A stretch of 64,000 nt of DNA from Sphingomicrobium sp. XHP0239. GTDB lineage: Bacteria > Pseudomonadota > Alphaproteobacteria > Sphingomonadales > Sphingomonadaceae. The DNA is taken from assembly GCF_039555325.1 (NCBI RefSeq), contig NZ_CP154608.1, forward strand, positions 1,984,001 through 2,048,000. Direction: 5' to 3'. Shown here one piece after another: positions 1 to 64,000 of the stretch (within the stretch, counting starts at the first letter, position 1; the number at the start of each line of letters is the position of its first letter). The position numbers and the translations under genes are program-made. Under the pieces are notes generated by a model. That model did not search any database. It saw nothing but the letters and a program-made list of their open reading frames with translations, and was not told where the DNA came from.

Positions 1-8
1 TCAACCGC

Positions 9-1394
9 TTAGAGCAGGACCGCGCTCGCCAGGCCCAGAAACGCGAGAAAGCCGATCGTATCGGTCACCGTCGTCACGAAGACGCTCGACGCCACCGCGG
101 GATCGGCGCCTAGTCGGTCGAGCGCGACGGGCACCAGCACACCCGCAAGCCCCGCGACGATGATGTTGAACAGGATCGCCACCGCGATCACCGCTCCCAT
201 CATCGGGTCGAGGATCAGTCCGACGCCGATGCCGAGAATGAACGCGATCGTCAGCCCGTTGAGCAAGGCGACGAGGAATTCGCGCCGGATCGCCCGGGCC
301 CGGTTCGATCCGGTCAGCTGGTTGGTCGCCAACGCACGCACCGTGACCGCCAGCGCCTGCGTCCCCGCATTGCCACCCAGCGCCGCGACGATCGGCATCA
401 GCGCGGCGAGGATCGCCAGCCGGGCGATCGTCCCTTCGAACTGCGCGATCACGAAGGTCGCGAGCAGTGCGGTACCGAGATTGGCGATCAGCCAGCGGAC
501 GCGGTCGCGATACGCCTCGGCCACCGGCTCGTTGATGTCGCCGTCGCCCGCGCCCGACAGGAGCAGCGCGTCCTCGCTCGCCTCTTCCTCGATGATGTGG
601 ACGATGTCGTCGACCGTCACCATCCCGACGAGCCGCCCGCCGCCGTCGACGACCGCGGCGGAGATCAGCGCGTATTTCTGGAAGCGCAGCGCCACCTCCT
701 CCTGGTCCATGTCGACCGGGATCAGCGTCTGTTCTTCCTGCATGATGGCGGTGATCGGCACGTCGCGCTTGGTGCGCAGCAGCGTCGACAGCTTGGTTGT
801 GCCGACGGGGCGATGCGCCGGTCCGACCACGAACACTTCCCAGAAATCGTCCGCCAGTTCGGTGTCGGATCGCATAAAATCGATGACCTGACCCACGTTC
901 CAATGCTCGGGCACCGCGATAAGATCGCGCTGCATGATGCGCCCGGCGCTTTCCTCGGGATAGGACAGCGCTTCCTCGACCGCGGCGCGGTCGTCGGGCT
1001 CCATCGCGTCGAGGATCGCGCGCTGGTCGGGTTCGTCGAGATCCTCGAGCAGCGCGACCGCATCGTCGGTATCCATGTCGCCGGTCAGCTCGGCGGCCTG
1101 CCCCGGATCCATTTCCTCGACGACCAGCTCGCGGACATGCTCGTTCATCTCGGCATAGACGTCGGCGTCGAGGAGGTTGCCCAGCGCCCCGATCAGTGCG
1201 GAGCGATCTTCGGGCTCGGCCAGTTCGATGAGGTCGGCACGGTCGGCGGGATGCAGTTCGGCGACCAGCGCGCAGGCTTCTGCCAGCCGCCCCTCCCGAA
1301 CGTCGTCGACGACCTCGCGGACGAAATCGGGGCGCAGCCGGTCCTCGGCATCGTGGACGAGGTCGTCGTCGAGCGTGTTGGTCTCGCTCATCAT
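9..1394 (-). CDS. mgtE: Magnesium transporter MgtE
   Basis: About 461 residues, the usual MgtE length. An acidic N-terminal helical domain (roughly residues 30-135, with many Asp/Glu and MEPDDRAAVEE-type repeats) is followed by a pair of CBS domains (about 140-265) and a C-terminal membrane domain of about five helices starting near residue 285, with the conserved ALGGNAGTQ segment. MgtE is a Mg2+-gated channel of the inner membrane in which the cytosolic N and CBS domains sense Mg2+. The start was placed at the first of two consecutive ATG codons because a GGGAGGG ribosome site lies just upstream; the second ATG (1391) is equally possible. The open frame extends further upstream but lacks family similarity there. 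The gene runs to the window edge and its stop codon is present. Confidence 0.95.
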   Translation of the reverse strand: MMSETNTLDDDLVHDAEDRLRPDFVREVVDDVREGRLAEACALVAELHPADRADLIELAEPEDRSALIGALGNLLDADVYAEMNEHVRELVVEEMDPGQAAELTGDMDTDDAVALLEDLDEPDQRAILDAMEPDDRAAVEEALSYPEESAGRIMQRDLIAVPEHWNVGQVIDFMRSDTELADDFWEVFVVGPAHRPVGTTKLSTLLRTKRDVPITAIMQEEQTLIPVDMDQEEVALRFQKYALISAAVVDGGGRLVGMVTVDDIVHIIEEEASEDALLLSGAGDGDINEPVAEAYRDRVRWLIANLGTALLATFVIAQFEGTIARLAILAALMPIVAALGGNAGTQALAVTVRALATNQLTGSNRARAIRREFLVALLNGLTIAFILGIGVGLILDPMMGAVIAVAILFNIIVAGLAGVLVPVALDRLGADPAVASSVFVTTVTDTIGFLAFLGLASAVLL

Positions 1395-1511
1395 CCCGTC
1401 CCTCCCCTCGTCCCGGTCTCGAACCTGCCCCCCTATCGCCCTACGCGGCGGGTGGCGCAAGCGGCGCTGGCCCCCTATGCACGGCCGCGAACGAAACAAC
1501 AGGAGGCTTTC

Positions 1512-1961
1512 ATGGCTGACACCCTCACCCTCACACTTTCGACCGGCGGCGACGTCGTCATCAAACTGCTGCCCGACATCGCGCCCAAGCATGTCGAACG
1601 CATCACCAAGCTGGCGAAGGACGGATTCTACGACGGCGTGGTCTTCCACCGCGTCATCCCCGGCTTCATGGCGCAGGGGGGCGATCCGACCGGCAAGGGC
1701 ACGGGCGGCAGCGACCTTCCCGACCTGCCCGCCGAGTTCAACGATCACCATCACGCCCGTGGTACCTGCTCGATGGCGCGTACCGCCGATCCGAACAGCG
1801 CGAACAGCCAGTTCTTCATCTGCTTCGGCGAGGCCGGATTCCTCGACAACCAGTACACCGTCTGGGGCGAGGTTCAGAGCGGCATGGAACATGTCGATGC
1901 CCTTCCGACGGGCGAACCGGTGCCCAACCCCGGCAAGATCGAGAAAGCGACGGTTTCCTAG
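1512..1961 (+). CDS. Cyclophilin-type peptidyl-prolyl cis-trans isomerase
   Basis: A 149-residue single-domain cyclophilin, the usual length of the small bacterial PpiB type. It has the characteristic FHRVIPGFMAQGGD segment with the catalytic Arg/Phe/Gln pattern, then GTGGS, the SMARTADPNSANSQFFI core and the VWGEVQSGMEHVD C-terminal signature. It catalyses proline isomerisation in protein folding. No signal peptide is seen, so it is probably cytosolic. AGGAGG lies 6 bases before ATG 1512. It is divergent from mgtE, and the SDR gene follows after 4 bases, suggesting co-transcription. Confidence 0.95.
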   Translation: MADTLTLTLSTGGDVVIKLLPDIAPKHVERITKLAKDGFYDGVVFHRVIPGFMAQGGDPTGKGTGGSDLPDLPAEFNDHHHARGTCSMARTADPNSANSQFFICFGEAGFLDNQYTVWGEVQSGMEHVDALPTGEPVPNPGKIEKATVS

Positions 1962-1965
1962 GACC

Positions 1966-2733
1966 GTGACTCCGGTCACGCTCGTCACCGGAGCGAGCGC
2001 CGGGCTCGGCGCCGAGTTCGCGCGGCGCTATGCCGAACGCGGCGACAGGCTCGTGCTCGTGGCGCGTCGGCAGGACCGGATCGAGGAACTGGCCGCCGAA
2101 CTGGGCAATGCCCGGTCGGTCGCGATGGACTTGAGCGAGCCCGGCGCCGCCGCCCGCCTTCTCGACGATATCCGCACGAACGGGGAGACGGTCGCGCGGT
2201 TGATCAACAATGCGGGGTTCGGCCTCGTCGGGCGTTTCGCAAAGCTCGACGGTACGCAGCAGCGGGCGATGGTCGATCTCAACTGCGGCGTGCTGACCGA
2301 GCTTGCGCATGGCGTCCTGCAACCGATGAAGGCCGCGCAGTCCGGCGAAATCCTCAACGTCGCCTCGGTCGCCGCCTTCCAGCCGGGTCCCGGGATGGCG
2401 GTCTATTTCGCGACTAAGGCCTATGTCCTGAGTTTTTCGGAAGCGCTCCACGAAGAGGTGCGCGAGAAGGGCGTGAAGGTCAGCTGCCTGTGTCCGGGTG
2501 CGACTCGGACTGAATTCGGCGAGGTCGCCGGGTTCGAGGCTTCAAAGGCGATGCAGAAAGCGATGGACACCGTCTCGCAGCAGGCCGCCGAAGTGGTCGA
2601 TGCGGGGATCCGGGGTCTCGACGCCAACAAGGCCGTCGTCGTGCCCGGCGCCATCAACAAGATTTCCGCCAATTCCAGTCGGTTCCTGCCACGAGCGGCG
2701 ATGCGGCGGATCACCAAACTGTTGAAGAAATAA
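1966..2733 (+). CDS. SDR family NAD(P)-dependent oxidoreductase
   Basis: A 255-residue classical short-chain dehydrogenase. Residues 6-14 give the TGASAGLG cofactor motif, NNAG follows near residue 84, the catalytic Ser is in the LNVASVAAF segment, and the YFATK motif carries the catalytic Tyr and Lys. The C-terminal part (PGATRTEF and a basic tail RRITKLLKK) resembles the DltE/YqjQ-like SDR group of unknown substrate. The chosen GTG start at 1966 lies 4 bases after the cyclophilin stop and immediately precedes the Rossmann fold. The substrate cannot be told from sequence. Confidence 0.9.
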   Translation: MTPVTLVTGASAGLGAEFARRYAERGDRLVLVARRQDRIEELAAELGNARSVAMDLSEPGAAARLLDDIRTNGETVARLINNAGFGLVGRFAKLDGTQQRAMVDLNCGVLTELAHGVLQPMKAAQSGEILNVASVAAFQPGPGMAVYFATKAYVLSFSEALHEEVREKGVKVSCLCPGATRTEFGEVAGFEASKAMQKAMDTVSQQAAEVVDAGIRGLDANKAVVVPGAINKISANSSRFLPRAAMRRITKLLKK

Positions 2734-2751
2734 CGCCCGGGTATTTCGCGC

Positions 2752-2780
2752 TTGCACAAATCATGGTGCAGTGCGATAAA
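2752..2780 (+). promoter_or_regulatory. Sigma70-type promoter TTGCAC-N17-GATAAA
   Basis: TTGCAC at 2752-2757 and GATAAA at 2775-2780 are separated by exactly 17 bases, close to the housekeeping consensus. The predicted start site, near 2787, coincides with the 5' end of a hairpin and lies only about 70 bases before a strong terminator. The promoter therefore appears to drive a short RNA rather than the downstream ATPase gene. This is inference from sequence only. Confidence 0.6.
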
Positions 2781-2786
2781 GGTTGC

Positions 2787-2855
2787 GTCGGGCCACTGGT
2801 CCGACATCCTCTCCTGACGGGGCCCGGTCGTTCATTCGGTCGGGCCCTATTTCTT
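2787..2855 (+). ncRNA. Candidate small RNA with two hairpins and a CU-rich linker
   Basis: About 69 nt between a good promoter and an intrinsic terminator. Hairpin 1 is GTCGGGCC-ACT-GGTCCGAC (2787-2805, one G:U pair). The single-stranded linker 2806-2818 contains CCTCTCCT, complementary to Shine-Dalgarno sequences. Hairpin 2 is the terminator stem (2820-2847) followed by a T-rich tract. There is no open reading frame. This is the architecture of trans-acting alphaproteobacterial small RNAs with anti-SD loops (for example the suhB and alpha-r families), but membership of a named family was not tested. Confidence 0.55.
2819..2855 (+). terminator. Rho-independent terminator
   Basis: Perfect stem GGGCCCG (2820-2826) / CGGGCCC (2841-2847) with a 14-base loop, followed by TATTTCTTT. 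It lies between the small-RNA promoter and the CDC48-like gene, so it either ends the small RNA or acts as an attenuator for the ATPase gene. Confidence 0.75.
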
Positions 2856-2945
2856 TGCCCTCTTTATTTGGTGGGCAGCGACCCCAAGTGAACCTTGAAG
2901 GATCGTCCTGCATTGGGGGCGATGAGATCTTATCAGGAGTTTATC

Positions 2946-5267
2946 TTGGCCGACGCCGAAACCCAGACCAAAGCCGCCCGCGTCCAGGTTGCCAACCTGC
3001 CACCCGCCGATTCGGGCCGGGGCCTCGCCCGCCTTCCCGTATCCGTGATGGAGGCACTGGGCCTTTCCGATGGCGACGTGATCGCAGTGACGGGCAAGCG
3101 CATGACTCCCGCCCGCGCGATCCGCCCTTACAAGGACGACAAGGGCCTCGACATCGTGCGCCTCGACGGGCTTCAGCGCTCGAATGCGGGCGTGGGGTCG
3201 GGTGACTTCGTCAATGTCCAGAAGGCGCAGTCCAAGCCTGCCAAAAAGGTCACTTTCGCCCCCGCGCAGCAGAACGTGCGCCTCCAGGGCTCGACCGACG
3301 CGCTGAAGCGCAGCTTCTTCGGCGCGCCGATCCTCAAGGGCGATCTCGTCGCCACCGCGGGCCACCAGCGCGTAAACATGGATATGCCAGAGAATATCCG
3401 GCAGCTGCTGCAGGCACCCGCCTTCGCATTGCAGGAAATCCGCCTCAAGGTCGTCGCGACCAAGCCCGAAGGCATCGTCCATATCGATGCCGACACCGAG
3501 ATCGACCTTGTTCCCGCGGGCGAAAAGGTCCGCGACGGCGAGCGGCCGGCGGTCACCTACGACGATCTCGGCGGGATGACGAATACCATCGACGCGCTGC
3601 GCGAGATGGTCGAGCTTCCCCTTCGTCACCCCGAACTGTTCCAGCGCCTTGGCGTCGACCCGCCGAAGGGCGTGTTGCTGCATGGCCCCCCCGGTACCGG
3701 AAAGACCATGCTGGCCCGCGCGGTCGCCAACGAGAGCGATGCCGAATTCTTCCACATCGCTGGGCCCGAAGTCATGGGCGCCGCCTATGGCGAATCCGAA
3801 AAGAAACTGCGCGAACTCTTCGAACAGGCCGCAAAGGCCGCGCCGAGCATCGTCTTCATCGACGAGATCGATTCGATCGCGCCCAAACGCGACGATGTGA
3901 AGGGCGAGGCGGAAAAGCGCCTCGTCGCCCAGCTGCTCACGCTGATGGACGGGTTGGAGCCGCGGGCGAACCTCGTGGTCATCGCCGCCACGAACCGGCC
4001 CGATGCCATCGATCCCGCTCTGCGCCGCCCCGGCCGCTTCGACCGCGAGATCGTCATCGGCGTGCCTGACGAGCGTGGGCGGCGCGAGATCTTCGGCATC
4101 CATACCCGTGGCATGCCGCTGGCAGAGGATGTCGATCTCGACCGCCTGTCGCGCCGCACCTACGGGTTCGTTGGCGCCGACATCGCCAGCCTGACGCGCG
4201 AAGCGGCGCTCGAAAGCGTTCGGCGGATCATGCCCAAACTCAACCTCGACGAGGACGTTATCCCCGACGAAATCCTCGAGACGCTGGCCGTCACCGCCGA
4301 CGATTTCCGGGACGCGCTGAAGCGCGTGCAGCCGAGCGCGATGCGCGAAGTGATGGTGCAGATGCCCTCGATCGGATGGGACGACATCGGCGGCCTCGAT
4401 GAATCGCGCGACAAGCTCAAGGAGGGCGTCGAGCTCCCCCTTAAGCATCCCGACGCCTTTCGCCGCCTCGGCATCCGTCCGGCGCGCGGCTTCCTGCTCT
4501 ACGGACCGCCCGGAACCGGCAAGACCTTGCTGGCCAAGGCGACCGCGCGCGAATCCGAAGCCAATTTCATCGCCACCAAATCGAGTGACCTGCTCAGCAA
4601 GTGGTATGGCGAGAGCGAGCAGCAGATCGCGCGTCTGTTCAGCCGCGCGCGCCAGGTCGCCCCGACCGTCATCTTCATCGACGAACTCGACAGCCTCGTC
4701 CCCGCTCGCGGTCGCGGTGGCAGCGGCGAACCGGCGGTTACCGAGCGGGTGGTAAACACGATCCTGTCGGAAATGGACGGGCTCGAGGAGATGAACAACG
4801 TCGTCGTCATCGGCGCGACCAACCGGCCCAATCTTATCGATCCGGCGCTGCTGCGCCCTGGCCGCTTCGACGAACTGATCTACGTCGGTCCGCCGGCGCG
4901 CGAGGGACGGTTGCAGATCCTCAAGATCCATACCGAGAACATGCCGCTAGCCGACGATGTCGATCTGGAGGATCTGGCCAATCGGGCCAAGCGCTTCACC
5001 GGCGCGGATCTGGAAGACCTCACGCGCCGTGCGGGTCTCATCGCCATGCGTCGCGACATGGACCAGGCGCTGGTCACGAAGGAGGACTTCGACAATGCGC
5101 TTAAGGAGACGCGCCCCTCGGTCACGCAGAAGATGCTCGATCAGTACAAGAAGATTCGCGACAATCTGAAGCAGGATGCGCTGAAGCCCGAACCCACGAT
5201 CGGCTTCATTTCGCCCGGAATGCTCGAGCCGCGGGACGGCCGCGATCCGGACGGCGAGGAAGAATGA
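2946..5267 (+). CDS. CDC48/VAT-type double AAA ATPase
   Basis: 773 residues, the length of the archaeal VAT / eukaryotic p97 family. An N-terminal double-psi barrel domain (residues about 10-190) precedes two AAA modules. Walker A GPPGTGKT occurs near residues 247 and 520, each followed by a Walker B ([11 protein letters not shown] and [11 protein letters not shown]) and an arginine-finger region. Such ATPases unfold or extract protein clients in the cytosol. The start is the TTG at 2946, preceded by AGGAG with 6-base spacing and giving the family-like N-terminus [11 protein letters not shown]; a longer TTG frame begins at 2895. A terminator precedes the gene and no clear promoter was found in 2856-2945. 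The convergent MFS gene begins at the next base. Confidence 0.93.
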
Positions 5268-6563
5268 TCAGAGGCGCCGGCACCACAGCGCCATGACGAT
5301 CAGGAGCGCGGTGGCGATGGCGAACGGAAGCCACGCCGCCGCGCCGTAGAGCAGGATGCCGATGGTCGGCGCCGCGACGAAGGCGAGGCCGTTGGCGCTG
5401 GTCACGATTCCCGCGACGCCGCCCTGTTCGTCGAGCCCGACCGCCAGGCTCGCCCCCGCGGTAAAACCGGGACGGGTGAAGCCAAACCCGATATTGGTAA
5501 GCGCGAACCCCAGCACGATGCCGTAGAGGCTACTCGCCACCATCGTTCCGAGGAGGCCGACCGCGGCAATCAGCGATCCCCAGACCATCAACGCGCGCGG
5601 AGCCAGCCGCAGGCGCGGGATCAGCCCCCATTGCGCCGCCAGCGTGGCCGCCGCCCCGGCCAGCATCACCAGCGCGATCTCCTGTTCCGCCCCCACCGGC
5701 TCCAGCCCCAGCCGGTCGATGGTGAAGAAGCCCATGATCGTGAGGATGCCCGCCATCGCATGGTTGGTCGCCACCCCGGCGGTGATCCAGCCGCGGATGC
5801 GCGGGTCGGACCAGCGCATCTTCGATCGCGGGTTGGTCGCCGCCCGGACGCTCGCCCCCGTGGGGGCGGTGGCGAGGCTGGGATAGCTCATGGCGGCGCC
5901 CTGCCCCCGTCGGGGTCCTCGGCGCGGGCCCAGATCGTTGGGGAGCATCGCCCACACAGCGATCATGACGACGGCACCGAACGCGGCGAAGACGAACAGC
6001 GGGCCGGACAGTCCGAGAAGAGGCAGCACGAACAACGGCGCCAACGCGGGCCCGACGATCGTCCCCAGCGAGAAACTCGACGACAGTCCGGCGATCGCAT
6101 CGACCCGCGACCCGCGCCGCGTCCGGCTGGCGAGATAGGCCTGCGTCGCGCTCGGCGTCGCGCATCCGAAGATGCCGTAGAAGGCCCGCGCCAAGGCGAA
6201 GACCGCGAAGGTGAGATAGGCACCCATCCAGCCGTTCAGCCCGGCGAACAGCACGATCCCGCACAGCAGTGTCGACACCGTGAACCCAGCGCCGACCCCC
6301 AGCAGGATGAGCGGCTTTCGCCCCCGCGTATCGCTGAGGCTCGCCCAGCGCGGGGCGAAGAACACCCACATCGCTGCCGACACCGTAAAGGTCAGCGCGA
6401 CCACGACGTCGGGAATCCCGATCGCGCGACCGATCGCGGGCATGACCGACTGAAGCGCCGTATTTCCCGCCGCCGCCACCAGCATGGCCGCGTACAGGAG
6501 AATGAACTGGCGGCTGGTCAGGGCGCTACCCGCCACCTTGCCGAACGGGGTCGCCGCGTTCAC
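5268..6563 (-). CDS. MFS family membrane transporter
   Basis: 431 residues with about 12 hydrophobic segments. The conserved MFS loop between helices 2 and 3 is present (WASLSDTRGRKPLILLG). It has a long central cytosolic loop of about 50 residues rich in Arg, Gly and Pro. The substrate is unknown; the fold resembles drug or metabolite exporters. The start chosen is GTG at 6563, which overlaps the stop of the phospholipase D-like gene by 4 bases, a coupling that supports this start over a longer frame running into the neighbour. Likely co-expressed with that gene. Confidence 0.85.
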   Translation of the reverse strand: MNAATPFGKVAGSALTSRQFILLYAAMLVAAAGNTALQSVMPAIGRAIGIPDVVVALTFTVSAAMWVFFAPRWASLSDTRGRKPLILLGVGAGFTVSTLLCGIVLFAGLNGWMGAYLTFAVFALARAFYGIFGCATPSATQAYLASRTRRGSRVDAIAGLSSSFSLGTIVGPALAPLFVLPLLGLSGPLFVFAAFGAVVMIAVWAMLPNDLGPRRGPRRGQGAAMSYPSLATAPTGASVRAATNPRSKMRWSDPRIRGWITAGVATNHAMAGILTIMGFFTIDRLGLEPVGAEQEIALVMLAGAAATLAAQWGLIPRLRLAPRALMVWGSLIAAVGLLGTMVASSLYGIVLGFALTNIGFGFTRPGFTAGASLAVGLDEQGGVAGIVTSANGLAFVAAPTIGILLYGAAAWLPFAIATALLIVMALWCRRL

Positions 6564-7732
6564 TCGCCTCCGCCCAGAGGCAGGTTCAGGCGCCGGCTGA
6601 CGGTATAGTCGAGCCAAGTGACGAGGAAGTTGGAGATGGCCCAGCGCGTCCGCGCCCAAAAGGTGTCCCGCTGCGCCTGAACCTCCGGCGTGATGGCCCG
6701 CGCATCGCGCCGTTCGTCCGCAATCCAGCCACGCATCTTCGTCGCCGCGTCCGCGTCCTCGATCCGGAGCATGACTTCCATGTTCACGAACAGGCTGCGG
6801 AAATCGAAGTTCGAGCTGCCGATATGCACGACGTCGTCGACGACCGCGAGCTTGGTGTGCATCTTCGTCTTTTCATATTCGTGGATCGTCACGCCCGCCG
6901 CCATCAACTGGTGATAGCTGTGCCGCGCCGCCGCGATGGTGGTCGTATTGTCGGACTTGGCCGGCACCAGCAGCTTCACCGTACCCCCGTCGCGCGACAC
7001 GCGCTCGAGCCGCCGAAGAAAGGCGCCCGAAGGCGAGAAATAAGCCATCACCAGCTCGACGTGCCTCGCATCCCAGAAATCGCGGATCAGGCCGCCCGGC
7101 CACGGCGTGTGGCGCGGCCACGGCGCCGAAAACTGCCATTGGAGCGGACCGCGCGTGGTACTGTGCCGCGCCACGATGTCCGACAGGCGGCGCAGGTGCG
7201 CCTTGTTCGTCTTCATCCAGCCGAGAACGTCCTCGAAATAGTCGGCCAGCGGGCGCGTGGCGTCGCCCTCGATGCTCAACCACAGATCGCGCCAGGCGGT
7301 ATCGTGATCGCCGAGATAATCGTCGCACAGGTTCGCGCCGCCGATGATTGCGCGCTCGCCGTCGGCGATGAAGATCTTCTGGTGGTTGCGAATGAGGTAG
7401 CGGCGTCCGAACCGCGCGTTGAAGACCAACGTGGTCCCACCCGCCGCGCGGATCGGTGCGAAAAACGCGTCCTCGTCTTCCAGATCGCGCAGGCCAAAGC
7501 CGTCGATCACCAGCCGCACGCGCACCCCCCGCTCCGCCGCCCGGGCCAGCGCATCGCGAATGGCCGTGCCGCTGGCATCGTCGGCCAGATCGTAGAACAG
7601 CAGGTCAAGCGTGGTCTGCGCCCGGTCGATCCAATCGAGAATAAGGGCCTTTCGCGCGTCGCCGGACGCGTAGAGCGCCATCTCGTTTGCGTCGACGGTG
7701 AAGGTCAGATCGGGCGCCATGCGCCGTTTCAT
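6560..7732 (-). CDS. Phospholipase D / cardiolipin synthase-like protein
   Basis: About 390 residues with two HKD motifs: HxK-x4-D at residues 117-124 ([10 protein letters not shown], then IIGGANL) and a second [10 protein letters not shown] followed by [10 protein letters not shown]. The pair defines the PLD superfamily, whose members transfer phosphatidyl groups (cardiolipin synthesis) or hydrolyse phosphodiesters. The protein lacks the two N-terminal membrane helices of ClsA and is closer to ClsB/ClsC-type proteins. The start is uncertain: ATG 7732 is preferred, but ATG 7768 is in frame and neither has a strong ribosome site. It overlaps the MFS gene by 4 bases. Confidence 0.85.
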
Positions 7733-7842
7733 GGGGCGCGATCCGCCCTTTCGCAAGCGTGACGACATTTGACTCGGGCGTGTGTCATCCCTACATCGCG
7801 CGTTCACGGATTTTCCCGAATTGCAAGACAAGGACCGACCGC

Positions 7843-8178
7843 ATGGCGCGTGTGACCGTCGAAGATTGCGTCGACAAGATCGACAACCGTTTTGACCTCG
7901 TTCTGCTGGCCGCCGAGCGGGCGCGCCAGATTTCGGGCGGCGCCGACCTGACGGTCGATCGCGACCGCGACAAGAACCCGGTCGTCGCGCTGCGCGAGAT
8001 CGCCGAAACGACGGTCAAGCCCAAGCATCTGGAAGAAAGCCTCGTGTCGAGCCACCAGAAGGTGCAGGTCGACGACGAGGACGAGATCGACGAAATGTCG
8101 AGCCTCAACGACCAGGCGGAGGCGCTGCGCCTGACGGCATCGGCCCCGCCGCGTCCCAATCCGAGTACCGCCGACTAG
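7843..8178 (+). CDS. rpoZ: DNA-directed RNA polymerase omega subunit
   Basis: 111 residues. The N-terminal half has the omega signature [24 protein letters not shown] and [10 protein letters not shown]. The acidic C-terminal tail is typical of alphaproteobacteria. Omega helps assemble RNA polymerase by chaperoning beta-prime and, in many bacteria, contributes to ppGpp binding. It lies a short distance upstream of rsh (with a divergent regulator between), a common pairing with stringent-response genes. A terminator follows at 8210. Confidence 0.97.
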
Positions 8179-8209
8179 GCGCTTGCGGATCGGTTAGAAC
8201 AACAGGAGA

Positions 8210-8235
8210 GGCGGCCCGCGCGGGTCGCCGTTTTT
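8210..8235 (+). terminator. Rho-independent terminator after rpoZ
   Basis: GGCGGCCCG (8210-8218) pairs with CGGGTCGCC (8221-8229) with one G:U pair, then GTTTTTG. It is placed 31 bases after the rpoZ stop and just before the convergent HxlR gene. Confidence 0.75.
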
Positions 8236-8249
8236 GTTGCCGAGGCCGC

Positions 8250-8747
8250 CTAGAGCTTGATCCGGTCGGTGCGGCGAATGCTCGCGCCCGTCTTGGTGTC
8301 GAGCCACATGAGATCGCAGAGACCCAGTTCGCGTCCGTCCGACGACAGGACCGCGACCGTGCGCACCGGATTCCCGTCGCGCGTATCGGCCAACTGAATC
8401 TGGCTGCAGCCATGTCCCCACCGTTCGCCCCATTGCCGCAACGCCACCACCACCGGAAGCAGCTCTTCGCCCTTCTTCGTCAGCTGGTAGACCACCTTGC
8501 GTCCGTCCTTGGGATCGGGTTTGCGATTGAGGATGTCGCCCGCGACAAGTTTGCTCAATCGATCCGACAGGATGTTGCGGGCGATGCCGAGGCCCGCCTG
8601 GAACTGCTCGAAATGCGACAGACCGTTCAGCGCACTACGAAGAATCAGAAACGCCCATTTCTCCCCGATCAACTCGATCGCGGGCGGCAACGGGCATTGC
8701 AGTGCCGCTGCCTTAAAGGCTTCGATGTCCGGCGTGACCCCACTCAC
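8250..8747 (-). CDS. HxlR-family winged-helix transcriptional regulator
   Basis: 165 residues. The HxlR core is clear: CPLPPAIELIGEKW, FLILRSALNGLSHFEQF, GIARNILSDRLSKLVAGDIL and the wing RKVVYQLTKKGEELLPVV, with the conserved N-terminal Cys near residue 18 that serves as a redox or thiol sensor in several members. A C-terminal extension of about 45 residues follows (after HGCSQIQL) with no recognised function. The target is unknown. It is divergent from rsh, sharing a 253-bp intergenic region that contains an inverted repeat at 8833-8853. Confidence 0.88.
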   Translation of the reverse strand: MSGVTPDIEAFKAAALQCPLPPAIELIGEKWAFLILRSALNGLSHFEQFQAGLGIARNILSDRLSKLVAGDILNRKPDPKDGRKVVYQLTKKGEELLPVVVALRQWGERWGHGCSQIQLADTRDGNPVRTVAVLSSDGRELGLCDLMWLDTKTGASIRRTDRIKL

Positions 8748-8832
8748 TCTACTTCTCCCGACAACTTCAATACGCGAAACCGTCGCCGCTACGGAACCCG
8801 TGCGACTTGTGGGCTAAAGGATCGCCATACCT

Positions 8833-8853
8833 CTGTCATGGGTTAATTGACAG
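8833..8853. promoter_or_regulatory. Inverted repeat CTGTCA-N9-TGACAG (possible operator)
   Basis: Perfect 6-bp arms at 8833-8838 and 8848-8853 around TGGGTTAAT, in the intergenic region between the HxlR regulator and rsh. The spacing suits a dimeric winged-helix protein such as the neighbouring HxlR, which often autoregulates. No other function is seen in this region apart from the rsh start hairpin. Confidence 0.35.
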
Positions 8854-8980
8854 ATGCGAGCGGGAACCGCCCCTATCGGTTCGGTTTCCATCCGCAATCG
8901 ATCGGCGGGCCGGGTCGACCGCGCCTCCCACCGCAACGCGCCCCACCCGGGACTTTATTCGCACTTGCAATAAGACCCCT

Positions 8981-9005
8981 AACACCCTCATTTATCGAGG
9001 GTGTT
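8981..9005 (+). promoter_or_regulatory. Perfect 9-bp hairpin covering the rsh start codon
   Basis: AACACCCTC (8981-8989) and GAGGGTGTT (8997-9005) are exact reverse complements around ATTTATC. The 3' arm contains the GAGG ribosome-site-like bases and the GTG start codon of rsh, so the folded RNA would hide the start site. No T-run follows, so it is not a standard terminator. Confidence 0.5.
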
Positions 9006-11112
9006 GAGACAATATGAACTGGTCGAGCGGGTTCGCTCCTACGATCCGGACGCCGACGAGGCGCTGATCAACCGTGCCTATGTCTTTTCCATGAAGGCGC
9101 ACGGGGCGCAGTTGCGCGCCTCGGGGGACCCCTATTTCTCGCACCCCATCGAGGTCGCGGGCATCCTTACCGACATGAAACTGGACGACGAGACCATCGT
9201 CACCGCGATCCTCCACGACACGATCGAGGATACCGTCGCCACGCCCGAGCAGATCGAGAATCTGTTCGGGACAGAGGTCGCGCGGCTGGTCGACGGCGTC
9301 ACCAAGCTGTCCAAGGTCGAGGCGATGAGCGAGAGCGAGCGCGCCGCCGAAAATCTGCGCAAGTTCCTGCTCGCGCTGTCGGGCGATATCCGCGTGCTGC
9401 TCGTCAAGCTGGCGGACCGGCTTCACAATATGCGCACCCTCCATCACATTCCGAAGGAGGAGAAGCGCCGCCGGATCGCGCGCGAGACGATGGACATCTA
9501 CGCGCCGCTCGCCGAACGGGTAGGCCTCTACGAGATGATGAAGGAGATGCAGACGCTCGCTTTTAAGCATCTCGAACCCGACGCCTACAAGTCGATCATC
9601 CGCCGCCTTCGCCAATTGAACGAGCAGGGCGGCGACGTCATCAGCCGCATCGGGCTCAACCTCGAGCTGCACCTGTCCGACCACGGCCTCGACGCCGAGG
9701 TCGCGGGGCGCGAGAAGCATCCCTATTCGATCTGGCGCAAGATGGCCGAACGGCACATCAGTTTCGAACAATTGTCCGACGTCATGGCTTTCCGCGTCAT
9801 CGTCGAGAACGTCGACGACGTCTATCGCGCATTGGGGCTGATCCATCAGCGCTGGCCGATGGTGCCGGGCCGATACAAGGACTTCATTTCCACCCCCAAG
9901 CGCAACGGCTACCAGTCGCTTCACACCAGCGTCATCCACGATTCCAACATGCGGATCGAGGTGCAGATCCGCACCAAGGACATGCACGAACTGGCCGAGC
10001 GCGGGCTTGCGGCGCACTGGGCGTACAAGACCGGCGAACGGGCGATCGGCCCCGGGCCCGACATACGCACGCCGTGGATCGAGGATCTCGTCGAGATTCT
10101 CGAGCACGCCGACGGGCCGGAGGAGCTTCTCGAACATACGCGCATGGCGATGTATCAGGACCGGATCTTCGCCTTCACTCCGAAGGGCGAGCTGATCCAG
10201 CTGCCCAAGGGGGCGACCCCCGTCGACTTCGCTTACGCCGTCCATACCGACCTCGGCGACCAGACGGTGGGCGCGAAGGTCAACGGCCGCGTCGTTCCGC
10301 TACGAACCCTGCTCGACAACGGCGACCAGGTCGAAATCCTCGCCAGCGACGCGCAGCAGCCCCAGCCGTCTTGGCTGCGCTTCGTCGCGACCGGCAAGGC
10401 ACGTGCCGCGATCCGCCGCTTCGTCCGTCTCAAGGAGCGCGACGAGACCATCGAACTGGGCACCAAGATCTTCGCCGAGATCCTCGAACGGCTTCCCAAC
10501 GCGCCCCGCCGCGGTGCCACCCGCCGTGCCGCCAAGCGGTTGGGGATGGAGGACGAGGCCGAACTGATGGAAGCGATTGCCAAGAAGCGCATCTCCGACG
10601 CCGCGGTGATGGAGGCGCTCGTCCCGGGCTCGACCGCGGGCATGGACGACGACAAGCGCTCGCGCCCGCCCGAACAGCGCAGCGCCATCTCGATCAAGGG
10701 GCTGACCCCCGGCGTCGCCTTCGAACTGGCCGAATGCTGCCATCCCATCCCCGGCGACCGCATCGTCGGCGTCCGGCGCGAGGATGACATGATCGTCGTT
10801 CATACCATCGGCTGCGATACGTTGCTTGCCAGCGACGATGCCGACTGGCTGGACCTCGCATGGGGCGACCAGTCGGACGGCGGCACCGCGCGCATCCGGG
10901 TGATCCTCCACAATGTCGCGGGCGCTCTCGGCGAGATGGCCGGCATCTTCGGCGCGAAGAGCGCCAATATCGTGAACCTCGGCCTCGTCCACCGCGATGG
11001 TGCCTTCCACACCTTCGACGTGGACACCGAATTGCACGATCTGGCGCATCTTCACGCCATGATCGCCGCCCTTCGCGCCAGCGACTCGATCAGCTCGGCC
11101 GAACGGGTTTAG
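9001..11112 (+). CDS. rsh: Bifunctional (p)ppGpp synthetase/hydrolase, RelA/SpoT family
   Basis: 703 residues. Order of domains: HD hydrolase (about 25-180, with HDTIEDT and LVKLADRLHNMRTL), synthetase (about 230-350, with FRVIVENVDDVYRALG and YKDFISTPKRNGYQSLHT), TGS (about 390-450), a helical/zinc region with CCHPIPGD, and a C-terminal ACT domain (about 625-700). The intact HD motif predicts hydrolase activity, so this is the single dual-function Rsh usual in alphaproteobacteria. It controls the stringent response. The start GTG-TTG-AGA gives the family N-terminus MLRQYELVERV; the GTG sits inside a perfect hairpin. Confidence 0.96.
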   Translation: MLRQYELVERVRSYDPDADEALINRAYVFSMKAHGAQLRASGDPYFSHPIEVAGILTDMKLDDETIVTAILHDTIEDTVATPEQIENLFGTEVARLVDGVTKLSKVEAMSESERAAENLRKFLLALSGDIRVLLVKLADRLHNMRTLHHIPKEEKRRRIARETMDIYAPLAERVGLYEMMKEMQTLAFKHLEPDAYKSIIRRLRQLNEQGGDVISRIGLNLELHLSDHGLDAEVAGREKHPYSIWRKMAERHISFEQLSDVMAFRVIVENVDDVYRALGLIHQRWPMVPGRYKDFISTPKRNGYQSLHTSVIHDSNMRIEVQIRTKDMHELAERGLAAHWAYKTGERAIGPGPDIRTPWIEDLVEILEHADGPEELLEHTRMAMYQDRIFAFTPKGELIQLPKGATPVDFAYAVHTDLGDQTVGAKVNGRVVPLRTLLDNGDQVEILASDAQQPQPSWLRFVATGKARAAIRRFVRLKERDETIELGTKIFAEILERLPNAPRRGATRRAAKRLGMEDEAELMEAIAKKRISDAAVMEALVPGSTAGMDDDKRSRPPEQRSAISIKGLTPGVAFELAECCHPIPGDRIVGVRREDDMIVVHTIGCDTLLASDDADWLDLAWGDQSDGGTARIRVILHNVAGALGEMAGIFGAKSANIVNLGLVHRDGAFHTFDVDTELHDLAHLHAMIAALRASDSISSAERV

Positions 11113-11113
11113 A

Positions 11114-11254
11114 ATTCGGCCCAAGTTCGATCGCGAAGATGGGCTCGCCTGGTACCTCGTGAAGCGAATGATCGCCGCGGGTCTCCTGACGGCGGTCGTA
11201 TTCTATACGCTGATCATCCTCGTCGTTCCGGCGATCCTCGACTCGATCGACTAG
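11114..11254 (+). CDS. Small single-helix membrane protein, non-standard start
   Basis: A short frame immediately after rsh encodes RPKFDREDGLAWYLVKRM then a hydrophobic helix (AAGLLTAVVFYTLIILVVPAIL) and ends DSID. No ATG, GTG or TTG exists in frame between the upstream stop (11060) and GTG 11159, yet the charged and aromatic segment before 11159 looks coding. The proposed start is therefore ATT at 11114; the alternative is GTG 11159, giving only 31 residues. Its stop TAG overlaps the stop of the convergent maeB. I do not recognise a function; adjacency suggests co-transcription with rsh. Confidence 0.5.
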   Translation: MRPKFDREDGLAWYLVKRMIAAGLLTAVVFYTLIILVVPAILDSID

Positions 11255-13560
11255 CCCACCACGTTCTGTGCCGCGCCTCTCGCCGCGCTGTTGCGGCGCA
11301 GCGCATCCGCCCCGCCCGATGCCAGAACGGCCAGCGTCACGAGGTCGCTGGAGCTCGCGGTCATCGGCGCGATCTGTACGGGCAGGCTCATCCCCATCAG
11401 GTAGGGGCCCAGAACGTCCTCGCCTCCGATCGCCTTGAGAAGTTTCGACGACAGGTTCGCCGACTGCAGCCCCGGCATGATCAGGATGTTGGCCGGGCCC
11501 GTGAGACGCGAAAAGGGATAATAGGCCCGCTGCGCATCGTAGTTGAGCGCGACGTCGGGACCCATTTCGCCTTCATATTCGAAGTCCGTGGTCATCCGGT
11601 CGAGTACCTTCACCGCGCCGCGCAAATGCTCGATATGCTGTCCGGGCGGGTTGCCGAAGGTGGTGTAGCTGATGAAAGCGACACGCGGCTCGGCGCCCAT
11701 CCGCCGCGAGAAGGCGGCAGAACGGATCGCGATCGCCGCCAGCTGTTCGGCGGTCGGTCGTTCGGTCACGCTCGTATCGGCGATCAGCACCGTCTGGCCC
11801 TTGGTCGCGACGATGTTGATCCCGAACGGCTCGGCGCCATGATCCTCGTCGATGACCGTACGCACCTGCGCGAGGCTCTGCGAGAAGGGTCGCGTCGTCC
11901 CGGTGATCATCGCATCGCCTTCGCCCAGTGCCAGCATCGCGGCGGTGAAGGTATTGCGATCCTGGTTGACCATCCGTTCGATCTGGCGGCGCAGCATGCC
12001 CTTGCGCTGGTGCTTCTCGTAGATGAAATCGACTGCTTTCTCGACCAGCGGCGAATTGCGGCTGTTGAGGACTTCGAAGCTCTCGGGATCGTCGACCCCA
12101 TGCTCGCGCAGGCGATCGTAGGTCGTTTCCCGGCCCACCAGCACCGGCGTGCCGTAACCACCCTCGCGGAAGGCGATGGCGGCGCGGATGACATTGTCCT
12201 CCTCGCCCTCGGCGAACAGGACGCGCTTGGGATTGCGCTTGGCCGCCTCGAACGCGAGGCTCATCACCGATCCGGTCGGGTTGAGGCGCGCTCGCAGTTC
12301 CGACCGATACTGATCGAAGTCGGCGATTTCCTTCTGCGCCACGCCGCTGTCGATTGCCGCCTTCGCCACCGCGGCGGGGACGATCTCGATCAAGCGCGGA
12401 TCGAACGGAGCGGGAATGATGTAGTCGGGGCCGAAGCTCTTGGCCGCGCCGCCATAGGCTGCCGCCACTTCCTCGGGCACCGGTTCGCGCGCCAGCGCGG
12501 CCAGCGCCTGTGCAGCGGCGATCTTCATCTCCTCGTTCACCGCCGTGGCGCGCACGTCGAGCGCACCGCGGAAGATGAAGGGAAAACCCAGCACGTTGTT
12601 CACCTGGTTCGGAAAATCCGAGCGGCCGGTCGCGATGATGGCATCGGGCCGGGCTTCCTTGGCGACCGGGGGCGCGATTTCCGGGGTGGGATTGGCCATC
12701 GCGAAGATGATCGGATCCTTCGCCATCGGCTTGATCATGTCGCCGTCGAGCACGTTACCGGCACTCAGGCCCAGGAAGACGTCCGCGCCCTCCAGCGCCT
12801 CGGCCAGCGTGCGACGGTCGGTCTTCACCGCCTGCGCGCTCTTCCACTGGTCGAGGTCGTCGCGGTCGGGGTGGATGACCCCGGTGCGGTCACACATCAG
12901 CACATTCTCTCGCCGCACGCCCATCGACCGGATGAGATCGCTGCACGCGATCGCCGCCGCGCCCGCGCCGTTGATGACGACCTTGAGGCTCTCCATCGAC
13001 CGCCCCGTCAGGTGCGCGGCGTTGATCAGCCCCGCCGCGGTGATGATCGCGGTGCCGTGCTGGTCGTCGTGGAAGACCGGAATGTTCATCCGCTCTTTCA
13101 GCGCCTGTTCGATCACGAAGCAATCGGGTGCGCCGATGTCTTCCAGGTTGATGCCGCCAAAGCTCGGCCCCATCAGTTCGACCGCGTCGATGAAGCGATC
13201 GCAGTCCTGCGTATCCAGTTCGATGTCGATCGAATCGACGTCGGCGAAACGTTTGAACAGTACCGCCTTGCCCTCCATCACCGGCTTGGACGCCAGCGCT
13301 CCGAGATTGCCGAGGCCGAGAATGGCCGACCCGTTCGAGATGACCGCGACGAGATTGCCCTTGGCCGTCAGTTCGTAGGCCTTGCCGGGGTCCGCTGCGA
13401 TTTCCTCCACGGGAACCGCGACACCCGGCGAATAGGCAAGCGCGAGGTCGCGCTGGGTCGCCATCGGCTTGGATGGCGTGATCTCGAGTTTGCCGGGGCG
13501 CCCGCGCGCGTGGAAATCGATCGCTTCCTCGCGCGAGAACTTGACGTTCGCTTCGCTCAT
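11251..13560 (-). CDS. maeB: NADP-dependent malic enzyme with C-terminal phosphotransacetylase-like domain
   Basis: 769 residues, the usual length of MaeB. The N-terminal malic domain carries LAYSPGVAVPVEEIA and the catalytic/metal region GINLEDIGAPDCF, followed by a Rossmann domain (VVINGAGAAAIAC) and, from about residue 440, a phosphotransacetylase-like domain (DTSVTERPTAEQLA, MGMSLPVQI) that is regulatory and usually inactive. It oxidatively decarboxylates malate to pyruvate and supplies NADPH. ATG 13560 was chosen because AGGAGAG lies just upstream and the N-terminus MSEANVKFSREEA fits the family. Confidence 0.95.
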   Translation of the reverse strand: MSEANVKFSREEAIDFHARGRPGKLEITPSKPMATQRDLALAYSPGVAVPVEEIAADPGKAYELTAKGNLVAVISNGSAILGLGNLGALASKPVMEGKAVLFKRFADVDSIDIELDTQDCDRFIDAVELMGPSFGGINLEDIGAPDCFVIEQALKERMNIPVFHDDQHGTAIITAAGLINAAHLTGRSMESLKVVINGAGAAAIACSDLIRSMGVRRENVLMCDRTGVIHPDRDDLDQWKSAQAVKTDRRTLAEALEGADVFLGLSAGNVLDGDMIKPMAKDPIIFAMANPTPEIAPPVAKEARPDAIIATGRSDFPNQVNNVLGFPFIFRGALDVRATAVNEEMKIAAAQALAALAREPVPEEVAAAYGGAAKSFGPDYIIPAPFDPRLIEIVPAAVAKAAIDSGVAQKEIADFDQYRSELRARLNPTGSVMSLAFEAAKRNPKRVLFAEGEEDNVIRAAIAFREGGYGTPVLVGRETTYDRLREHGVDDPESFEVLNSRNSPLVEKAVDFIYEKHQRKGMLRRQIERMVNQDRNTFTAAMLALGEGDAMITGTTRPFSQSLAQVRTVIDEDHGAEPFGINIVATKGQTVLIADTSVTERPTAEQLAAIAIRSAAFSRRMGAEPRVAFISYTTFGNPPGQHIEHLRGAVKVLDRMTTDFEYEGEMGPDVALNYDAQRAYYPFSRLTGPANILIMPGLQSANLSSKLLKAIGGEDVLGPYLMGMSLPVQIAPMTASSSDLVTLAVLASGGADALRRNSAARGAAQNVVG

Positions 13561-13662
13561 ATCTGTCTCTCCTGTGGATTGAGCGCATAGCGGCGCGCTT
13601 CGCTCCAAGTCACGCTGATTCATGGCGCGGGCGGTGCGAAGCCGCTAGCATGGCATCCGATC

Positions 13663-16266
13663 ATGGCCCGCGACGATTCCGCCCCCTCCAGCACCCCGGT
13701 GATGCAGCAGTTCCACGACCTCAAGGCCGAGGCCGGGGACGCGCTGCTGTTCTTCCGCATGGGAGACTTCTTCGAATTGTTCTTCGACGACGCCAAGGTC
13801 GCCGCGGCCTGCCTCGACATCGCGCTGACCAAACGGGGCGAAGATCGGGGTCGGCCCGTCCCGATGTGCGGCGTCCCCGTCCATGCGGCGGAAAATTATC
13901 TCGCGCGGCTGATCAAGGCGGGCCATCGCGTCGCCATCGCCGAACAGACCGAAAGTCCCGCCGAGGCCCGAAAGGCGCGCGGATCGAAAGCGCTCGTCGC
14001 ACGCGGCATTGTGCGGGTCGTCACTCCCGGTACGCTGACCGAGGAGACATTGCTCGACGCCAAGGCTGCCAACTGGCTCGCCGCCGTCGGACGCGCGGGC
14101 GACGATTATGCCATCGCCGCCGCCGACATTTCCACGGGTCGGTTCGAACTCATCGCTTGCGATACGGGCGGTCTCCCCGCCGAACTCGCGCGGCTCGACG
14201 CCGCCGAAGTGATCGCCGAGGACCGCATACCGGGCCTTGCCACGACACCCGGCGCGGGCGGGTTCGACAGCGCGGGCGGTGAACGCGCGCTCAAAGAGCG
14301 GTTCGGGGTCGCCGATCTGGCCGGGTTCGGCAATCCGACCCGCGCCGAGTGCGCCGCGGCCGGTGGCCTGCTCTCCTATCTCGACGCGACACAGAAGGAG
14401 GCGACCGCGCACCTCGACGCGCCGCGCCGCATCGATCGATCGAGCCTGATGGCGATCGACCCCGCGACCCGGGACAGCCTCGAATTGCTGCGCGGCGCGG
14501 ACGGCAGCCCCGCCACCAGCCTGCTCACGGCCATCGACCGATGCGTCACCGCCGGGGGTCGCCGCCAGCTCGCCGCCGACATCGCCGCGCCGCTCGCCAC
14601 CCTCGACCCGATCCGCGCCCGCCTCGCGCTGGTGCAGCATTTCGCCGACGATCAGCTTCGTCGCGAGGAGATCCGCAGCGCGCTCAAGGCCCTGCCCGAC
14701 CTCGCCCGTGCGCTCGGACGTCTCGTCGCCGGGCGCGGTTCGCCCCGCGATCTCGGCCAGCTTCGCGATGCCCTGACCGGCGCGAGCGCGCTCCACGAGC
14801 GCCTGTCCGCAGACGATCCTCGTCCCGATCTCCTCGATCATCTGCTGCCGCGACTCACGGGGCACGACGCGTTGATCGATCTGCTCGGCCGCGCGCTGGT
14901 CGAAAGCCCGCCGATCGACGTCGCGAAGGGCGGATACATCGCGGCGGACTTCGACGAGACGCTCGACGACTTCCGCGCCATGGCGAAGGGCGGACGGCAA
15001 GCGATCGCGGCGCTCGAAGCCGAGTATCGCGAGGCGACCGGGATCGGCAGCCTCAAGATCAAGCACAACAACGTGCTCGGCTATCATATCGAGGTCCCCG
15101 CCAAGGCCGCCGCGCCGCTCATGGCCGACAACAGCGGCTTCACCCATCGCCAGACGATGGCCAATGCGGTGCGCTTCAACAGCCCCGAACTGCACGAGCG
15201 CGCCACCGCATTGGGCGAAGCGGGAGACCGCGCGCTGGCGCTCGAAGCCGAACATCTCGCCACTCTGGTCGCAGCTGCAGTGGACGCCGCTCCGGCGCTC
15301 GCCCGCGCCGCCGACGCACTCGCCCGGATCGATGTCGCGGCCGGGCAGGCCGAACGCGCCATCGAGGGCGGCTGGTGCCTTCCCAGCCTCGTCGAACAAC
15401 CTTGCCTCGAGATCGACGGCGGCCGCCATCCCGTCGTCGAAGCGGCGCTCGCCCGGTCCGGCGAACGCTTCATCGCGAACGACATCGCACTCGGTCCGCA
15501 CGATCGGCTCTGGCTGATCACCGGCCCCAATATGGGCGGCAAATCGACCTTCCTGCGCCAGACCGCGCTGATCGCCCTGCTCGCCCAGTCGGGCGGCTAC
15601 GTTCCCGCGTCCCGGGCGAAGATCGGTCTCGTCGACCGTCTATTCAGCCGCGTCGGCGCGTCGGACAATCTCGCGCGCGGCCGTTCGACCTTCATGGTCG
15701 AGATGGTCGAGACCGCCGCCATTCTCGCGCAGGCGACGCGGCAAAGCCTCGTCATCCTCGACGAGATCGGACGCGGGACCTCGACCTACGACGGGCTCGC
15801 GCTCGCCTGGGCGGTAACCGAGGCGATGCACGACGAGGTGCGCGCTCGCACCCTGTTCGCGACCCACTATCACGAGCTCACCCGCCTCGCCGCGCGACTG
15901 GATTGCCTGTCGCTGCATCATGTTCGCGCGCGCGAATGGAAGGGCGACCTCGTCCTTCTGCACGAAGTCGCCGAGGGCCCCGCGGATAAGAGCTACGGCA
16001 TCGCCGTCGCCCGGTTGGCGGGCCTCCCTCCCAAGCTCCTCAAACGCGCCAAGAGCATCCTCGATCGCCTCGAAGCGGGTCGCAGCGAGACGGGCGGCAT
16101 CGCAGCGGGGCTCGACAGCCTGCCGCTGTTCGCCGCCGCCGCTGCCGAGGAGGAAAGCACCGATCCGCTGGTCGAGGCGCTATCCGCCATCGACCCCGAC
16201 GCCCTGAACCCGCGCGAGGCGCTGGAGGCGCTCTATCGGCTCAAGGCACTGGAGGACGGGCGATGA
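13663..16266 (+). CDS. mutS: DNA mismatch repair protein MutS
   Basis: 867 residues, full length. The mismatch-binding domain contains the Phe-x-Glu element (GDFFELFFDDA), the connector and lever domains follow, and the ATPase carries Walker A GPNMGGKST at residue 621 and a Walker B VILDEIGRGTSTYDG. MutS recognises base mismatches and starts repair with MutL. Translation couples to glnD: the TGA stop shares 4 bases with the glnD ATG. The start is ATG 13663 on the divergent side of maeB. Confidence 0.97.
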   Translation: MARDDSAPSSTPVMQQFHDLKAEAGDALLFFRMGDFFELFFDDAKVAAACLDIALTKRGEDRGRPVPMCGVPVHAAENYLARLIKAGHRVAIAEQTESPAEARKARGSKALVARGIVRVVTPGTLTEETLLDAKAANWLAAVGRAGDDYAIAAADISTGRFELIACDTGGLPAELARLDAAEVIAEDRIPGLATTPGAGGFDSAGGERALKERFGVADLAGFGNPTRAECAAAGGLLSYLDATQKEATAHLDAPRRIDRSSLMAIDPATRDSLELLRGADGSPATSLLTAIDRCVTAGGRRQLAADIAAPLATLDPIRARLALVQHFADDQLRREEIRSALKALPDLARALGRLVAGRGSPRDLGQLRDALTGASALHERLSADDPRPDLLDHLLPRLTGHDALIDLLGRALVESPPIDVAKGGYIAADFDETLDDFRAMAKGGRQAIAALEAEYREATGIGSLKIKHNNVLGYHIEVPAKAAAPLMADNSGFTHRQTMANAVRFNSPELHERATALGEAGDRALALEAEHLATLVAAAVDAAPALARAADALARIDVAAGQAERAIEGGWCLPSLVEQPCLEIDGGRHPVVEAALARSGERFIANDIALGPHDRLWLITGPNMGGKSTFLRQTALIALLAQSGGYVPASRAKIGLVDRLFSRVGASDNLARGRSTFMVEMVETAAILAQATRQSLVILDEIGRGTSTYDGLALAWAVTEAMHDEVRARTLFATHYHELTRLAARLDCLSLHHVRAREWKGDLVLLHEVAEGPADKSYGIAVARLAGLPPKLLKRAKSILDRLEAGRSETGGIAAGLDSLPLFAAAAAEEESTDPLVEALSAIDPDALNPREALEALYRLKALEDGR

Positions 16267-19010
16267 ACGTCCCCCTGCGTGCAGACCTCGTCGGCGACCG
16301 GCGGACGATCGTCGATCGACGCGCGCTGTCCGACCGGCTGATGGCGCTGGGTTATGGAGAGGATGGCCGCGATGCCGCGCTCGACCTGCTCAAGTCCGCG
16401 CTGACCGACGGACGTGCCGAACTGGCACGCCGCGTGGCGGCCGAGCCGAATCGCGGTCGCGTTCACGCCGCCGCTTATGCCTTTCTCGCGGACCAGATCA
16501 TCCGCCTCGCACACGATTTCGTCGTCCGCCGCCTGTTTCCCAACCCCAACCCTTCGACCGCGGAACGCTGGTCGCTCGTCGGCATCGGCGGCACGGGCCG
16601 CGGCGAGGTCGCTCCGCACAGCGATCTCGATCTGATGCTGCTCGTTCCCGAAACCCGCAGCGCTTGGGTCGAACAGTCGGTCGAGGGACTGCTCTACATC
16701 CTTTGGGACCTTGGCCTCACCGTCGGTCATGCCGTGCGCACGCCCGCCGAACTGGTCCGGCTCGCCGGGGAAGACATGGCGATCCGCACCGCGGCGCTCG
16801 AAGCTCGCTACATCTGGGGTGACCGGCCCTTGTTCGAAGCGATGAAGGCAGGGTTCGACGCCGAGGTGCGCGGCGGCTCGCCCAAGGATTTCGTCGCCGC
16901 CAAGCTCGCCGAACGCGACGCGCGCCACGAACGGATGGGCGACAGCCGCTATCTCGTCGAACCGAACGTGAAGGACGGCAAGGGCGGTCTGCGCGATCTA
17001 CACACGCTCTATTGGATCGGGAAGTACGTCCACGGCGTCGATGCCCCCGCCGACCTCGTCGCGAAGGGTCTGTTCGACGAACGCGAGTTCCGCCAGTTCG
17101 AGCGCGCCGAGCGCTTCCTGTGGTCGGTCCGCTGCCATCTCCACCTCGCCGCCGGACGGGCGGAAGATCGGCTCGGCTTCGATCATCAGAAGGAGATCGC
17201 CGAGGCGATGAACTATGCCGACCGGCCCGGAAAGGCGGCGGTCGAGCGGTTCATGCAATTCTATTTCCTCAACGCCAAGACGGTCGGCGATCTCACGGGC
17301 GTCTTCCTCGCCCAGTTGGACGAGCAGCTTGCGCAGAAGGGCCGCCGGTTCGCGCTGATCGACGTGTTCCGCCGCGAAAAGGTGATCGACGGCTTCCCGC
17401 TCGACCGGGGCCGCCTGTCGGTCCCTTCGCAGGACTGGCTGGAGGACGAACCCATTCGTCTTCTCCAGCTGTTCCGCACCGCCCAGCGTGAGGGTCTCGA
17501 AATCCATCCCGACGCCATGCGCGCCGCCGCGCGTGCCGCGCGCGAGGTCGACGAGATCCGCGACGAACCGTCGGCCAACGCCGTCTTTCTCGACGTTCTT
17601 ACGGGTCGCGAGCGCACCGATACGGTGCTTCGGTGGATGAACGAAGCGGGCGTCTTCGGCCGGTTCGTGCCCGACTTCGGTCGCGTCGTGGCGCAGATGC
17701 AATTCGACATGTACCATCACTACACCGTCGACGAGCATACCATCCGCGCGATCGGCCTGACCGCTGCGATCGACCGCGGCGAGCTGGCGGAGGATCATCC
17801 GCTCGCTACCAAGCTGATGCCGCAATTGGCGTCGCGCCGGGCGCTCTATGTCGCGGTGCTGTTGCACGACATCGCCAAGGGGCGCGGCGGCGACCATAGC
17901 GAACTGGGCGCGGACATCGCGCTCGACCTGGGGGCCCGCTTCGGGCTCGATCCGGGCGAGACCCATCAGGTCGCATGGCTCGTGCGGCATCACCTTCTGA
18001 TGAGCGCCACCGCGTTCAAGCGCGACCTTGCCGATCCCACCACCATCGCGGATTTCTGCGCCAAGGTGAAAAGTCCCGAGCGGCTGCGCATGCTGCTCAT
18101 CCTCACCGCGGTCGACATCCGGGCGGTCGGGCCGGGAACCTGGACCGAATGGAAGCGTCGGCTGCTCCGCACACTTTATGAGGCCGCGGAGGAGAAATTG
18201 CGGCTGGGCCACAAGGAAGCGGGTCGTGCCGAACTGGTCGAACGGCGAAAACAGCAATTGGCCGAACGGCTCAAATGGCCCGCGGCGCTGATGAAGGCAC
18301 ACGCCAAGCGGCTGGGCGATAGCTACTGGCTCGCGGAGCCCACCGACTGGCAGCGCTCCAACGCCCGGCAGATCGCGGAAGCGGAAAGTCGCATCGGCGA
18401 TGCCGCCCCGTCCGTTCGCCTTCGTACCGATGCCGACGTCGACGCGACCCGGGTCAGCATCTTCGCGCCCGACGCTCACGGTCTGTTCGCGCGCATCTGC
18501 ACGGGGGTGAGCGCGGGGGGCGGATCGATCATCGACGCGCGAGTGCACACCACGACCGACGGCAAGGCGCTGGACAATCTGCTGGTCACGGACGCACAGG
18601 GTCAGCCCTACGACGACCCGCGCCGCCGCCGGCGGTTGCGCGCCGCCATCCTCGAGGCGCTGACCGCCGATACGGTCCCGCCCCCACCGTCGCGCGAGAG
18701 CCTTACCCCGCGCGAGGAAGCGTTCGACGTGCCCCCCGGCGTGATGATCAGCCAGACCGCCTCCACCCGCATGACCGTGGTCGAGGTCAACGCACGCGAC
18801 CGCCCGGGCCTGCTCGCGCGGCTCGCCCATGCCATTTTGTCGGTCGATGCGGAGGTCCATTCGGCGCACGTCACCACCTATGGCGAGCGGGCGGTCGACA
18901 CCTTCTACCTGACCGACGGCAACGGGCGAAAGCTATCGGGCGCAGTGACCGATGCGCTCCGTGAAGCCTTGCTCGCGGCGGCATCCGACGCGCCCGCCAA
19001 ATCCTCCTGA
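16263..19010 (+). CDS. glnD: [Protein-PII] uridylyltransferase / uridylyl-removing enzyme
   Basis: 915 residues. The nucleotidyltransferase motif GGTGRGEVAPHSDLDL begins near residue 109 with the metal-binding Asp121 and Asp123. An HD hydrolase domain has HD at residues 535-536 (LLHDIAKGRGGDHSELG). Two C-terminal ACT domains (about 735-810 and 843-910) bind glutamine. GlnD modifies and de-modifies PII proteins and links nitrogen status to glutamine synthetase. Coupled to mutS by a 4-base overlap. Confidence 0.96.
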   Translation: MNVPLRADLVGDRRTIVDRRALSDRLMALGYGEDGRDAALDLLKSALTDGRAELARRVAAEPNRGRVHAAAYAFLADQIIRLAHDFVVRRLFPNPNPSTAERWSLVGIGGTGRGEVAPHSDLDLMLLVPETRSAWVEQSVEGLLYILWDLGLTVGHAVRTPAELVRLAGEDMAIRTAALEARYIWGDRPLFEAMKAGFDAEVRGGSPKDFVAAKLAERDARHERMGDSRYLVEPNVKDGKGGLRDLHTLYWIGKYVHGVDAPADLVAKGLFDEREFRQFERAERFLWSVRCHLHLAAGRAEDRLGFDHQKEIAEAMNYADRPGKAAVERFMQFYFLNAKTVGDLTGVFLAQLDEQLAQKGRRFALIDVFRREKVIDGFPLDRGRLSVPSQDWLEDEPIRLLQLFRTAQREGLEIHPDAMRAAARAAREVDEIRDEPSANAVFLDVLTGRERTDTVLRWMNEAGVFGRFVPDFGRVVAQMQFDMYHHYTVDEHTIRAIGLTAAIDRGELAEDHPLATKLMPQLASRRALYVAVLLHDIAKGRGGDHSELGADIALDLGARFGLDPGETHQVAWLVRHHLLMSATAFKRDLADPTTIADFCAKVKSPERLRMLLILTAVDIRAVGPGTWTEWKRRLLRTLYEAAEEKLRLGHKEAGRAELVERRKQQLAERLKWPAALMKAHAKRLGDSYWLAEPTDWQRSNARQIAEAESRIGDAAPSVRLRTDADVDATRVSIFAPDAHGLFARICTGVSAGGGSIIDARVHTTTDGKALDNLLVTDAQGQPYDDPRRRRRLRAAILEALTADTVPPPPSRESLTPREEAFDVPPGVMISQTASTRMTVVEVNARDRPGLLARLAHAILSVDAEVHSAHVTTYGERAVDTFYLTDGNGRKLSGAVTDALREALLAAASDAPAKSS

Positions 19011-19016
19011 CGCTGA

Positions 19017-19055
19017 CGAAAAAGGGCCCCGCCATGACGGCGAGACCCCTTTCCT
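19017..19055. terminator. Probable bidirectional terminator between glnD and the TonB receptor gene
   Basis: An imperfect stem from AAAGGGCCCCGCC (19021-19033) with GGCGAGACCCCTTT (19038-19051) is flanked by A-rich sequence on the left and T/C-rich sequence on the right. It sits in the 70-bp gap between two convergent genes, where a two-way terminator would be expected. Confidence 0.6.
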
Positions 19056-19080
19056 CTCCAGCTGGTGAAGCCCCTTCGGC

Positions 19081-22000
19081 TCAACCGCGCTCCGGTTCCG
19101 GCGGCGGCGGCGGCGGGGGCGGAGGCGGCGGGGGCGGCGGGCATTCCTCGCTCGCCAGGATCACCGTCCCGTCGGGGCACGTAATGGTCGCGGGAGGCGG
19201 CGGTGCCGGCTCCGGCGCGGGCGGCGGCGGCGGGGGCGGGGGCAGCGGCTCACTGCGCGGTCCCAGCGTGCCCCGAAGCGTCAGGCCGTAGGTCCGCGGC
19301 TCGGCGAGGAAGGCGCCGAACAGTTGGGTCGAGACGGGGATGAAGCCCGCATCGACCGCGCGGATGTTGCCCGAGCCCTGCAACGGCGCGTCGAACGCGA
19401 CCTGCGTATATTCCGCGTCGAACAGGTTGCGGCCCCACAGTTCGATCGCCCAGCTATTCTCCGGCCCGCGAAGACCGACGCGGCCGTTGAAGACCTGGAA
19501 GCTGGGCTGCAACTTCTGCAGATCGAGGTCCGAACCGGTGTTGAATTCGCTCATGTGACGACCGTCGACGTAGAACAGCGCCGACAAGCCGCTGTCGCCG
19601 ATCGGCGGGGTCCAGGCGACCGAGCCGGTGAGCGTCAGCTGGTTCGAGTTCGAGATACGACGACCCGGCAGCTGGAACAGGCTGTTCGAGATCGGCCCGC
19701 CCGTACCGCCGACGAGATCCTCGCGATACTTCGTGTCGACGTAGGTGCCGCCGAAATTGAAGTTCACATAATCGATCGGCTGCGCGAACAGTTCGAACTC
19801 GACCCCGCGCGACCGCACGCCCGGTTCCAGGTCGCCCGTGCAGGCGCCGGTGGTGCTGTCGAAATCCTCGTCAGCCCCGCCCAGGTCTTCCGAGCAGCTG
19901 TTGATGTTCTCGACCTCGTAGAAGAGCCCGTTGAACTGGTTCAGCTGGAAGCCCGAGAAGTCCTGCTGGAAGGCCGCGATGTTCACGTCGATCCCGCGTC
20001 CGTCGAACTTGGCGCCGATTTCGTACGCGCTGTTGATCTCGGGTTCGAACTGAAGGAGCGTCAGGTCGTTGTTCGCGACCACCGCCCCGTCACCACCGAT
20101 GCGCAGAAGACTGGAGCGGTCGAGGTTGAACCCGCCCGCCTTGTAGCCGCGCGAGTAGCTACCGTAGACGAGCGTCGAATCGCCGAGTTCGTAGCTGATG
20201 ACGCCGGTCCCGGTGAGCTCTTCCTCGTTGCGCGAGTCCGAGCCGGTCAGGCCCGGGCCGACGATCGAGGGGACAACGCACGGCAACTGGTCGAGCGCGG
20301 CCAGCGGCGACTGCGAGATGGCTTCGCAGAGCGCGTTATTGTCCTGCAGCGTGACGTCGAGATCCTTGTTTTCCGACGTGAAGCGCAGGCCGACGGTCAG
20401 GTCGAGCCGGTCGGTGACCGAGAAGATGTTGTGGGTGAACACCGCGAAGTTGTTCGAGCTCTGCTCGAACCGGTCCTGGCTGCGCACCCCGTTGAACGGG
20501 TCCGCGTTGGGAAGACCGAGCGCGACCGCGATCGACTGATAGCCCGGCGCGGCGGGGTTGGCGTTGAGCGCGTTGAACAGCCCCGCATTGGCGGCGACGC
20601 CCTGAAGCTGCTGCTGCAGTCCGGTGCGCTGCGCGACGAGCGCCGCGCGCTGCGCCTGGAGCGCGGCGAGCTGCTGCTGCAGCGCGACGTTGCCCGGATC
20701 GGCAGCCAGCGCGGCCTGCACCTGGGCGATACCCGCGTCGATCTGGGCGATGCCCGCATTGATCTGCGCGATGCCCTGCTGGAGCTGCTGCACACCCGAA
20801 TTGAGCTGCGCCTGCGCGCCGCCGATGATGTTGGGGTTGATACAGCTGGCGTTGGTCGGCGCCAGCGCGGACGGCAGAACCGAGTTGATGAGCAGGCAGT
20901 TGGCGTACTGCAGGTAATCGGGGCCGTATCCGATATTGTCCTGCAGCGTCAGATCTTCCTGCGCGTAATAGCCGCCGATGAGCCAGTCGAGCGGACCCGC
21001 TTCGCCTTGCAGGCGGAGTTCCTGCGAGAAGGTCTTGAACTCGGTGAAGCCCGTCCCGTCGCCCGGACGCACCAGCGTCGCGAGATTGTTGAAGCTGGCA
21101 TTCTGGCCGCGAATATATTCGTTGGAACGATAGGCGGTGATGCTGGTCAGCTCCACGCCGCCGAGATCGAGAACCGCCTCGCCCGACACGCCCCAATCCT
21201 CGACGTCCGACCGGAAGCCGAAGCCCGGCGCGATCGCCGTTTCGCGGGCGAAGGTGTCGTCGTTGATGATGCCGCCGAGAGCCTGCTGGAGACCCTGAAT
21301 CGTGCTGGGACCGAACGAACCGTCGTAGTTGACGGCCGGCAGGTAGGTGGCGTCGCAGCATTCCTCGTCACGGTTGGCATAGTCGCCGATGACACGAACC
21401 GACAGATCGTCGCTCGGCTCGAACAGAAGCTGCCCGCGGATGAGGTAGCGGTCGCGATCGTTGACCGTCCGGCCCGAGATCACGTCCGTGAGGAAGCCGT
21501 CGCGCTCGAGGTAGACGCCGTCGAGGCGCGCCGCGATGCTGTTGGTCAGCGGCCCAGTGATCGAGGCTTCGGCGCGGCGATAATTGTAGTTGCCGATCGA
21601 GATCGCGCCCGAGACTTCGGGCTCGAAGCTCGGCTGCGCGGTGATGATCGAGATGAGACCCGCCGAGGCGTTGCGCCCGAACAGGGTGCCCTGCGGCCCG
21701 CGCAGCACTTCGATCCGGTCGACCGCGCCCAGTTCGGTCAGGCCGACGCCGGTGCGGCTGCGGTAGACGCCGTCGATGAACACTGCGACCGAGCTTTCGA
21801 GGCCGGGGTTGTCGCCGACCGTGCCGACGCCGCGGATACGAGCCGTGCCCGCGCCCGCTTCGGACGAGGTGGAGGAGACGAGCAGCGAAGGCGACAGCTG
21901 GGTCAGCTGGCGAATGTCGTCGGCGCCCGAGTTCTGGAGGCTTTCGGCCGTGACGGCCGAGACCGCGAGCGGAACGTCGGAAAGCGCCTGGTTCCGGCGC

Positions 22001-22194
22001 GTAGCCGTGATGATGATGCCGCCCGTGTCCTCGACCGGCTGAAGTTCGGCGGTCTCATCATCGACCGCGCCCGCTTCAGCGGTGGCGCCGTCGGTCGGTT
22101 GCGTCCCGCCATCGTCGGTATCGGTTTCCTGCGCATAGGCAGGGGCTGCGAAAGCAAAAAGGCCGACCGAGGCCAAAAGCAGGGATTTGCGCAT
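19081..22194 (-). CDS. TonB-dependent outer membrane receptor with proline-rich C-terminal tail
   Basis: 1037 residues. A Sec signal peptide (cleavage after AAPAYA, about residue 21) precedes a plug domain (IIITATRRNQALSDVPLAVS, GVGTVGDNPG, RIEVLRGPQGTLFGRNASAG) and a 22-strand-type barrel. The plug style matches iron-complex or unknown-substrate receptors of sphingomonads. Two oddities: a Gln/Ala-rich heptad-like insertion (roughly residues 455-535) within an extracellular loop, and about 60 residues after the last barrel strand made of two polyproline runs around a two-Cys segment CPDGTVILASEEC. ATG 22194 has AGGAGA upstream. A 36-bp palindrome lies about 130 bases upstream. The substrate is not inferable. 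Confidence 0.93.
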   Translation of the reverse strand: MRKSLLLASVGLFAFAAPAYAQETDTDDGGTQPTDGATAEAGAVDDETAELQPVEDTGGIIITATRRNQALSDVPLAVSAVTAESLQNSGADDIRQLTQLSPSLLVSSTSSEAGAGTARIRGVGTVGDNPGLESSVAVFIDGVYRSRTGVGLTELGAVDRIEVLRGPQGTLFGRNASAGLISIITAQPSFEPEVSGAISIGNYNYRRAEASITGPLTNSIAARLDGVYLERDGFLTDVISGRTVNDRDRYLIRGQLLFEPSDDLSVRVIGDYANRDEECCDATYLPAVNYDGSFGPSTIQGLQQALGGIINDDTFARETAIAPGFGFRSDVEDWGVSGEAVLDLGGVELTSITAYRSNEYIRGQNASFNNLATLVRPGDGTGFTEFKTFSQELRLQGEAGPLDWLIGGYYAQEDLTLQDNIGYGPDYLQYANCLLINSVLPSALAPTNASCINPNIIGGAQAQLNSGVQQLQQGIAQINAGIAQIDAGIAQVQAALAADPGNVALQQQLAALQAQRAALVAQRTGLQQQLQGVAANAGLFNALNANPAAPGYQSIAVALGLPNADPFNGVRSQDRFEQSSNNFAVFTHNIFSVTDRLDLTVGLRFTSENKDLDVTLQDNNALCEAISQSPLAALDQLPCVVPSIVGPGLTGSDSRNEEELTGTGVISYELGDSTLVYGSYSRGYKAGGFNLDRSSLLRIGGDGAVVANNDLTLLQFEPEINSAYEIGAKFDGRGIDVNIAAFQQDFSGFQLNQFNGLFYEVENINSCSEDLGGADEDFDSTTGACTGDLEPGVRSRGVEFELFAQPIDYVNFNFGGTYVDTKYREDLVGGTGGPISNSLFQLPGRRISNSNQLTLTGSVAWTPPIGDSGLSALFYVDGRHMSEFNTGSDLDLQKLQPSFQVFNGRVGLRGPENSWAIELWGRNLFDAEYTQVAFDAPLQGSGNIRAVDAGFIPVSTQLFGAFLAEPRTYGLTLRGTLGPRSEPLPPPPPPPPAPEPAPPPPATITCPDGTVILASEECPPPPPPPPPPPPPPEPERG

Positions 22195-22320
22195 GCGACG
22201 TCTCTCCTGAAGTCACGTGAGTGAAATACTTCACCGGGACTAGAGGAGCGTGGAGGGGCAGGGAAGCGAAACCCAACGGTTTCGTATCGAAATTGACCCG
22301 CGCTATGGCTTCCAAGACAC

Positions 22321-22356
22321 ATCGTGCAGCGCAGCATTTACGCTGCACTGCACGAT
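22321..22356. promoter_or_regulatory. 36-bp palindrome upstream of the TonB receptor gene
   Basis: Arms of 15 bases (22321-22335 and 22342-22356) around ATTTAC match at 14 of 15 positions; the core is GTGCAGCGCAGC / GCTGCACTGCAC. It lies in the 203-bp region between the receptor gene and infC, both on the minus strand. It could be an operator for the receptor gene, a terminator-like structure after infC, or a binding site of a TGC-recognising repressor (PhaR-like sites are TGC-rich; this is a weak analogy). A half-site with GTGCAGCGCAGCA recurs just upstream of thrS at 27399-27411. Confidence 0.5.
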
Positions 22357-22397
22357 AGGTTTCAATTACTGTACTGACCTATGCGAAAGTCGCCGGA

Positions 22398-22916
22398 TTA
22401 CTTCGGCGCGACCACCATCAGCATCTGGCGGCCCTCCATCCGGGGACGCTGTTCGACCTTGGCGATTTCGTTGGTGTCTTCCTCGACCCGCTGAAGAACC
22501 GCCATGCCCAGATTGTTGTGCGCCATCTCGCGACCGCGGAAGCGGATGGTGAGCTTCACCTTGTCGCCGTTCTCGATGAACTGGACGACCTTCTTCATCT
22601 TCACCTGATAGTCGTGGTCGTCGATATTGGGACGCATCTTGATCTCCTTGATCTCCTGCGTCTTCTGGGCCTTGCGCTTGGCGTTGGCCTTCTTCTGCGC
22701 CTCATACTTGTGGCGCCCGATATCGAGGAATTTGGCGACCGGCGGGTCGGCGTTGGGGGAGATTTCGACGAGGTTGAGGCCGATGTCGTTGGCCTGCTCC
22801 ATCGCTTCGCGCGTAAACATCACGCCCAGATTGTCGCCATTCTCGTCGATCACCCGTACCTTTTGGGCCTGGATGAAATTGTCGTAGCGGGGGCCGGATG
22901 GCGGCGGCGGCGACAT
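22398..22916 (-). CDS. infC: Translation initiation factor IF-3
   Basis: 172 residues, standard length. N-domain (VRVIDENGDNLGVM, AMEQANDIGLNLVEISP), a Lys-rich linker helix and the C-domain (EIKMRPNIDDHDYQVKMKK, GDKVKLTIRFRGREMAH). IF-3 binds the 30S subunit, prevents subunit joining and checks the start codon. The start here is ATG, not the autoregulatory AUU or AUA known in enterobacteria. Same strand as the MCP gene and thrS upstream. Confidence 0.97.
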   Translation of the reverse strand: MSPPPPSGPRYDNFIQAQKVRVIDENGDNLGVMFTREAMEQANDIGLNLVEISPNADPPVAKFLDIGRHKYEAQKKANAKRKAQKTQEIKEIKMRPNIDDHDYQVKMKKVVQFIENGDKVKLTIRFRGREMAHNNLGMAVLQRVEEDTNEIAKVEQRPRMEGRQMLMVVAPK

Positions 22917-23026
22917 CCCACGTCGCGGAAGGGGCGGTCGTATAGCGAAATCTCCTCTGAGTCGTTTGCCTTCGTGCCATGCGAGATAGGCGCTGGTGTG
23001 CGGGAAAAAAAGGGTTCGCGTCGAGA

Positions 23027-25222
23027 TCAGGCCGCCTGAAGGTCGTTGAGGAAGCGTTCGACGTCGATCCGGACCGCATCCGCGAGCTGCGCCAACTCAC
23101 CCGAGGCGGATTTGACCTGCGTCGCGGCAGCAAGGACCGAACCCGCTCCTTCATCGACTTTGCGCGCGCGGCGGGCAACGTCGTCGGCGACCCCGGCGGC
23201 GCCCTCGACCCCTTCGCTCAGCGCGCTCGTCGCATCCGACTGCTGGCGCACGGATGCCGCGATGGCGACGGCCGCCTGGCTGATCCGCTGGATCGCCGCG
23301 TCCACGTCGCGGAAGCCCGAAACGGATCGATCGATGGCCTGGCTCATCTGCCCCACGGTCGATCCTGCGCTGGAGGTGGCATCCGCGGTCTGTTCGGACA
23401 GACTCTTCACCTCGCCCGCGACCACCGCGAAACCCCGCCCCGCTTCCCCCGCGCGCGCCGCCTCGATCGTGGCGTTGAGCGCGAGCAGGCCCGTTTTGCG
23501 AGCGACATCGTCGATCATACCAACCATCTGGCCGACATCGGCAGTGCTGCTCGAGAGCTGCTGCACGGTGGATGCGGTCGACGACGAACGATCGGCAGCG
23601 TCGAGTGCGGATCCGCGCTGATCCTCCACCTGTCGGGCGATGTCGTCGATGGCGAGACGGATCTGATCGGCTGCCGCGGCTGCCTCGCGCACGTGCCGCG
23701 ATGCCGTGCCCGTATCGTTGGCGACCGCCGACAGCTCCTTGGTGGTGTTGCCGAGCTGGTCGAGCATCAGATCCGCGGTTGCCGACAGCTGGTCCGCAGC
23801 CGCCGCGAGGGCCGACACGGTCTCGTGCATGCGCCGCGTGAATTCGTTGCCCGTGTTCGCCAGATGACGTGCCCGTTCCTCGCGCTCCTCCACCATCTTT
23901 CGATCGGCGCGCAGAGCCGCCTCGCGCGCTTCGCGATCACGGTTTTCGGCGGCGATCTTCTCGCGCTCGAACCGTTCGCGCTCCGCCACCGTCTCGCCGA
24001 AGCGTGACAGGAGTTGCGCGATCTGCGCGACTTCGAGCGAGCGGGCATCCGTCGGAAGACGGACGTCGAAATCGCCTTCGCTCATGCGCCGTGCGGCGCC
24101 CGTCAGTTCGCCCATCGGTCGCTGGACATGCCGAAGGGTGACCCAGATCAGCCCCGCCACCGCGGCAAGACCGACAAGCAGCAAGAGGATTTGGACGAGC
24201 ATCGACCAGCCCGCGGCCGAATGACGCGCTTCAACATATTCGGTAGTGAGGTCGTCCGAGGCGCGGGTGATCGCCAAGAGATCGTCGATCGCCGCGCTGG
24301 ACGCGTCGTACCATTCGTAGGCGTCGACCGGATAGGGCCGTCCGGCATCGCTGGCCGCATAGACCGAACTGCGAAGTCGGTCGTAGTCGCGAAAGAACCC
24401 TTCCTCGGCGCGTTGGATTGCCTCGCGTAGACGCGGGTCGCGCGTATCGGTGGCGTTGATCATCGCGATCAGTTCGCGCGCGGCCAGGACACGGCCGCGG
24501 TCTTCGATGATGGCCGCGCGATCGGCGGGTCCGACAGGATCGCCCGCTGCGATCAGCCCCCCGACCAGCGCGCGTTCGCGGCCGGCATATTCGCTCATTT
24601 CCCACGCCAGGTTCCGGAGCGTCAGCAGGTTGGCGATATGGCCGGTGGTCTCGACGTCAGCGGTCGTCGCGAAACGAAGCGCCTGCGCCGTCATGATCCG
24701 CCGCGATGCGACCTCGGAAAAGGCCTCGGCAATCGCGGGATCACGCTCCGGGCCGGACAAGCGCGCCTGCTGCGTAGTGCGTTCCGCCAACGCGTCGAAA
24801 TCCGCCTTCGCTTCGAGAAACCTCGCATGGAGCGCGCGTTCCTGCGCATCGCGGGGCTCGAAGCCATCTAGGGCGCGGTCCATCGCGCGATCACCCTCGC
24901 GCCGTGCGGTCACGATGTCGTCGAGACGCGCGGACGCGATCGGCGCGGGATCGCGAAGGGCGGTATAGGTTCGCCCACGGGAATCGGCCCAGCGTTCGGC
25001 GGCCTCGGTCACATCGGCGGTGAAGCGATTGACCGTCCGCACTTCGGCGGCATTGCGGCGATCGGCGACCGTATCGACGACGTTGAACAGTGCCGTGACC
25101 ACGATGATCATCGTCATGACGATGACGGTGATGATGATCGCGCGAACCAGCGAGAATTCGCCCCGCGACACCCGCGAGAAAGTCGTGGCGGCCTCGTTCA
25201 AGGCCCGGTTGAAAATGGTCAC
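23027..25222 (-). CDS. Methyl-accepting chemotaxis protein
   Basis: 731 residues. An N-terminal transmembrane helix (residues about 25-48, [18 protein letters not shown]) is followed by a helical periplasmic sensor of about 310 residues, a second helix (about 358-380), a HAMP domain, a long Glu/Arg coiled coil, and the signalling domain with the conserved tip [20 protein letters not shown] and [15 protein letters not shown]. No C-terminal CheR-binding pentapeptide is present (it ends FLNDLQAA). The start is GTG. No other chemotaxis or flagellar gene is in the window. The ligand is unknown. Confidence 0.92.
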
Positions 25223-25353
25223 TCGTCAATCCCGATGTCGTGCGCCGGCCCCCGAGTGGGTCGGCCCTCGCGATCCGATTAACGGAAAGGGACGAAAAAA
25301 TGCTTAACCGCTTCGCAGGATATCGACCGACGCCCCCGCGACGTGGCGACCGA

Positions 25354-27384
25354 TCATTCGGCGGCGGGGCGCAGGTCGGGCGGGGTCGCCTCGTCCTTCA
25401 TCATCGCGATGAAATCGTCGAGCGCGATCACCTCCTGGTCGCGACTGCCGAGACGACGGACCGCGACGGTGCCTTCCTCGGCCTCGCGCTTCCCGACGAC
25501 CGCGATCACGGGAACCTTGGCAAGGCTGTGCTCACGCACCTTGTAGTTGATCTTCTCGTTGCGAAGATCGGTCTCGACGCGAAGGCCCGCAACCTTCAGG
25601 CGATCGCCCGCTTCCCGCGCGAAATCGTCGGCATCGGACACGATGGTCGTCACGACGACCTGCGTCGGTGCCAGCCATACGGGCATGCGACCGGCATAAT
25701 GCTCGATCAGCATTCCGATGAACCTTTCGTACGATCCGAAGATCGCGCGATGGAGCATGACGGGGCGATGCCGCTCGCCATCCTCGCCGATATAGGTGGC
25801 ATCGAGGCGCTCGGGCAGCACGCGGTCCGACTGGATCGTGCCGACCTGCCACGTCCGTCCGATCGCATCGGTAAGATGCCATTCGAGCTTGGGCGCGTAG
25901 AAGGCCCCCTCGCCCGGCAGCTCTTCCCAGCCGTAGTCGTCATTGTCCATGCCCGCGGCCTTCACCGCGTCGCGCATTTCCTGTTCGGCCTTGTCCCACA
26001 TTTCGTCGGTACCGAACCGCTTTTCGGGGCGGGTCGCGAGCTTGACGTGATAGGTGTAGCCGAAGTCCTTGTAGATCCGGTCGGCGAGGCGACAGAATTT
26101 CGCCGTCTCCTCGATCACCTGATCCTCGGTGCAGAAGATGTGCGCATCGTCCTGCGTGAACTGGCGCACCCGCATCAGCCCGTGGAGTGCGCCGTGCGGC
26201 TCGTTGCGGTGGCAGCAGCCGTTCTCGTAGAGCCGGACCGGCAGCTCCTTGTAGCTGGTGATGCCCTGCTTGAAGACCAGCACGTGCGCGGGGCAGTTCA
26301 TCGGCTTGATCGCCATCCAGTCGGCGTCGTCCGCAATGTCGGGCGAGGCCGCATCCTCGTCACTCTCGACGTTCGGGACGATGTCGGGGACCGCGAACAT
26401 GTTCTCGGCATACTTCCCCCAGTGGCCCGACTGGGTCCACTGCTTGACGTCCATCAGCTGCGGCGTCTTGATCTCGTTATAGCCGCCCTCGTCGATCGCG
26501 CGGCGCATGTAGGCCTCCAGCTCGCGCCAGATCTTGTAGCCCTGCGGATGCCAGAAGACGCTGCCGTGCGCTTCCTGCTGAAGGTGGAACAGGTCCATTT
26601 CCGCGCCCAGCTTGCGATGATCGCGCTTGGCGGCTTCCTCGAGCCGATGGAGGTGCTGGGCCAGCTGCTTCTTGTCGAGCCAGGCGGTGCCGTAGATACG
26701 ACTCAACATCGGGTTCGACTGGTCGCCGCGCCAGTAGGCGCCCGACACGCGGGTCAGCTTGAAGGCTTTCGGATCGAGATAGCCGGTGCTCGGCAGGTGC
26801 GGCCCGCGGCACAGGTCGATCCAGTCGGCCTCGCCAGTGCCGGTCTTGTACATGGTGATGGGCTCGTTCTCGGGCAGTTCCATCACCCATTCGGCCTTGA
26901 ACGCCTCGCCGTTGTCGATGAAGAACTGGCGCACCCGTTCGCGGTCCCAGACCTCGCGGATCAGCGGCTTGTCGGCCTTGATGATCGCCCGCATCTCTTC
27001 CTCGATCGCGGGCAGATCCTCCTCGGTGAACATGCCGCGACCCGGCGCGGGCGCGAAGTCGTAGTAGAAGCCGTCGTCGGTCGCGGGGCCGAAGGTGATC
27101 TGCGTGCCGGGGTACATGTTCTGCACCGCCTCAGCGAGAATATGCGCGAAGTCGTGGCGCACCAGTTCGAGCGCATCGGCCTCGTCGCGCTTCGTGATCA
27201 GCTCCAGCTTCGCATCGCCCTCGAACGGGCGCTTCAGGTCGCGCACCTCGCCGTCGACACGCGCGGCAAGCGCGGCCTTGGCGAGCCCCGGCCCGATCTC
27301 GGCGGCGACGTCATAGGGCGTCGCCCCCGCCTTCATTTCCTTCACGCTGCCATCGGGCAGGGAGATTTTCGACAGTTCGGTCAT
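25354..27384 (-). CDS. thrS: Threonyl-tRNA synthetase
   Basis: 676 residues. N-terminal TGS domain (about 1-62), the editing domain ([18 protein letters not shown], with the HxxxH and Cys elements), class II catalytic core with motif 2 and the zinc ligands Cys ([10 protein letters not shown]), His (EPHGALHG) and His (MLHRAIFGS), and a C-terminal anticodon-binding domain. A short acidic insertion ([16 protein letters not shown]) sits before the MNCP motif. It charges tRNA-Thr and edits Ser-tRNA-Thr. ATG 27384 with CGGAG upstream. A GTGCAGCGCAGCA element overlaps its leader. Confidence 0.97.
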
Positions 27385-27436
27385 GGCTCCGTTTCCTAGT
27401 GCAGCGCAGCAAACGCTTCAACCAAAAGGACATTTC

Positions 27437-27467
27437 AAGTACCCTTGGCAATATGCAAAGGGTGCTT
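27437..27467. promoter_or_regulatory. Palindrome overlapping the -35 region of the XRE operon
   Basis: AAGTACCCTT (27437-27446) and AAGGGTGCTT (27458-27467) match at 9 of 10 positions around an 11-base spacer. The right arm runs into the TTGACA -35 element. It is the size of a dimeric regulator site and is distinct from the second palindrome over the -10. Confidence 0.45.
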
Positions 27468-27494
27468 GACATGGCATCGCGCCGAATGTAAAAG
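27466..27494 (+). promoter_or_regulatory. Sigma70 promoter TTGACA-N17-TAAAAG
   Basis: Perfect -35 TTGACA at 27466-27471, 17-base spacer, then TAAAAG at 27489-27494. It drives the four-gene operon starting at 27525, with a strong AGGAGG ribosome site at 27510-27515. Confidence 0.75.
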
Positions 27495-27504
27495 TCACTT
27501 TACA
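27487..27504. promoter_or_regulatory. Operator palindrome TGTAAA-N6-TTTACA over the -10 element
   Basis: Perfect inverted repeat at 27487-27492 and 27499-27504, exactly covering the -10 element of the operon promoter. This position means bound repressor would block transcription. The obvious candidate is the XRE protein encoded third in the operon. Confidence 0.6.
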
Positions 27505-27524
27505 CAAAGAGGAGGAACATTGAC

Positions 27525-27701
27525 ATGGGAACCAACATTCTCAATTCGCTCGGTTGGGCCACCGCCATTCTGAGCGCGGCCTGGTTCGGCAAGGAAGGCG
27601 GCCTCGATACCACCCAGACCGGCGCCATGATTCTCGCGCTGTCCGGCGGCGCCGTCGCCACGCTCCGCCCCGACCTGCGTCGCGGTCGCTGCGGCCGATG
27701 A
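27525..27701 (+). CDS. Small two-helix membrane protein (58 aa), first gene of the XRE operon
   Basis: 58 residues, not recognised. Two short hydrophobic stretches (about residues 5-20, LNSLGWATAILSAAW, and 33-45, GAMILALSGGAVA) are separated by a polar turn KEGGLDTTQTG, and a basic Arg-rich C-terminus (RPDLRRGRCGR) would lie in the cytosol. AGGAGG lies 9 bases before the ATG. The stop overlaps the start of the next gene by 4 bases, so the two are translationally coupled and the small protein is probably made in similar amount. Confidence 0.7.
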   Translation: MGTNILNSLGWATAILSAAWFGKEGGLDTTQTGAMILALSGGAVATLRPDLRRGRCGR

Positions 27702-28315
27702 CCGACCAGGCGGCATCGGCAGAGCGGCGCCCGTTCGGGATCTGGTTCGTCGCGTTCGTCATTGCGATGATCGGCGCGGGCGCGCTGGTGACATTCGCGG
27801 GCATCGACGATCCGATCCTTGCCAAGGGCATCATGCTGATGCCGCTGCTCTTCATCCTCAAGGCGGGGCTGAACGGGATTCACAACGCCCGGCTCCGGCC
27901 TTCTGCGGGAGGCAGCGCCAACGCCCGCTATCTTGCCCGCATGTTGATGGTGACCTTCCTGTACGTGGGATCACTCTTTGCCGCGCTGGCACTGATCGAC
28001 GAGGGCGACCCCGTCACGATCGGCACCATCGTCCTCGCCTTTCTGCCCGGGCTCGCGGTCGCCGCTTACTTCTGGGCGATCGCCCGCCTGATGATCGAAC
28101 TCGACGACGAGTTCCTGCGCATGCTGATGGTGCGCCAGTCGCTCGTCGCCACGGCGATCGCGCTGTCGGCAGCCTCGATCTACGGGTTCCTCGAGAACTT
28201 CGGCATCGTCCCGCACCTCGCCGCCTTCTACTGGCCGATCGTCTGGTTCGCCGGGCTGGGGATCGGCGCGATCGTCAACAAGCTGACGTACGGCACGACG
28301 GGTGAAGTCCGGTGA
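27698..28315 (+). CDS. Six-TM integral membrane protein of unknown function
   Basis: 205 residues with about six hydrophobic helices (near 13-35, 42-61, 83-105, 112-135, 148-166 and 175-197) and short loops. I recognise no catalytic motif. Small XRE regulators of the type encoded next are commonly paired with multi-TM proteins of unknown function in bacteria, which suggests the pair works together, for example as a regulator and a membrane sensor or antagonist. It overlaps both neighbours by 4 bases. Confidence 0.82.
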   Translation: MTDQAASAERRPFGIWFVAFVIAMIGAGALVTFAGIDDPILAKGIMLMPLLFILKAGLNGIHNARLRPSAGGSANARYLARMLMVTFLYVGSLFAALALIDEGDPVTIGTIVLAFLPGLAVAAYFWAIARLMIELDDEFLRMLMVRQSLVATAIALSAASIYGFLENFGIVPHLAAFYWPIVWFAGLGIGAIVNKLTYGTTGEVR

Positions 28316-28506
28316 AGAACCGCCTCAAGGTCCTGCGCGCCGAGCGCGACTGGTCGCAGCAGGTGCTCGCGGACAGGCTCGGGGTCAGCCGTCAGAGCGT
28401 CAATGCGATCGAGACGGGCAAGTACGACCCTTCGCTGCCGCTCGCCTTCACCATCGCCGAGGTTTTCGACCTGCCCATCGAACAGATTTTCGATCCGAAA
28501 GGATGA
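28312..28506 (+). CDS. XRE-family helix-turn-helix transcriptional regulator
   Basis: 64 residues, a single Cro/C1-type HTH: MKNRLKVLRAERDWSQQVLA, then DRLGVSRQSVNAIETGKYDPS and a short dimerisation tail ending IEQIFDPKG. This is the widespread YgzD/YozG-like minimal regulator. GTG start with 4-base overlaps on both sides. It most likely represses its own operon through the TGTAAA-N6-TTTACA palindrome over the promoter. Confidence 0.92.
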   Translation: MKNRLKVLRAERDWSQQVLADRLGVSRQSVNAIETGKYDPSLPLAFTIAEVFDLPIEQIFDPKG

Positions 28507-29375
28507 TCCGGATGCTTCGTTACCTCCTCGCCTGCCTCGTGCTGATCGCCAGCCCCGCCGCCGCCGAACCGACTCGCTTTTCGGTCGAAGTCGTGGGCGA
28601 GGGGTCCCGCGACGTCATCCTGATCCCCGGCCTGATGAGCCCGCGCACCGTGTGGGACGATCAGGTCGCGCAACTATCGGCCGACAACCGGTTGCACCTC
28701 GTCCAGATCAACGGATTCGGCGGCACCGATTCAGGCCCGAATGCCGACGGACCGGTGTTCGCCGGCGTCGTCGACGAACTGGCGGCCTATCTGGAAGACA
28801 ACGATCTTACCGACGTCGTGCTGATCGGTCACTCGCTCGGCGGGTTTGCGAGCCTCAACCTCGCACTCGATCGTCCGGATCGCGTCGACCGCGTGATGAT
28901 CGTCGATTCGCTGCCCTTTTTCTCGATCCTGATGGGTGCGCAGAATGCCGACGAAGCGGCGCCGCTGGCGGAACGGATGCGGGCCTATCTGCTCGCCCAA
29001 CCCACTCCCGAAGCGGGCGACTGCACTACGCCCAGTTTCAACGCCCAGTCGATGAGTCTCGATTTCGCGGGCCAGTGCAAGGTCGACGCTTTCACCGCCA
29101 GCGCCGATGCGACCGTCGCAGGACAATTGGTGTACGACCTCGCCACCACCGACGCGCGGCCCCGACTGGCCGACCTGAAGGTGCCTGTTACCGTGCTCTT
29201 TCCCTATTCCGAGCCGATGGCGCCGCTCGATCAGGTATCGCGGCTCTACCGGACGCAATATTCGGCCGCGGGCGAAAGGGTCACCTTTGTCCCGGTCGAT
29301 AACAGCCGGCATTTCGTCATGTTCGATGCGCCGGACGCCTTCGCTAGCGCGCTCGCCGACTTTCTCGCGGACTAG
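28503..29375 (+). CDS. Exported alpha/beta hydrolase
   Basis: 290 residues. An N-terminal signal peptide (MLRYLLACLVLIASPAAA) indicates export. The alpha/beta hydrolase core shows the oxyanion segment LIPGLMSPRTVW, the nucleophile elbow GHSLGGFASL with Ser near residue 115, and a late His in NSRHFVMFD. Two Cys pairs could form disulfides (DCTTPS and GQCKV). The substrate is unknown; an ester or lactone is plausible. It is the last gene of the overlapping XRE operon, an unusual partner for a repressor/membrane-protein pair. Confidence 0.85.
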   Translation: MIRMLRYLLACLVLIASPAAAEPTRFSVEVVGEGSRDVILIPGLMSPRTVWDDQVAQLSADNRLHLVQINGFGGTDSGPNADGPVFAGVVDELAAYLEDNDLTDVVLIGHSLGGFASLNLALDRPDRVDRVMIVDSLPFFSILMGAQNADEAAPLAERMRAYLLAQPTPEAGDCTTPSFNAQSMSLDFAGQCKVDAFTASADATVAGQLVYDLATTDARPRLADLKVPVTVLFPYSEPMAPLDQVSRLYRTQYSAAGERVTFVPVDNSRHFVMFDAPDAFASALADFLAD

Positions 29376-29408
29376 CCGACAGCGTGCGCACTTCCTAGGT
29401 GAAGGGGC

Positions 29409-30167
29409 ATGACCGACGAACAGCCCCCGATCCAGCATCTCGACCATGACGGTCGCCGCCTCGCCTATCGCCACCGCGAAGGTATCGGCGCGACCTACGT
29501 CTTCCTCCCCGGCTACGCGTCCGACATGGAAGGCGGAAAAGCCACCGCGATCGACGCCTATGCGGCGCGAGGCGGGCGCGGTTGCCTGCGGTTCGACTAT
29601 TCTGGGACGGGAGCGTCGGACGGCGATTTCGCCGACGGAACGCTGGACCGTTGGCTGGACGAAGTTCTGGCGATGATCGACTCGGTTGCGTCGGGGCCCG
29701 TCATTCTGATCGGCTCGTCGATGGGGGGCTGGCTGGCGCTGCTCGCGGCGCTGCGACGTCCGGACCGCGTCGCGGCCATCTTGGGGATCGCCGCCGCTCC
29801 CGATTTCACCGACTGGGGTTTTTCCGAGGAGGACAAACAGGTCATCGCTCGAGACGGCAGGCTCGAACGGCCCAGTGCCTACGACGACAGCGTCATGGTC
29901 ACGCACGAGGCGTTTCTGCGCTCGGGTGCGGACCTCATGCTACTGAACCGACCGATCGACTATCGGGGACCCGTGCGTTTCGTGCACGGCGAGGCCGACA
30001 CCGACGTTCCCGCCCGGATCGCGGCGGCCGCGCTGCAGCGGCTGACCAGCCCCGACGTTCAGCTTCGCCTCATCAAGGATAGCGGACATCGCCTGTCGCA
30101 GCCGTGGGAGATCGGCGCGATCCTCGGCGAGCTGCACGACCTCGATCAGATAGTGACGCAGAAATGA
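29409..30167 (+). CDS. Alpha/beta hydrolase (cytosolic)
   Basis: 252 residues without a signal peptide. Motifs: FLPGYASDMEG (oxyanion region), RFDYSGTGASDG, nucleophile elbow GSSMGGWLA, acid in HGEADTDVPA and catalytic His in DSGHRLSQP. It resembles the ABHD10-like/carboxylesterase group of alphaproteobacteria; the substrate is not known. It starts 33 bases after the exported hydrolase gene and overlaps the TPR gene by 4 bases. Confidence 0.88.
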   Translation: MTDEQPPIQHLDHDGRRLAYRHREGIGATYVFLPGYASDMEGGKATAIDAYAARGGRGCLRFDYSGTGASDGDFADGTLDRWLDEVLAMIDSVASGPVILIGSSMGGWLALLAALRRPDRVAAILGIAAAPDFTDWGFSEEDKQVIARDGRLERPSAYDDSVMVTHEAFLRSGADLMLLNRPIDYRGPVRFVHGEADTDVPARIAAAALQRLTSPDVQLRLIKDSGHRLSQPWEIGAILGELHDLDQIVTQK

Positions 30168-30832
30168 TCCTTTCCCTCATCGCCGCCCTGACACTCGCCG
30201 GACAGGAAGCCCCGCCCCTGCCGCCGGCCGTCTGTGCCGACAGCGAACGGGCCGCCGACCTCGAATGCAAGGCGCAGGCGGAGGTCCGCACCGGAAACTA
30301 CGGAGCGGCCGCCGCGCATTTCCTGACGATCGCGAACAATGCGACCGATCCCGGTGCCAAGGCGCGCGCCTATGCCGCCGCCGCGCCGCTCCTCTCGGTC
30401 GCGGGCGAGCTTGACCGTGCACAGGAAATTGCCGCCGCCGCGCTCGCATTCAATGCGTTGGGGCCGCAGCAGGCGGGGTGGACGATGATCGACCGGGCAC
30501 AGGCACTGTTCCGGCTCGACCGCGTCGCAGAGGCGGAAACGCAGTGGGCGAGAGCCGCCGAACTGATCGCGCCCGACCCCTATTACTGGTGGACCGGAGC
30601 CTCGATGGCGTTGCAGGCCGGCGATCTAGCCGCCGCGAACGAGCGGGTCGAAGCAGGCCTGGAACGGGCGGATGATGCCCCCGAACTGCACCTCCTGAAA
30701 GGGCAGATCAGACTGGCCGAGGGGGATACGACCGGGGCACGTGCCGCCTTTTCCGCCGCGGTCGAGGCGCAGCCCGGCCACGACGCGGCCCTTGCCGCCG
30801 CGCGGGCGCTTGCGGCATTGAACGCCGAATGA
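30164..30832 (+). CDS. TPR-repeat protein
   Basis: 222 residues, Ala-rich. After a short hydrophobic N-terminus (MILSLIAALTLAGQ, probably a signal peptide) there are about four helical TPR-like repeats with pairs such as NYGAAAAHFLTIANNA, ELDRAQEIAAAALAFN and DTTGARAAFSAAVEAQPG. It is a likely protein-interaction scaffold in the periplasm. It is coupled to both neighbours by 4-base overlaps, so it belongs to the hydrolase-glyoxalase operon, but its partner is unknown. Confidence 0.78.
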   Translation: MILSLIAALTLAGQEAPPLPPAVCADSERAADLECKAQAEVRTGNYGAAAAHFLTIANNATDPGAKARAYAAAAPLLSVAGELDRAQEIAAAALAFNALGPQQAGWTMIDRAQALFRLDRVAEAETQWARAAELIAPDPYYWWTGASMALQAGDLAAANERVEAGLERADDAPELHLLKGQIRLAEGDTTGARAAFSAAVEAQPGHDAALAAARALAALNAE

Positions 30833-31251
30833 CCGCCTATCTTCACGCCATGCTGCGCGTCGCCGACCCGGAAGCCACCGTCGATTTCTTCAAGCTGCTG
30901 GGCCTTGAGGAACGTCGGCGCCGCGATGTCGAGGCGGGCCGGTTCACGCTCGTCTTTCTCGGCGTTCCCGGCCAGGATGCGGAGATCGAACTGACCCACA
31001 ATTGGGACGGCGAGCCCGAAGGGCTGGGGGGCGGTCGCAACTTCGGCCACCTCGCCTTCCACGTCGACGATATCTACGCGACCTGCGAAACGCTGCGCGA
31101 TCATGGCGTGACCATCAATCGCCCGCCTCGCGATGGTCGCATGGCGTTCGTAAAAACCCCCGATGGCGTCTCGATCGAACTGCTCAACAAGTCGGGCGCC
31201 CTCGAACCTCGCGAACCATGGGCCTCGATGGAGAATGACGGCACATGGTAG
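30829..31251 (+). CDS. gloA: Lactoylglutathione lyase (glyoxalase I), VOC family
   Basis: 140 residues, glyoxalase I fold. The metal ligands of the family align to His6, Glu54, His74 and Glu117. Together with the next gene it forms a two-step methylglyoxal detoxification pathway: hemithioacetal to S-lactoylglutathione. Overlaps the TPR gene by 4 bases and gloB by 7. Confidence 0.9.
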   Translation: MTAYLHAMLRVADPEATVDFFKLLGLEERRRRDVEAGRFTLVFLGVPGQDAEIELTHNWDGEPEGLGGGRNFGHLAFHVDDIYATCETLRDHGVTINRPPRDGRMAFVKTPDGVSIELLNKSGALEPREPWASMENDGTW

Positions 31252-32003
31252 AAATGCGCGACGGCTACGAGATCGACCGCGCAGGACGGTTCGAGATTGC
31301 GTGCGTTCCGGCCTTCACCGACAATTATCACTGGCTGGCGAAGATCGGCGACACGGTCGCCGTCGTCGATCCGGGCGACGGGCAGGCCTGTCTCAAGGCC
31401 GCCGACGCGCTGGGCTGGCCGATCACCTACGTGCTCAACACGCACTGGCACCCCGATCATGTCGGTGGGAATCAGGCGGTCAAGGACGCGACCGATGCAC
31501 GGATCCTCGGCCCGGCGCCCGAGGCCGACAAGATCCCCGGGATCGATGTCGAACTGGACGAGGGCGATACCGCGACACTCGGTTCCGCCACGGCCGCCGT
31601 CTGGCACGTTCCGGGCCACACGCTCGGCCACATCGCATACCATTTCCCCGATGACGGGATCGTCTTTTGCGGCGACACGCTGTTCGCCATGGGATGCGGC
31701 AAATTGTTCGAGGGAACACCCGAACAGATGCACCGGTCGCTCCAGCGCTTCGGCGATCTGCCGGACGACACGCTGCTCTATTGCGCGCACGAATATACCG
31801 AGGCGAACGGTCGCTTCGCGCTCACCGCCGACCCCGACAACGACGCGATTCGGGAACGACAGGCCAGGGTCGAGACGATGCGCGCGGAGGATAGACGCAC
31901 CGTCCCCACCACCGTGAAGGACGAAAAGGCCACCAATGTCTTCCTGCGCGCGCCCGACCCGTTCACGCTGGGGAAACTTCGGGCGGCCAAGGATCGTTTC
32001 TAG
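31245..32003 (+). CDS. gloB: Hydroxyacylglutathione hydrolase (glyoxalase II)
   Basis: 252 residues, metallo-beta-lactamase fold with the metal motif THWHPDH (His67, His69, Asp71, His72), the VPGHTLGHIAYHF segment, FCGDTLFAMGCGKLFEG and a C-terminal substrate-binding domain (KATNVFLRAPDPF). It hydrolyses S-lactoylglutathione to lactate and glutathione. A second in-frame ATG at 31254 would shorten it by three residues. Confidence 0.94.
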   Translation: MVEMRDGYEIDRAGRFEIACVPAFTDNYHWLAKIGDTVAVVDPGDGQACLKAADALGWPITYVLNTHWHPDHVGGNQAVKDATDARILGPAPEADKIPGIDVELDEGDTATLGSATAAVWHVPGHTLGHIAYHFPDDGIVFCGDTLFAMGCGKLFEGTPEQMHRSLQRFGDLPDDTLLYCAHEYTEANGRFALTADPDNDAIRERQARVETMRAEDRRTVPTTVKDEKATNVFLRAPDPFTLGKLRAAKDRF

Positions 32004-32006
32004 GGA

Positions 32007-32054
32007 CAGTGACCAATCAAGGGCCATCAACAGTGACCAATCAAGGGCCATCAA
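32007..32054. repeat. Perfect 24-bp tandem duplication
   Basis: CAGTGACCAATCAAGGGCCATCAA occurs twice, back to back, at 32007-32030 and 32031-32054, between gloB and the lipoprotein gene and ending 13 bases before the latter's start. No third copy. It places a duplicated leader in front of the lipoprotein gene. Confidence 0.95.
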
Positions 32055-32067
32055 GAGGAACAGACCG

Positions 32068-32472
32068 ATGAAAGCTTTTCTGACACTCCCCGCCGCCCTT
32101 CTCGTCGTCGCCTGCGCGACCGGCCCCGAGGCCGACTACGCGATGACCGCCGAGGACCGCGCCGAACTGGACCGCGAACTCGAAGGCTATGTCGCCGAAG
32201 CGCCCGAGAACTGCCTCGACATCCGCTTCGTCAACAACAGCCGCACGATCGACGAGCGCACGGTGGTCTATCGCGAAGGCAACCGTAAGTATCTTACGAC
32301 CTTCGACGATCGCTGCCCCGCGCTCGACCGCCTGGGCGAGGCGCTCGTCTTCCGCACCTTCGCGGGACGCGTCTGCGACGTCGATATCATTCAGACGGTG
32401 GATACCCAGACGGGCATCCAGAGCGGCGCTTGCAGCATCGACACGATCACGCCCTATCGCCGCGTTGATTAA
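32068..32472 (+). CDS. DUF6491-like lipoprotein
   Basis: 134 residues. A lipobox (LLVVAC near residue 16) predicts a lipid-anchored protein. The mature part has four Cys residues that could form disulfides (NCLDIRF, RCPALDR, VCDVDII and GACSID), matching the conserved spacing of the DUF6491 family seen in sphingomonads. Function unknown. AGGAA precedes the ATG; the leader contains a 24-bp tandem duplication. Convergent with fadD. Confidence 0.82.
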   Translation: MKAFLTLPAALLVVACATGPEADYAMTAEDRAELDRELEGYVAEAPENCLDIRFVNNSRTIDERTVVYREGNRKYLTTFDDRCPALDRLGEALVFRTFAGRVCDVDIIQTVDTQTGIQSGACSIDTITPYRRVD

Positions 32473-32485
32473 GGGGTAGGCCCGC

Positions 32486-34252
32486 CTAGCGCCGGTAGAG
32501 CTTGCTCAGGCGCTCGTCGTACACCGCCTTGATCTTGTGACGCCGGATGCTCTGCTTCGGCGTCAACATCTCGTTGTCGACCGTGAAGGGTTCGTCGGCG
32601 ATCACGAACCGGCGAACCTTCTCGATGACCGACAGGTCGTTGTTGACCCGATCGACCGCGGCGCCGACCGCCTTGCGGATCTGCTCTTCGTCCATCCCGG
32701 CGCTGGCTTCCACATCGGGCACGATCAGCGCGACGATGTAGGGGCGATTGTCGCCATAAACCATCGCCTGCCCGACGATCGGCTCGAGCGTGAGCAGCCC
32801 TTCGACCCGCTGAGGCGCGACATTGTCGCCCTTGTCGAGGACGATCAGGTCCTTCTTGCGGTCGGTGATGACGATCCGGCCCTTTTCGTCGAGATGGCCG
32901 ACGTCGCCCGTGAGGAGCCATCCGTCCTTGTCGAGCACCTTCTCGGTGTCCGACTTGTTGCGCCAGTAACCCTGCATGACGAGTTCGCCCTTCACGCAGA
33001 TCTCGCCGTCCTCGGCGATGCGCACTTCGGTGTTCTTCAGCGGCGGACCGACGGTTTCCATGCGCACGCCCGCACGCGGGCGGTTGCAGCTGATGACGGG
33101 GCCGCTTTCGGTCTGGCCGTAGCCTTGGAGCAAGGTGATGCCCATCGCCTGGAAGAACAGCCCCACGTCGGGGGTGAGCGGCGCGCCACCCGATACCATC
33201 GCCTTGTTGTGGCCGCCGAACTTCTCGCGCACCTTCTTGCGCAGCGTCATGCCGATGATCTTGTCCATCAGATAGTCGCCGGGGCTGTATTTGCCTTCGT
33301 AGCGCCGGGTCGCGATCGCCACCGCCTTGTCGAGCAGGAACTTGGGCAATCCGCCCTCCTTCTCGATCGTCTTGAGCATACGGGACCGGAGCATCTCGAA
33401 CAGGCGCGGGACGACCACCATGATGGTGGGCTTCGTTTCCTCGATGTTGCTCGCCAGCTTCTCGATGCTTTCGGCGTAATAGATGTGCGCGCCGAGTCCG
33501 ACGGGGAAATGCTGGCCGCCGGTATGTTCGTAGGCGTGGCTGGCGGGCAGGAACGACAGAAAGCGCTCTTCCTCGTCCCAACCGAAATCGTTGGCGATGA
33601 CATCGACGCAGCCTTCGACATTGTGGAGCACCATGCCGTGATGCTGCATGACGCCGCGCGGCGCACCGCCGGTGCCCGACGTGTAGATGATGCAGGCGAG
33701 ATCCTGCCGCCCGACGCTCGCCGCTTCGTTCTCGAACTTCTCGACGCTGGCGGCGGTCGCGACGATCTCGTCCCAATGGTGGAAACGTGCGACGTCGGGA
33801 GACTGGCCGGTGATGATGTCGTCGATCGAGATCATGTGGTGGCACTGGCTCTCGAACAGCACGGCGGGGATGAGCGGTTCGGCCAGCTTCTGCGTCGAGA
33901 CGATCACCGCCCGCGCGCCGGAATTGCCGAGGATGTGCTGGTGATCGCGGGTCGTATTGGTGGTGTAGGTCGGCACCGAGATGGCACCCGCGGCCATGAT
34001 GCCGAGATCGGCGATCAGCCATTCGGGACGATTTTCGGACACCAGCATGACGCGGTCGCCCTTCTCGATCCCGAGGTCGCGCAGCCCTTGTGCAAGACCC
34101 ACGACCTGCCGTGCCGCCTGCGCCCAGGTGATCGAGGTCCAGTCGCCGTCCTTCTTCGACCACAGGAAGGGCCGGTCGCCGTTCTCCCGCGCACGCGTGA
34201 AGAACATTGTGACGAGATTGGAGAAATGTTCGAGCTGGGTTCGGCGGCTCAT
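32486..34252 (-). CDS. fadD: Long-chain acyl-CoA synthetase (AMP-dependent)
   Basis: 588 residues. ANL-superfamily motifs: a phosphate-binding loop YTSGTGGAPRGV (the usual Lys is Arg), the adenylate motif GYGQTESGPV and the hinge DRKKDLIVLDKGDNV. It activates fatty acids to acyl-CoA at the inner membrane. The start ATG 34252 overlaps the ggt stop by 4 bases and has AGGAG about 10 bases upstream; the longer frame reaches into ggt. Transcribed with ggt and pyrD upstream. Confidence 0.93.
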   Translation of the reverse strand: MSRRTQLEHFSNLVTMFFTRARENGDRPFLWSKKDGDWTSITWAQAARQVVGLAQGLRDLGIEKGDRVMLVSENRPEWLIADLGIMAAGAISVPTYTTNTTRDHQHILGNSGARAVIVSTQKLAEPLIPAVLFESQCHHMISIDDIITGQSPDVARFHHWDEIVATAASVEKFENEAASVGRQDLACIIYTSGTGGAPRGVMQHHGMVLHNVEGCVDVIANDFGWDEEERFLSFLPASHAYEHTGGQHFPVGLGAHIYYAESIEKLASNIEETKPTIMVVVPRLFEMLRSRMLKTIEKEGGLPKFLLDKAVAIATRRYEGKYSPGDYLMDKIIGMTLRKKVREKFGGHNKAMVSGGAPLTPDVGLFFQAMGITLLQGYGQTESGPVISCNRPRAGVRMETVGPPLKNTEVRIAEDGEICVKGELVMQGYWRNKSDTEKVLDKDGWLLTGDVGHLDEKGRIVITDRKKDLIVLDKGDNVAPQRVEGLLTLEPIVGQAMVYGDNRPYIVALIVPDVEASAGMDEEQIRKAVGAAVDRVNNDLSVIEKVRRFVIADEPFTVDNEMLTPKQSIRRHKIKAVYDERLSKLYRR

Positions 34253-35961
34253 GGCGCTTGCACTCCTCTCACGTCCTTTTCGGTCCGCGGGTCGAAGGCG
34301 GCGACCCATCGACCGTCGATCCGGTGGACGGCGTTGGCCTTGAAGCGCGGGGAGATCACCCGGACACCCTGATGCCCCCGGGCGGTGAGGTTCGCGGCGA
34401 GCGCTTCGGCCCCCGGATGTTCCTCGACCATCACATAATCGTCGCCCGGCGCGTAGAGATTGGGCAGCGCGATCGCCTCCGCTGCCGTCAGTCCGAAATC
34501 GACGACCCCGATGATGTTCTTGGCGGTCTGAACGATGATGGTGGCTCCGCCCGCCGCGCCGATGCCGAGGAGCGGCGATCCGTCGGGGGCGAAGACGATT
34601 GCGGGGCTCATCGAGGAACGCGGGCGCTTGCCCGGCTGAACGCGATTGGCCGCCAGGACGCCGCCGGGGCCGATGGGGTCGAAGCTGAAATCCGTGAGCT
34701 CGTTGTTGAGGTAATAGCCCCCGACGAACAGGCCCGATCCGAACGCGCTTTCGATCGTCGACGTATAGCTGACGACATTGCCGTCACCGTCGGCGATCGC
34801 GAAATGGCTGGTCCCGCTTTCGCGCGGTTCCTGACCGTATGCGGTCGCCACGTTGCCGGGTGGATAGCCGGCGGTCGCCTCGCTCATCGCGCGGTCGATT
34901 GCGATCCGCTGCGCACGGGTCGCGAGATAGGTCGTGTCGTAAAGGCCGGGAGTCGGGATCGGCACGAAATCGTGATCGCCGAGGTAGGCGCCGCGATCGG
35001 CGAACGCGAGGCGCGTGGCTTCGGCGAACAGATGCCAGAAGTCCGGATCCTCCGGGCCCATCGCGGCCACGTCGAAATTCTCGAGCAGACCGAGGATCTG
35101 GAGCACCGTGGTCGCACCCGAGGACGGCGGACCCATCGAGCAGACGCGGTGACCGCGATACTCCCCGCACTGGGGCAGGCGTTCCTTGGCGCGATAGCCC
35201 TCGATGTCGGCGAGCGACATCGGTGCGGGTGCCACCTGCGCCATCGCCACCGCGTCGCGCACTTCCTCGGCGTTGCGTCCTGAATAGAAGGCGTTGGGGC
35301 CAAGCTCTGCAATCCGCTCGAGCGTCGCGGCAAGGCGTGGATTGACGAGGCGCGTGCCCACGGGTTTCGGCGTGTCGCCGTCGTAGTAGATCGCCCGCGC
35401 CCGATCGGTCAGCGGCGCGGTGGGGGATCCGTCGAGCATACCGTGCAGCCGATTGGTCATCGGCCAGCCGTCCCGCGCCAGTTCGATCGCCGGGCCGAAC
35501 AGCTCCGCCCACTCGAGCTTTCCGTACCGCTCGTGCACCATCGCGGCGAGCGCGATGTTACCGGGAACGCCCACGCTCTTTCCACCGGGGACGACCTCGC
35601 GAAAACCGACGGGTTCGCCATCCTCGTTCAGGAACCAGTTTTCGTCCGCCGCCATCGGGGCGGTCTCGCGGCCGTCATAGCTGGTCGTCCGTCCGTTGGC
35701 GGCGTGGTGCAGCATGAAGCCGCCTCCGCCGATGCCCGACGATTGGGGCTCGACCACCGTGAGCGCGAGCATGACCGCGATCGCCGCATCGGTGGCGCTT
35801 CCGCCGCGCGCCAGCATCGCTTCGCCCGCCGCGGTGGCGCGCGGTTCGGCGCTCGACACGGCGCCGGCGGCGATGACGGGGGCGGGAGCGACGGCAGGTC
35901 GCTCGGGCGTGGAACAGCTGGCGAGCAATAAAGCGGCGAGCGGAAAAAGGAGACGCGGCAT
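34249..35961 (-). CDS. ggt: Gamma-glutamyltransferase
   Basis: 570 residues with an N-terminal lipoprotein-type signal (LLFPLAALLLASC). The proenzyme cleaves itself at the catalytic Thr384 in GTSHFAIADGDGN, exposing it as the N-terminus of the small subunit. Family motifs: GGSATDAAIA, GIGGGGFMLHH, PPSSGATTVLQ and DPIGPGGVLAANR-type turn. It hydrolyses glutathione gamma-glutamyl bonds outside the cytosol. The start was set at the signal peptide, 10 bases after pyrD's stop codon; the longer frame overlaps pyrD. Confidence 0.92.
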   Translation of the reverse strand: MPRLLFPLAALLLASCSTPERPAVAPAPVIAAGAVSSAEPRATAAGEAMLARGGSATDAAIAVMLALTVVEPQSSGIGGGGFMLHHAANGRTTSYDGRETAPMAADENWFLNEDGEPVGFREVVPGGKSVGVPGNIALAAMVHERYGKLEWAELFGPAIELARDGWPMTNRLHGMLDGSPTAPLTDRARAIYYDGDTPKPVGTRLVNPRLAATLERIAELGPNAFYSGRNAEEVRDAVAMAQVAPAPMSLADIEGYRAKERLPQCGEYRGHRVCSMGPPSSGATTVLQILGLLENFDVAAMGPEDPDFWHLFAEATRLAFADRGAYLGDHDFVPIPTPGLYDTTYLATRAQRIAIDRAMSEATAGYPPGNVATAYGQEPRESGTSHFAIADGDGNVVSYTSTIESAFGSGLFVGGYYLNNELTDFSFDPIGPGGVLAANRVQPGKRPRSSMSPAIVFAPDGSPLLGIGAAGGATIIVQTAKNIIGVVDFGLTAAEAIALPNLYAPGDDYVMVEEHPGAEALAANLTARGHQGVRVISPRFKANAVHRIDGRWVAAFDPRTEKDVRGVQAP

Positions 35962-35971
35962 GGCCGTTGGG

Positions 35972-37006
35972 CTACTCGCTTCCGATGAGGTCGGCAATAT
36001 TGTCGATCCCCTCGGCCTCCAGCCGCAGCGCCAATCCGCGCGCCAGCCGCATCGCCAGGCCGGGCCCTTCGTAGACCAGCGCGGTGTAGATCTGCACCAG
36101 GCTCGCGCCCGCCCGGATCCGCTGCCAGACATCATCGACGGTCGCGATCCCGCCCGCGGCGATGAGTGGCAGGCGACCTTCCGTCGCGCTTCGGAAATCG
36201 CGTAATGCCGCCATCGCGCGGTCACCGAGGGGTGCACCCGACAGTCCACCCGTTTGGTAGGCCATGGGTGATCGCAGATCGTCGGGACGATGGATGGTGG
36301 TGTTGGAGATGACCAACGCATCCACCCCCTCGCGCATCGCCACATCGGCGATCGCGGCGGCGTCGCCATCCTCGAGATCGGGGGCGACCTTCAGAAAAAC
36401 GGGCGGGCCGCCCGCGCCGCGCGCGCCGCGCACGGTTGCCAGCAGGTGCGCCAGCGCACCGGGATCCTGCAGCTGGCGAAGCCCGGGCGTATTGGGCGAG
36501 GAGATATTGACGGTCAGATAGTCCGCATAGCGGCTCATCGCCACGACGCCGCGGCGATAGTCGGCGATGCGATCCTCGCTGTCCTTGTTGGCACCGATAT
36601 TGATGCCGACGATCCCGCGCCGCGCATCGCGCCGGCTCAGGCGATGGCGTGCCTCTTCCTGCCCGTCGTTGTTGAAGCCCATGCGGTTGATCACCGCCCG
36701 ATCGTGGGGCAGGCGGAACAGCCGCGGCTTGGGATTCCCTTCCTGCGCGAGCGGGGTGAGGGTGCCGACCTCGACGAAGCCGAAACCCAGACCCAGCATC
36801 GCGTCGTGCACTTCAGCATTCTTGTCGAACCCTGCGGCAAGGCCGATGGGGTTGGGAAAGTGCAGCCCTGCGACATCCTGTCCCAGCGCCGACGCGAATT
36901 GCGGCACTTGTCGATCGGGCAGCGCCTTCAGCGCGTTGATGGTGGCGCGGTGGGCGCGTTCGGCGTCGAGCCGGAAGACGAGTGGCCGCAGCAGCGAATA
37001 GATCAT
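35972..37006 (-). CDS. pyrD: Dihydroorotate dehydrogenase (quinone), class 2
   Basis: 344 residues. FMN-binding and catalytic segments: AAGFDKNAEV, NRMGFNNDG, NISSPNTPGLR with the class 2 catalytic Ser, FLKVAPDLE and SNTTIHRP. The N-terminal helical extension (YSLLRPLVFRLDAERAH) interacts with the membrane. It oxidises dihydroorotate in pyrimidine synthesis. ATG 37006 fits the family N-terminus. Confidence 0.96.
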   Translation of the reverse strand: MIYSLLRPLVFRLDAERAHRATINALKALPDRQVPQFASALGQDVAGLHFPNPIGLAAGFDKNAEVHDAMLGLGFGFVEVGTLTPLAQEGNPKPRLFRLPHDRAVINRMGFNNDGQEEARHRLSRRDARRGIVGINIGANKDSEDRIADYRRGVVAMSRYADYLTVNISSPNTPGLRQLQDPGALAHLLATVRGARGAGGPPVFLKVAPDLEDGDAAAIADVAMREGVDALVISNTTIHRPDDLRSPMAYQTGGLSGAPLGDRAMAALRDFRSATEGRLPLIAAGGIATVDDVWQRIRAGASLVQIYTALVYEGPGLAMRLARGLALRLEAEGIDNIADLIGSE

Positions 37007-37083
37007 TCCCCGCCCTAGCGCGGGCGCTTCGGCGCGGGCAAGGTCGCGAGCAACCGTGATTCGTCCCAACAGGAGCTTCGTCC

Positions 37084-38904
37084 ATGATCCGAGCCGCAAT
37101 TCTCATCGCGCTTGCCACCGGCACCGCCGCCTGCGCCGCGACCGAAACGCCGCCTGTCGTCACCACCGCGAGCGCCGAGACGTCGCCCGACGCGCGATTG
37201 GCGCAGCTGTTCGAGGCGTATGACGAGGCACAGCTCGAGCTGTCGCCCATGGCGAAAAGCTATCGCGGGATCATCGACGAGGATTATTCGACCTTCGGCG
37301 ACGTGAGCGAGGCCAGCGATCTGGCACAACTGCGGCTGATGCAGGAGACGGCCAACGCGATAAAGGCGCAGTTCGACCGCGACGCGCTCAACATGCAGGA
37401 CCGGATCAGCTACGATCTGTTCCTGCGCAATGTCGCGATGCAGGAACGGTTGCAGCCGTTCAGCCGCCACGGGTTCATCTTCAACCAGATGTTCGGCCAG
37501 CAGTCGGGGCTGCCCGCCTTCATGATCAACATCCACCGCGTGTCCGAACCCGCGCACGCCGAGGCCTATATAGCGCGGATCGGCGACATGGCCCGCGTGC
37601 TCGAGGATTACATGATGCAGTCGACCGCTCGGGCTGACGACGGGATCGCGCCGCCCGATTGGGTCTATCCCTACGTGATTGCGGATATCGACAATCTTCT
37701 GAGCCAGGGGACCGACAATGCGGTGCTCGAGGACTTCCGCGAGAAGGTCGATGCGCTGGACCTTCCCGCGGCCGAACAGGCGGACCTCAAGGCGCGCGCC
37801 GACCGTGCCTGGAACGCGGGGCCGCGGATCGCCTACCAGCAGCTGCGCACCGAACTGGTCCGCCAGCAGGCCGACGCGCCGACGCAGGACGGGGTATGGC
37901 GGCTTCCGAAAGGTGCCGAATATTACCGCGCACAGCTCGCCAACTATACCAACAGCGACATGACGCCCGACGAGGTGCACGCGCTGGGCCTTGCGAACGT
38001 CGAGCGGATCCACGGACTGATGCGCGACATCATGGCCGAGGTGGAGTTCGACGGCTCGCTGCAGGATTTCTTCGAATTCACCCGCACCGATCCGCGTTTC
38101 TATGCCGCCAGCCGCGAGGATTATCTGGCCAGGGTCGACGCGGTCTATGCCAAGATGAACCCGCGGCTGCCGGAATATTTCGGGGTCCTTCCCGGCGATC
38201 CGCTGCGCGTCAAACCGGTCGAGGCGTTCCGCGAGAAAAGCGCGGGCAAGGCGTTCTACCAGTCGCCCGCACCCGACGGGTCGCGCCCCGGCACCTACTA
38301 CGTCAATCTCTACGAACTGGACGCGATGAGCCTCAACGAACTGGAGGCGCTCGCCTATCACGAGGGGGTTCCGGGACACCATCTCCAGCGGTCGATCCAG
38401 ACCGGGCTCGACGGTCTTCCGCCCTTCCGCCGGTTCGGCGGGCAGACCGCCTATACCGAGGGCTGGGGCCTGTATTCGGAAGAGCTGGGCAAGGACATGG
38501 GCTTCTATACCGACCCCTATTCGGACTTCGGTCGGCTGGGCATGGAATTGTGGCGCGCGGCACGGCTGGTGGTCGACACGGGGCTGCACCACAAACGGTG
38601 GAGCCGCGAGGAGGCGATCGCCTATCTGCAGGAAAACACGCCCAACCCCGAGGCCGACATTCGCAAGGCGATCGAGCGTTATGCGGTCCTTCCGGGGCAG
38701 GCTACGGCCTACATGGTCGGCAAGCTCAAGATCACGGAATTGCGCGAGCGGGCGATGGACGAACTGGGCGACGACTTCGCATGGGGCGAATTCCACGACG
38801 CCGTGCTGGTCCCCGGCCCGGTGCCGCTCGACATGCTCGAGGACAATATCGACGCCTACATCGAACGCGAGAAACTGATGGCCGATGCGATCATGGAGAA
38901 TTGA
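37084..38904 (+). CDS. DUF885-family zinc-metallopeptidase-like lipoprotein
   Basis: 606 residues, DUF885. Export signal with a lipobox-like segment (ATGTAACA). The metallopeptidase-type core shows HEGVPGHH with His426, Glu427, His432 and His433, followed downstream by the EGWGLYSEELG segment bearing a likely third ligand. These proteins are thought to be M3-like exopeptidases acting in the periplasm; the substrate is not known. It stands alone between divergent pyrD and the suf operon. Confidence 0.88.
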   Translation: MIRAAILIALATGTAACAATETPPVVTTASAETSPDARLAQLFEAYDEAQLELSPMAKSYRGIIDEDYSTFGDVSEASDLAQLRLMQETANAIKAQFDRDALNMQDRISYDLFLRNVAMQERLQPFSRHGFIFNQMFGQQSGLPAFMINIHRVSEPAHAEAYIARIGDMARVLEDYMMQSTARADDGIAPPDWVYPYVIADIDNLLSQGTDNAVLEDFREKVDALDLPAAEQADLKARADRAWNAGPRIAYQQLRTELVRQQADAPTQDGVWRLPKGAEYYRAQLANYTNSDMTPDEVHALGLANVERIHGLMRDIMAEVEFDGSLQDFFEFTRTDPRFYAASREDYLARVDAVYAKMNPRLPEYFGVLPGDPLRVKPVEAFREKSAGKAFYQSPAPDGSRPGTYYVNLYELDAMSLNELEALAYHEGVPGHHLQRSIQTGLDGLPPFRRFGGQTAYTEGWGLYSEELGKDMGFYTDPYSDFGRLGMELWRAARLVVDTGLHHKRWSREEAIAYLQENTPNPEADIRKAIERYAVLPGQATAYMVGKLKITELRERAMDELGDDFAWGEFHDAVLVPGPVPLDMLEDNIDAYIEREKLMADAIMEN

Positions 38905-38921
38905 TCGGCACGCCGCCGTCG

Positions 38922-38952
38922 CCGCCAGTTGCTAACGACTCGCAACTGGCGG
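38922..38952. promoter_or_regulatory. Perfect 11-bp inverted repeat upstream of the suf operon
   Basis: CCGCCAGTTGC (38922-38932) and GCAACTGGCGG (38942-38952) are exact reverse complements around TAACGACTC, starting 18 bases after the DUF885 stop. The inner TTGCTAACGACTCGCAA has dyad symmetry reminiscent of Fur-type boxes, which would fit an iron-sulfur operon. It is not followed by a T-run on the plus strand, so a simple terminator is less likely. Confidence 0.5.
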
Positions 38953-38991
38953 AAATCGGTTGAAAAACGGGCGCCCGGTCGCCATCTCGCC

Positions 38992-39014
38992 AATCGGAAC
39001 GAAACAGTCCGATT
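38992..39014. promoter_or_regulatory. Probable SufR operator AATCGGA-N9-TCCGATT
   Basis: Perfect 7-bp arms, 38992-38998 and 39008-39014, 16 bases before the sufR ATG. Rrf2 regulators bind palindromes of this size at their own promoters, so this is the likely site through which SufR controls the operon. Confidence 0.6.
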
Positions 39015-39030
39015 AGAGCACCGGAGCCCC

Positions 39031-39426
39031 ATGCGCCTGACCCATCTTGCCGATTATGCCGTGGTCATGATGACCGCCGCCGCTCGCCTGCCGTCGCAGC
39101 GCTGGTCGGCCGCGTCGCTGGCGGCGGAGACGGGCGTGCCGCTGGCGACCGCGCAGAAACTGATGCAGATGCTGGCACGGGCGGACCTCATCGCGGGGCA
39201 GCGGGGCGCGGGCGGCGGCTATACGCTGGCGCGGCCGATCGAGACCATCAGCCTCGCCGACATCATCGAGGCCGTCGAAGGCCCTATCGCCATGACCCAG
39301 TGCAGCGACGGTTCGACCGACTGCGCGCTGGACGCCAATTGCCGGATCAAGCCGCACATGGGGCTGGTCGGACAGAAAGTGCGAGGCGCGCTCGGCGCGG
39401 TCTCGCTGCAGGAACTCACGCAATGA
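39031..39426 (+). CDS. sufR: SUF operon regulator, Rrf2 family
   Basis: 131 residues. N-terminal winged helix ([43 protein letters not shown]) and three Cys at 91, 98 and 104 that would bind an iron-sulfur cluster, as in IscR and RirA. With a cluster bound it likely represses the operon; cluster loss releases it. First gene of the suf operon; its stop overlaps sufB by 4 bases, and a palindrome precedes it. Confidence 0.92.
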
Positions 39427-40913
39427 CCGAAACCCGCACCCTTACCGACCGCGAGCAGCGCAATCCCGAGGCCCGCGAGGCGCTCGACAAGGATTACGAG
39501 TGGGGCTTCTCGACCGACATCGAGCAGGATTTCGCGCCCAAGGGTCTGAACGAGGACACCGTCCGCTTCATTTCCGCCAAGAAGGGCGAGCCCGAGTGGA
39601 TGCTCGACTGGCGGTTGAAGGCGTATCGCGCCTGGCTGGAGATGGAGGAGGTCGACTGGGCCAAGCTCACGATCCCCAAGATCGACTATCAGGACGCCTA
39701 CTACTACGCGGAGCCCAGGAAGAAGCCGACGCTCGAGAGCCTCGATGAACTCGACCCGGAAATCCGCCGCACCTACGAGAAGCTCGGCATCCCGATCGAG
39801 GAGCAGAAGGTACTCGCCAACGTCGAAGGCGCGCGCAAGGTCGCGGTCGATGCGGTGTTCGACAGCGTGTCGGTCGCCACGACGTTCCGCGAGGAACTGA
39901 CCAAGGCGGGCGTCGTCTTCATGTCGATCAGCGAGGCGATCAAGGAACATCCCGAGCTGGTGAAGAAGTATATCGGCTCGGTCGTGCCGCAGCGCGACAA
40001 TTATTTCGCATGTCTCAACAGCGCGGTCTTTTCCGACGGGACGTTCGTCCACATTCCCGAGGGCGTTCGCTGCCCGATGGAGCTGTCGACCTATTTCCGG
40101 ATCAACGCGGAGAATACGGGGCAGTTCGAACGCACGCTGATCGTTGCGGAGAAGGGCAGCTACGTCAGCTATCTGGAAGGCTGCACCGCGCCGATGCGCG
40201 ATGAAAACCAGCTGCACGCCGCGGTGGTCGAGATCTACGCGCACGAGGATGCGGAGGTGAAATACTCCACTGTCCAGAACTGGTATCCGGGCGACAAGAA
40301 CGGCAAGGGCGGGATCTACAATTTCGTCACCAAGCGCGCCTTGTGCGCGGGCGACCGGTCGAAGGTGAGCTGGACGCAGGTCGAGACCGGCAGCGCGATC
40401 ACCTGGAAATATCCGAGCTGCATCCTGAAAGGCGACGACACGGTCGGCGAATTCTATTCGGTCGCGCTCACCAACAATTTCCAGCAGGCCGACACCGGCA
40501 CCAAGATGGTGCATATCGGCAAGAACTCGCGCTCGACGATCATCTCCAAGGGCATCAGCGCGGGGCGCAGCGACAACACCTATCGCGGCCTCGTGCGGGT
40601 GATGCCCAAGGCCGAGAACGTCCGCAATTTCACCCAGTGCGACAGTCTGCTGCTCGGCAGCCAGTGCGGGGCGCACACGGTGCCCTATATCGAGGTTCGC
40701 AACCCGACCGCGCAGGTCGAGCATGAAGCGACGACCAGCAAGATTTCGGAAGACCAGATGTACTACGCCCAGTCGCGCGGTCTCGACGAAGAGGCGGCGG
40801 TGGCGCTGATCGTCAACGGGTTCGCGAAGGACGTGCTCAAGGAGCTCCCGATGGAGTTCGCGGTCGAGGCGCAGAAGCTGCTGGCGATCAGCCTCGAGGG
40901 GAGCGTGGGGTGA
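39423..40913 (+). CDS. sufB: Fe-S cluster assembly scaffold protein SufB
   Basis: 496 residues, full length. Contains the conserved [58 protein letters not shown] and the C-terminal [21 protein letters not shown]. SufB forms the SufBC2D scaffold on which new clusters are built. ATG 39423 within the sufR stop region; 4-base overlap on both sides. Confidence 0.97.
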
Positions 40914-41230
40914 AGTCGCTGTCGCTCCTTTTTCCCCTGCTCGCGCTGGGCGGCTGCGGCGAGACCGACGGCGGAGCGACCGCGCAGGCCGCTGCCGATC
41001 CGGACAGCTGCCGCGCGATTGAGGACAAATACATTCCCCGCTTCGAGGAACTGGGCAGCCGCGGCGAGGTCCTACTTGACCGCGCGGGCGGCACGCCGTC
41101 GGAGCAGGACATCGAAGCCGCGCTCGGGCTTCAGGCCGAACTTCGCTCGCTGCATGCGGAAGCACGCGCCGAGCTTGCCGGGTGCACCGGCCCCAAACGC
41201 CAACTGGAAGGATTGTACGGCGAGCTCTGA
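40910..41230 (+). CDS. Small lipoprotein inserted in the suf operon
   Basis: 106 residues. GTG start coupled to sufB by a 4-base overlap. A lipobox LALGGC predicts a lipid-anchored product. The mature part is polar and helical with three Cys (the lipobox Cys, DSCRAIED and AGCTGPK), the last two suited to a disulfide. Not a known SUF component; I recognise no family. Its position between sufB and sufC, 15 bases before sufC, is unusual because SUF assembly occurs in the cytosol. Confidence 0.75.
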
Positions 41231-41245
41231 TCGCCATCGACCATC

Positions 41246-41989
41246 ATGCTGACCATTGAAAAACTTCACGTCGCCGCGGGCGACAAGCCGATCGTCAAAG
41301 GCCTGGACCTCACCGTTCCGGCGGGCGAGATTCACGCCATCATGGGCCCCAATGGCGCGGGCAAGTCCACACTTGCCTATGCACTGGGCGGACGCCCGGG
41401 GTACGAGGTCACCGACGGCACCGCGAGCCTCGACGGCGAGGATCTGCTCGACATGGACCCGCACGAGCGCGCCGCGCACGGGCTGTTCCTCGGCTTCCAG
41501 TATCCAGTCGAGATTCCCGGCGTATCGATGCTGCAGTTCCTGCGCGAGAGTCTGAACGCCCAGCGCCGCACGCGCGGCGAGGAAGAATTGTCGGGCGCCG
41601 ACTTCATCAAGCGCGCCAAGGAACAGGCGAGCGCACTCGGGCTTGATGCCGACATGCTCAAGCGGCCCGTCAACGTGGGCTTCTCGGGCGGCGAGAAGAA
41701 GCGCGCCGAAATGGTCCAGATGGGGATCATGCAGCCGCGTTTCGCGGTGCTCGACGAAACCGACAGCGGGCTCGACATCGACGCGCTGAAGGCCGTGGGC
41801 GAGGGCATCAACCGCATCATGCGCGCGCCCGACAAGGGCGTGCTGCTGATCACCCATTACCAGCGGCTGCTCGACTATGTGAAACCCGACAAGGTGCACG
41901 TCCTGTCGGCCGGCAAGATCGTGAAGACCGGCGGGCCCGAGCTGGCGCACCAGCTCGAGGACGAGGGCTATGCCGAGGTGCTGGCCTAG
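41246..41989 (+). CDS. sufC: Fe-S cluster assembly ATPase SufC
   Basis: 247 residues. ABC-type ATPase with Walker A GPNGAGKST (from about residue 34), Q-loop, signature VGFSGGEKKR, Walker B AVLDETDSGLD and a switch His (THYQRLLDY). It powers the SufBC2D scaffold. The final TAG abuts the sufD ATG. Confidence 0.97.
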   Translation: MLTIEKLHVAAGDKPIVKGLDLTVPAGEIHAIMGPNGAGKSTLAYALGGRPGYEVTDGTASLDGEDLLDMDPHERAAHGLFLGFQYPVEIPGVSMLQFLRESLNAQRRTRGEEELSGADFIKRAKEQASALGLDADMLKRPVNVGFSGGEKKRAEMVQMGIMQPRFAVLDETDSGLDIDALKAVGEGINRIMRAPDKGVLLITHYQRLLDYVKPDKVHVLSAGKIVKTGGPELAHQLEDEGYAEVLA

Positions 41990-42730
41990 ATGAACGCACC
42001 GCTGCCATCCAAGGCCGACGAAGCCTTTCGCTATGCCGACATCGCGGCATTGGGCGAGGTCTGGGACACACTCGACGCGCCCGAGCGACACGAAATTGCT
42101 GCGCAGCAAAAGGTGCAGCAAATCTGGATGCCGAGCGGCGATCCGATCGACGTGAAGCGCGCTCAGATCGTCATCGACAAAGGCGCCGAGATGCGTCTTT
42201 ACGCGCTCAACGCCGCGGATCGCTACGGGCGGATCGAGCTTGACGTGACGTTGCACGAAGGCGCGCATTTCGGGTGCGACATCGCCAACCTGGGTCGTGG
42301 TGGCGCGACGCTCGAAGTGGTCACGACGGTGCGGCATGTCGAGCCCGAGGCGACGAGCGCGCAGACGGTCCGCAGCGTGATGGGCGACAAGTCGACGGCT
42401 TCCTATCTCGGCCAGGTCGCGGTCGCACGCGAGGCGCAGCGGACCAAGAGCGAGCAGGACGTGAAGGCGATGCTGCTGTCGCGCACCGCCACCGCCAATG
42501 CGAAGCCCGAACTGGAAATCTACGCCGACGATGTCGAATGCGAACATGGCGCGACGGTCGGCGAACTGGACCCGATGCAGCTCTACTATGCGCAGGCGCG
42601 CGGCCTGTCGCCGAAGGAAGTGCAGGCGCTGTTGCTGGAAGGCTTCGTGGGCGGACTGTGGGACGATCTCGGCATGGAGAGCGACATCGCCGACCATGCG
42701 CGCAAGAGCCTACGCGAGATGACGCGGTGA
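41990..42730 (+). CDS. sufD: Fe-S cluster assembly protein SufD (short form)
   Basis: 246 residues, well below the 400 or so of enterobacterial SufD but typical of sphingomonads. The C-terminal core is retained (AMLLSRTATANAKPELEIYADDVECEHGATVGELD, a stretch containing the conserved His/Cys surroundings, and YYAQARGLSPKEVQALLLEGF). It pairs with SufB. The long N-terminal helical region of other SufD proteins is missing. Overlaps sufS by 4 bases. Confidence 0.93.
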   Translation: MNAPLPSKADEAFRYADIAALGEVWDTLDAPERHEIAAQQKVQQIWMPSGDPIDVKRAQIVIDKGAEMRLYALNAADRYGRIELDVTLHEGAHFGCDIANLGRGGATLEVVTTVRHVEPEATSAQTVRSVMGDKSTASYLGQVAVAREAQRTKSEQDVKAMLLSRTATANAKPELEIYADDVECEHGATVGELDPMQLYYAQARGLSPKEVQALLLEGFVGGLWDDLGMESDIADHARKSLREMTR

Positions 42731-43938
42731 ACGCGCCCGCCGCCCTCAACGCACTCGACGTGCGCGACCAGTTCCCGGGGGTCGGCGACTGGCATTACCT
42801 CGACAGTGCCGCCACGGCGCAGAAGCCGCAGGCGGTGATCGACGCGATCGCTAACGCCTATGGCGCGGATTATGCGACGGTGCACCGCGGGGTGTACGAC
42901 CGCAGCGCCAACATGACGCGCGCCTACGAGGCCGCGCGCAACGCGGTCGCGCAGTTCGTCGGCGGAAAGGCGGAGGAGCTGGTCTTCACGCGCGGGGCGA
43001 CCGAGGCGATCAACCTCGTCGCGGCGACGTGGGGGGCCGAAACCATCGGCGAGGGCGACGCGATCCTGCTGTCGCGGCTCGAGCATCACAGCAACATCGT
43101 CCCGTGGCAGATGCTGGCGGAGAGGGTCGGTGCGGACATTCGCGTCGCCGATCTGACCGACGACGGTCGGATCGATCTCGACGACCTGCGGTCCAAGCTG
43201 GACGACCGGGTCAAGCTGGTCGCGCTGTCGCATCTGTCGAACGTGACGGGAGCGATCCTCGACGCACGTGTCGTCGCCGACATGGCGCACGACGTCGGTG
43301 CCAAGATGCTGCTCGACGGTTGTCAGGCCGCACCGCGTCTCGCGATCGATGTCGACGCGCTGGGATGCGATTTCTATGCCTTCTCGGGCCACAAGCTCTA
43401 CGGTCCCACGGGGATCGGCGCGTTGTGGACGCGGGCCGACATCCTCGATGCCATGCCGCCGTATCAGGGCGGCGGGTCGATGATCGACCGCGTGAGCTTC
43501 GAGGACGGCACCACCTACGGCCCTGCCCCGACGCGGTTCGAAGCGGGAACGCCGCATATCGTCGGCGCGGTCGGGCTGCATGCCGCCTGCGACTGGGTAG
43601 AGGAAACCGGGCTCGACGCCCTTCACGCGCACGAAGCGGGACTGGTGGCGTTCGTCCGCGAGGAACTGGGGGCGATGAACGATGTCACGCTTTTCGGACC
43701 CACCGACGGCGCGGGGATCGTCAGCTTCAACGTCGAGGGGGTTCATCCGCACGACGTCGCCACCATATTGGACGATGCGGGCGTCGCCGTCCGCGCTGGC
43801 CATCATTGCTGCCAGCCGCTGATGGACTGGTGGAATGTCCCCGCCACCGTCCGCGCCAGTTTCGCCGCGCACAACGACATGAACGACGTCGCTGCGCTGC
43901 TCGAGGGACTAGAGAAAGTGAAACGGATTTTCGGATGA
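42727..43938 (+). CDS. sufS: Cysteine desulfurase SufS
   Basis: 403 residues, fold-type I PLP enzyme. The Schiff-base Lys223 lies in FSGHKLYGP and the catalytic Cys361 in AGHHCCQPL (a second Cys follows at 362). It supplies persulfide sulfur for cluster synthesis. No sufE or sufU gene is in the window, so the sulfur acceptor must lie elsewhere. GTG start, coupled to sufD by a 4-base overlap. Confidence 0.96.
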   Translation: MNAPAALNALDVRDQFPGVGDWHYLDSAATAQKPQAVIDAIANAYGADYATVHRGVYDRSANMTRAYEAARNAVAQFVGGKAEELVFTRGATEAINLVAATWGAETIGEGDAILLSRLEHHSNIVPWQMLAERVGADIRVADLTDDGRIDLDDLRSKLDDRVKLVALSHLSNVTGAILDARVVADMAHDVGAKMLLDGCQAAPRLAIDVDALGCDFYAFSGHKLYGPTGIGALWTRADILDAMPPYQGGGSMIDRVSFEDGTTYGPAPTRFEAGTPHIVGAVGLHAACDWVEETGLDALHAHEAGLVAFVREELGAMNDVTLFGPTDGAGIVSFNVEGVHPHDVATILDDAGVAVRAGHHCCQPLMDWWNVPATVRASFAAHNDMNDVAALLEGLEKVKRIFG

Positions 43939-44411
43939 CCGAAGAACGCAAGATCGAGATCGAGGAAGTAGACGCGGCACCAACCCCGCCACGTGCCCGC
44001 GTGGGCGAGGTGCTCGACGAAGAGACGGCCTCGCAGAAGCTCGAGCGCAAGCGCGATTATCTTGAAGGGTTTCTGGCCGGCGACGACAAGCCCGCCGAGG
44101 AGCCGTCGGAGGACGTGAAGGGCGCGATCGTCGAGATGCTGCAGTCGATCTACGACCCCGAGATTCCGGTCGATATCTACAATTTGGGCCTGATCTACGA
44201 CGTCAGTGTGACCGACGAGGGCGATGCCACCGTGTTGATGACGCTGACCACGCCGCACTGCCCCGTGGCCGAAAGCATGCCGGGCGAGGTGGAGGTCCGC
44301 ACGCTGTCGGTGCCGGGCGTGCGCGACGCCGAGGTCAAACTGGTCTGGGACCCGCCGTGGGATCCCAGCAAGATGAGCGATGAGGCCCGCCTCGAACTGG
44401 GAATGCTATGA
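43935..44411 (+). CDS. sufT: SUF system Fe-S assembly protein SufT (DUF59/MIP18)
   Basis: 158 residues. An unusual charged N-terminal extension of about 60 residues (MTEERKIEIEEVDAAPTPP onward) precedes the DUF59/MIP18 domain (EMLQSIYDPEIPVDIYNLGLIYDV, TLTTPHCPVAESMP with the reactive Cys, and LVWDPPWDPSKMS). SufT-type proteins assist cluster maturation of specific targets. 4-base overlaps with sufS and sufA. Confidence 0.93.
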   Translation: MTEERKIEIEEVDAAPTPPRARVGEVLDEETASQKLERKRDYLEGFLAGDDKPAEEPSEDVKGAIVEMLQSIYDPEIPVDIYNLGLIYDVSVTDEGDATVLMTLTTPHCPVAESMPGEVEVRTLSVPGVRDAEVKLVWDPPWDPSKMSDEARLELGML

Positions 44412-44767
44412 TGACCGAGACCAAGACCCGCGAAAAACCCGCCGCGATCACGCTGACGCCTGCGGCCGAACGGCGCATCGCCGACCTGATGGCCAGGGCG
44501 CCCGAGGATGCCATCGGAGTGAAGCTGTCGACGCCGCGCCGTGGCTGTTCGGGGCTGGCCTATTCGGTGGATTACGTCACCGAGGAAGCCGGATTCGACG
44601 AGAAGATCGAGACCCCCGGCGGCACCTTCTACGTCGACGGGGCGAGCGTCCTCTATCTGATCGGAAGCGTGATGGACTGGAAGGAAGACGATTTCGCCGC
44701 TGGCTTCACGTTCGAGAACCCCAATGCCACCGGCGCGTGCGGCTGCGGCGAGAGTTTCACGGTCTGA
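44408..44767 (+). CDS. sufA: A-type Fe-S carrier protein SufA/HesB
   Basis: 119 residues. The three A-type cysteines are Cys47 (GCSGLAY), Cys111 and Cys113 (ACGCG). It accepts clusters from the SufBCD scaffold and passes them to client proteins. Two ATG codons in tandem (44408, 44411); the first overlaps the sufT stop. Last gene of the suf operon. Confidence 0.95.
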   Translation: MMTETKTREKPAAITLTPAAERRIADLMARAPEDAIGVKLSTPRRGCSGLAYSVDYVTEEAGFDEKIETPGGTFYVDGASVLYLIGSVMDWKEDDFAAGFTFENPNATGACGCGESFTV

Positions 44768-44815
44768 GCCCTTTCATGCTATACGGCGCGTGTTCGGGAG
44801 AAACGGAGACGTGTC

Positions 44816-45157
44816 ATGAAGTTCCTCATCGCCCTACCCGCCCTCGCGCTGACGGGAGCCTCGCCGCCCGCGAGCGATAACGCGACGGAGGACCGGGCCG
44901 AGCCGATCACCACCACCCGCACCGCGAACCCGCCTGTCGTCGTCCGCGATCTGCCGAGGGTCGATTTCGACGGTCGCGTGACGAGCGAAGACCGGTGCGA
45001 CGACCTTGCGCGGACCGCGCGACGCGAGCTCGATCGCGGGGCGCCGCTGCCCCCGATGCGCAAGCTCGACGAGTTGCCGCCCGCCGAAGGATATTATGCC
45101 GTGTGGCGCACCGATGCGTACGGCTGCCCCGATCCGGCCAAGTTCACCGACGACTAG
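44816..45157 (+). CDS. Hypothetical secreted protein
   Basis: 113 residues with a signal peptide (MKFLIALPALALTGAS). The remainder is polar with two Cys (EDRCDDLA and YGCPDPAK) and a proline-rich middle (ANPPVVVRDLP). It matches no family I recognise. It follows sufA by 48 bases and is convergent with the protease gene, sharing 4 bases. Confidence 0.62.
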   Translation: MKFLIALPALALTGASPPASDNATEDRAEPITTTRTANPPVVVRDLPRVDFDGRVTSEDRCDDLARTARRELDRGAPLPPMRKLDELPPAEGYYAVWRTDAYGCPDPAKFTDD

Positions 45158-47430
45158 AAGCCGAGGCGATAGCCGACGCGCACGCCCGTATCGTTGTCCA
45201 CGCCCTTGATATGGCCGGGCTGGAAGCGGGTGTAGAGGTTCGCGTCCACGCGCCCCGGGCCCAGCGTGCCGCCATAGGCAAGCTCCGCGATCCGTTCGCG
45301 GCCCGAGGGCGAGAGCGCGAAATGCCGCGTGCCGAAGGTCGCGCGACCGGTCAGCGGATCCCATGCGGTCGCCATGTTGAGCGCCAGCCCGCCATCCCCG
45401 ATGCGCAGCGGCTGCGACACCCGCAAGGCGAGCCGGTCCGATGTCTCGAAGAGGCCGCGGAGGGCGATGTCGGCGGCATAGGCACTGGTCGTGAAGGACC
45501 CGCCCTCGAACGTCGTCCAGCCGCGCCGCGCGTCGAGCCCGACCGACCACCCCGCGCCGAGCTCGCTGCGCCAGCGCGCGTCGAGGGACACGGTCGTCGC
45601 CCCGGTACCGCCACCGAGCGCCGATGACAGATGGCCTCCGAGCAATGTCTCGTCCTCGTCAAGTCGGCCGAGGGTCAGCGCGCCCCTGCCCCAGTCACCG
45701 AGCGACCCGTCGAGACCGGCGGCGAGAAGCGAATAGCCCGCGCGCTCTTCGCCCGGAGCACGGGAGGGTTCGACCACTGCACCCCGTTCTGCGGACAAGG
45801 TAAGGCCGACCCCGCCGAGATCGCGGCGAACGGCGATGCTGGTGTCGCGCAGCGCCGTGAAGCCGAGATCGGTATCGCGCGCAGCAAGGAAGTCTTCGCC
45901 CGCCGTTGCCGAGAGCTGGTCGCGCATGGCCTGCGCCCCTTCGGAAAACCCCAGTGCCAGCGCCGTCCGGTCGTCGACCTTTGCCACGATGCGTGCGGCC
46001 AGCAGGCGTGCGTCGCGGGCATGGTTCGTATCGAGGGGGGCAAGCAATGCAGTATCTCGCGGACCATCGCGGCCCACCGTCATCGCCAGCCGGAGAGGTC
46101 CGGCGCCTATTCCAGTGGCTCGAACGTCGCTGCCCGCTGTCGCGAAACGGCGCTGCATCGGGCCGGCGTGTCCCTGCATGTCCAGCGTCCGCGAAAGATC
46201 GAGCTCGTAGGCGCGTTCGTAGGAATCGGTGAACAGCGCGGTCGTGCCGGCGCCGCCGCCCGCATCGCCCGCCGCCACCGGAAGCGTTCCGTTCGAGGTC
46301 AGCGAGATGGCGACGTCGCTACCCGCCAGAACGGTCGCGCCGCTTGGGGCGAAGGCGCGACCGAGATTGAGGCGGCCACGACCCGAAATGGCGTCGATGC
46401 CCGCCGCTTCGATGTCGTCCGCGCTGTCCAGAAGGATGGCGACGATCTGCGCGCCCGTCAGGTTGGGGAAGGCATCGGCGAGCAGCGCCGCCGCGCCGGA
46501 AATGACGGGAGCGGAGAAACTGGTGCCCGACCAGGAAAAGACCCGGCCCGTATGATCGGGTGCGAGCAGGCCCGAGCCTGGCGCGGCGAGATAGACGTCG
46601 CGCGCATCGCCCGCGCGGTTCGAGAAACCGGCGATCGTGCCGCTGCGGTTGGTCGCGCCCGCGATGATGACGAGGCCGGGTGCGGCGGCGGCGAGCGTGG
46701 AAGCGAAGCCGCTCGGAAGTGCCGCGCCTTCGTTGCCCGCCGAAACGATCGTGACGATGCCCGCCGCGGCGGCGCGGCGGACCGCGTCGATCACGCTGCG
46801 TCCGGCCCCTTCCCCGCCGAGCGACAGGTTGATGACCCGAACGCCGGCCTGGGTCGCGCGGTCGATCCCGCGCGCGATCTCGCGGTCGGAGAACAGGCAG
46901 CCTTCGTCGGTCGCGCAGGTGCCGACATCGTCCGCGCGCACCGCGACGACGGTCGCGTCGAAGGCCACGCCCAAGGTGTCGCGATCGTCGCGCGCCGCCG
47001 CGGCCACTGCCGCGACCGCGGTCCCGTGTCCGCCCTCGTCGCTGATACCGCGGTTGCCGGCGACGTCGCCGCTGGCAGAAGAAATACGGCCCGCGAAGGC
47101 CGAAAGCGTCGGATTGATACCCGTGTCGACGATCCCGATCGCGATCCCGGCACCGGTCGCGCCCGCCTGATAGGCGCGGATCGCGTCGACGCCCGCCGCG
47201 CCGCCCGAATTGCGATATTCAGCGGTGTCGTAGTCGACCCGCTGGGTCACGGGGGTCGGAGTGGGTGTGGGGGTCGGGGCCGGTGTCGGGGTGGGCGTAG
47301 GCGTTCCGCCGATCGGCGGCGCGGGCGGCGGCGCGGGACGCGCGATGGTGCCGGGCCCGCCCCCGCATGCTGCCAGAAGCAACGCCAGCGCGCCGACCGA
47401 AACTCCCCGATGCCACATTGCCGCTCTCAC
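45154..47430 (-). CDS. Subtilisin-like autotransporter serine protease, lipoprotein type
   Basis: 758 residues. A lipobox (LLLAAC, Cys22) is followed by a Pro/Thr-rich linker (PTPTPTP repeats, residues about 43-60), an S8 domain with Asp102 (VDTGIN), His135 (GHGTAVA) and Ser304 (GTSFSAP), then an autotransporter beta-barrel of about 300 residues ending in Phe (YRLGF). Secreted by type V pathway and expected to stay on the outer surface or be released. The start GTG 47430 has GGAGGAG 9 bases upstream; ATG 47418 is an alternative. Confidence 0.9.
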   Translation of the reverse strand: MRAAMWHRGVSVGALALLLAACGGGPGTIARPAPPPAPPIGGTPTPTPTPAPTPTPTPTPVTQRVDYDTAEYRNSGGAAGVDAIRAYQAGATGAGIAIGIVDTGINPTLSAFAGRISSASGDVAGNRGISDEGGHGTAVAAVAAAARDDRDTLGVAFDATVVAVRADDVGTCATDEGCLFSDREIARGIDRATQAGVRVINLSLGGEGAGRSVIDAVRRAAAAGIVTIVSAGNEGAALPSGFASTLAAAAPGLVIIAGATNRSGTIAGFSNRAGDARDVYLAAPGSGLLAPDHTGRVFSWSGTSFSAPVISGAAALLADAFPNLTGAQIVAILLDSADDIEAAGIDAISGRGRLNLGRAFAPSGATVLAGSDVAISLTSNGTLPVAAGDAGGGAGTTALFTDSYERAYELDLSRTLDMQGHAGPMQRRFATAGSDVRATGIGAGPLRLAMTVGRDGPRDTALLAPLDTNHARDARLLAARIVAKVDDRTALALGFSEGAQAMRDQLSATAGEDFLAARDTDLGFTALRDTSIAVRRDLGGVGLTLSAERGAVVEPSRAPGEERAGYSLLAAGLDGSLGDWGRGALTLGRLDEDETLLGGHLSSALGGGTGATTVSLDARWRSELGAGWSVGLDARRGWTTFEGGSFTTSAYAADIALRGLFETSDRLALRVSQPLRIGDGGLALNMATAWDPLTGRATFGTRHFALSPSGRERIAELAYGGTLGPGRVDANLYTRFQPGHIKGVDNDTGVRVGYRLGF

Positions 47431-47546
47431 CGAACGCTGCTCCTCCGAACTGACGCATCCCCGATAAGTACAGGGAATTCCGTGACTTATGCCAACGCCA
47501 ACCTTGCGCTTTGCTGAAGCGCCGGTCCTCGTCTAAGCCCCGTCGG

Positions 47547-48221
47547 GTGATCGACCCCGCCTTCGCCTCCGTCCGCAACTGGATCTTCGACCTCGACAAT
47601 ACGCTCTACCCCGCGTCGTCGGGACTGTTCGCGCATGTCGATCGGCGGATGACCGGCTATATCGAACGGCTGCTCGACGTCGGGCGGGCCGAGGCGCGGC
47701 GGGTACAGAAGGACTATTTCCATCGCCACGGCACCACGCTCGCGGGACTGATCGCCGATCACGGCGTGGATCCGCATCATTTCCTCGAGGACGTCCACGA
47801 CATTCCGCTGGACGCGTTGACCCCCGATCCGCGCATCGCGGACGGGATCGCGCGGCTGCCGGGGCGCGCGTTCGTCTATACCAACGGGGATGCGCCCTAT
47901 GCGGGCCGCGTGCTCGAACGGCTGGGGCTCGGCAGCCACTTCGTGCACGTCCACGACATCCATGCGTGCGATTATCGCCCCAAGCCCGAACGGCACGGCT
48001 ACGATTGCCTGGTCGAACAGTTCGACCTCGACCCCGCGGCGACGCTGATGGTCGAGGACATGTCGAAGAATCTGAAGCCCGCGAAGGAACTGGGCTTCAC
48101 CACCGTCTGGGTCGACAACGGCTCCGAACAGGCGGTAGACGCGCCCGAAACGGCGCATGTCGATCACCGGATCACCGATGTCGGCGAATGGCTGGACACC
48201 CTGTTCGAGGAGCAAGCATGA
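47547..48221 (+). CDS. HAD-family pyrimidine 5'-nucleotidase-like phosphatase
   Basis: 224 residues. HAD motif [10 protein letters not shown] with nucleophile Asp, motif II VYTNGD, motif III Lys near [10 protein letters not shown] and motif [13 protein letters not shown]. This matches the SDT1/pyrimidine 5'-nucleotidase group. GTG 47547 was chosen because family members start just before the FAxVxxWIFDLDN segment. It overlaps dapD by 4 bases. Confidence 0.88.
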
Positions 48222-49039
48222 GCGATCTGGAGACCATCATCGATACCGGCTGGGACCGGCGCGACAGCATCTCGGCGGACGACAACGAAACGGCCGAGGC
48301 GGTGCGCGAGGCGATCCACCTGCTCGACAGCGGGGAAGAGCGCGTGGCCGAGCCGACGGGCGAGGGTGGCTGGAAGGTCAACCAGTGGCTCAAGAAAGCG
48401 GTGCTGCTGTCCTTCCGCCTCAATCCGATGACGGCGATCCCCGGCGGTCCCGGCGGCGCGCCGTGGTGGGACAAGGTCGACAGCAAGTTCCTCGGCTGGG
48501 GCGAGGATCAGTTCAAGAGCGCCGGTTTCCGCGCGGTGCCGGGCGCGATCGTGCGTCGGGGTGCCCATGTCGCGAAGGGCGCGGTGCTGATGCCCAGTTT
48601 CGTCAACATTGGCGCCCATGTCGGCGAGGGCGCGATGATCGACACCTGGGCGACGGTCGGCAGCTGCGCACAGATCGGTCGGAACGTCCATCTGTCGGGG
48701 GGCGCGGGGATCGGCGGCGTCCTCGAGCCGCTGCAGGCCGAACCGGTCATCATCGAGGACGATTGCTTCATCGGCGCGCGCAGCGAGGTTGCCGAGGGCG
48801 TGATCGTGGAGAAAGGCGCCGTGCTGTCGATGGGGGTCTTCATCAGCGCCTCGACCAAGATCGTCGACCGCCACTCGGGCAAGGTGCACATGGGGCGCGT
48901 GCCGGCCTATTCGGTCGTTGTGCCGGGAACGCTTCCGGGGCGCGAGGGGCAGCCGAACCTTGCGTGCGCGGTCATCGTGAAGACGGTCGACGAGCGTACG
49001 CGGTCGAAGACGAGCATCAACGACCTGCTGCGCGACTAG
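48218..49039 (+). CDS. dapD: Tetrahydrodipicolinate N-succinyltransferase
   Basis: 273 residues. An N-terminal helical domain precedes a left-handed beta-helix built from hexapeptide repeats ([38 protein letters not shown]), with the loop containing the catalytic Asp and Glu region. It makes N-succinyl-2-amino-6-oxopimelate in lysine and meso-diaminopimelate synthesis. Coupled to the HAD gene. Confidence 0.97.
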
Positions 49040-49040
49040 C

Positions 49041-49589
49041 TCAGAAGGCTTCGCCGACCAGCGCGACGGCTTCGGCGTCGGACCAGTCGCGGTCGCCGAC
49101 GTAGCGCCACACCTCGCTGCCCTGCGCGTCGTAGAGGACGGTGGTGGGCATGATCCGGACCGAGAGCGCGTCGGTCATCGCCATTTCGGCGTCCTGCCAG
49201 CCCTCGACGGCCTCCAGCCCCTGATCGTCGAGAAAGGCGCGGACCGAGGTGGCCGGTCCCATGTCCTGGCTCAAGGTCAGGACGCGCGGGATGCCCGCCG
49301 ATTCCATCGTCGACAGTTCGACGAGGGTGGGCAGTTCCTTGACGCACGGCGCGCACCAGCTGGCCCAGAGGTTGACGAGCAGCGGTTCGCCGTCGGCATA
49401 GTCGGCCAGCCGAACGACCTCGCCATCGTCCGATGTCATCGTGATGTCGGGGAGGGTCGCGCCCGCGTGACTGCGGTCGATGCCGCCGGCTTCGGCGACG
49501 ACGGGAGTATCGGCGGCCGGGGCCTGGGCACTGTTGTCGCAGGCGGCGAGCAGCAGCGCGGCGATGATCGTGACGCTTTTCGGTATCAT
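49041..49589 (-). CDS. TlpA-like thioredoxin-fold lipoprotein
   Basis: 182 residues with lipobox LLLAAC at Cys17. The redox motif WCAPC lies in LWASWCAPCVKELP and the cis-Pro segment RIMPTTVLYD follows. It probably reduces or oxidises periplasmic thiols, as TlpA/ResA do in cytochrome c maturation. Convergent with dapD, with a gap of 1 base. Confidence 0.92.
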   Translation of the reverse strand: MIPKSVTIIAALLLAACDNSAQAPAADTPVVAEAGGIDRSHAGATLPDITMTSDDGEVVRLADYADGEPLLVNLWASWCAPCVKELPTLVELSTMESAGIPRVLTLSQDMGPATSVRAFLDDQGLEAVEGWQDAEMAMTDALSVRIMPTTVLYDAQGSEVWRYVGDRDWSDAEAVALVGEAF

Positions 49590-49642
49590 GGATCAGGCCC
49601 TAAGCGGTTGGCAGCGGCCCGGCAATGCGGCATTGCGGAGGC

Positions 49643-49984
49643 ATGCGGCGCTTCGCTTTCCTGCTTCCGGTCCTCGCGCTCGCGGCCTGCGGCGATGCCG
49701 GACCGTTGAAGCCAGCGGTGGGCGCCGACCTTCCGCCGCGCCCGGTGCTGGCGCGCACAACGCCCGACGCCGACGACCTTCTCATCCCCCCGCCCTATGC
49801 CCGGCCCGAACGGATCGACGAGATCGTCACCCGATCGACCCCGCGCCAGCCCGATCCCTTCGACCTTGCCCCGCCCGAAGGCGGCGCGGCACCCCAGCCC
49901 GATCCGACCGACGTGGAATCCGAGGATGTCGACGTGTCCGACATTCCCGGTCCCGACGTCGAACTGGACGACGACGAGGAATAG
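49643..49984 (+). CDS. LptM-like lipoprotein (lysA-associated type)
   Basis: 113 residues. The signal peptide MRRFAFLLPVLALAAC ends in a lipobox followed by CGDAGPLKPAVGADLPPRP, resembling the LptM (YifL) motif CGxxGPL. The rest is disordered and acidic (DDEE end). In many sphingomonads this gene precedes lysA; here galU follows by 3 bases instead. ATG 49643 is preferred over 49625 because it starts the signal peptide. LptM helps mature the LPS transport protein LptD in E. coli; that role here is inference. Confidence 0.68.
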   Translation: MRRFAFLLPVLALAACGDAGPLKPAVGADLPPRPVLARTTPDADDLLIPPPYARPERIDEIVTRSTPRQPDPFDLAPPEGGAAPQPDPTDVESEDVDVSDIPGPDVELDDDEE

Positions 49985-49987
49985 ACC

Positions 49988-50845
49988 ATGAAGCCCGTCC
50001 GCACTGCCATCTTCCCCGTTGCCGGATTGGGCACGCGATTGTTGCCCGCGACCAAGACGATGCCCAAGGAAATGCTGACGATCGTCGATCGGCCGCTCAT
50101 CCAATATGCCGTCGACGAAGCGCGCGAGGCGGGGATCGACCGGCTGGTGTTCGTCACCGGACGCGGCAAGTCGAGCCTCGTCGACTATTTCGACATGGCC
50201 TACGAGCTGGAACGCACGCTCGACGACAAGGGCAAGGACAAGGGCATGCTCGACAGCAGCCGCGCGGGATTCGGCGAACTGGTGACAGTGCGCCAGCAGG
50301 AACCGCTTGGCCTCGGCCACGCGATCTGGTGCGCACGGCACATCACCAAGGACGAACCGTTCGCGGTGCTGCTTCCCGACGATCTGATGGTGGGGCAGCC
50401 CGGCGCGCTGCGGCAGATGATGGACGCCTATGACGAACTGGGCGGCAACATCGTTTGTGCGCAGGATGTCCCCCGCGAAAAGACGTCGAGCTACGGCATC
50501 GTCGATCCGGGCGAGACTCGCGGAAAGGCGACCGAGGTGAAGGGCATGATCGAGAAGCCCGCGCCCGAGGATGCACCGTCGACGCTGGGCATCGTGGGTC
50601 GCTACATCCTGCAGCCCGAAGTGATGGACAAACTGGGCGCTCACGAAAAGGGCGCGGGCGGCGAGATCCAGCTGACCGATGCGATGGCCAAGCTGATCGG
50701 CGAACAGCCCTTCCACGCGCTCGCCGTCGACGCGGTCCGCCACGATTGCGGCAACAAGCAGGGATTCGCGCTGGCGAACCTCGCGCTCGGCATGGCGGAC
50801 GCGGAAGTCGCGCCGGTGCTGAAGGACTGGTTGGCGAGCCGCTAG
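49988..50845 (+). CDS. galU: UTP-glucose-1-phosphate uridylyltransferase
   Basis: 285 residues. Nucleotide-binding FPVAGLGTRLLPATK, then KEMLTIVDRPLIQY, the GLGHAI segment, DLMVG and the IEKP turn. Makes UDP-glucose for polysaccharide and LPS synthesis. It follows the lipoprotein gene by 3 bases and is convergent with the HNH gene, overlapping by 4. Confidence 0.96.
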   Translation: MKPVRTAIFPVAGLGTRLLPATKTMPKEMLTIVDRPLIQYAVDEAREAGIDRLVFVTGRGKSSLVDYFDMAYELERTLDDKGKDKGMLDSSRAGFGELVTVRQQEPLGLGHAIWCARHITKDEPFAVLLPDDLMVGQPGALRQMMDAYDELGGNIVCAQDVPREKTSSYGIVDPGETRGKATEVKGMIEKPAPEDAPSTLGIVGRYILQPEVMDKLGAHEKGAGGEIQLTDAMAKLIGEQPFHALAVDAVRHDCGNKQGFALANLALGMADAEVAPVLKDWLASR

Positions 50846-51417
50846 GCCTCGAGCTCGACGTCCCAGTAGAGATAGTCGTGCCAGCTGTCGTGGAGATGGT
50901 TGGGCGGGAAAGCGCGGCCGTGTTCCTGCAATTGCCAACTGGTCGGGCGAATCGGATCGCCGCCGTGGATCGGCATCTGCGCCTGCTTGGGCGTGCGCCC
51001 GCCCTTCTTGAGGTTGCACGGTGCGCAGGCGGTGGCGACGTTTTCCCAGCTGGTGATGCCGCCCAGTCGCCGCGGGACGACATGATCGAAGGTCAGTTCC
51101 TTGCTCGCGCCGCAATAGACGCAGGCGAACTTGTCGCGAAGGAACAGGTTGAACCGGGTGAAGGCGGGATATTCGTTCGGTTTGACGTACTGGCGCAGCG
51201 CAATGACGCTCGGCAGCTTGATGTCGCAGCTGGGGGAATGCACCGTCCGGTCGTAATGATCGACCACGTCGACGCGTTCGAGAAACATCGCCTTGACCGC
51301 TGTCTGCCACGGCCACAGGCTCAGCGGATAATAGGAAAGAGGCGTATAATCCGCATTCAATACCAGCGCCGGACAACTGTCGGGATGGCGCAACACTTCC
51401 GGATGATGATCGACCAC
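50842..51417 (-). CDS. HNH endonuclease domain protein
   Basis: 191 residues. The HNH core with zinc-binding pairs: CVYCG, DHVVPRRLGG, SWENVATACAPCNLKKGG. The N-terminus VLNADYTPLSYYPLSLWPWQ is typical of chromosomal HNH proteins conserved in proteobacteria with unproven function. GTG start with GAGGAG 8 bases upstream. Not obviously part of a defence system; the neighbours are housekeeping. Confidence 0.9.
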   Translation of the reverse strand: MVDHHPEVLRHPDSCPALVLNADYTPLSYYPLSLWPWQTAVKAMFLERVDVVDHYDRTVHSPSCDIKLPSVIALRQYVKPNEYPAFTRFNLFLRDKFACVYCGASKELTFDHVVPRRLGGITSWENVATACAPCNLKKGGRTPKQAQMPIHGGDPIRPTSWQLQEHGRAFPPNHLHDSWHDYLYWDVELEA

Positions 51418-51527
51418 AAGGATCTCCTCGGTTCAGTCCTCCGAGGGCCTGACACCGCCTCCCGTGGCGTATCGCACTCACCAATGCGGGAGACCGGCGG
51501 CGCAAGACCCGTCTTTCCGTCCATGCG

Positions 51528-51549
51528 TCGTCCGATGCCATTCGGACGA
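51528..51549. promoter_or_regulatory. Perfect 8-bp inverted repeat TCGTCCGA-N6-TCGGACGA
   Basis: Arms at 51528-51535 and 51542-51549 around TGCCAT, in the 197-bp gap between the divergent HNH and gluQ genes. Possibly an operator or the hairpin of a leader. The rest of the gap contains nothing I can assign. Confidence 0.4.
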
Positions 51550-51614
51550 GGCAGGATGATGACACCAGAATCTCGGGAATCTGACAAGAGTCACTTTTGC
51601 CACAGGGGGATCCT

Positions 51615-52469
51615 GTGATCGTCACGCGGTTCGCGCCGTCGCCGACGGGACTGCTGCACCTCGGCCACGCCTATAGTCTCGCGCGGGGCGCGGCGGCGGC
51701 GAAGGCGGCGGACGGGCAATTGCGGCTGCGGATCGACGATCTCGACCCCGGCCGGTCGCGCCCCGAGTTCGTCGAGGCGATCCACGAAGACCTCGCATGG
51801 CTGGGCGCAACGTTCGAGGGCGACGTCATGACGGCATCGCAGCGGGGCGAAGCACATCGGACGGCGCTCGACAAGCTGCGGCGAGCCGGGCTGCTCTATC
51901 CCTGTTTCTGCACGCGCAAGGACATCGAGGAAGCGCAAGCGGCGCCGCACGGCGATCCTGGGGCGCACTATCCCGGTACCTGCCGAGATCTCCCCGACGA
52001 TCCCGAACGCCGCGAGGCCGAGCCGCACAGCTGGCGGCTCGATGCGGAGAAGGCGCTCGAGCGGATCGGCACGCTGCCGGCATGGGACGACGTCGCGCTG
52101 GGTCTGCAGTTCGCCGACTATGAAGCGATCGGCGACGCGATACTGGCCCGCAAGGACGCGCCCGCCGCCTATCACCTCGCCTGTGTGCTCGACGATGCGG
52201 CGCAGGGCGTGACGCTCGTGACGCGCAGCGCCGATCTCGCGCAATCGACGCCGATCCAGCGGGTCCTGCAGTTGCTGCTGGGGCTGCCCGAACCCATCTA
52301 TCTGCATCACCAGCTGGTCGTCGACGGGGAGGGAAAGCGGCTCGCCAAGCGCGACCGGGCACCCACGCTGGCGGCGATGCGCGCGGAGGGGGTCGACGGC
52401 GCCGCCTTGTTCGCGGACCTCATGGCCAAAAGACTGCCCTTGGGATTTCGTCTGACCGATCCTACATAG
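51615..52469 (+). CDS. gluQ: Glutamyl-Q tRNA(Asp) synthetase
   Basis: 284 residues, a truncated glutamyl-tRNA synthetase lacking the anticodon-binding domain. HIGH-type motif HLGH near residues 15-18, a zinc site CFC...YPGTC and a KMSKS-like KRLAKRD. It attaches glutamate to queuosine in tRNA-Asp. GTG 51615 was chosen over the longer TTG frame because AGGGGGA sits 4 bases upstream and the N-terminus matches the family. Confidence 0.93.
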   Translation: MIVTRFAPSPTGLLHLGHAYSLARGAAAAKAADGQLRLRIDDLDPGRSRPEFVEAIHEDLAWLGATFEGDVMTASQRGEAHRTALDKLRRAGLLYPCFCTRKDIEEAQAAPHGDPGAHYPGTCRDLPDDPERREAEPHSWRLDAEKALERIGTLPAWDDVALGLQFADYEAIGDAILARKDAPAAYHLACVLDDAAQGVTLVTRSADLAQSTPIQRVLQLLLGLPEPIYLHHQLVVDGEGKRLAKRDRAPTLAAMRAEGVDGAALFADLMAKRLPLGFRLTDPT

Positions 52470-52474
52470 AAGAC

Positions 52475-52669
52475 ATGACGACGATCCTTATCCTTCTTCT
52501 TGTCGGGCTGATGGCCGCGACCGCCTATGTTCTCGTTCGCGGGGTCATGGCGATGGCATCCGGCAAGGACATGAACGGCGCCAAGCAGCAGAACTACATG
52601 CAGAAGCGCGTGCTGTATCAGGGGTTCGCGATCATCGTGATCGCCATCATTCTCGCGGTCTCGCGCTAG
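52475..52669 (+). CDS. HIG1-like twin-transmembrane protein
   Basis: 64 residues, two transmembrane helices (TILILLLVGLMAATAYVLVRG and GFAIIVIAIILAV) joined by a polar loop with KQQNYMQKRVLYQG, the arrangement of HIG1-domain and twin-TM proteins of alphaproteobacteria. Members in mitochondria act on respiratory complexes; the bacterial role is not established. It lies 5 bases after gluQ and 24 before the adenosyltransferase. Confidence 0.82.
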   Translation: MTTILILLLVGLMAATAYVLVRGVMAMASGKDMNGAKQQNYMQKRVLYQGFAIIVIAIILAVSR

Positions 52670-52693
52670 CGGGCGCGCTCGCGGGGGGCATCG

Positions 52694-53257
52694 ATGGTCA
52701 AACTCAACAAGATCTACACCCGCACCGGCGACGACGGCACCTCGGGGCTGGTCGACGGCAGCCGGGTCGCCAAGGACGGGCTGCGGATGCAGGCGATCGG
52801 CGATGTCGATGAAGCCAACAGCGTGCTGGGCGTCGCGATCAGCGCGATGACGAAGGGCGGTGAAGGCGATCCCGCCGCGCTCCGCCGGATCCAGAACGAA
52901 CTGTTCGACCTTGGCGCCGACCTCGCCACCCCCGACGGCATCGACGGCGCCTTGCGGATCGAAGCCGCCCAGGTGGAACGGCTGGAAACCGAAATCGACA
53001 CGATGAAAGCCGACCTGCCCACGCTCGACAGCTTCGTGCTGCCGGGCGGATCGCCCGCCACCGCACAGCTCTATCTCGCGCGCGCGGTCGTTCGCCGCGC
53101 CGAGCGCAAGGCCGTGGCCCTCGCCGCCGAGGAGACCGTGAACGATCAGGCGCTGGCCTATCTGAACCGCCTTTCGGACCATCTTTTCGTTGCCGCGCGT
53201 TCGGTAGCGGTGCGGGGGTCGGGCGAGATCAAGTGGAAGCCCGGCAGTACCCGCTAA
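52694..53257 (+). CDS. Cob(I)alamin adenosyltransferase, PduO type
   Basis: 187 residues. The signature KIYTRTGDDGTSGL at the N-terminus binds ATP; QAIGDVDEANSVLG and a C-terminal helical bundle (SFVLPGGSPATAQLYLARAVVRRAER) complete the fold. It attaches the adenosyl group to cobalamin. No cobalamin synthesis or B12-dependent enzyme lies in the window. Confidence 0.95.
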   Translation: MVKLNKIYTRTGDDGTSGLVDGSRVAKDGLRMQAIGDVDEANSVLGVAISAMTKGGEGDPAALRRIQNELFDLGADLATPDGIDGALRIEAAQVERLETEIDTMKADLPTLDSFVLPGGSPATAQLYLARAVVRRAERKAVALAAEETVNDQALAYLNRLSDHLFVAARSVAVRGSGEIKWKPGSTR

Positions 53258-53318
53258 CCATTATCGTGCGTTACATCGTGGCGCACGGTGTCGCGATACT
53301 GTAGTACGAGGAAACGTT

Positions 53319-54560
53319 GTGGCCCGATCGGACGAGCAACCGAAGCCGGATCTCGGCAAACGCTATGCGGCCACCCGCAGCCTGACGCTCGACCTGGCGA
53401 AGCCGCTGTCGGACGCCGACGCGAGCCTTCAGCCGCACGAGGACGCCAGTCCGTCGAAATGGCATCTGGCGCACACGACCTGGTTCTTCGAGACCTTCAT
53501 CCTGCGCGATCATGTGAAGGGCTATTCGATCTACGACGAGAAGTGGCCGTTCCTTTTCAACAGCTATTACGAGGGCGAGGGCGAGCGCCATTGTCGCGCG
53601 CGTCGCGGTCTCATCAGCCGACCGCACATCGACGAGTTGCGCGCCTACCGGAAGCATGTCGATACCGTCCTCATGGATGCGCTGCCGACGCTGTCTGACG
53701 AGGTGAAGAGCCTCGTCAATCTCGGCATCCATCACGAACAGCAGCATCAGGAGCTGTTCCTTACCGACATTCTGGCAACGCTCGAGGCCAATCCGCTCGA
53801 TCCTGCCTACATGCGGGGGCCGCCGGTCGCGAGCGGTTCGGCGGGTCCGATGGGCTGGACGAGCCATGCGGGCGGCCGGGTCTCGATCGGTGCCGACGGG
53901 TCGGGGTTCAGCTTCGATTGCGAACGGCCTCGGCACGACGTGCTGCTCAACCCCTATGCGATCGCCGACCGGCTGGTCACGCAGGGCGAGTGGGCCGAGT
54001 TCATGCAGGACGGCGGCTATTCGACGCCCTCGCTCTGGCTCGCCGACGGGTGGAGCTGGGTGTGCGAGAACAAGGTCGAAAGCCCGCTCTACTGGCGCAA
54101 CCTCGATGGCAAATGGTCGCGCTTCACGCTCGCCGGTCGCCGCCCGATCGAAGCCAGCCGCCCCGTCACCCACGTCAATTACTTCGAGGCCGACGCCTTT
54201 GCCCGCTGGGTCGGGCACCGTCTGCCTACCGAGGCGGAGTGGGAACATGCGTATCGCGATGCCGATCCGGCGCGGGGCAACCAGCTCGACGTTGCGCGGG
54301 CGGTGATGCCCGAAGGGACACAGGACGCGTTCGGCGATGCGTGGAACTGGACCCAGTCGGCCTATCTGCCCTATCCCGGCTTCGAACCCGAGGCGGGTAC
54401 GGTGGGCGAATATAACGGCAAGTTCATGTGCGGGCAGTTCGTGCTGAAAGGCGCGTCCTGTGCGACGCCGCGCGGTCACAGCCGCGCCACCTACCGCAAT
54501 TTCTTCTACCCGGCCCAGCGCTGGCAGTTCACCGGAGTGCGACTTGCAAGAAACGATTGA
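53319..54560 (+). CDS. egtB: Ergothioneine biosynthesis protein EgtB
   Basis: 413 residues. N-terminal DinB-like domain with likely iron ligands in WHLAH (His49 or 52) and HHEQQHQE (His139, His143), followed by an FGE-sulfatase domain (LPTEAEWEHAYRDAD, GASCATPRGHSRATYRNFFYP, WQFTGVRLAR). It joins the sulfur donor and hercynine in ergothioneine synthesis, using oxygen. GTG start; followed by egtD with a 17-base overlap. Confidence 0.95.
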   Translation: MARSDEQPKPDLGKRYAATRSLTLDLAKPLSDADASLQPHEDASPSKWHLAHTTWFFETFILRDHVKGYSIYDEKWPFLFNSYYEGEGERHCRARRGLISRPHIDELRAYRKHVDTVLMDALPTLSDEVKSLVNLGIHHEQQHQELFLTDILATLEANPLDPAYMRGPPVASGSAGPMGWTSHAGGRVSIGADGSGFSFDCERPRHDVLLNPYAIADRLVTQGEWAEFMQDGGYSTPSLWLADGWSWVCENKVESPLYWRNLDGKWSRFTLAGRRPIEASRPVTHVNYFEADAFARWVGHRLPTEAEWEHAYRDADPARGNQLDVARAVMPEGTQDAFGDAWNWTQSAYLPYPGFEPEAGTVGEYNGKFMCGQFVLKGASCATPRGHSRATYRNFFYPAQRWQFTGVRLARND

Positions 54561-55518
54561 GGCGGCCCGCGAGACCGCCGCCGACCCCGCCTTCCGCGAA
54601 GACGTGCTCCGCGGGCTCCGCGAACCGCAACCCGCGATCCCCGCACGCTGGCTCTACGACCGGCGCGGGTCCGAGCTGTTCGACGACATCACCCGGCTCG
54701 ACAGCTATTATCCCACGCGAACCGAGACGCGCATCATGCGCGACAATGCCGCCGACATCGCGCGACACGTCGGCACCGGCGGCGCGCTGATCGAATTCGG
54801 CGCAGGAAGCGTCACGAAAACGCCGCTGATGATCGAGGCGTTGCGACCCGATCACTACGTGCCGATCGACATTTCGGGCGATTACCTACGCGACAGTGCA
54901 GCAAAGCTGGCGGACGACCATCCGGGGCTCGAAGTCGATCCGGTCGAGGCGGACTTCACCAAGTCCTTCGATCTGCCCGACGCGATCGACGGGCTGCACC
55001 GTATCGGATTCTTCCCCGGATCGACGATCGGAAATTTCGTGCCGCGCAGCGCCGCAGACCTGTTGCGGACCTTTCGCCAGATTTTGCACGACGACAGCCA
55101 CCTGCTGATCGGGATGGACCGGATCAAGGATATCGACCGTCTGAAAGCGGCCTACGACGATCCCGAGGGCGTCACCGCGGCGTTCGACATGAACCTGCTG
55201 ACGCGGATCAACCGCGAACTGGACGGCAGCATTCCCGAGGAGGCGTTTCACCACGAAGCGCGCTGGAACGAGATGCTGGGGCGGATCGAGATGCACCTCG
55301 TCGCCGAGCGCGACGTGGAATTCGCCATCGCGGGCGAGGACTTCCGTTTCGCCGCGGGCGACACGATCCATACCGAGAACAGCCATAAATACGGGCCCCG
55401 GGGCGCGCGGACCTTGCTGTTGGCGGGCGGCTGGACGCCGGTGGCAGAGTGGACCGACGACGACGACGACTTCGCCTTCATTCTCGCCGAGGCACAGCCG
55501 AAGCGGTTCGCGCCCTAG
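54544..55518 (+). CDS. egtD: L-histidine N(alpha)-methyltransferase EgtD
   Basis: 324 residues. SAM-dependent methyltransferase of the EgtD family: YYPTRTETRIM, LIEFGAGSVTKTPLMI, FPGSTIGNF and the C-terminal FHHEARWNEMLGRIEMHL with ENSHKY. It methylates histidine to hercynine, the first step of ergothioneine synthesis. Start assigned to the TTG at 54544 because GGAG lies 6 bases upstream and the upstream frame is not family-like; this start overlaps egtB. Confidence 0.93.
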   Translation: MQETIEAARETAADPAFREDVLRGLREPQPAIPARWLYDRRGSELFDDITRLDSYYPTRTETRIMRDNAADIARHVGTGGALIEFGAGSVTKTPLMIEALRPDHYVPIDISGDYLRDSAAKLADDHPGLEVDPVEADFTKSFDLPDAIDGLHRIGFFPGSTIGNFVPRSAADLLRTFRQILHDDSHLLIGMDRIKDIDRLKAAYDDPEGVTAAFDMNLLTRINRELDGSIPEEAFHHEARWNEMLGRIEMHLVAERDVEFAIAGEDFRFAAGDTIHTENSHKYGPRGARTLLLAGGWTPVAEWTDDDDDFAFILAEAQPKRFAP

Positions 55519-55567
55519 GCCATCGCGCTGTATTGCGGGCGCCACACGCCCCCGCTACATCGGCCCC

Positions 55568-55876
55568 ATGATCCTCGCCATCTTCCAAATCATCTCCTAC
55601 GCGCTGACGATCCTGTTCTGGATCATCATCGCGCAGGTCATCATCTCCTGGCTGTTCGTGTTCCGGATCCTCGATCCGTACAACCGCATCGTCGCGTCGA
55701 TCGTCGAATTTCTCGAACGGGTCACCCACCCCATCTATCGACCGATCCGCAAGGTCCTGCCCGATTTCGGCGGCATCGACCTGTCGCCGATGGTCGTGAT
55801 CTTCGCCATCATCATCCTTCGCGACATGATCCTGCCGGGCATCCTGCTCGAAATCGGTCCGACGATCCGACGATGA
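55568..55876 (+). CDS. YggT-family membrane protein
   Basis: 102 residues with two or more transmembrane helices ([20 protein letters not shown] and [19 protein letters not shown]) and the family segment [18 protein letters not shown]. Function unclear; YggT-type genes often sit beside division or housekeeping genes. Overlaps folD by 4 bases. Confidence 0.9.
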
Positions 55877-56769
55877 GCGCGACCCGCATCGACGGCAAGG
55901 CGGAGGCGGCGAAGGTCCGCGCCCGCGTCGGTGAAGGCGTCGCCGATTTCCGCGCCCGGACAGGCCGGGCACCGGGATTGCACGTCGTTCTCGTCGGAGA
56001 GGATCCGGCCAGCAGCGTCTATGTCCGGTCCAAGGAAAAGGCGACGCGCGAGGCGGGGATGGAGGGCGAGGTTCATCGCCTTCCCGCCGACACTTCGCAG
56101 TCCGACCTGCTGGCGCTCGTCGAAAGGCTCAACGGCGACGATCGGGTGGACGGCATCCTCGTCCAGCTTCCCCTTCCCGGCGACATCGACGAGAGCGACG
56201 TGCTCGACGCGATCGATCCCGCCAAGGACGTCGACGGTTTCCACGTCGTCAACGCGGGCCGGTTGGCGGTCGGCAAGGACGCGCTGGTCCCCTGCACTCC
56301 CTACGGCTGCCTGCACCTGCTCAAGCAGCGGCACGGCGATCTGTCGGGGCTGCACGCGGTGGTGATCGGACGTTCGAACATCGTCGGCAAGCCGATGGCG
56401 CAATTGCTGCTTGCGGAGAATGCGACGGTTACCATCGCGCACAGCCGCACGAAGGATCTGCCCGCGCTGGCCCGCACCGCCGACATCCTCGTCGCGGCCG
56501 TGGGGCGCCCGGAAATGGTGAAGGCCGACTGGATCAAGCCGGGCGCGACGGTCATCGACGTCGGGATCAATCGCCTCGAGCCCTCGGAACCGGGCGAGAA
56601 GGGCAGGCTGGTCGGCGATGTCGCGTTCGAGGAAGCGGCGGAGAAGGCCGACGCCATTACCCCCGTTCCGGGCGGCGTCGGGCCCATGACCATCGCCATG
56701 CTGCTCGCGAACACGCTGCGCGCCGCGCACGCCCGCGAGGGGCTGGAGCCGCCCACCTATGAAGGCTGA
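55873..56769 (+). CDS. folD: Methylenetetrahydrofolate dehydrogenase/cyclohydrolase FolD
   Basis: 298 residues. Motifs: [30 protein letters not shown], the NADP-binding [13 protein letters not shown] and [11 protein letters not shown]. It interconverts 5,10-methylene-, methenyl- and formyl-tetrahydrofolate. marC follows by 3 bases. Confidence 0.97.
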
Positions 56770-56772
56770 GCC

Positions 56773-57411
56773 ATGATCGAGCTGTTCGGAAGCGCCTTCG
56801 TCACGCTGTTCGTGATCATCGATCCGCCCGGCAATGCGCCGATCTTCGCGGGGCTGACGCGCGACGCCACCGCCGCCGCACGGCGCCGCATGGCGTTCCG
56901 GGCGGTCATCGTCGCGTGGTGCATCCTCATCTTCTTCGCCTTCCTCGGCGAGGCATTGCTCTCCGCACTGGGGATCAGCCTGGCCGCCTTCCGCATCGCG
57001 GGGGGCATCATGCTGTTCATCATCGCGCTGGACATGGTGTTCGAGAAGCGCACCGAGCGGCGCGAGAAGCGTGCCGACGAACTGGAAGGCACCCCCGAGG
57101 CCGAGGACGTCAGCATCTTCCCGATGGCCATTCCCATGATCGCGGGACCCGGCACCATCGCGGCGATGCTGCTGTTCATGGCCAATGCGACGGGCCCCGA
57201 CGAGGTGATGGTCATCCTCGGCGCGATGACGCTGGTCATCCTCCTCACGCTGGGGGCGCTGCTGTCCGCGGGGCCGCTGATGAAGCTGTTGGGCGCGAAG
57301 GTCGAAGCGATGATCACGCGGCTACTGGGCGTCATTCTCGCCGCGCTGGCCGCGCAATTCGTGATCGACGGCATCGCCCAGAGCCTGATTACCTCACTGC
57401 AAACAGCCTGA
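56773..57411 (+). CDS. MarC-family membrane protein
   Basis: 212 residues, six hydrophobic helices, with the family segments FVIIDPPGNAPIF and FPMAIPMIAGPGTIAAMLLF. Despite the name, MarC is not proven to affect drug resistance; the role is unknown. Convergent with the GT-C-like gene, sharing about 23 bases. Confidence 0.92.
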   Translation: MIELFGSAFVTLFVIIDPPGNAPIFAGLTRDATAAARRRMAFRAVIVAWCILIFFAFLGEALLSALGISLAAFRIAGGIMLFIIALDMVFEKRTERREKRADELEGTPEAEDVSIFPMAIPMIAGPGTIAAMLLFMANATGPDEVMVILGAMTLVILLTLGALLSAGPLMKLLGAKVEAMITRLLGVILAALAAQFVIDGIAQSLITSLQTA

Positions 57412-59203
57412 ACGGCAATCCTTCGTATCCCGGCTCCTCGACCAGCCAGTCGGGCGCATCGCCGGCGATCAGCCGCGCCTCGAGGCTGCCCTCGCCGCTG
57501 ACCGGCGGGCGGCCGATGTCGTTACAGACGAAGACATAATCGGCGCCGAGGCCGCGCACCGTCCGTTCCGCCGCCGCCTCTTCCGCATCGGAAGATTCGA
57601 ACGCCGAAATGACGTAGCCGATCGCTTCGTCGTTGCGGTGGTAGGGACCCACGATCACGCGGTGGTGCGTCGTGGCCAGCAATCGCGGGCCGAGATCCAC
57701 CGGCGCGAACAGCGTCGAGGGCGCGATGCGATCGAGCGTCGCGAGCACCTGTTCCTCACGGCAGACGGGCGCGTCGGCTTCCGCCTGCGCCCGTGCGGCT
57801 TCGGCCTTGCTCTCCTCGATCCGGTTCTTGGGGGACGAACTGGCGAGGATCAGCCACAGGATGTTGAGCCCTGCCATCAGGGAAAGGACGGTCCCGAGCA
57901 CGCGGATCAGCGCACTTCCCGATGCCAGCGCCCGCGGCACGATCAGCGTCACGAAGGCGGCAGCGCCGACGAGGCTCAGCGCCTGCGCCGCTGTTCCCGC
58001 GCGAAGCTGCCAGAAGGTCAGCGCGGCCATCACCGCCGTCGGCACCGCGACGATCAGCAGCCGCCGCCGCCGTTCGGCATCCTTCGGCCACCAGAACCAT
58101 CCCGCGACGAAGCCGACCAGCCCGACAGCGACCGGCCCCAGCGTCCGAATGGCGGTCGACACGCTATGTTCGTGAAGGCCGCGCGCTTCCGACACGCGGT
58201 TGAGCCACAGGTCCGCCACCGCCGGATCGACCCCTTCCAGCCGCGAAAGGCAATGCGGAAACGCCAGCGCGTGCGTCGCGGCAAGGACCGCGCCGGCCGC
58301 CGCCGCCAGCCCGAGACGTGCTTGCCATTTTGCGGGCGAGGCGATCGCGAGCAGCACCGCCAGCGCGCCCGCCAGGACCATGTCGCTGGTCCAGACGGGG
58401 CTGAGGACGTCGCACATCAACGCGCGGTTCGCCTCGGACGCGAAGCCGAGGAACATCACCCCGCATCCCAGAGCCAGGCTGGCGCCGTAGCTGGCCATGC
58501 GCCGCGCCTCGTCGGGCCGCCAGACCCAGCCGAGCACGATGCCCGCGCCGACCAGCGCCATTGGGATCATCATTTCCAGTCCGATGCCGAGTGACAGCGC
58601 CGTCGCGATCCCCGCGACGATCCCGCCCCGCCGTTTTTCGGGATCGACCGCGCCCGCCATGACGAACGCGAGCGCCGCGACCTGCCAGTTGTGATGGTCG
58701 ATCCGCAGCGGCCAGAAGGTCGCGGCCACGAGGCTGGCGAAGATGGCGGCGATGCCGACCAGCGGCGCGCTTCTGGGGCCCACCAGCCGCCGTGCGGTCA
58801 GCCCGAGCCCGATCAACGCCACGAACATCGCGAGAAGCGGTGCCAGCATGACCGCGACCCGTTCCGCGACGGCCGTGCCGACGAACGGTTCGAACAACAG
58901 GATGAGGCCCGCGATCGGCAGGTCGACAAGACGCGACCAGTGCAGATTGCCCGCGACCATCCTTTTCTGTTCGAGATCGAACCAGCCCTGACCCGCCAGC
59001 CAGTCGCGCACCTGTACCATGCGCAAATTGTCGTCGGTATCGCGCAGCCCTAGTTCGATGATCGGTTCCAGCGACAGGAAGATCGCGATGTTCGCGAACA
59101 GCAGCCACACGAACAGCATCACCGCGATCCAGCGTCGCTCGAGCAAGGCCGACAGCCGTTCCAGCACTTCTTCATTCCCCCCAGTCGCGTCGTGCCCCTT
59201 CAT
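57389..59203 (-). CDS. Multi-pass membrane protein, GT-C glycosyltransferase-like
   Basis: 604 residues with about 12 transmembrane helices. The first extracytoplasmic loop holds an acidic DTDDNLRMVQ motif and a soluble C-terminal region of roughly 120 residues contains PAPVDLGPRLL-type sequence, features of GT-C lipid-sugar transferases and of the DUF2029/EpsG-like group. Enzymatic activity is inferred from architecture and from the neighbouring GT2/GtrA operon. The start ATG 59203 was chosen over the longer TTG frame because it precedes the first recognisable region. Confidence 0.75.
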   Translation of the reverse strand: MKGHDATGGNEEVLERLSALLERRWIAVMLFVWLLFANIAIFLSLEPIIELGLRDTDDNLRMVQVRDWLAGQGWFDLEQKRMVAGNLHWSRLVDLPIAGLILLFEPFVGTAVAERVAVMLAPLLAMFVALIGLGLTARRLVGPRSAPLVGIAAIFASLVAATFWPLRIDHHNWQVAALAFVMAGAVDPEKRRGGIVAGIATALSLGIGLEMMIPMALVGAGIVLGWVWRPDEARRMASYGASLALGCGVMFLGFASEANRALMCDVLSPVWTSDMVLAGALAVLLAIASPAKWQARLGLAAAAGAVLAATHALAFPHCLSRLEGVDPAVADLWLNRVSEARGLHEHSVSTAIRTLGPVAVGLVGFVAGWFWWPKDAERRRRLLIVAVPTAVMAALTFWQLRAGTAAQALSLVGAAAFVTLIVPRALASGSALIRVLGTVLSLMAGLNILWLILASSSPKNRIEESKAEAARAQAEADAPVCREEQVLATLDRIAPSTLFAPVDLGPRLLATTHHRVIVGPYHRNDEAIGYVISAFESSDAEEAAAERTVRGLGADYVFVCNDIGRPPVSGEGSLEARLIAGDAPDWLVEEPGYEGLPFRLFAVR

Positions 59204-59319
59204 GCGCAGCGCCGCGTCTCGGCACAAGCCGCGAAAAGGCGCCCATTCGTTTACGACCTGTTTACCATGACGGTGCAAAACCTGATTGCATCGGGTAAGG
59301 ACGGGCGAACGGGGCAATC

Positions 59320-59745
59320 ATGGTAGCGGCAGTGCGACACGGTTTGGACAGGATCGAGCCCGAACGCCGCGCCGTGCTGGCCCAGGTCGCGCGCTATGCG
59401 GTCGCGGGGTTCGGGATCACGGTGATGTTCTCCGTCGCCTACTGGGTGGTGGCGCAGCTCGTCGATCCCAACCTGGCGCTGGCGCTCGTCTTCATCGTCT
59501 TCAATTTCCTGAGCTATGCGGTGCACGGCCGCTACAGTTTCGCGGGCCACGGGGGCCGCGATCGTCCGGGGCGGCGCAACGCGCGTTTCCTGACCGTCAA
59601 CCTGGCGGGATTCGCCCTCAACCAGTTCTGGGTGTGGTGGCTGGTCAAGGAAATCGGCGGGGCGACCTGGTGGCCGATCGTCCCGTTCCTGTTCGTTACG
59701 CCCTGGCTCACCTTCGCTCTCCACCGCAAATGGGTTTACGCATGA
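59320..59745 (+). CDS. GtrA-family membrane protein
   Basis: 141 residues with four transmembrane helices and the GtrA segments RYAVAGFGITVMFSVAYWV, FNFLSYAVHGRYSF and FALHRKWVYA. GtrA-like flippases move undecaprenyl-linked sugars across the inner membrane. Overlaps the GT2 gene by 4 bases. Confidence 0.9.
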   Translation: MVAAVRHGLDRIEPERRAVLAQVARYAVAGFGITVMFSVAYWVVAQLVDPNLALALVFIVFNFLSYAVHGRYSFAGHGGRDRPGRRNARFLTVNLAGFALNQFWVWWLVKEIGGATWWPIVPFLFVTPWLTFALHRKWVYA

Positions 59746-60707
59746 ACGACATGACCGCGCTGCGGCGCCCCGAACTCACGCTTCTGCTTCCGGTGAAGGA
59801 CGAGGAAGAGGCAATTCCGGCGTTCCTCGCCGCGATGATCCCGGTGCTCGAGCAACTCGACGACCCGGCCGCCAACAGTTTCGAGATCCTGTTCATCGAC
59901 GACGGCTCCACCGACGGAACGATGAGGCTGATCCGCGAAGCGCATACATGCGACCCGCGGATCCGGGGGATTTCGCTCAGCCGCAATTTCGGCAAGGAAG
60001 CGGCGCTGTCGGCGGGGATCGACCATTCATCGGGCAATGCCGTCATCCCCTACGACGTCGACATGCAGGATCCCCCCTCCGCGATCGCGCCCATGCTCGC
60101 GGCTTGGCGCGAGGGGCATGACGTCGTCGTCGGCGTGCGCACCAACCGCGAAACCGACGGGTGGCTCAAGCGCGCGACCGCAGGCGCCTATTACCGCACG
60201 CACAATGCGCTTTCGAAGGACAAGATCCCCGAACATGCGGGCGATTTCCGCCTGCTCGACCGCAAGGTGGTCGAGGTGCTGAAGGCGCTTCCCGAACGGA
60301 ACCGCTTCATGAAGGGCCTGTTCGGCTGGGCGGGGTTCAAGACCACTACGGTCGGCTATCGCCGCGAGGAACGGCAGGCGGGCACCACCAAATTCGGCTT
60401 CTGGAAGCTGTGGACGTTGGCGCTCGACGGAATCACCTCGGCATCGACGGTGCCGCTTCGCGTCTGGTCCTACGTCGGTGCGTTGATCGCGCTCGGCACG
60501 CTGGTATTCGCGGCGTTCGTCATCCTCCAGACGATGATCACCGGTGTCGACGTACCCGGCTATGCCAGCATCATGGTCGCCGTCCTGTTCCTGGGGTCTG
60601 TGCAGCTGATCAGCCTCGGCATCCTCGGCGAATATGTCGGGCGTATCCTGACCGAAACCAAGCAGCGCCCGCTTTATATCGTGCGCGAAAACCTAGGAGG
60701 CGAATGA
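59742..60707 (+). CDS. GT2 glycosyltransferase, DPM1/GtrB-like
   Basis: 321 residues. GT-A domain with VKDEEEAIPAF, IDDGSTDGT, SRNFGKEAALSAG and the DVDMQDPP acidic motif, followed by two C-terminal transmembrane helices (VWSYVGALIALGTLVFAAFVI and FLGSVQLISLGILGEYVGR). It likely makes a polyprenyl-phosphate sugar that GtrA flips. 4-base overlaps with both neighbours. Confidence 0.94.
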   Translation: MNDMTALRRPELTLLLPVKDEEEAIPAFLAAMIPVLEQLDDPAANSFEILFIDDGSTDGTMRLIREAHTCDPRIRGISLSRNFGKEAALSAGIDHSSGNAVIPYDVDMQDPPSAIAPMLAAWREGHDVVVGVRTNRETDGWLKRATAGAYYRTHNALSKDKIPEHAGDFRLLDRKVVEVLKALPERNRFMKGLFGWAGFKTTTVGYRREERQAGTTKFGFWKLWTLALDGITSASTVPLRVWSYVGALIALGTLVFAAFVILQTMITGVDVPGYASIMVAVLFLGSVQLISLGILGEYVGRILTETKQRPLYIVRENLGGE

Positions 60708-61438
60708 TGGATCGCGCCGTATTTGACCGCATGGCGGAAACCGACCAGGACCATTGGTGGTTCGAGGCCCGCCGCGACATCCTCGACACGTTTCTTGTCC
60801 GCAAGGCCGCGCTCCCGGCCGATGCACGCATCCTCGAGGTCGGAGCAGGCACGGGGCACAATTTCCCGATGCTGGAAAAACATGGCCGGGTGGACGCGGT
60901 CGAACTGGACGCGCCCGCCCGCGCGCTGGCGTCGCAGCGTCTCGGCCGCGAGGTGATCGACGCGGCGCTGCCCGAACTGACCGGCATCGACGACGATGCC
61001 TACGAGATGGTCGCGCTGCTCGACGTGCTCGAGCATGTCGAGGACGACCGCGCCGCGCTCGAAGGGCTGCAACGCGTGGTCAAGCCCGGCGGCTTGCTGC
61101 TCCTCACCGTGCCCGCCTATCAGTGGATGTGGTCGCACCATGACGAGGCGCATCACCATTTCCGCCGCTATAATCGCGCCCGGCTCGACGCGCTGGCAAG
61201 TGCGCACGGATGGCGACGACGTCATTCGAGCTATTTCAACAGCCACCTGTTTCCGCCGATCGCGGCCGCCCGATTGCTGGGCAAGGTCACGAAGAACGAG
61301 AGCGCCGACGACGCCGTGCCGCCGGGACCCGTGAACGGACTGCTCCGCATGGTCTTCGGCGCCGAGCAGGCCTGGGTCGGGCGAGTGCCGATGCCCTTCG
61401 GCGTATCGATCCTCGGCCTCTACGAAAGCGTCGGCTAG
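60704..61438 (+). CDS. SAM-dependent methyltransferase
   Basis: 244 residues. Class I methyltransferase: motif I ILEVGAGTGHNFPML, LLDVLEHVEDDRAALEG and a VKPGGLLLLTVPAYQWMWSHHDEAHHHFRRY tail of the Methyltransf_11/UbiE type, with a C-terminal hydrophobic stretch. The substrate could be a sugar or lipid of the same pathway. It is the last gene of the GtrA operon and starts on the GT2 stop. Confidence 0.85.
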   Translation: MMDRAVFDRMAETDQDHWWFEARRDILDTFLVRKAALPADARILEVGAGTGHNFPMLEKHGRVDAVELDAPARALASQRLGREVIDAALPELTGIDDDAYEMVALLDVLEHVEDDRAALEGLQRVVKPGGLLLLTVPAYQWMWSHHDEAHHHFRRYNRARLDALASAHGWRRRHSSYFNSHLFPPIAAARLLGKVTKNESADDAVPPGPVNGLLRMVFGAEQAWVGRVPMPFGVSILGLYESVG

Positions 61439-61557
61439 GGCACGTTCGCTATCAGAACCGCCACCAGCACGTCGTCCCCCATTTGAAGCGCCGAGAGATA
61501 GAGGCGCGACTGCCACCAGGCTTCCGGCAAGGCGCTGGCGGGCCTTGCGGCGGTCAT
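61435..61557 (-). CDS. Possible 40-residue protein coupled to cyclopropane synthase
   Basis: A 40-residue frame (MTAARPASALPEAWWQSRLY onward, then LSALQMGDDVLVAVLIANVP) begins in the cfa stop, ATGA overlapping by 4 bases, and ends opposite the methyltransferase stop. It has two Trp, Tyr and a short hydrophobic end. The coupling suggests a real product but the length makes chance possible. Confidence 0.35.
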   Translation of the reverse strand: MTAARPASALPEAWWQSRLYLSALQMGDDVLVAVLIANVP

Positions 61558-62780
61558 GCCGGGTCGAGCCCTCGGTACCGGGCTTCGGCCTCGGCCATAT
61601 AATCGCGGGTGATCGGCAAAGCGCGGCGATCCTTGATGTACTGGACCTGATAGTTGCAGGCCCCGCCGTCCTCGAACATCACGATGCCGCCCGCCAGATA
61701 GTAGAGCCACAGCTGGTAGAAACGCTCGTCGTACATCGCAACGATCTCGTCGCGGTGGGCCTCGGTCCGTTCGAGCCAGTGACGCAGCGTATGGGCATAG
61801 TGGAGGCGCAGCGTTTCCACGTCGCTGGTGATCAGGCGCGCCTTTTCGCTCGCCACCGTCATCTGCGACAGGCTGGGAAGGTGATAGCCGGGGAAGATGT
61901 ATTTGTCGGTGAACGGGTCGGGTCCCGATGCCTGACCATATTTGCCGATCGTGTGGAGCAGCATGACCCCGTCATCGGCCAGTAGATCGCGGCACTTGCG
62001 ATAGAAAAGCTCGTAATGCGCCTCGCCGACATGTTCGAACATGCCGACCGACACGATCCGGTCGAACGGTCCTTCGAGCGAGCGATAGTCCATCAGCCGA
62101 AAACGCACCTTGTCGGCAAAGCCCGCCGCCTCGGCCTTGGCCCGCGCATAGTCGAGTTGCTGGCGCGACAGGGTCACGCCCGTCACCTCCACCCCCGCGA
62201 CCTGGTGGAGATAGATGGCGAGCCCGCCCCATCCCGATCCGATGTCGAGCACATGGTCTCCGGGGCGAAGGTGCAGCTTGGCAGCGATATGGGCGAGCTT
62301 GTCGGCCTGGATCTGTTCGAGCCCGTGCGCGGGATCGGTGACGTAGCCGCAGCTGTATTGCCGTCGCCGATCGAGGAACAGCGCGTAGAGATCGTTGCCG
62401 ATATCGTAGTGATGCGCGACATTCTTGCGACTGGTCACGGGATTGTTGCGGCGAAGCCAGCGCTGCGCCTGCTTGACCGCATTGGACCGGGCGAACGGCG
62501 TCGCGCCGAGACCGCCATCCTCCCAGCGGTTGGACTTCTGCACGATTTCCAGAAGATCGAGGATCGAGCCGTCCTCGATGACCAGCCGCCCGTCCATGAA
62601 GCTCTCGCCGAGCGCGAGCCGCGGATTGCGCGCGATGTCGCCGATCACCCTGCCGCCGGCCAATCGGACGCGGAGCGAGCGCGAACCCGATCCCAGGGTC
62701 TCCTCGGACCCGTCGGGTTTCACCAGCGTGATCCGTCCCGCGGTGAGGTGCTTGTCGGCAAGTTTCTTGAGTAGTGACAC
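61554..62780 (-). CDS. cfa: Cyclopropane-fatty-acyl-phospholipid synthase
   Basis: 408 residues. N-terminal lipid-binding region, then the SAM-binding motif VLDIGSGWGGLAIYL, the catalytic region SRKNVAHHYDIGNDLY with YSCGYV, and SVGMFEHVGEAHY. It adds a methylene bridge to unsaturated acyl chains of membrane lipids. GTG 62780 was chosen over the TTG at 62810 because AAGGGGA lies about 7 bases upstream. Confidence 0.95.
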   Translation of the reverse strand: MSLLKKLADKHLTAGRITLVKPDGSEETLGSGSRSLRVRLAGGRVIGDIARNPRLALGESFMDGRLVIEDGSILDLLEIVQKSNRWEDGGLGATPFARSNAVKQAQRWLRRNNPVTSRKNVAHHYDIGNDLYALFLDRRRQYSCGYVTDPAHGLEQIQADKLAHIAAKLHLRPGDHVLDIGSGWGGLAIYLHQVAGVEVTGVTLSRQQLDYARAKAEAAGFADKVRFRLMDYRSLEGPFDRIVSVGMFEHVGEAHYELFYRKCRDLLADDGVMLLHTIGKYGQASGPDPFTDKYIFPGYHLPSLSQMTVASEKARLITSDVETLRLHYAHTLRHWLERTEAHRDEIVAMYDERFYQLWLYYLAGGIVMFEDGGACNYQVQYIKDRRALPITRDYMAEAEARYRGLDPA

Positions 62781-62845
62781 TGGAAGTTCCCCTTGCGCAC
62801 TTTCTGACAAGGCCGTCCCTCTGGTGCAAGCGCGCGAAATACTCT

Positions 62846-62863
62846 ATGTCGTATAGCCGACAT
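62846..62863. promoter_or_regulatory. Inverted repeat ATGTCG-N6-CGACAT
   Basis: Perfect 6-bp arms at 62846-62851 and 62858-62863 around TATAGC, 20 bases before the DUF418 start and between divergent cfa and DUF418. A possible operator for either gene. Confidence 0.35.
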
Positions 62864-62883
62864 TAACCGCATAGGGGGCGGTC

Positions 62884-64000
62884 ATGGGGGAGAGCAGGAC
62901 GACCGGCGCTGCGCCGGTCACATCGGCCGAGCGCATCGGCGAAATGGACGTACTCCGCGGATTCGCGCTTCTCGGGGTGTTGATCGCCAACATCGTGTGG
63001 TGGAACGCGCCTCCCCTTTCACGATCACCGAGGAGCAGATGGCCGGGTATTTTTCCGACCCGGTGCAGGGCAGCGTCCTGTTCGGAATCGAGTGGCTCGT
63101 GTCAGACAAGGCCAATACGTTGTTCGCCTTGCTCTTCGGGATCGGTTTCTGGGTGCAGATGCAGCGCCTCGAAGCGCGGGGGGCGGACTTCGAGGCAACC
63201 TACCTGCGCCGCCTGACCGTCTTGCTTGGCCTCGGTGTCGCGCACCTCTTCCTGTTCTGGCCCTGGGACATTCTCCACATGTACGCGGCGATGGGCTTCC
63301 TGCTGTTCGCGATGCGCAGGATTTCGGCGAAGTCGATGCTATTGATCGGGGTGCCGCTGGCGCTCCTCGCACGACCGGTCGCCGTTTGGCTGATCGAGGC
63401 ATTCGAACTCGATGCCGCGGGCAAAGCCACTGTTCTAAGCCAGGCCGGCATCCTCGAGCGACAGGCGGTGTTCGATGGTGGCACCTATACCCAATGGGTC
63501 GAGCAGGTGTTCCAGCTGCACTGGCTCGAATATTTCTCGACCGGTCTTGTTCTCGGCTGGCTCGGCTATGTCCTCGGTCGCTTCCTGGTGGGCGCCTGGA
63601 TCGCGCGGCAGGGATGGCTTCAGCGCACCGGCGAGTTGCTCCCGCAGATCCGCAAGATCTGCATTATCGCCCTGCCGGTCGGCCTCGCACTCGAGCTCAT
63701 CTACACGATGATGGATTTCGAGATAGTGCCGAAGATCTTCGGCCTCACCCCGGCCATTCACGCCATCGGCGTACCGATCCTCGACCTCGGTTATGCGACC
63801 GGGTTGATCCTTCTGTTCAACAAGGCGAGCACGTCTTGGCTGCCCAAGCTGTTCGCGCCGGTCGGACGCATGGCGCTCACCAACTACATCATACAGAGCG
63901 TGCTCTATTTCTGGCTATTGTACGGGATCGCCGGAGGGTTTTCGATGGTCGGGGACCTGATGCCGAGCCAGACCCTCTCGATCGCGCTGATCTTCTTCGC
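62884..64000 (+). pseudogene. DUF418 membrane protein gene, frameshifted and cut by the window end
   Basis: The first frame reads IGEMDVLRGFALLGVLIANIVWWNAPP, typical of DUF418/YeiB proteins. Near 63010-63020 (CCTCCCCTTTC) the coding sequence moves to another frame, continuing FTITEEQMAGYFSDPVQG, ADFEATYLRRLTVLLGLGVAHLFLFW, and DUF418 C-terminal segments (GRMALTNYIIQSVLYFW) to the end of the window. A one-base loss or two-base gain in the C/T-rich run would explain it. It is either a real inactivation or an error in the sequence. The frame then continues without a stop to base 64000. Confidence 0.85.

Follow-up and report, generated by a model that had tools for sequence, protein, structure and literature searches.

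A predicted self-regulating operon of an XRE repressor and a six-helix membrane protein, widespread in the Sphingomonadaceae and related in kind to an Enterococcus sensing pair

Organization of the locus

The window, a stretch of 64,000 nucleotides of the genome of Sphingomicrobium sp. XHP0239 (contig NZ_CP154608.1, positions 1,984,001 to 2,048,000), contains four rightwards-transcribed genes, referred to here as A to D, which lie divergent to thrS and upstream of a further hydrolase gene, E (Table 1). All four open reading frames given in the preliminary description are open, and the exact 4-base overlaps that it reported are present at all three junctions (ATGA at A/B, GTGA at B/C and ATGA at C/D). 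Overlaps of this length recur just downstream (30164-30167 and 30829-30832) and are thus not special to genes A-D. Since E begins 33 bp past the end of D and no terminator-like site was found in the interval 27380-32100, the 3' end of the operon at 29375 is putative, and E is possibly co-transcribed with A-D. Genes for E, a TPR protein, a glyoxalase and a GloB-like hydrolase are closely spaced across 29409-32003, with 4-base overlaps at two of their junctions, and the A-D transcript may continue through them.

Table 1. Coordinates of genes and sequence features at the locus (positions in the window).
Feature	Position	Strand	Description
thrS	25354..27384	-	Divergent neighbour; not thought to be a module member
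Operator copy O0, TTTCAAGTACCCTTGGCA	27433..27450		2 mismatches; weakly conserved in relatives
Operator copy O1, TGCAAAGGGTGCTTGACA	27454..27471		1 mismatch; right half is the -35 hexamer
-35 hexamer	27466..27471	+	TTGACA; from sequence
Operator copy O2, TGTAAAAGTCACTTTACA	27487..27504		0 mismatches; covers probable -10 (27489-27494)
Operator O3 position	27508..27525		21 bp after O2; only the right half-site TTGACA kept in the window
Gene A	27525..27701	+	58 aa, membrane hairpin of two helices, Cys tail at the C-terminus; optional member
Gene B	27698..28315	+	205-aa six-helix membrane protein, putative XRE partner; core member
Gene C	28312..28506	+	64-aa XRE (HTH_3) regulator, GTG start, CylR2 relative; core member
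Gene D	28503..29375	+	290-aa alpha/beta hydrolase, probable signal peptide; optional, linked to C
Gene E	29409..30167	+	Second alpha/beta hydrolase; frequent neighbour 3' of C

The product of gene C matches the Pfam model HTH_3 (E 1.2e-15) and aligns with CylR2 over residues 3-61 (phmmer, E 2.1e-11), and its closest solved relative by sequence is a PbsX-family regulator (PDB 9k3w, E 8.8e-22 over 63 residues). The product of D matches Abhydrolase_6 (PF12697, E 2.1e-17), and its nucleophile motif G109-H-S111-x-G-G and residue H270 are invariant in 15 sequences; on visual inspection alone its N-terminus resembles a signal peptide, and the N-termini of its orthologues look similar. Neither A nor B matches any Pfam or NCBIfam model at E values up to 1. 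The proposed six-TM character of B is borne out by an AlphaFold model with six confident helices (mean pLDDT 93), while A is modelled as a two-helix hairpin with a low-confidence tail (mean pLDDT 76). Comparison of B with known partners of regulators gave no link by sequence and no clear one by fold, and charge counts of its loops leave its topology unsettled. Shorter relatives of B lack the first two helices, and eight genomes (G085, G012, G135, G185, G196, G209, G249 and G298) have a pair of adjacent matches to B, suggestive of tandem copies and of a partner that is hetero-oligomeric.

Two different palindromes had been described in the promoter region, but the site at 27487-27504 and the inverted repeat at approximately 27433-27471 share one pattern and are copies of a single 18-bp operator, TGTMAA-N6-TTKACA, a pattern that was read by eye across upstream sequences from 23 relatives. 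O1 and O2 are 33 bp apart in the window and 32-34 bp apart in relatives. The O3 copy is conserved in relatives and is reduced to a half-site in the window, where its position overlaps the Shine-Dalgarno sequence (27510-27515) and the first base of the A start codon. The operator copies cover the -35 and, judging from position, the probable -10. The strong promoter of the preliminary description stands in part: the -35 hexamer is perfect, but the best -10 at 17-bp spacing is only TAAAAG, and a consensus scan reported no sigma-70 promoter upstream of A.

Conservation of the genes and operators

A search of 71 genomes of the genus for XRE genes gave 92 matches, of which 80 were fetched and assigned, by identity and context, to class I (45 loci, orthologous to that of the window), class II (24 loci) and class III (9 loci), with one class I locus (L110) placed by identity alone and two others (L150 and L152) unclassed. 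Class I genes are present once each in 45 of the 71 genomes. Identity to the window's C is 75-94%, and that of the accompanying B proteins to the window's B is 21-58%.

The feature common to almost all class I loci is the pairing of B with C. By a strict rule B lies directly 5' of C in 40 of the 45 loci, and a tandem-B locus brings this to 41/45; the two frames are nearly always overlapping. Homologues of B (E <=1e-8) are found in 115/249 genomes and 56/96 genera of the family. The 30 best-scoring of these loci were fetched, three of them from the genus, and 26 of the 27 non-genus loci have B immediately 5' of C, with C lying 445 bp further on in the other (L186). An XRE regulator with a membrane partner was said to recur, and does so as this two-gene core; the expected four-gene order is much rarer, with all four genes in only 7/45 loci. 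C is kept without B in four of the 45 loci, so B is not always needed.

Genes A and D have a patchier distribution. Using an HMM built from genus A sequences and 44 database homologues, and excluding false small-ORF calls at L106, L109 and L116, A was found in 14/45 class I loci (absent from 31) and in 7 of the 27 non-genus loci, one of them weakly. D lies 3' of C as an intact gene in 15/45 loci and is absent from 29, the remaining locus having a broken D frame (genome G077, L100), for a total of 16/45. Where D occurs it is closely tied to C, with 16 of 18 orthologues in the genus (E <=1e-22, in 17/71 genomes) directly following a class I C gene, and the earlier inclusion of an exported hydrolase in the unit (export being judged from the signal peptide by eye) is upheld by this linkage. 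A and D show no significant association (both in 7/45 loci, Fisher p 0.20). E is found within 1.4 kb and in the same orientation in 16/45 class I loci, and a divergent thrS lies 0.1-3.2 kb away in 41/45. From these distributions B and C are the core of the module, with A and D as optional members.

The operator array is conserved along with the XRE gene. The 45 class I loci contain 26, 64 and 108 sites with at most zero, one and two mismatches respectively, compared with means of 0, 0.05 and 1.3 (maxima 0, 1 and 7) when the same regions were shuffled 200 times under a first-order Markov model, although most of the 23 loci from which the pattern was read recur both in this count and in the genus scan described below, such that these numbers are not independent tests. 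The main pair of operators is 32-34 bp apart in 39/45 loci, and a third copy tends to lie at exactly +21 bp, where the mean number of mismatches is 2.87 compared with 8.6 +/- 0.87 at other offsets. The copy nearest to thrS is weakly conserved across class I loci (mean 6.38 mismatches). Among the 27 non-genus loci, which were not used in reading the pattern, 24 have a site with at most one mismatch, a count that has no shuffle control of its own and in which one locus (L170) contributed only 617 bp upstream of C. Exact sites are also present in two loci of other families of the order, both of which are among the 23 pattern-source loci.

A scan of 61 genomes of the genus identified 37 exact sites in 24 genomes, whereas the reversed pattern gave one. 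For 33 of the 37, an XRE gene of class I or class III lies at most 1.2 kb downstream. Sites with up to two mismatches are still found upstream of C in the four loci that lack B. No sign of a wider regulon emerged: the window genome has 35 sites with at most two mismatches as against 58 for the reversed control, so that weak additional targets are indistinguishable from chance, and inspection of its other one-mismatch site (G000:C1:368577) and of three two-mismatch sites suggested no shared target. Four exact sites in the genus are not near any matched XRE gene, and three of these have no clear target; the fourth (G030:C21:8725, L200) is followed 24 bp on by a second copy and precedes a membrane-protein ORF near a contig end, and is perhaps a further XRE-membrane locus. 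The location of the exact sites, the persistence of sites with up to two mismatches where B is missing and the lack of an excess in the window genome together point to C acting on its own operon. Self-control, as proposed in the preliminary description, is thus well supported at the level of predicted operators.

The other XRE classes have their own neighbours. The 24 class II relatives (L125, L127-L129, L131-L149 and L151) are paralogous modules. In 23 of them the XRE gene adjoins a gene for a protein with two or more predicted TM segments, and in 21 a motif search placed a TraB/PrgY/GumN-type protein no more than 2 kb downstream (Pfam checked on two); a short hydrophobic ORF lies just 5' of the XRE gene in 10 of 16 examined, some perhaps by chance. 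A site starting TGTCAG, a motif read without a control, is present in 18 of the 24 fetched class II loci, and their recognition region differs in the consensus residue that follows SRQ. All nine class III loci (L153-L161) have a downstream membrane protein, mostly with six helices, and five have an exact class I-type operator, several of them TGTAAAGAGCTCTTGACA. Where class I and class III are both present there may be cross-talk between them.

Both membrane proteins tend to carry cysteine near the C-terminus. All 44 A homologues have a Cys within the last 12 residues and 29 have two or more, although the search profile took in the tail and so favours Cys-bearing matches. In the database search with B, for which the 7996 best candidates were scored, Cys is the last or penultimate residue in 63/120 among the matches listed (120 of 639 proteins), and B ends in this way in 30/40 genus sequences. 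In the latter, Cys is the final residue at 16 of the 17 loci that have no NTGA junction and the penultimate one at 14 of the 23 that do. The terminal-Cys codons comprise 27 TGC and three TGT, so that selection at the protein level is likely; the codons at non-NTGA junctions are all TGC (16/16), and there could be a nucleotide-level contribution to the pattern. In the window B has no terminal Cys and the tail of A has only one. The extracytoplasmic trigger suggested in the preliminary description is conjectural; the Cys tail is the one unusual conserved feature of these membrane proteins, and would be cytoplasmic if the topology that we infer is correct.

A proposed mechanism and its alternatives

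We consider it fairly probable that the locus is an operon under negative autoregulation and membrane gating, in the manner of CylR1/CylR2. A dimer of C would bind two or three 18-bp operators, set at regular intervals over the -35 and -10, and repress its own operon; both the array and its near-exclusive association with XRE genes of this type are apparent from comparison of the loci. B, whose pairing with C emerges from the same comparison, would be the membrane-side element controlling C, holding or releasing it in response to a condition of the membrane or envelope. The small Cys-tailed hairpin A would be an accessory that tunes B where present. Release of C would lead to more B, more C and, where it is encoded, more exported D. 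Given the linkage of its gene to C, D is a candidate output of the circuit, and might act on the envelope or on the inducer. The gene set itself is established by comparative sequence, whereas the direct binding and repression by C, the gating by B, the role of A, the trigger and the substrate of D are what this model predicts.

A simpler account, which we regard as rather unlikely, is that C is only an autorepressor, that B has no part in sensing and is some unrelated transporter or membrane protein of small size that C holds at a constant dose, and that A and D are passengers. Such an arrangement would explain the persistence of C without B in four of 45 loci, the optional presence of A and D with no significant association between them, and the far faster divergence of B than of C. 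It accounts poorly for the adjacency of B and C in 41/45 genus loci and 26/27 examined family loci with nearly always overlapping frames, for the occurrence of D orthologues almost only at class I loci, and for the proteins with at least two predicted TM segments that also adjoin the class II and class III XRE genes (23/24 and 9/9). The cysteine tails raise the prospect that A and B, through tails expected to be cytoplasmic, bind metal or form disulfides and gate C in this way, the trigger being the internal redox or metal state and not an external signal. The occurrence of these tails in every A homologue and in a majority of the B proteins speaks for thiol or metal control, but we judge it unlikely, because the window's own B lacks the terminal Cys and its A has only one in the tail, A is absent from 31/45 loci, the A profile favoured Cys-bearing matches, the uniform TGC codons at non-NTGA junctions could in part reflect nucleotide-level effects, and the topology is itself predicted. 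An elaborated version of the membrane-gated circuit, improbable when taken with all of its parts together, is that the Sphingomonadaceae carry self-only circuits in which a complex of Cys-tailed A and B would gate a dedicated XRE repressor acting on no operon but its own, while an exported enzyme encoded there would remove the derepressing compound, arising from the envelope or from outside, to give homeostatic feedback; a paralogous class would pair its XRE gene with an exported TraB/PrgY/GumN-type protein in place of the alpha/beta hydrolase.

The immunity-like or lysis role raised in the preliminary description, or a toxin-antitoxin module, is very improbable and is disfavoured. A small membrane protein beside an XRE gene superficially resembles toxin-antitoxin layouts, the membrane protein evolves fast, and C matches 20 HTH-containing models in PADLOC-DB 2.0.0, including those of defence systems (best HTH_VI, E 7.4e-12; also RmrA, capH and restriction control proteins). 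These matches, however, reflect the HTH fold, A, B and D have no match in the same database at E 0.1, the core is kept in many genera of the family, and the locus sits beside a divergent thrS in 41/45 genus loci. The array is placed in the 140 bp that separate thrS from the operon, with O0 on the thrS side, which could be taken to mean that the operators serve thrS and that C is a thrS regulator which happens to adjoin it. Control of thrS is likewise disfavoured, and we find it scarcely credible: at loci with thrS 1.7-2.8 kb off (L094, L095 and L111) the operators are still found with C, and they are present at L122, L123, L201, L202 and class III loci where there is no thrS in the fetched stretch. 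The membrane-gated, autoregulated operon remains our preferred reading.

Comparison with known systems

As a principle, the pairing of a small XRE regulator and a membrane protein is already known; what is new is a family with an operator array, A and B proteins that lack a family model, and an exported hydrolase. No published description of a module with the operator array, A, B and the hydrolase was found in the literature searched, and we know of no counterpart of A in the CylR1/CylR2 or Bib1R1/Bib1R2 systems. Multispanning proteins of the DUF2975 type are said to adjoin small XRE regulators, but the window's B has no match to DUF2975 (PF11188) and the best of 37 relatives reaches only E 0.086. 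Autoregulatory XRE regulators, in the portion of PMC12565409 cited here, are dimeric and bind palindromes upstream of their own genes, as is predicted for C; by way of difference, the word "membrane" occurs nowhere in the text of that paper.

The closest parallels are CylR1/CylR2 of the Enterococcus faecalis cytolysin system and Bib1R1/Bib1R2 of bibacillin, as covered in the cited parts of PMC3709268 and PMC11343131. Induction of the cytolysin system depends on the membrane protein CylR1, with CylR2 located on the promoter, and the 2013 review, in the part cited, describes the membrane step of this sensing pair as not understood (PMC3709268). In both pairs, as at the present locus, the gene for a small XRE regulator accompanies that for a small multispanning membrane protein; the operators predicted here likewise lie over the promoter, and there is no kinase or response regulator among A-E. 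Unlike CylR1, for which three TM segments are predicted, B has six predicted helices; in further contrast to CylR1/CylR2, the operon appears to control itself together with an exported hydrolase, no lantibiotic gene was recognised among A-E, and there are several operator copies. The locus combines a predicted operator array with a confidently modelled B, natural variants with and without A, B or D, and one linked output gene, by virtue of which it becomes directly testable how control of a 64-residue repressor by a multispanning protein works, in a bacterium that is not known as a pathogen. Widespread in a single bacterial family but uncharacterised, the module is of a similar kind to the Enterococcus sensing pair and forms a Gram-negative counterpart of CylR1/CylR2.
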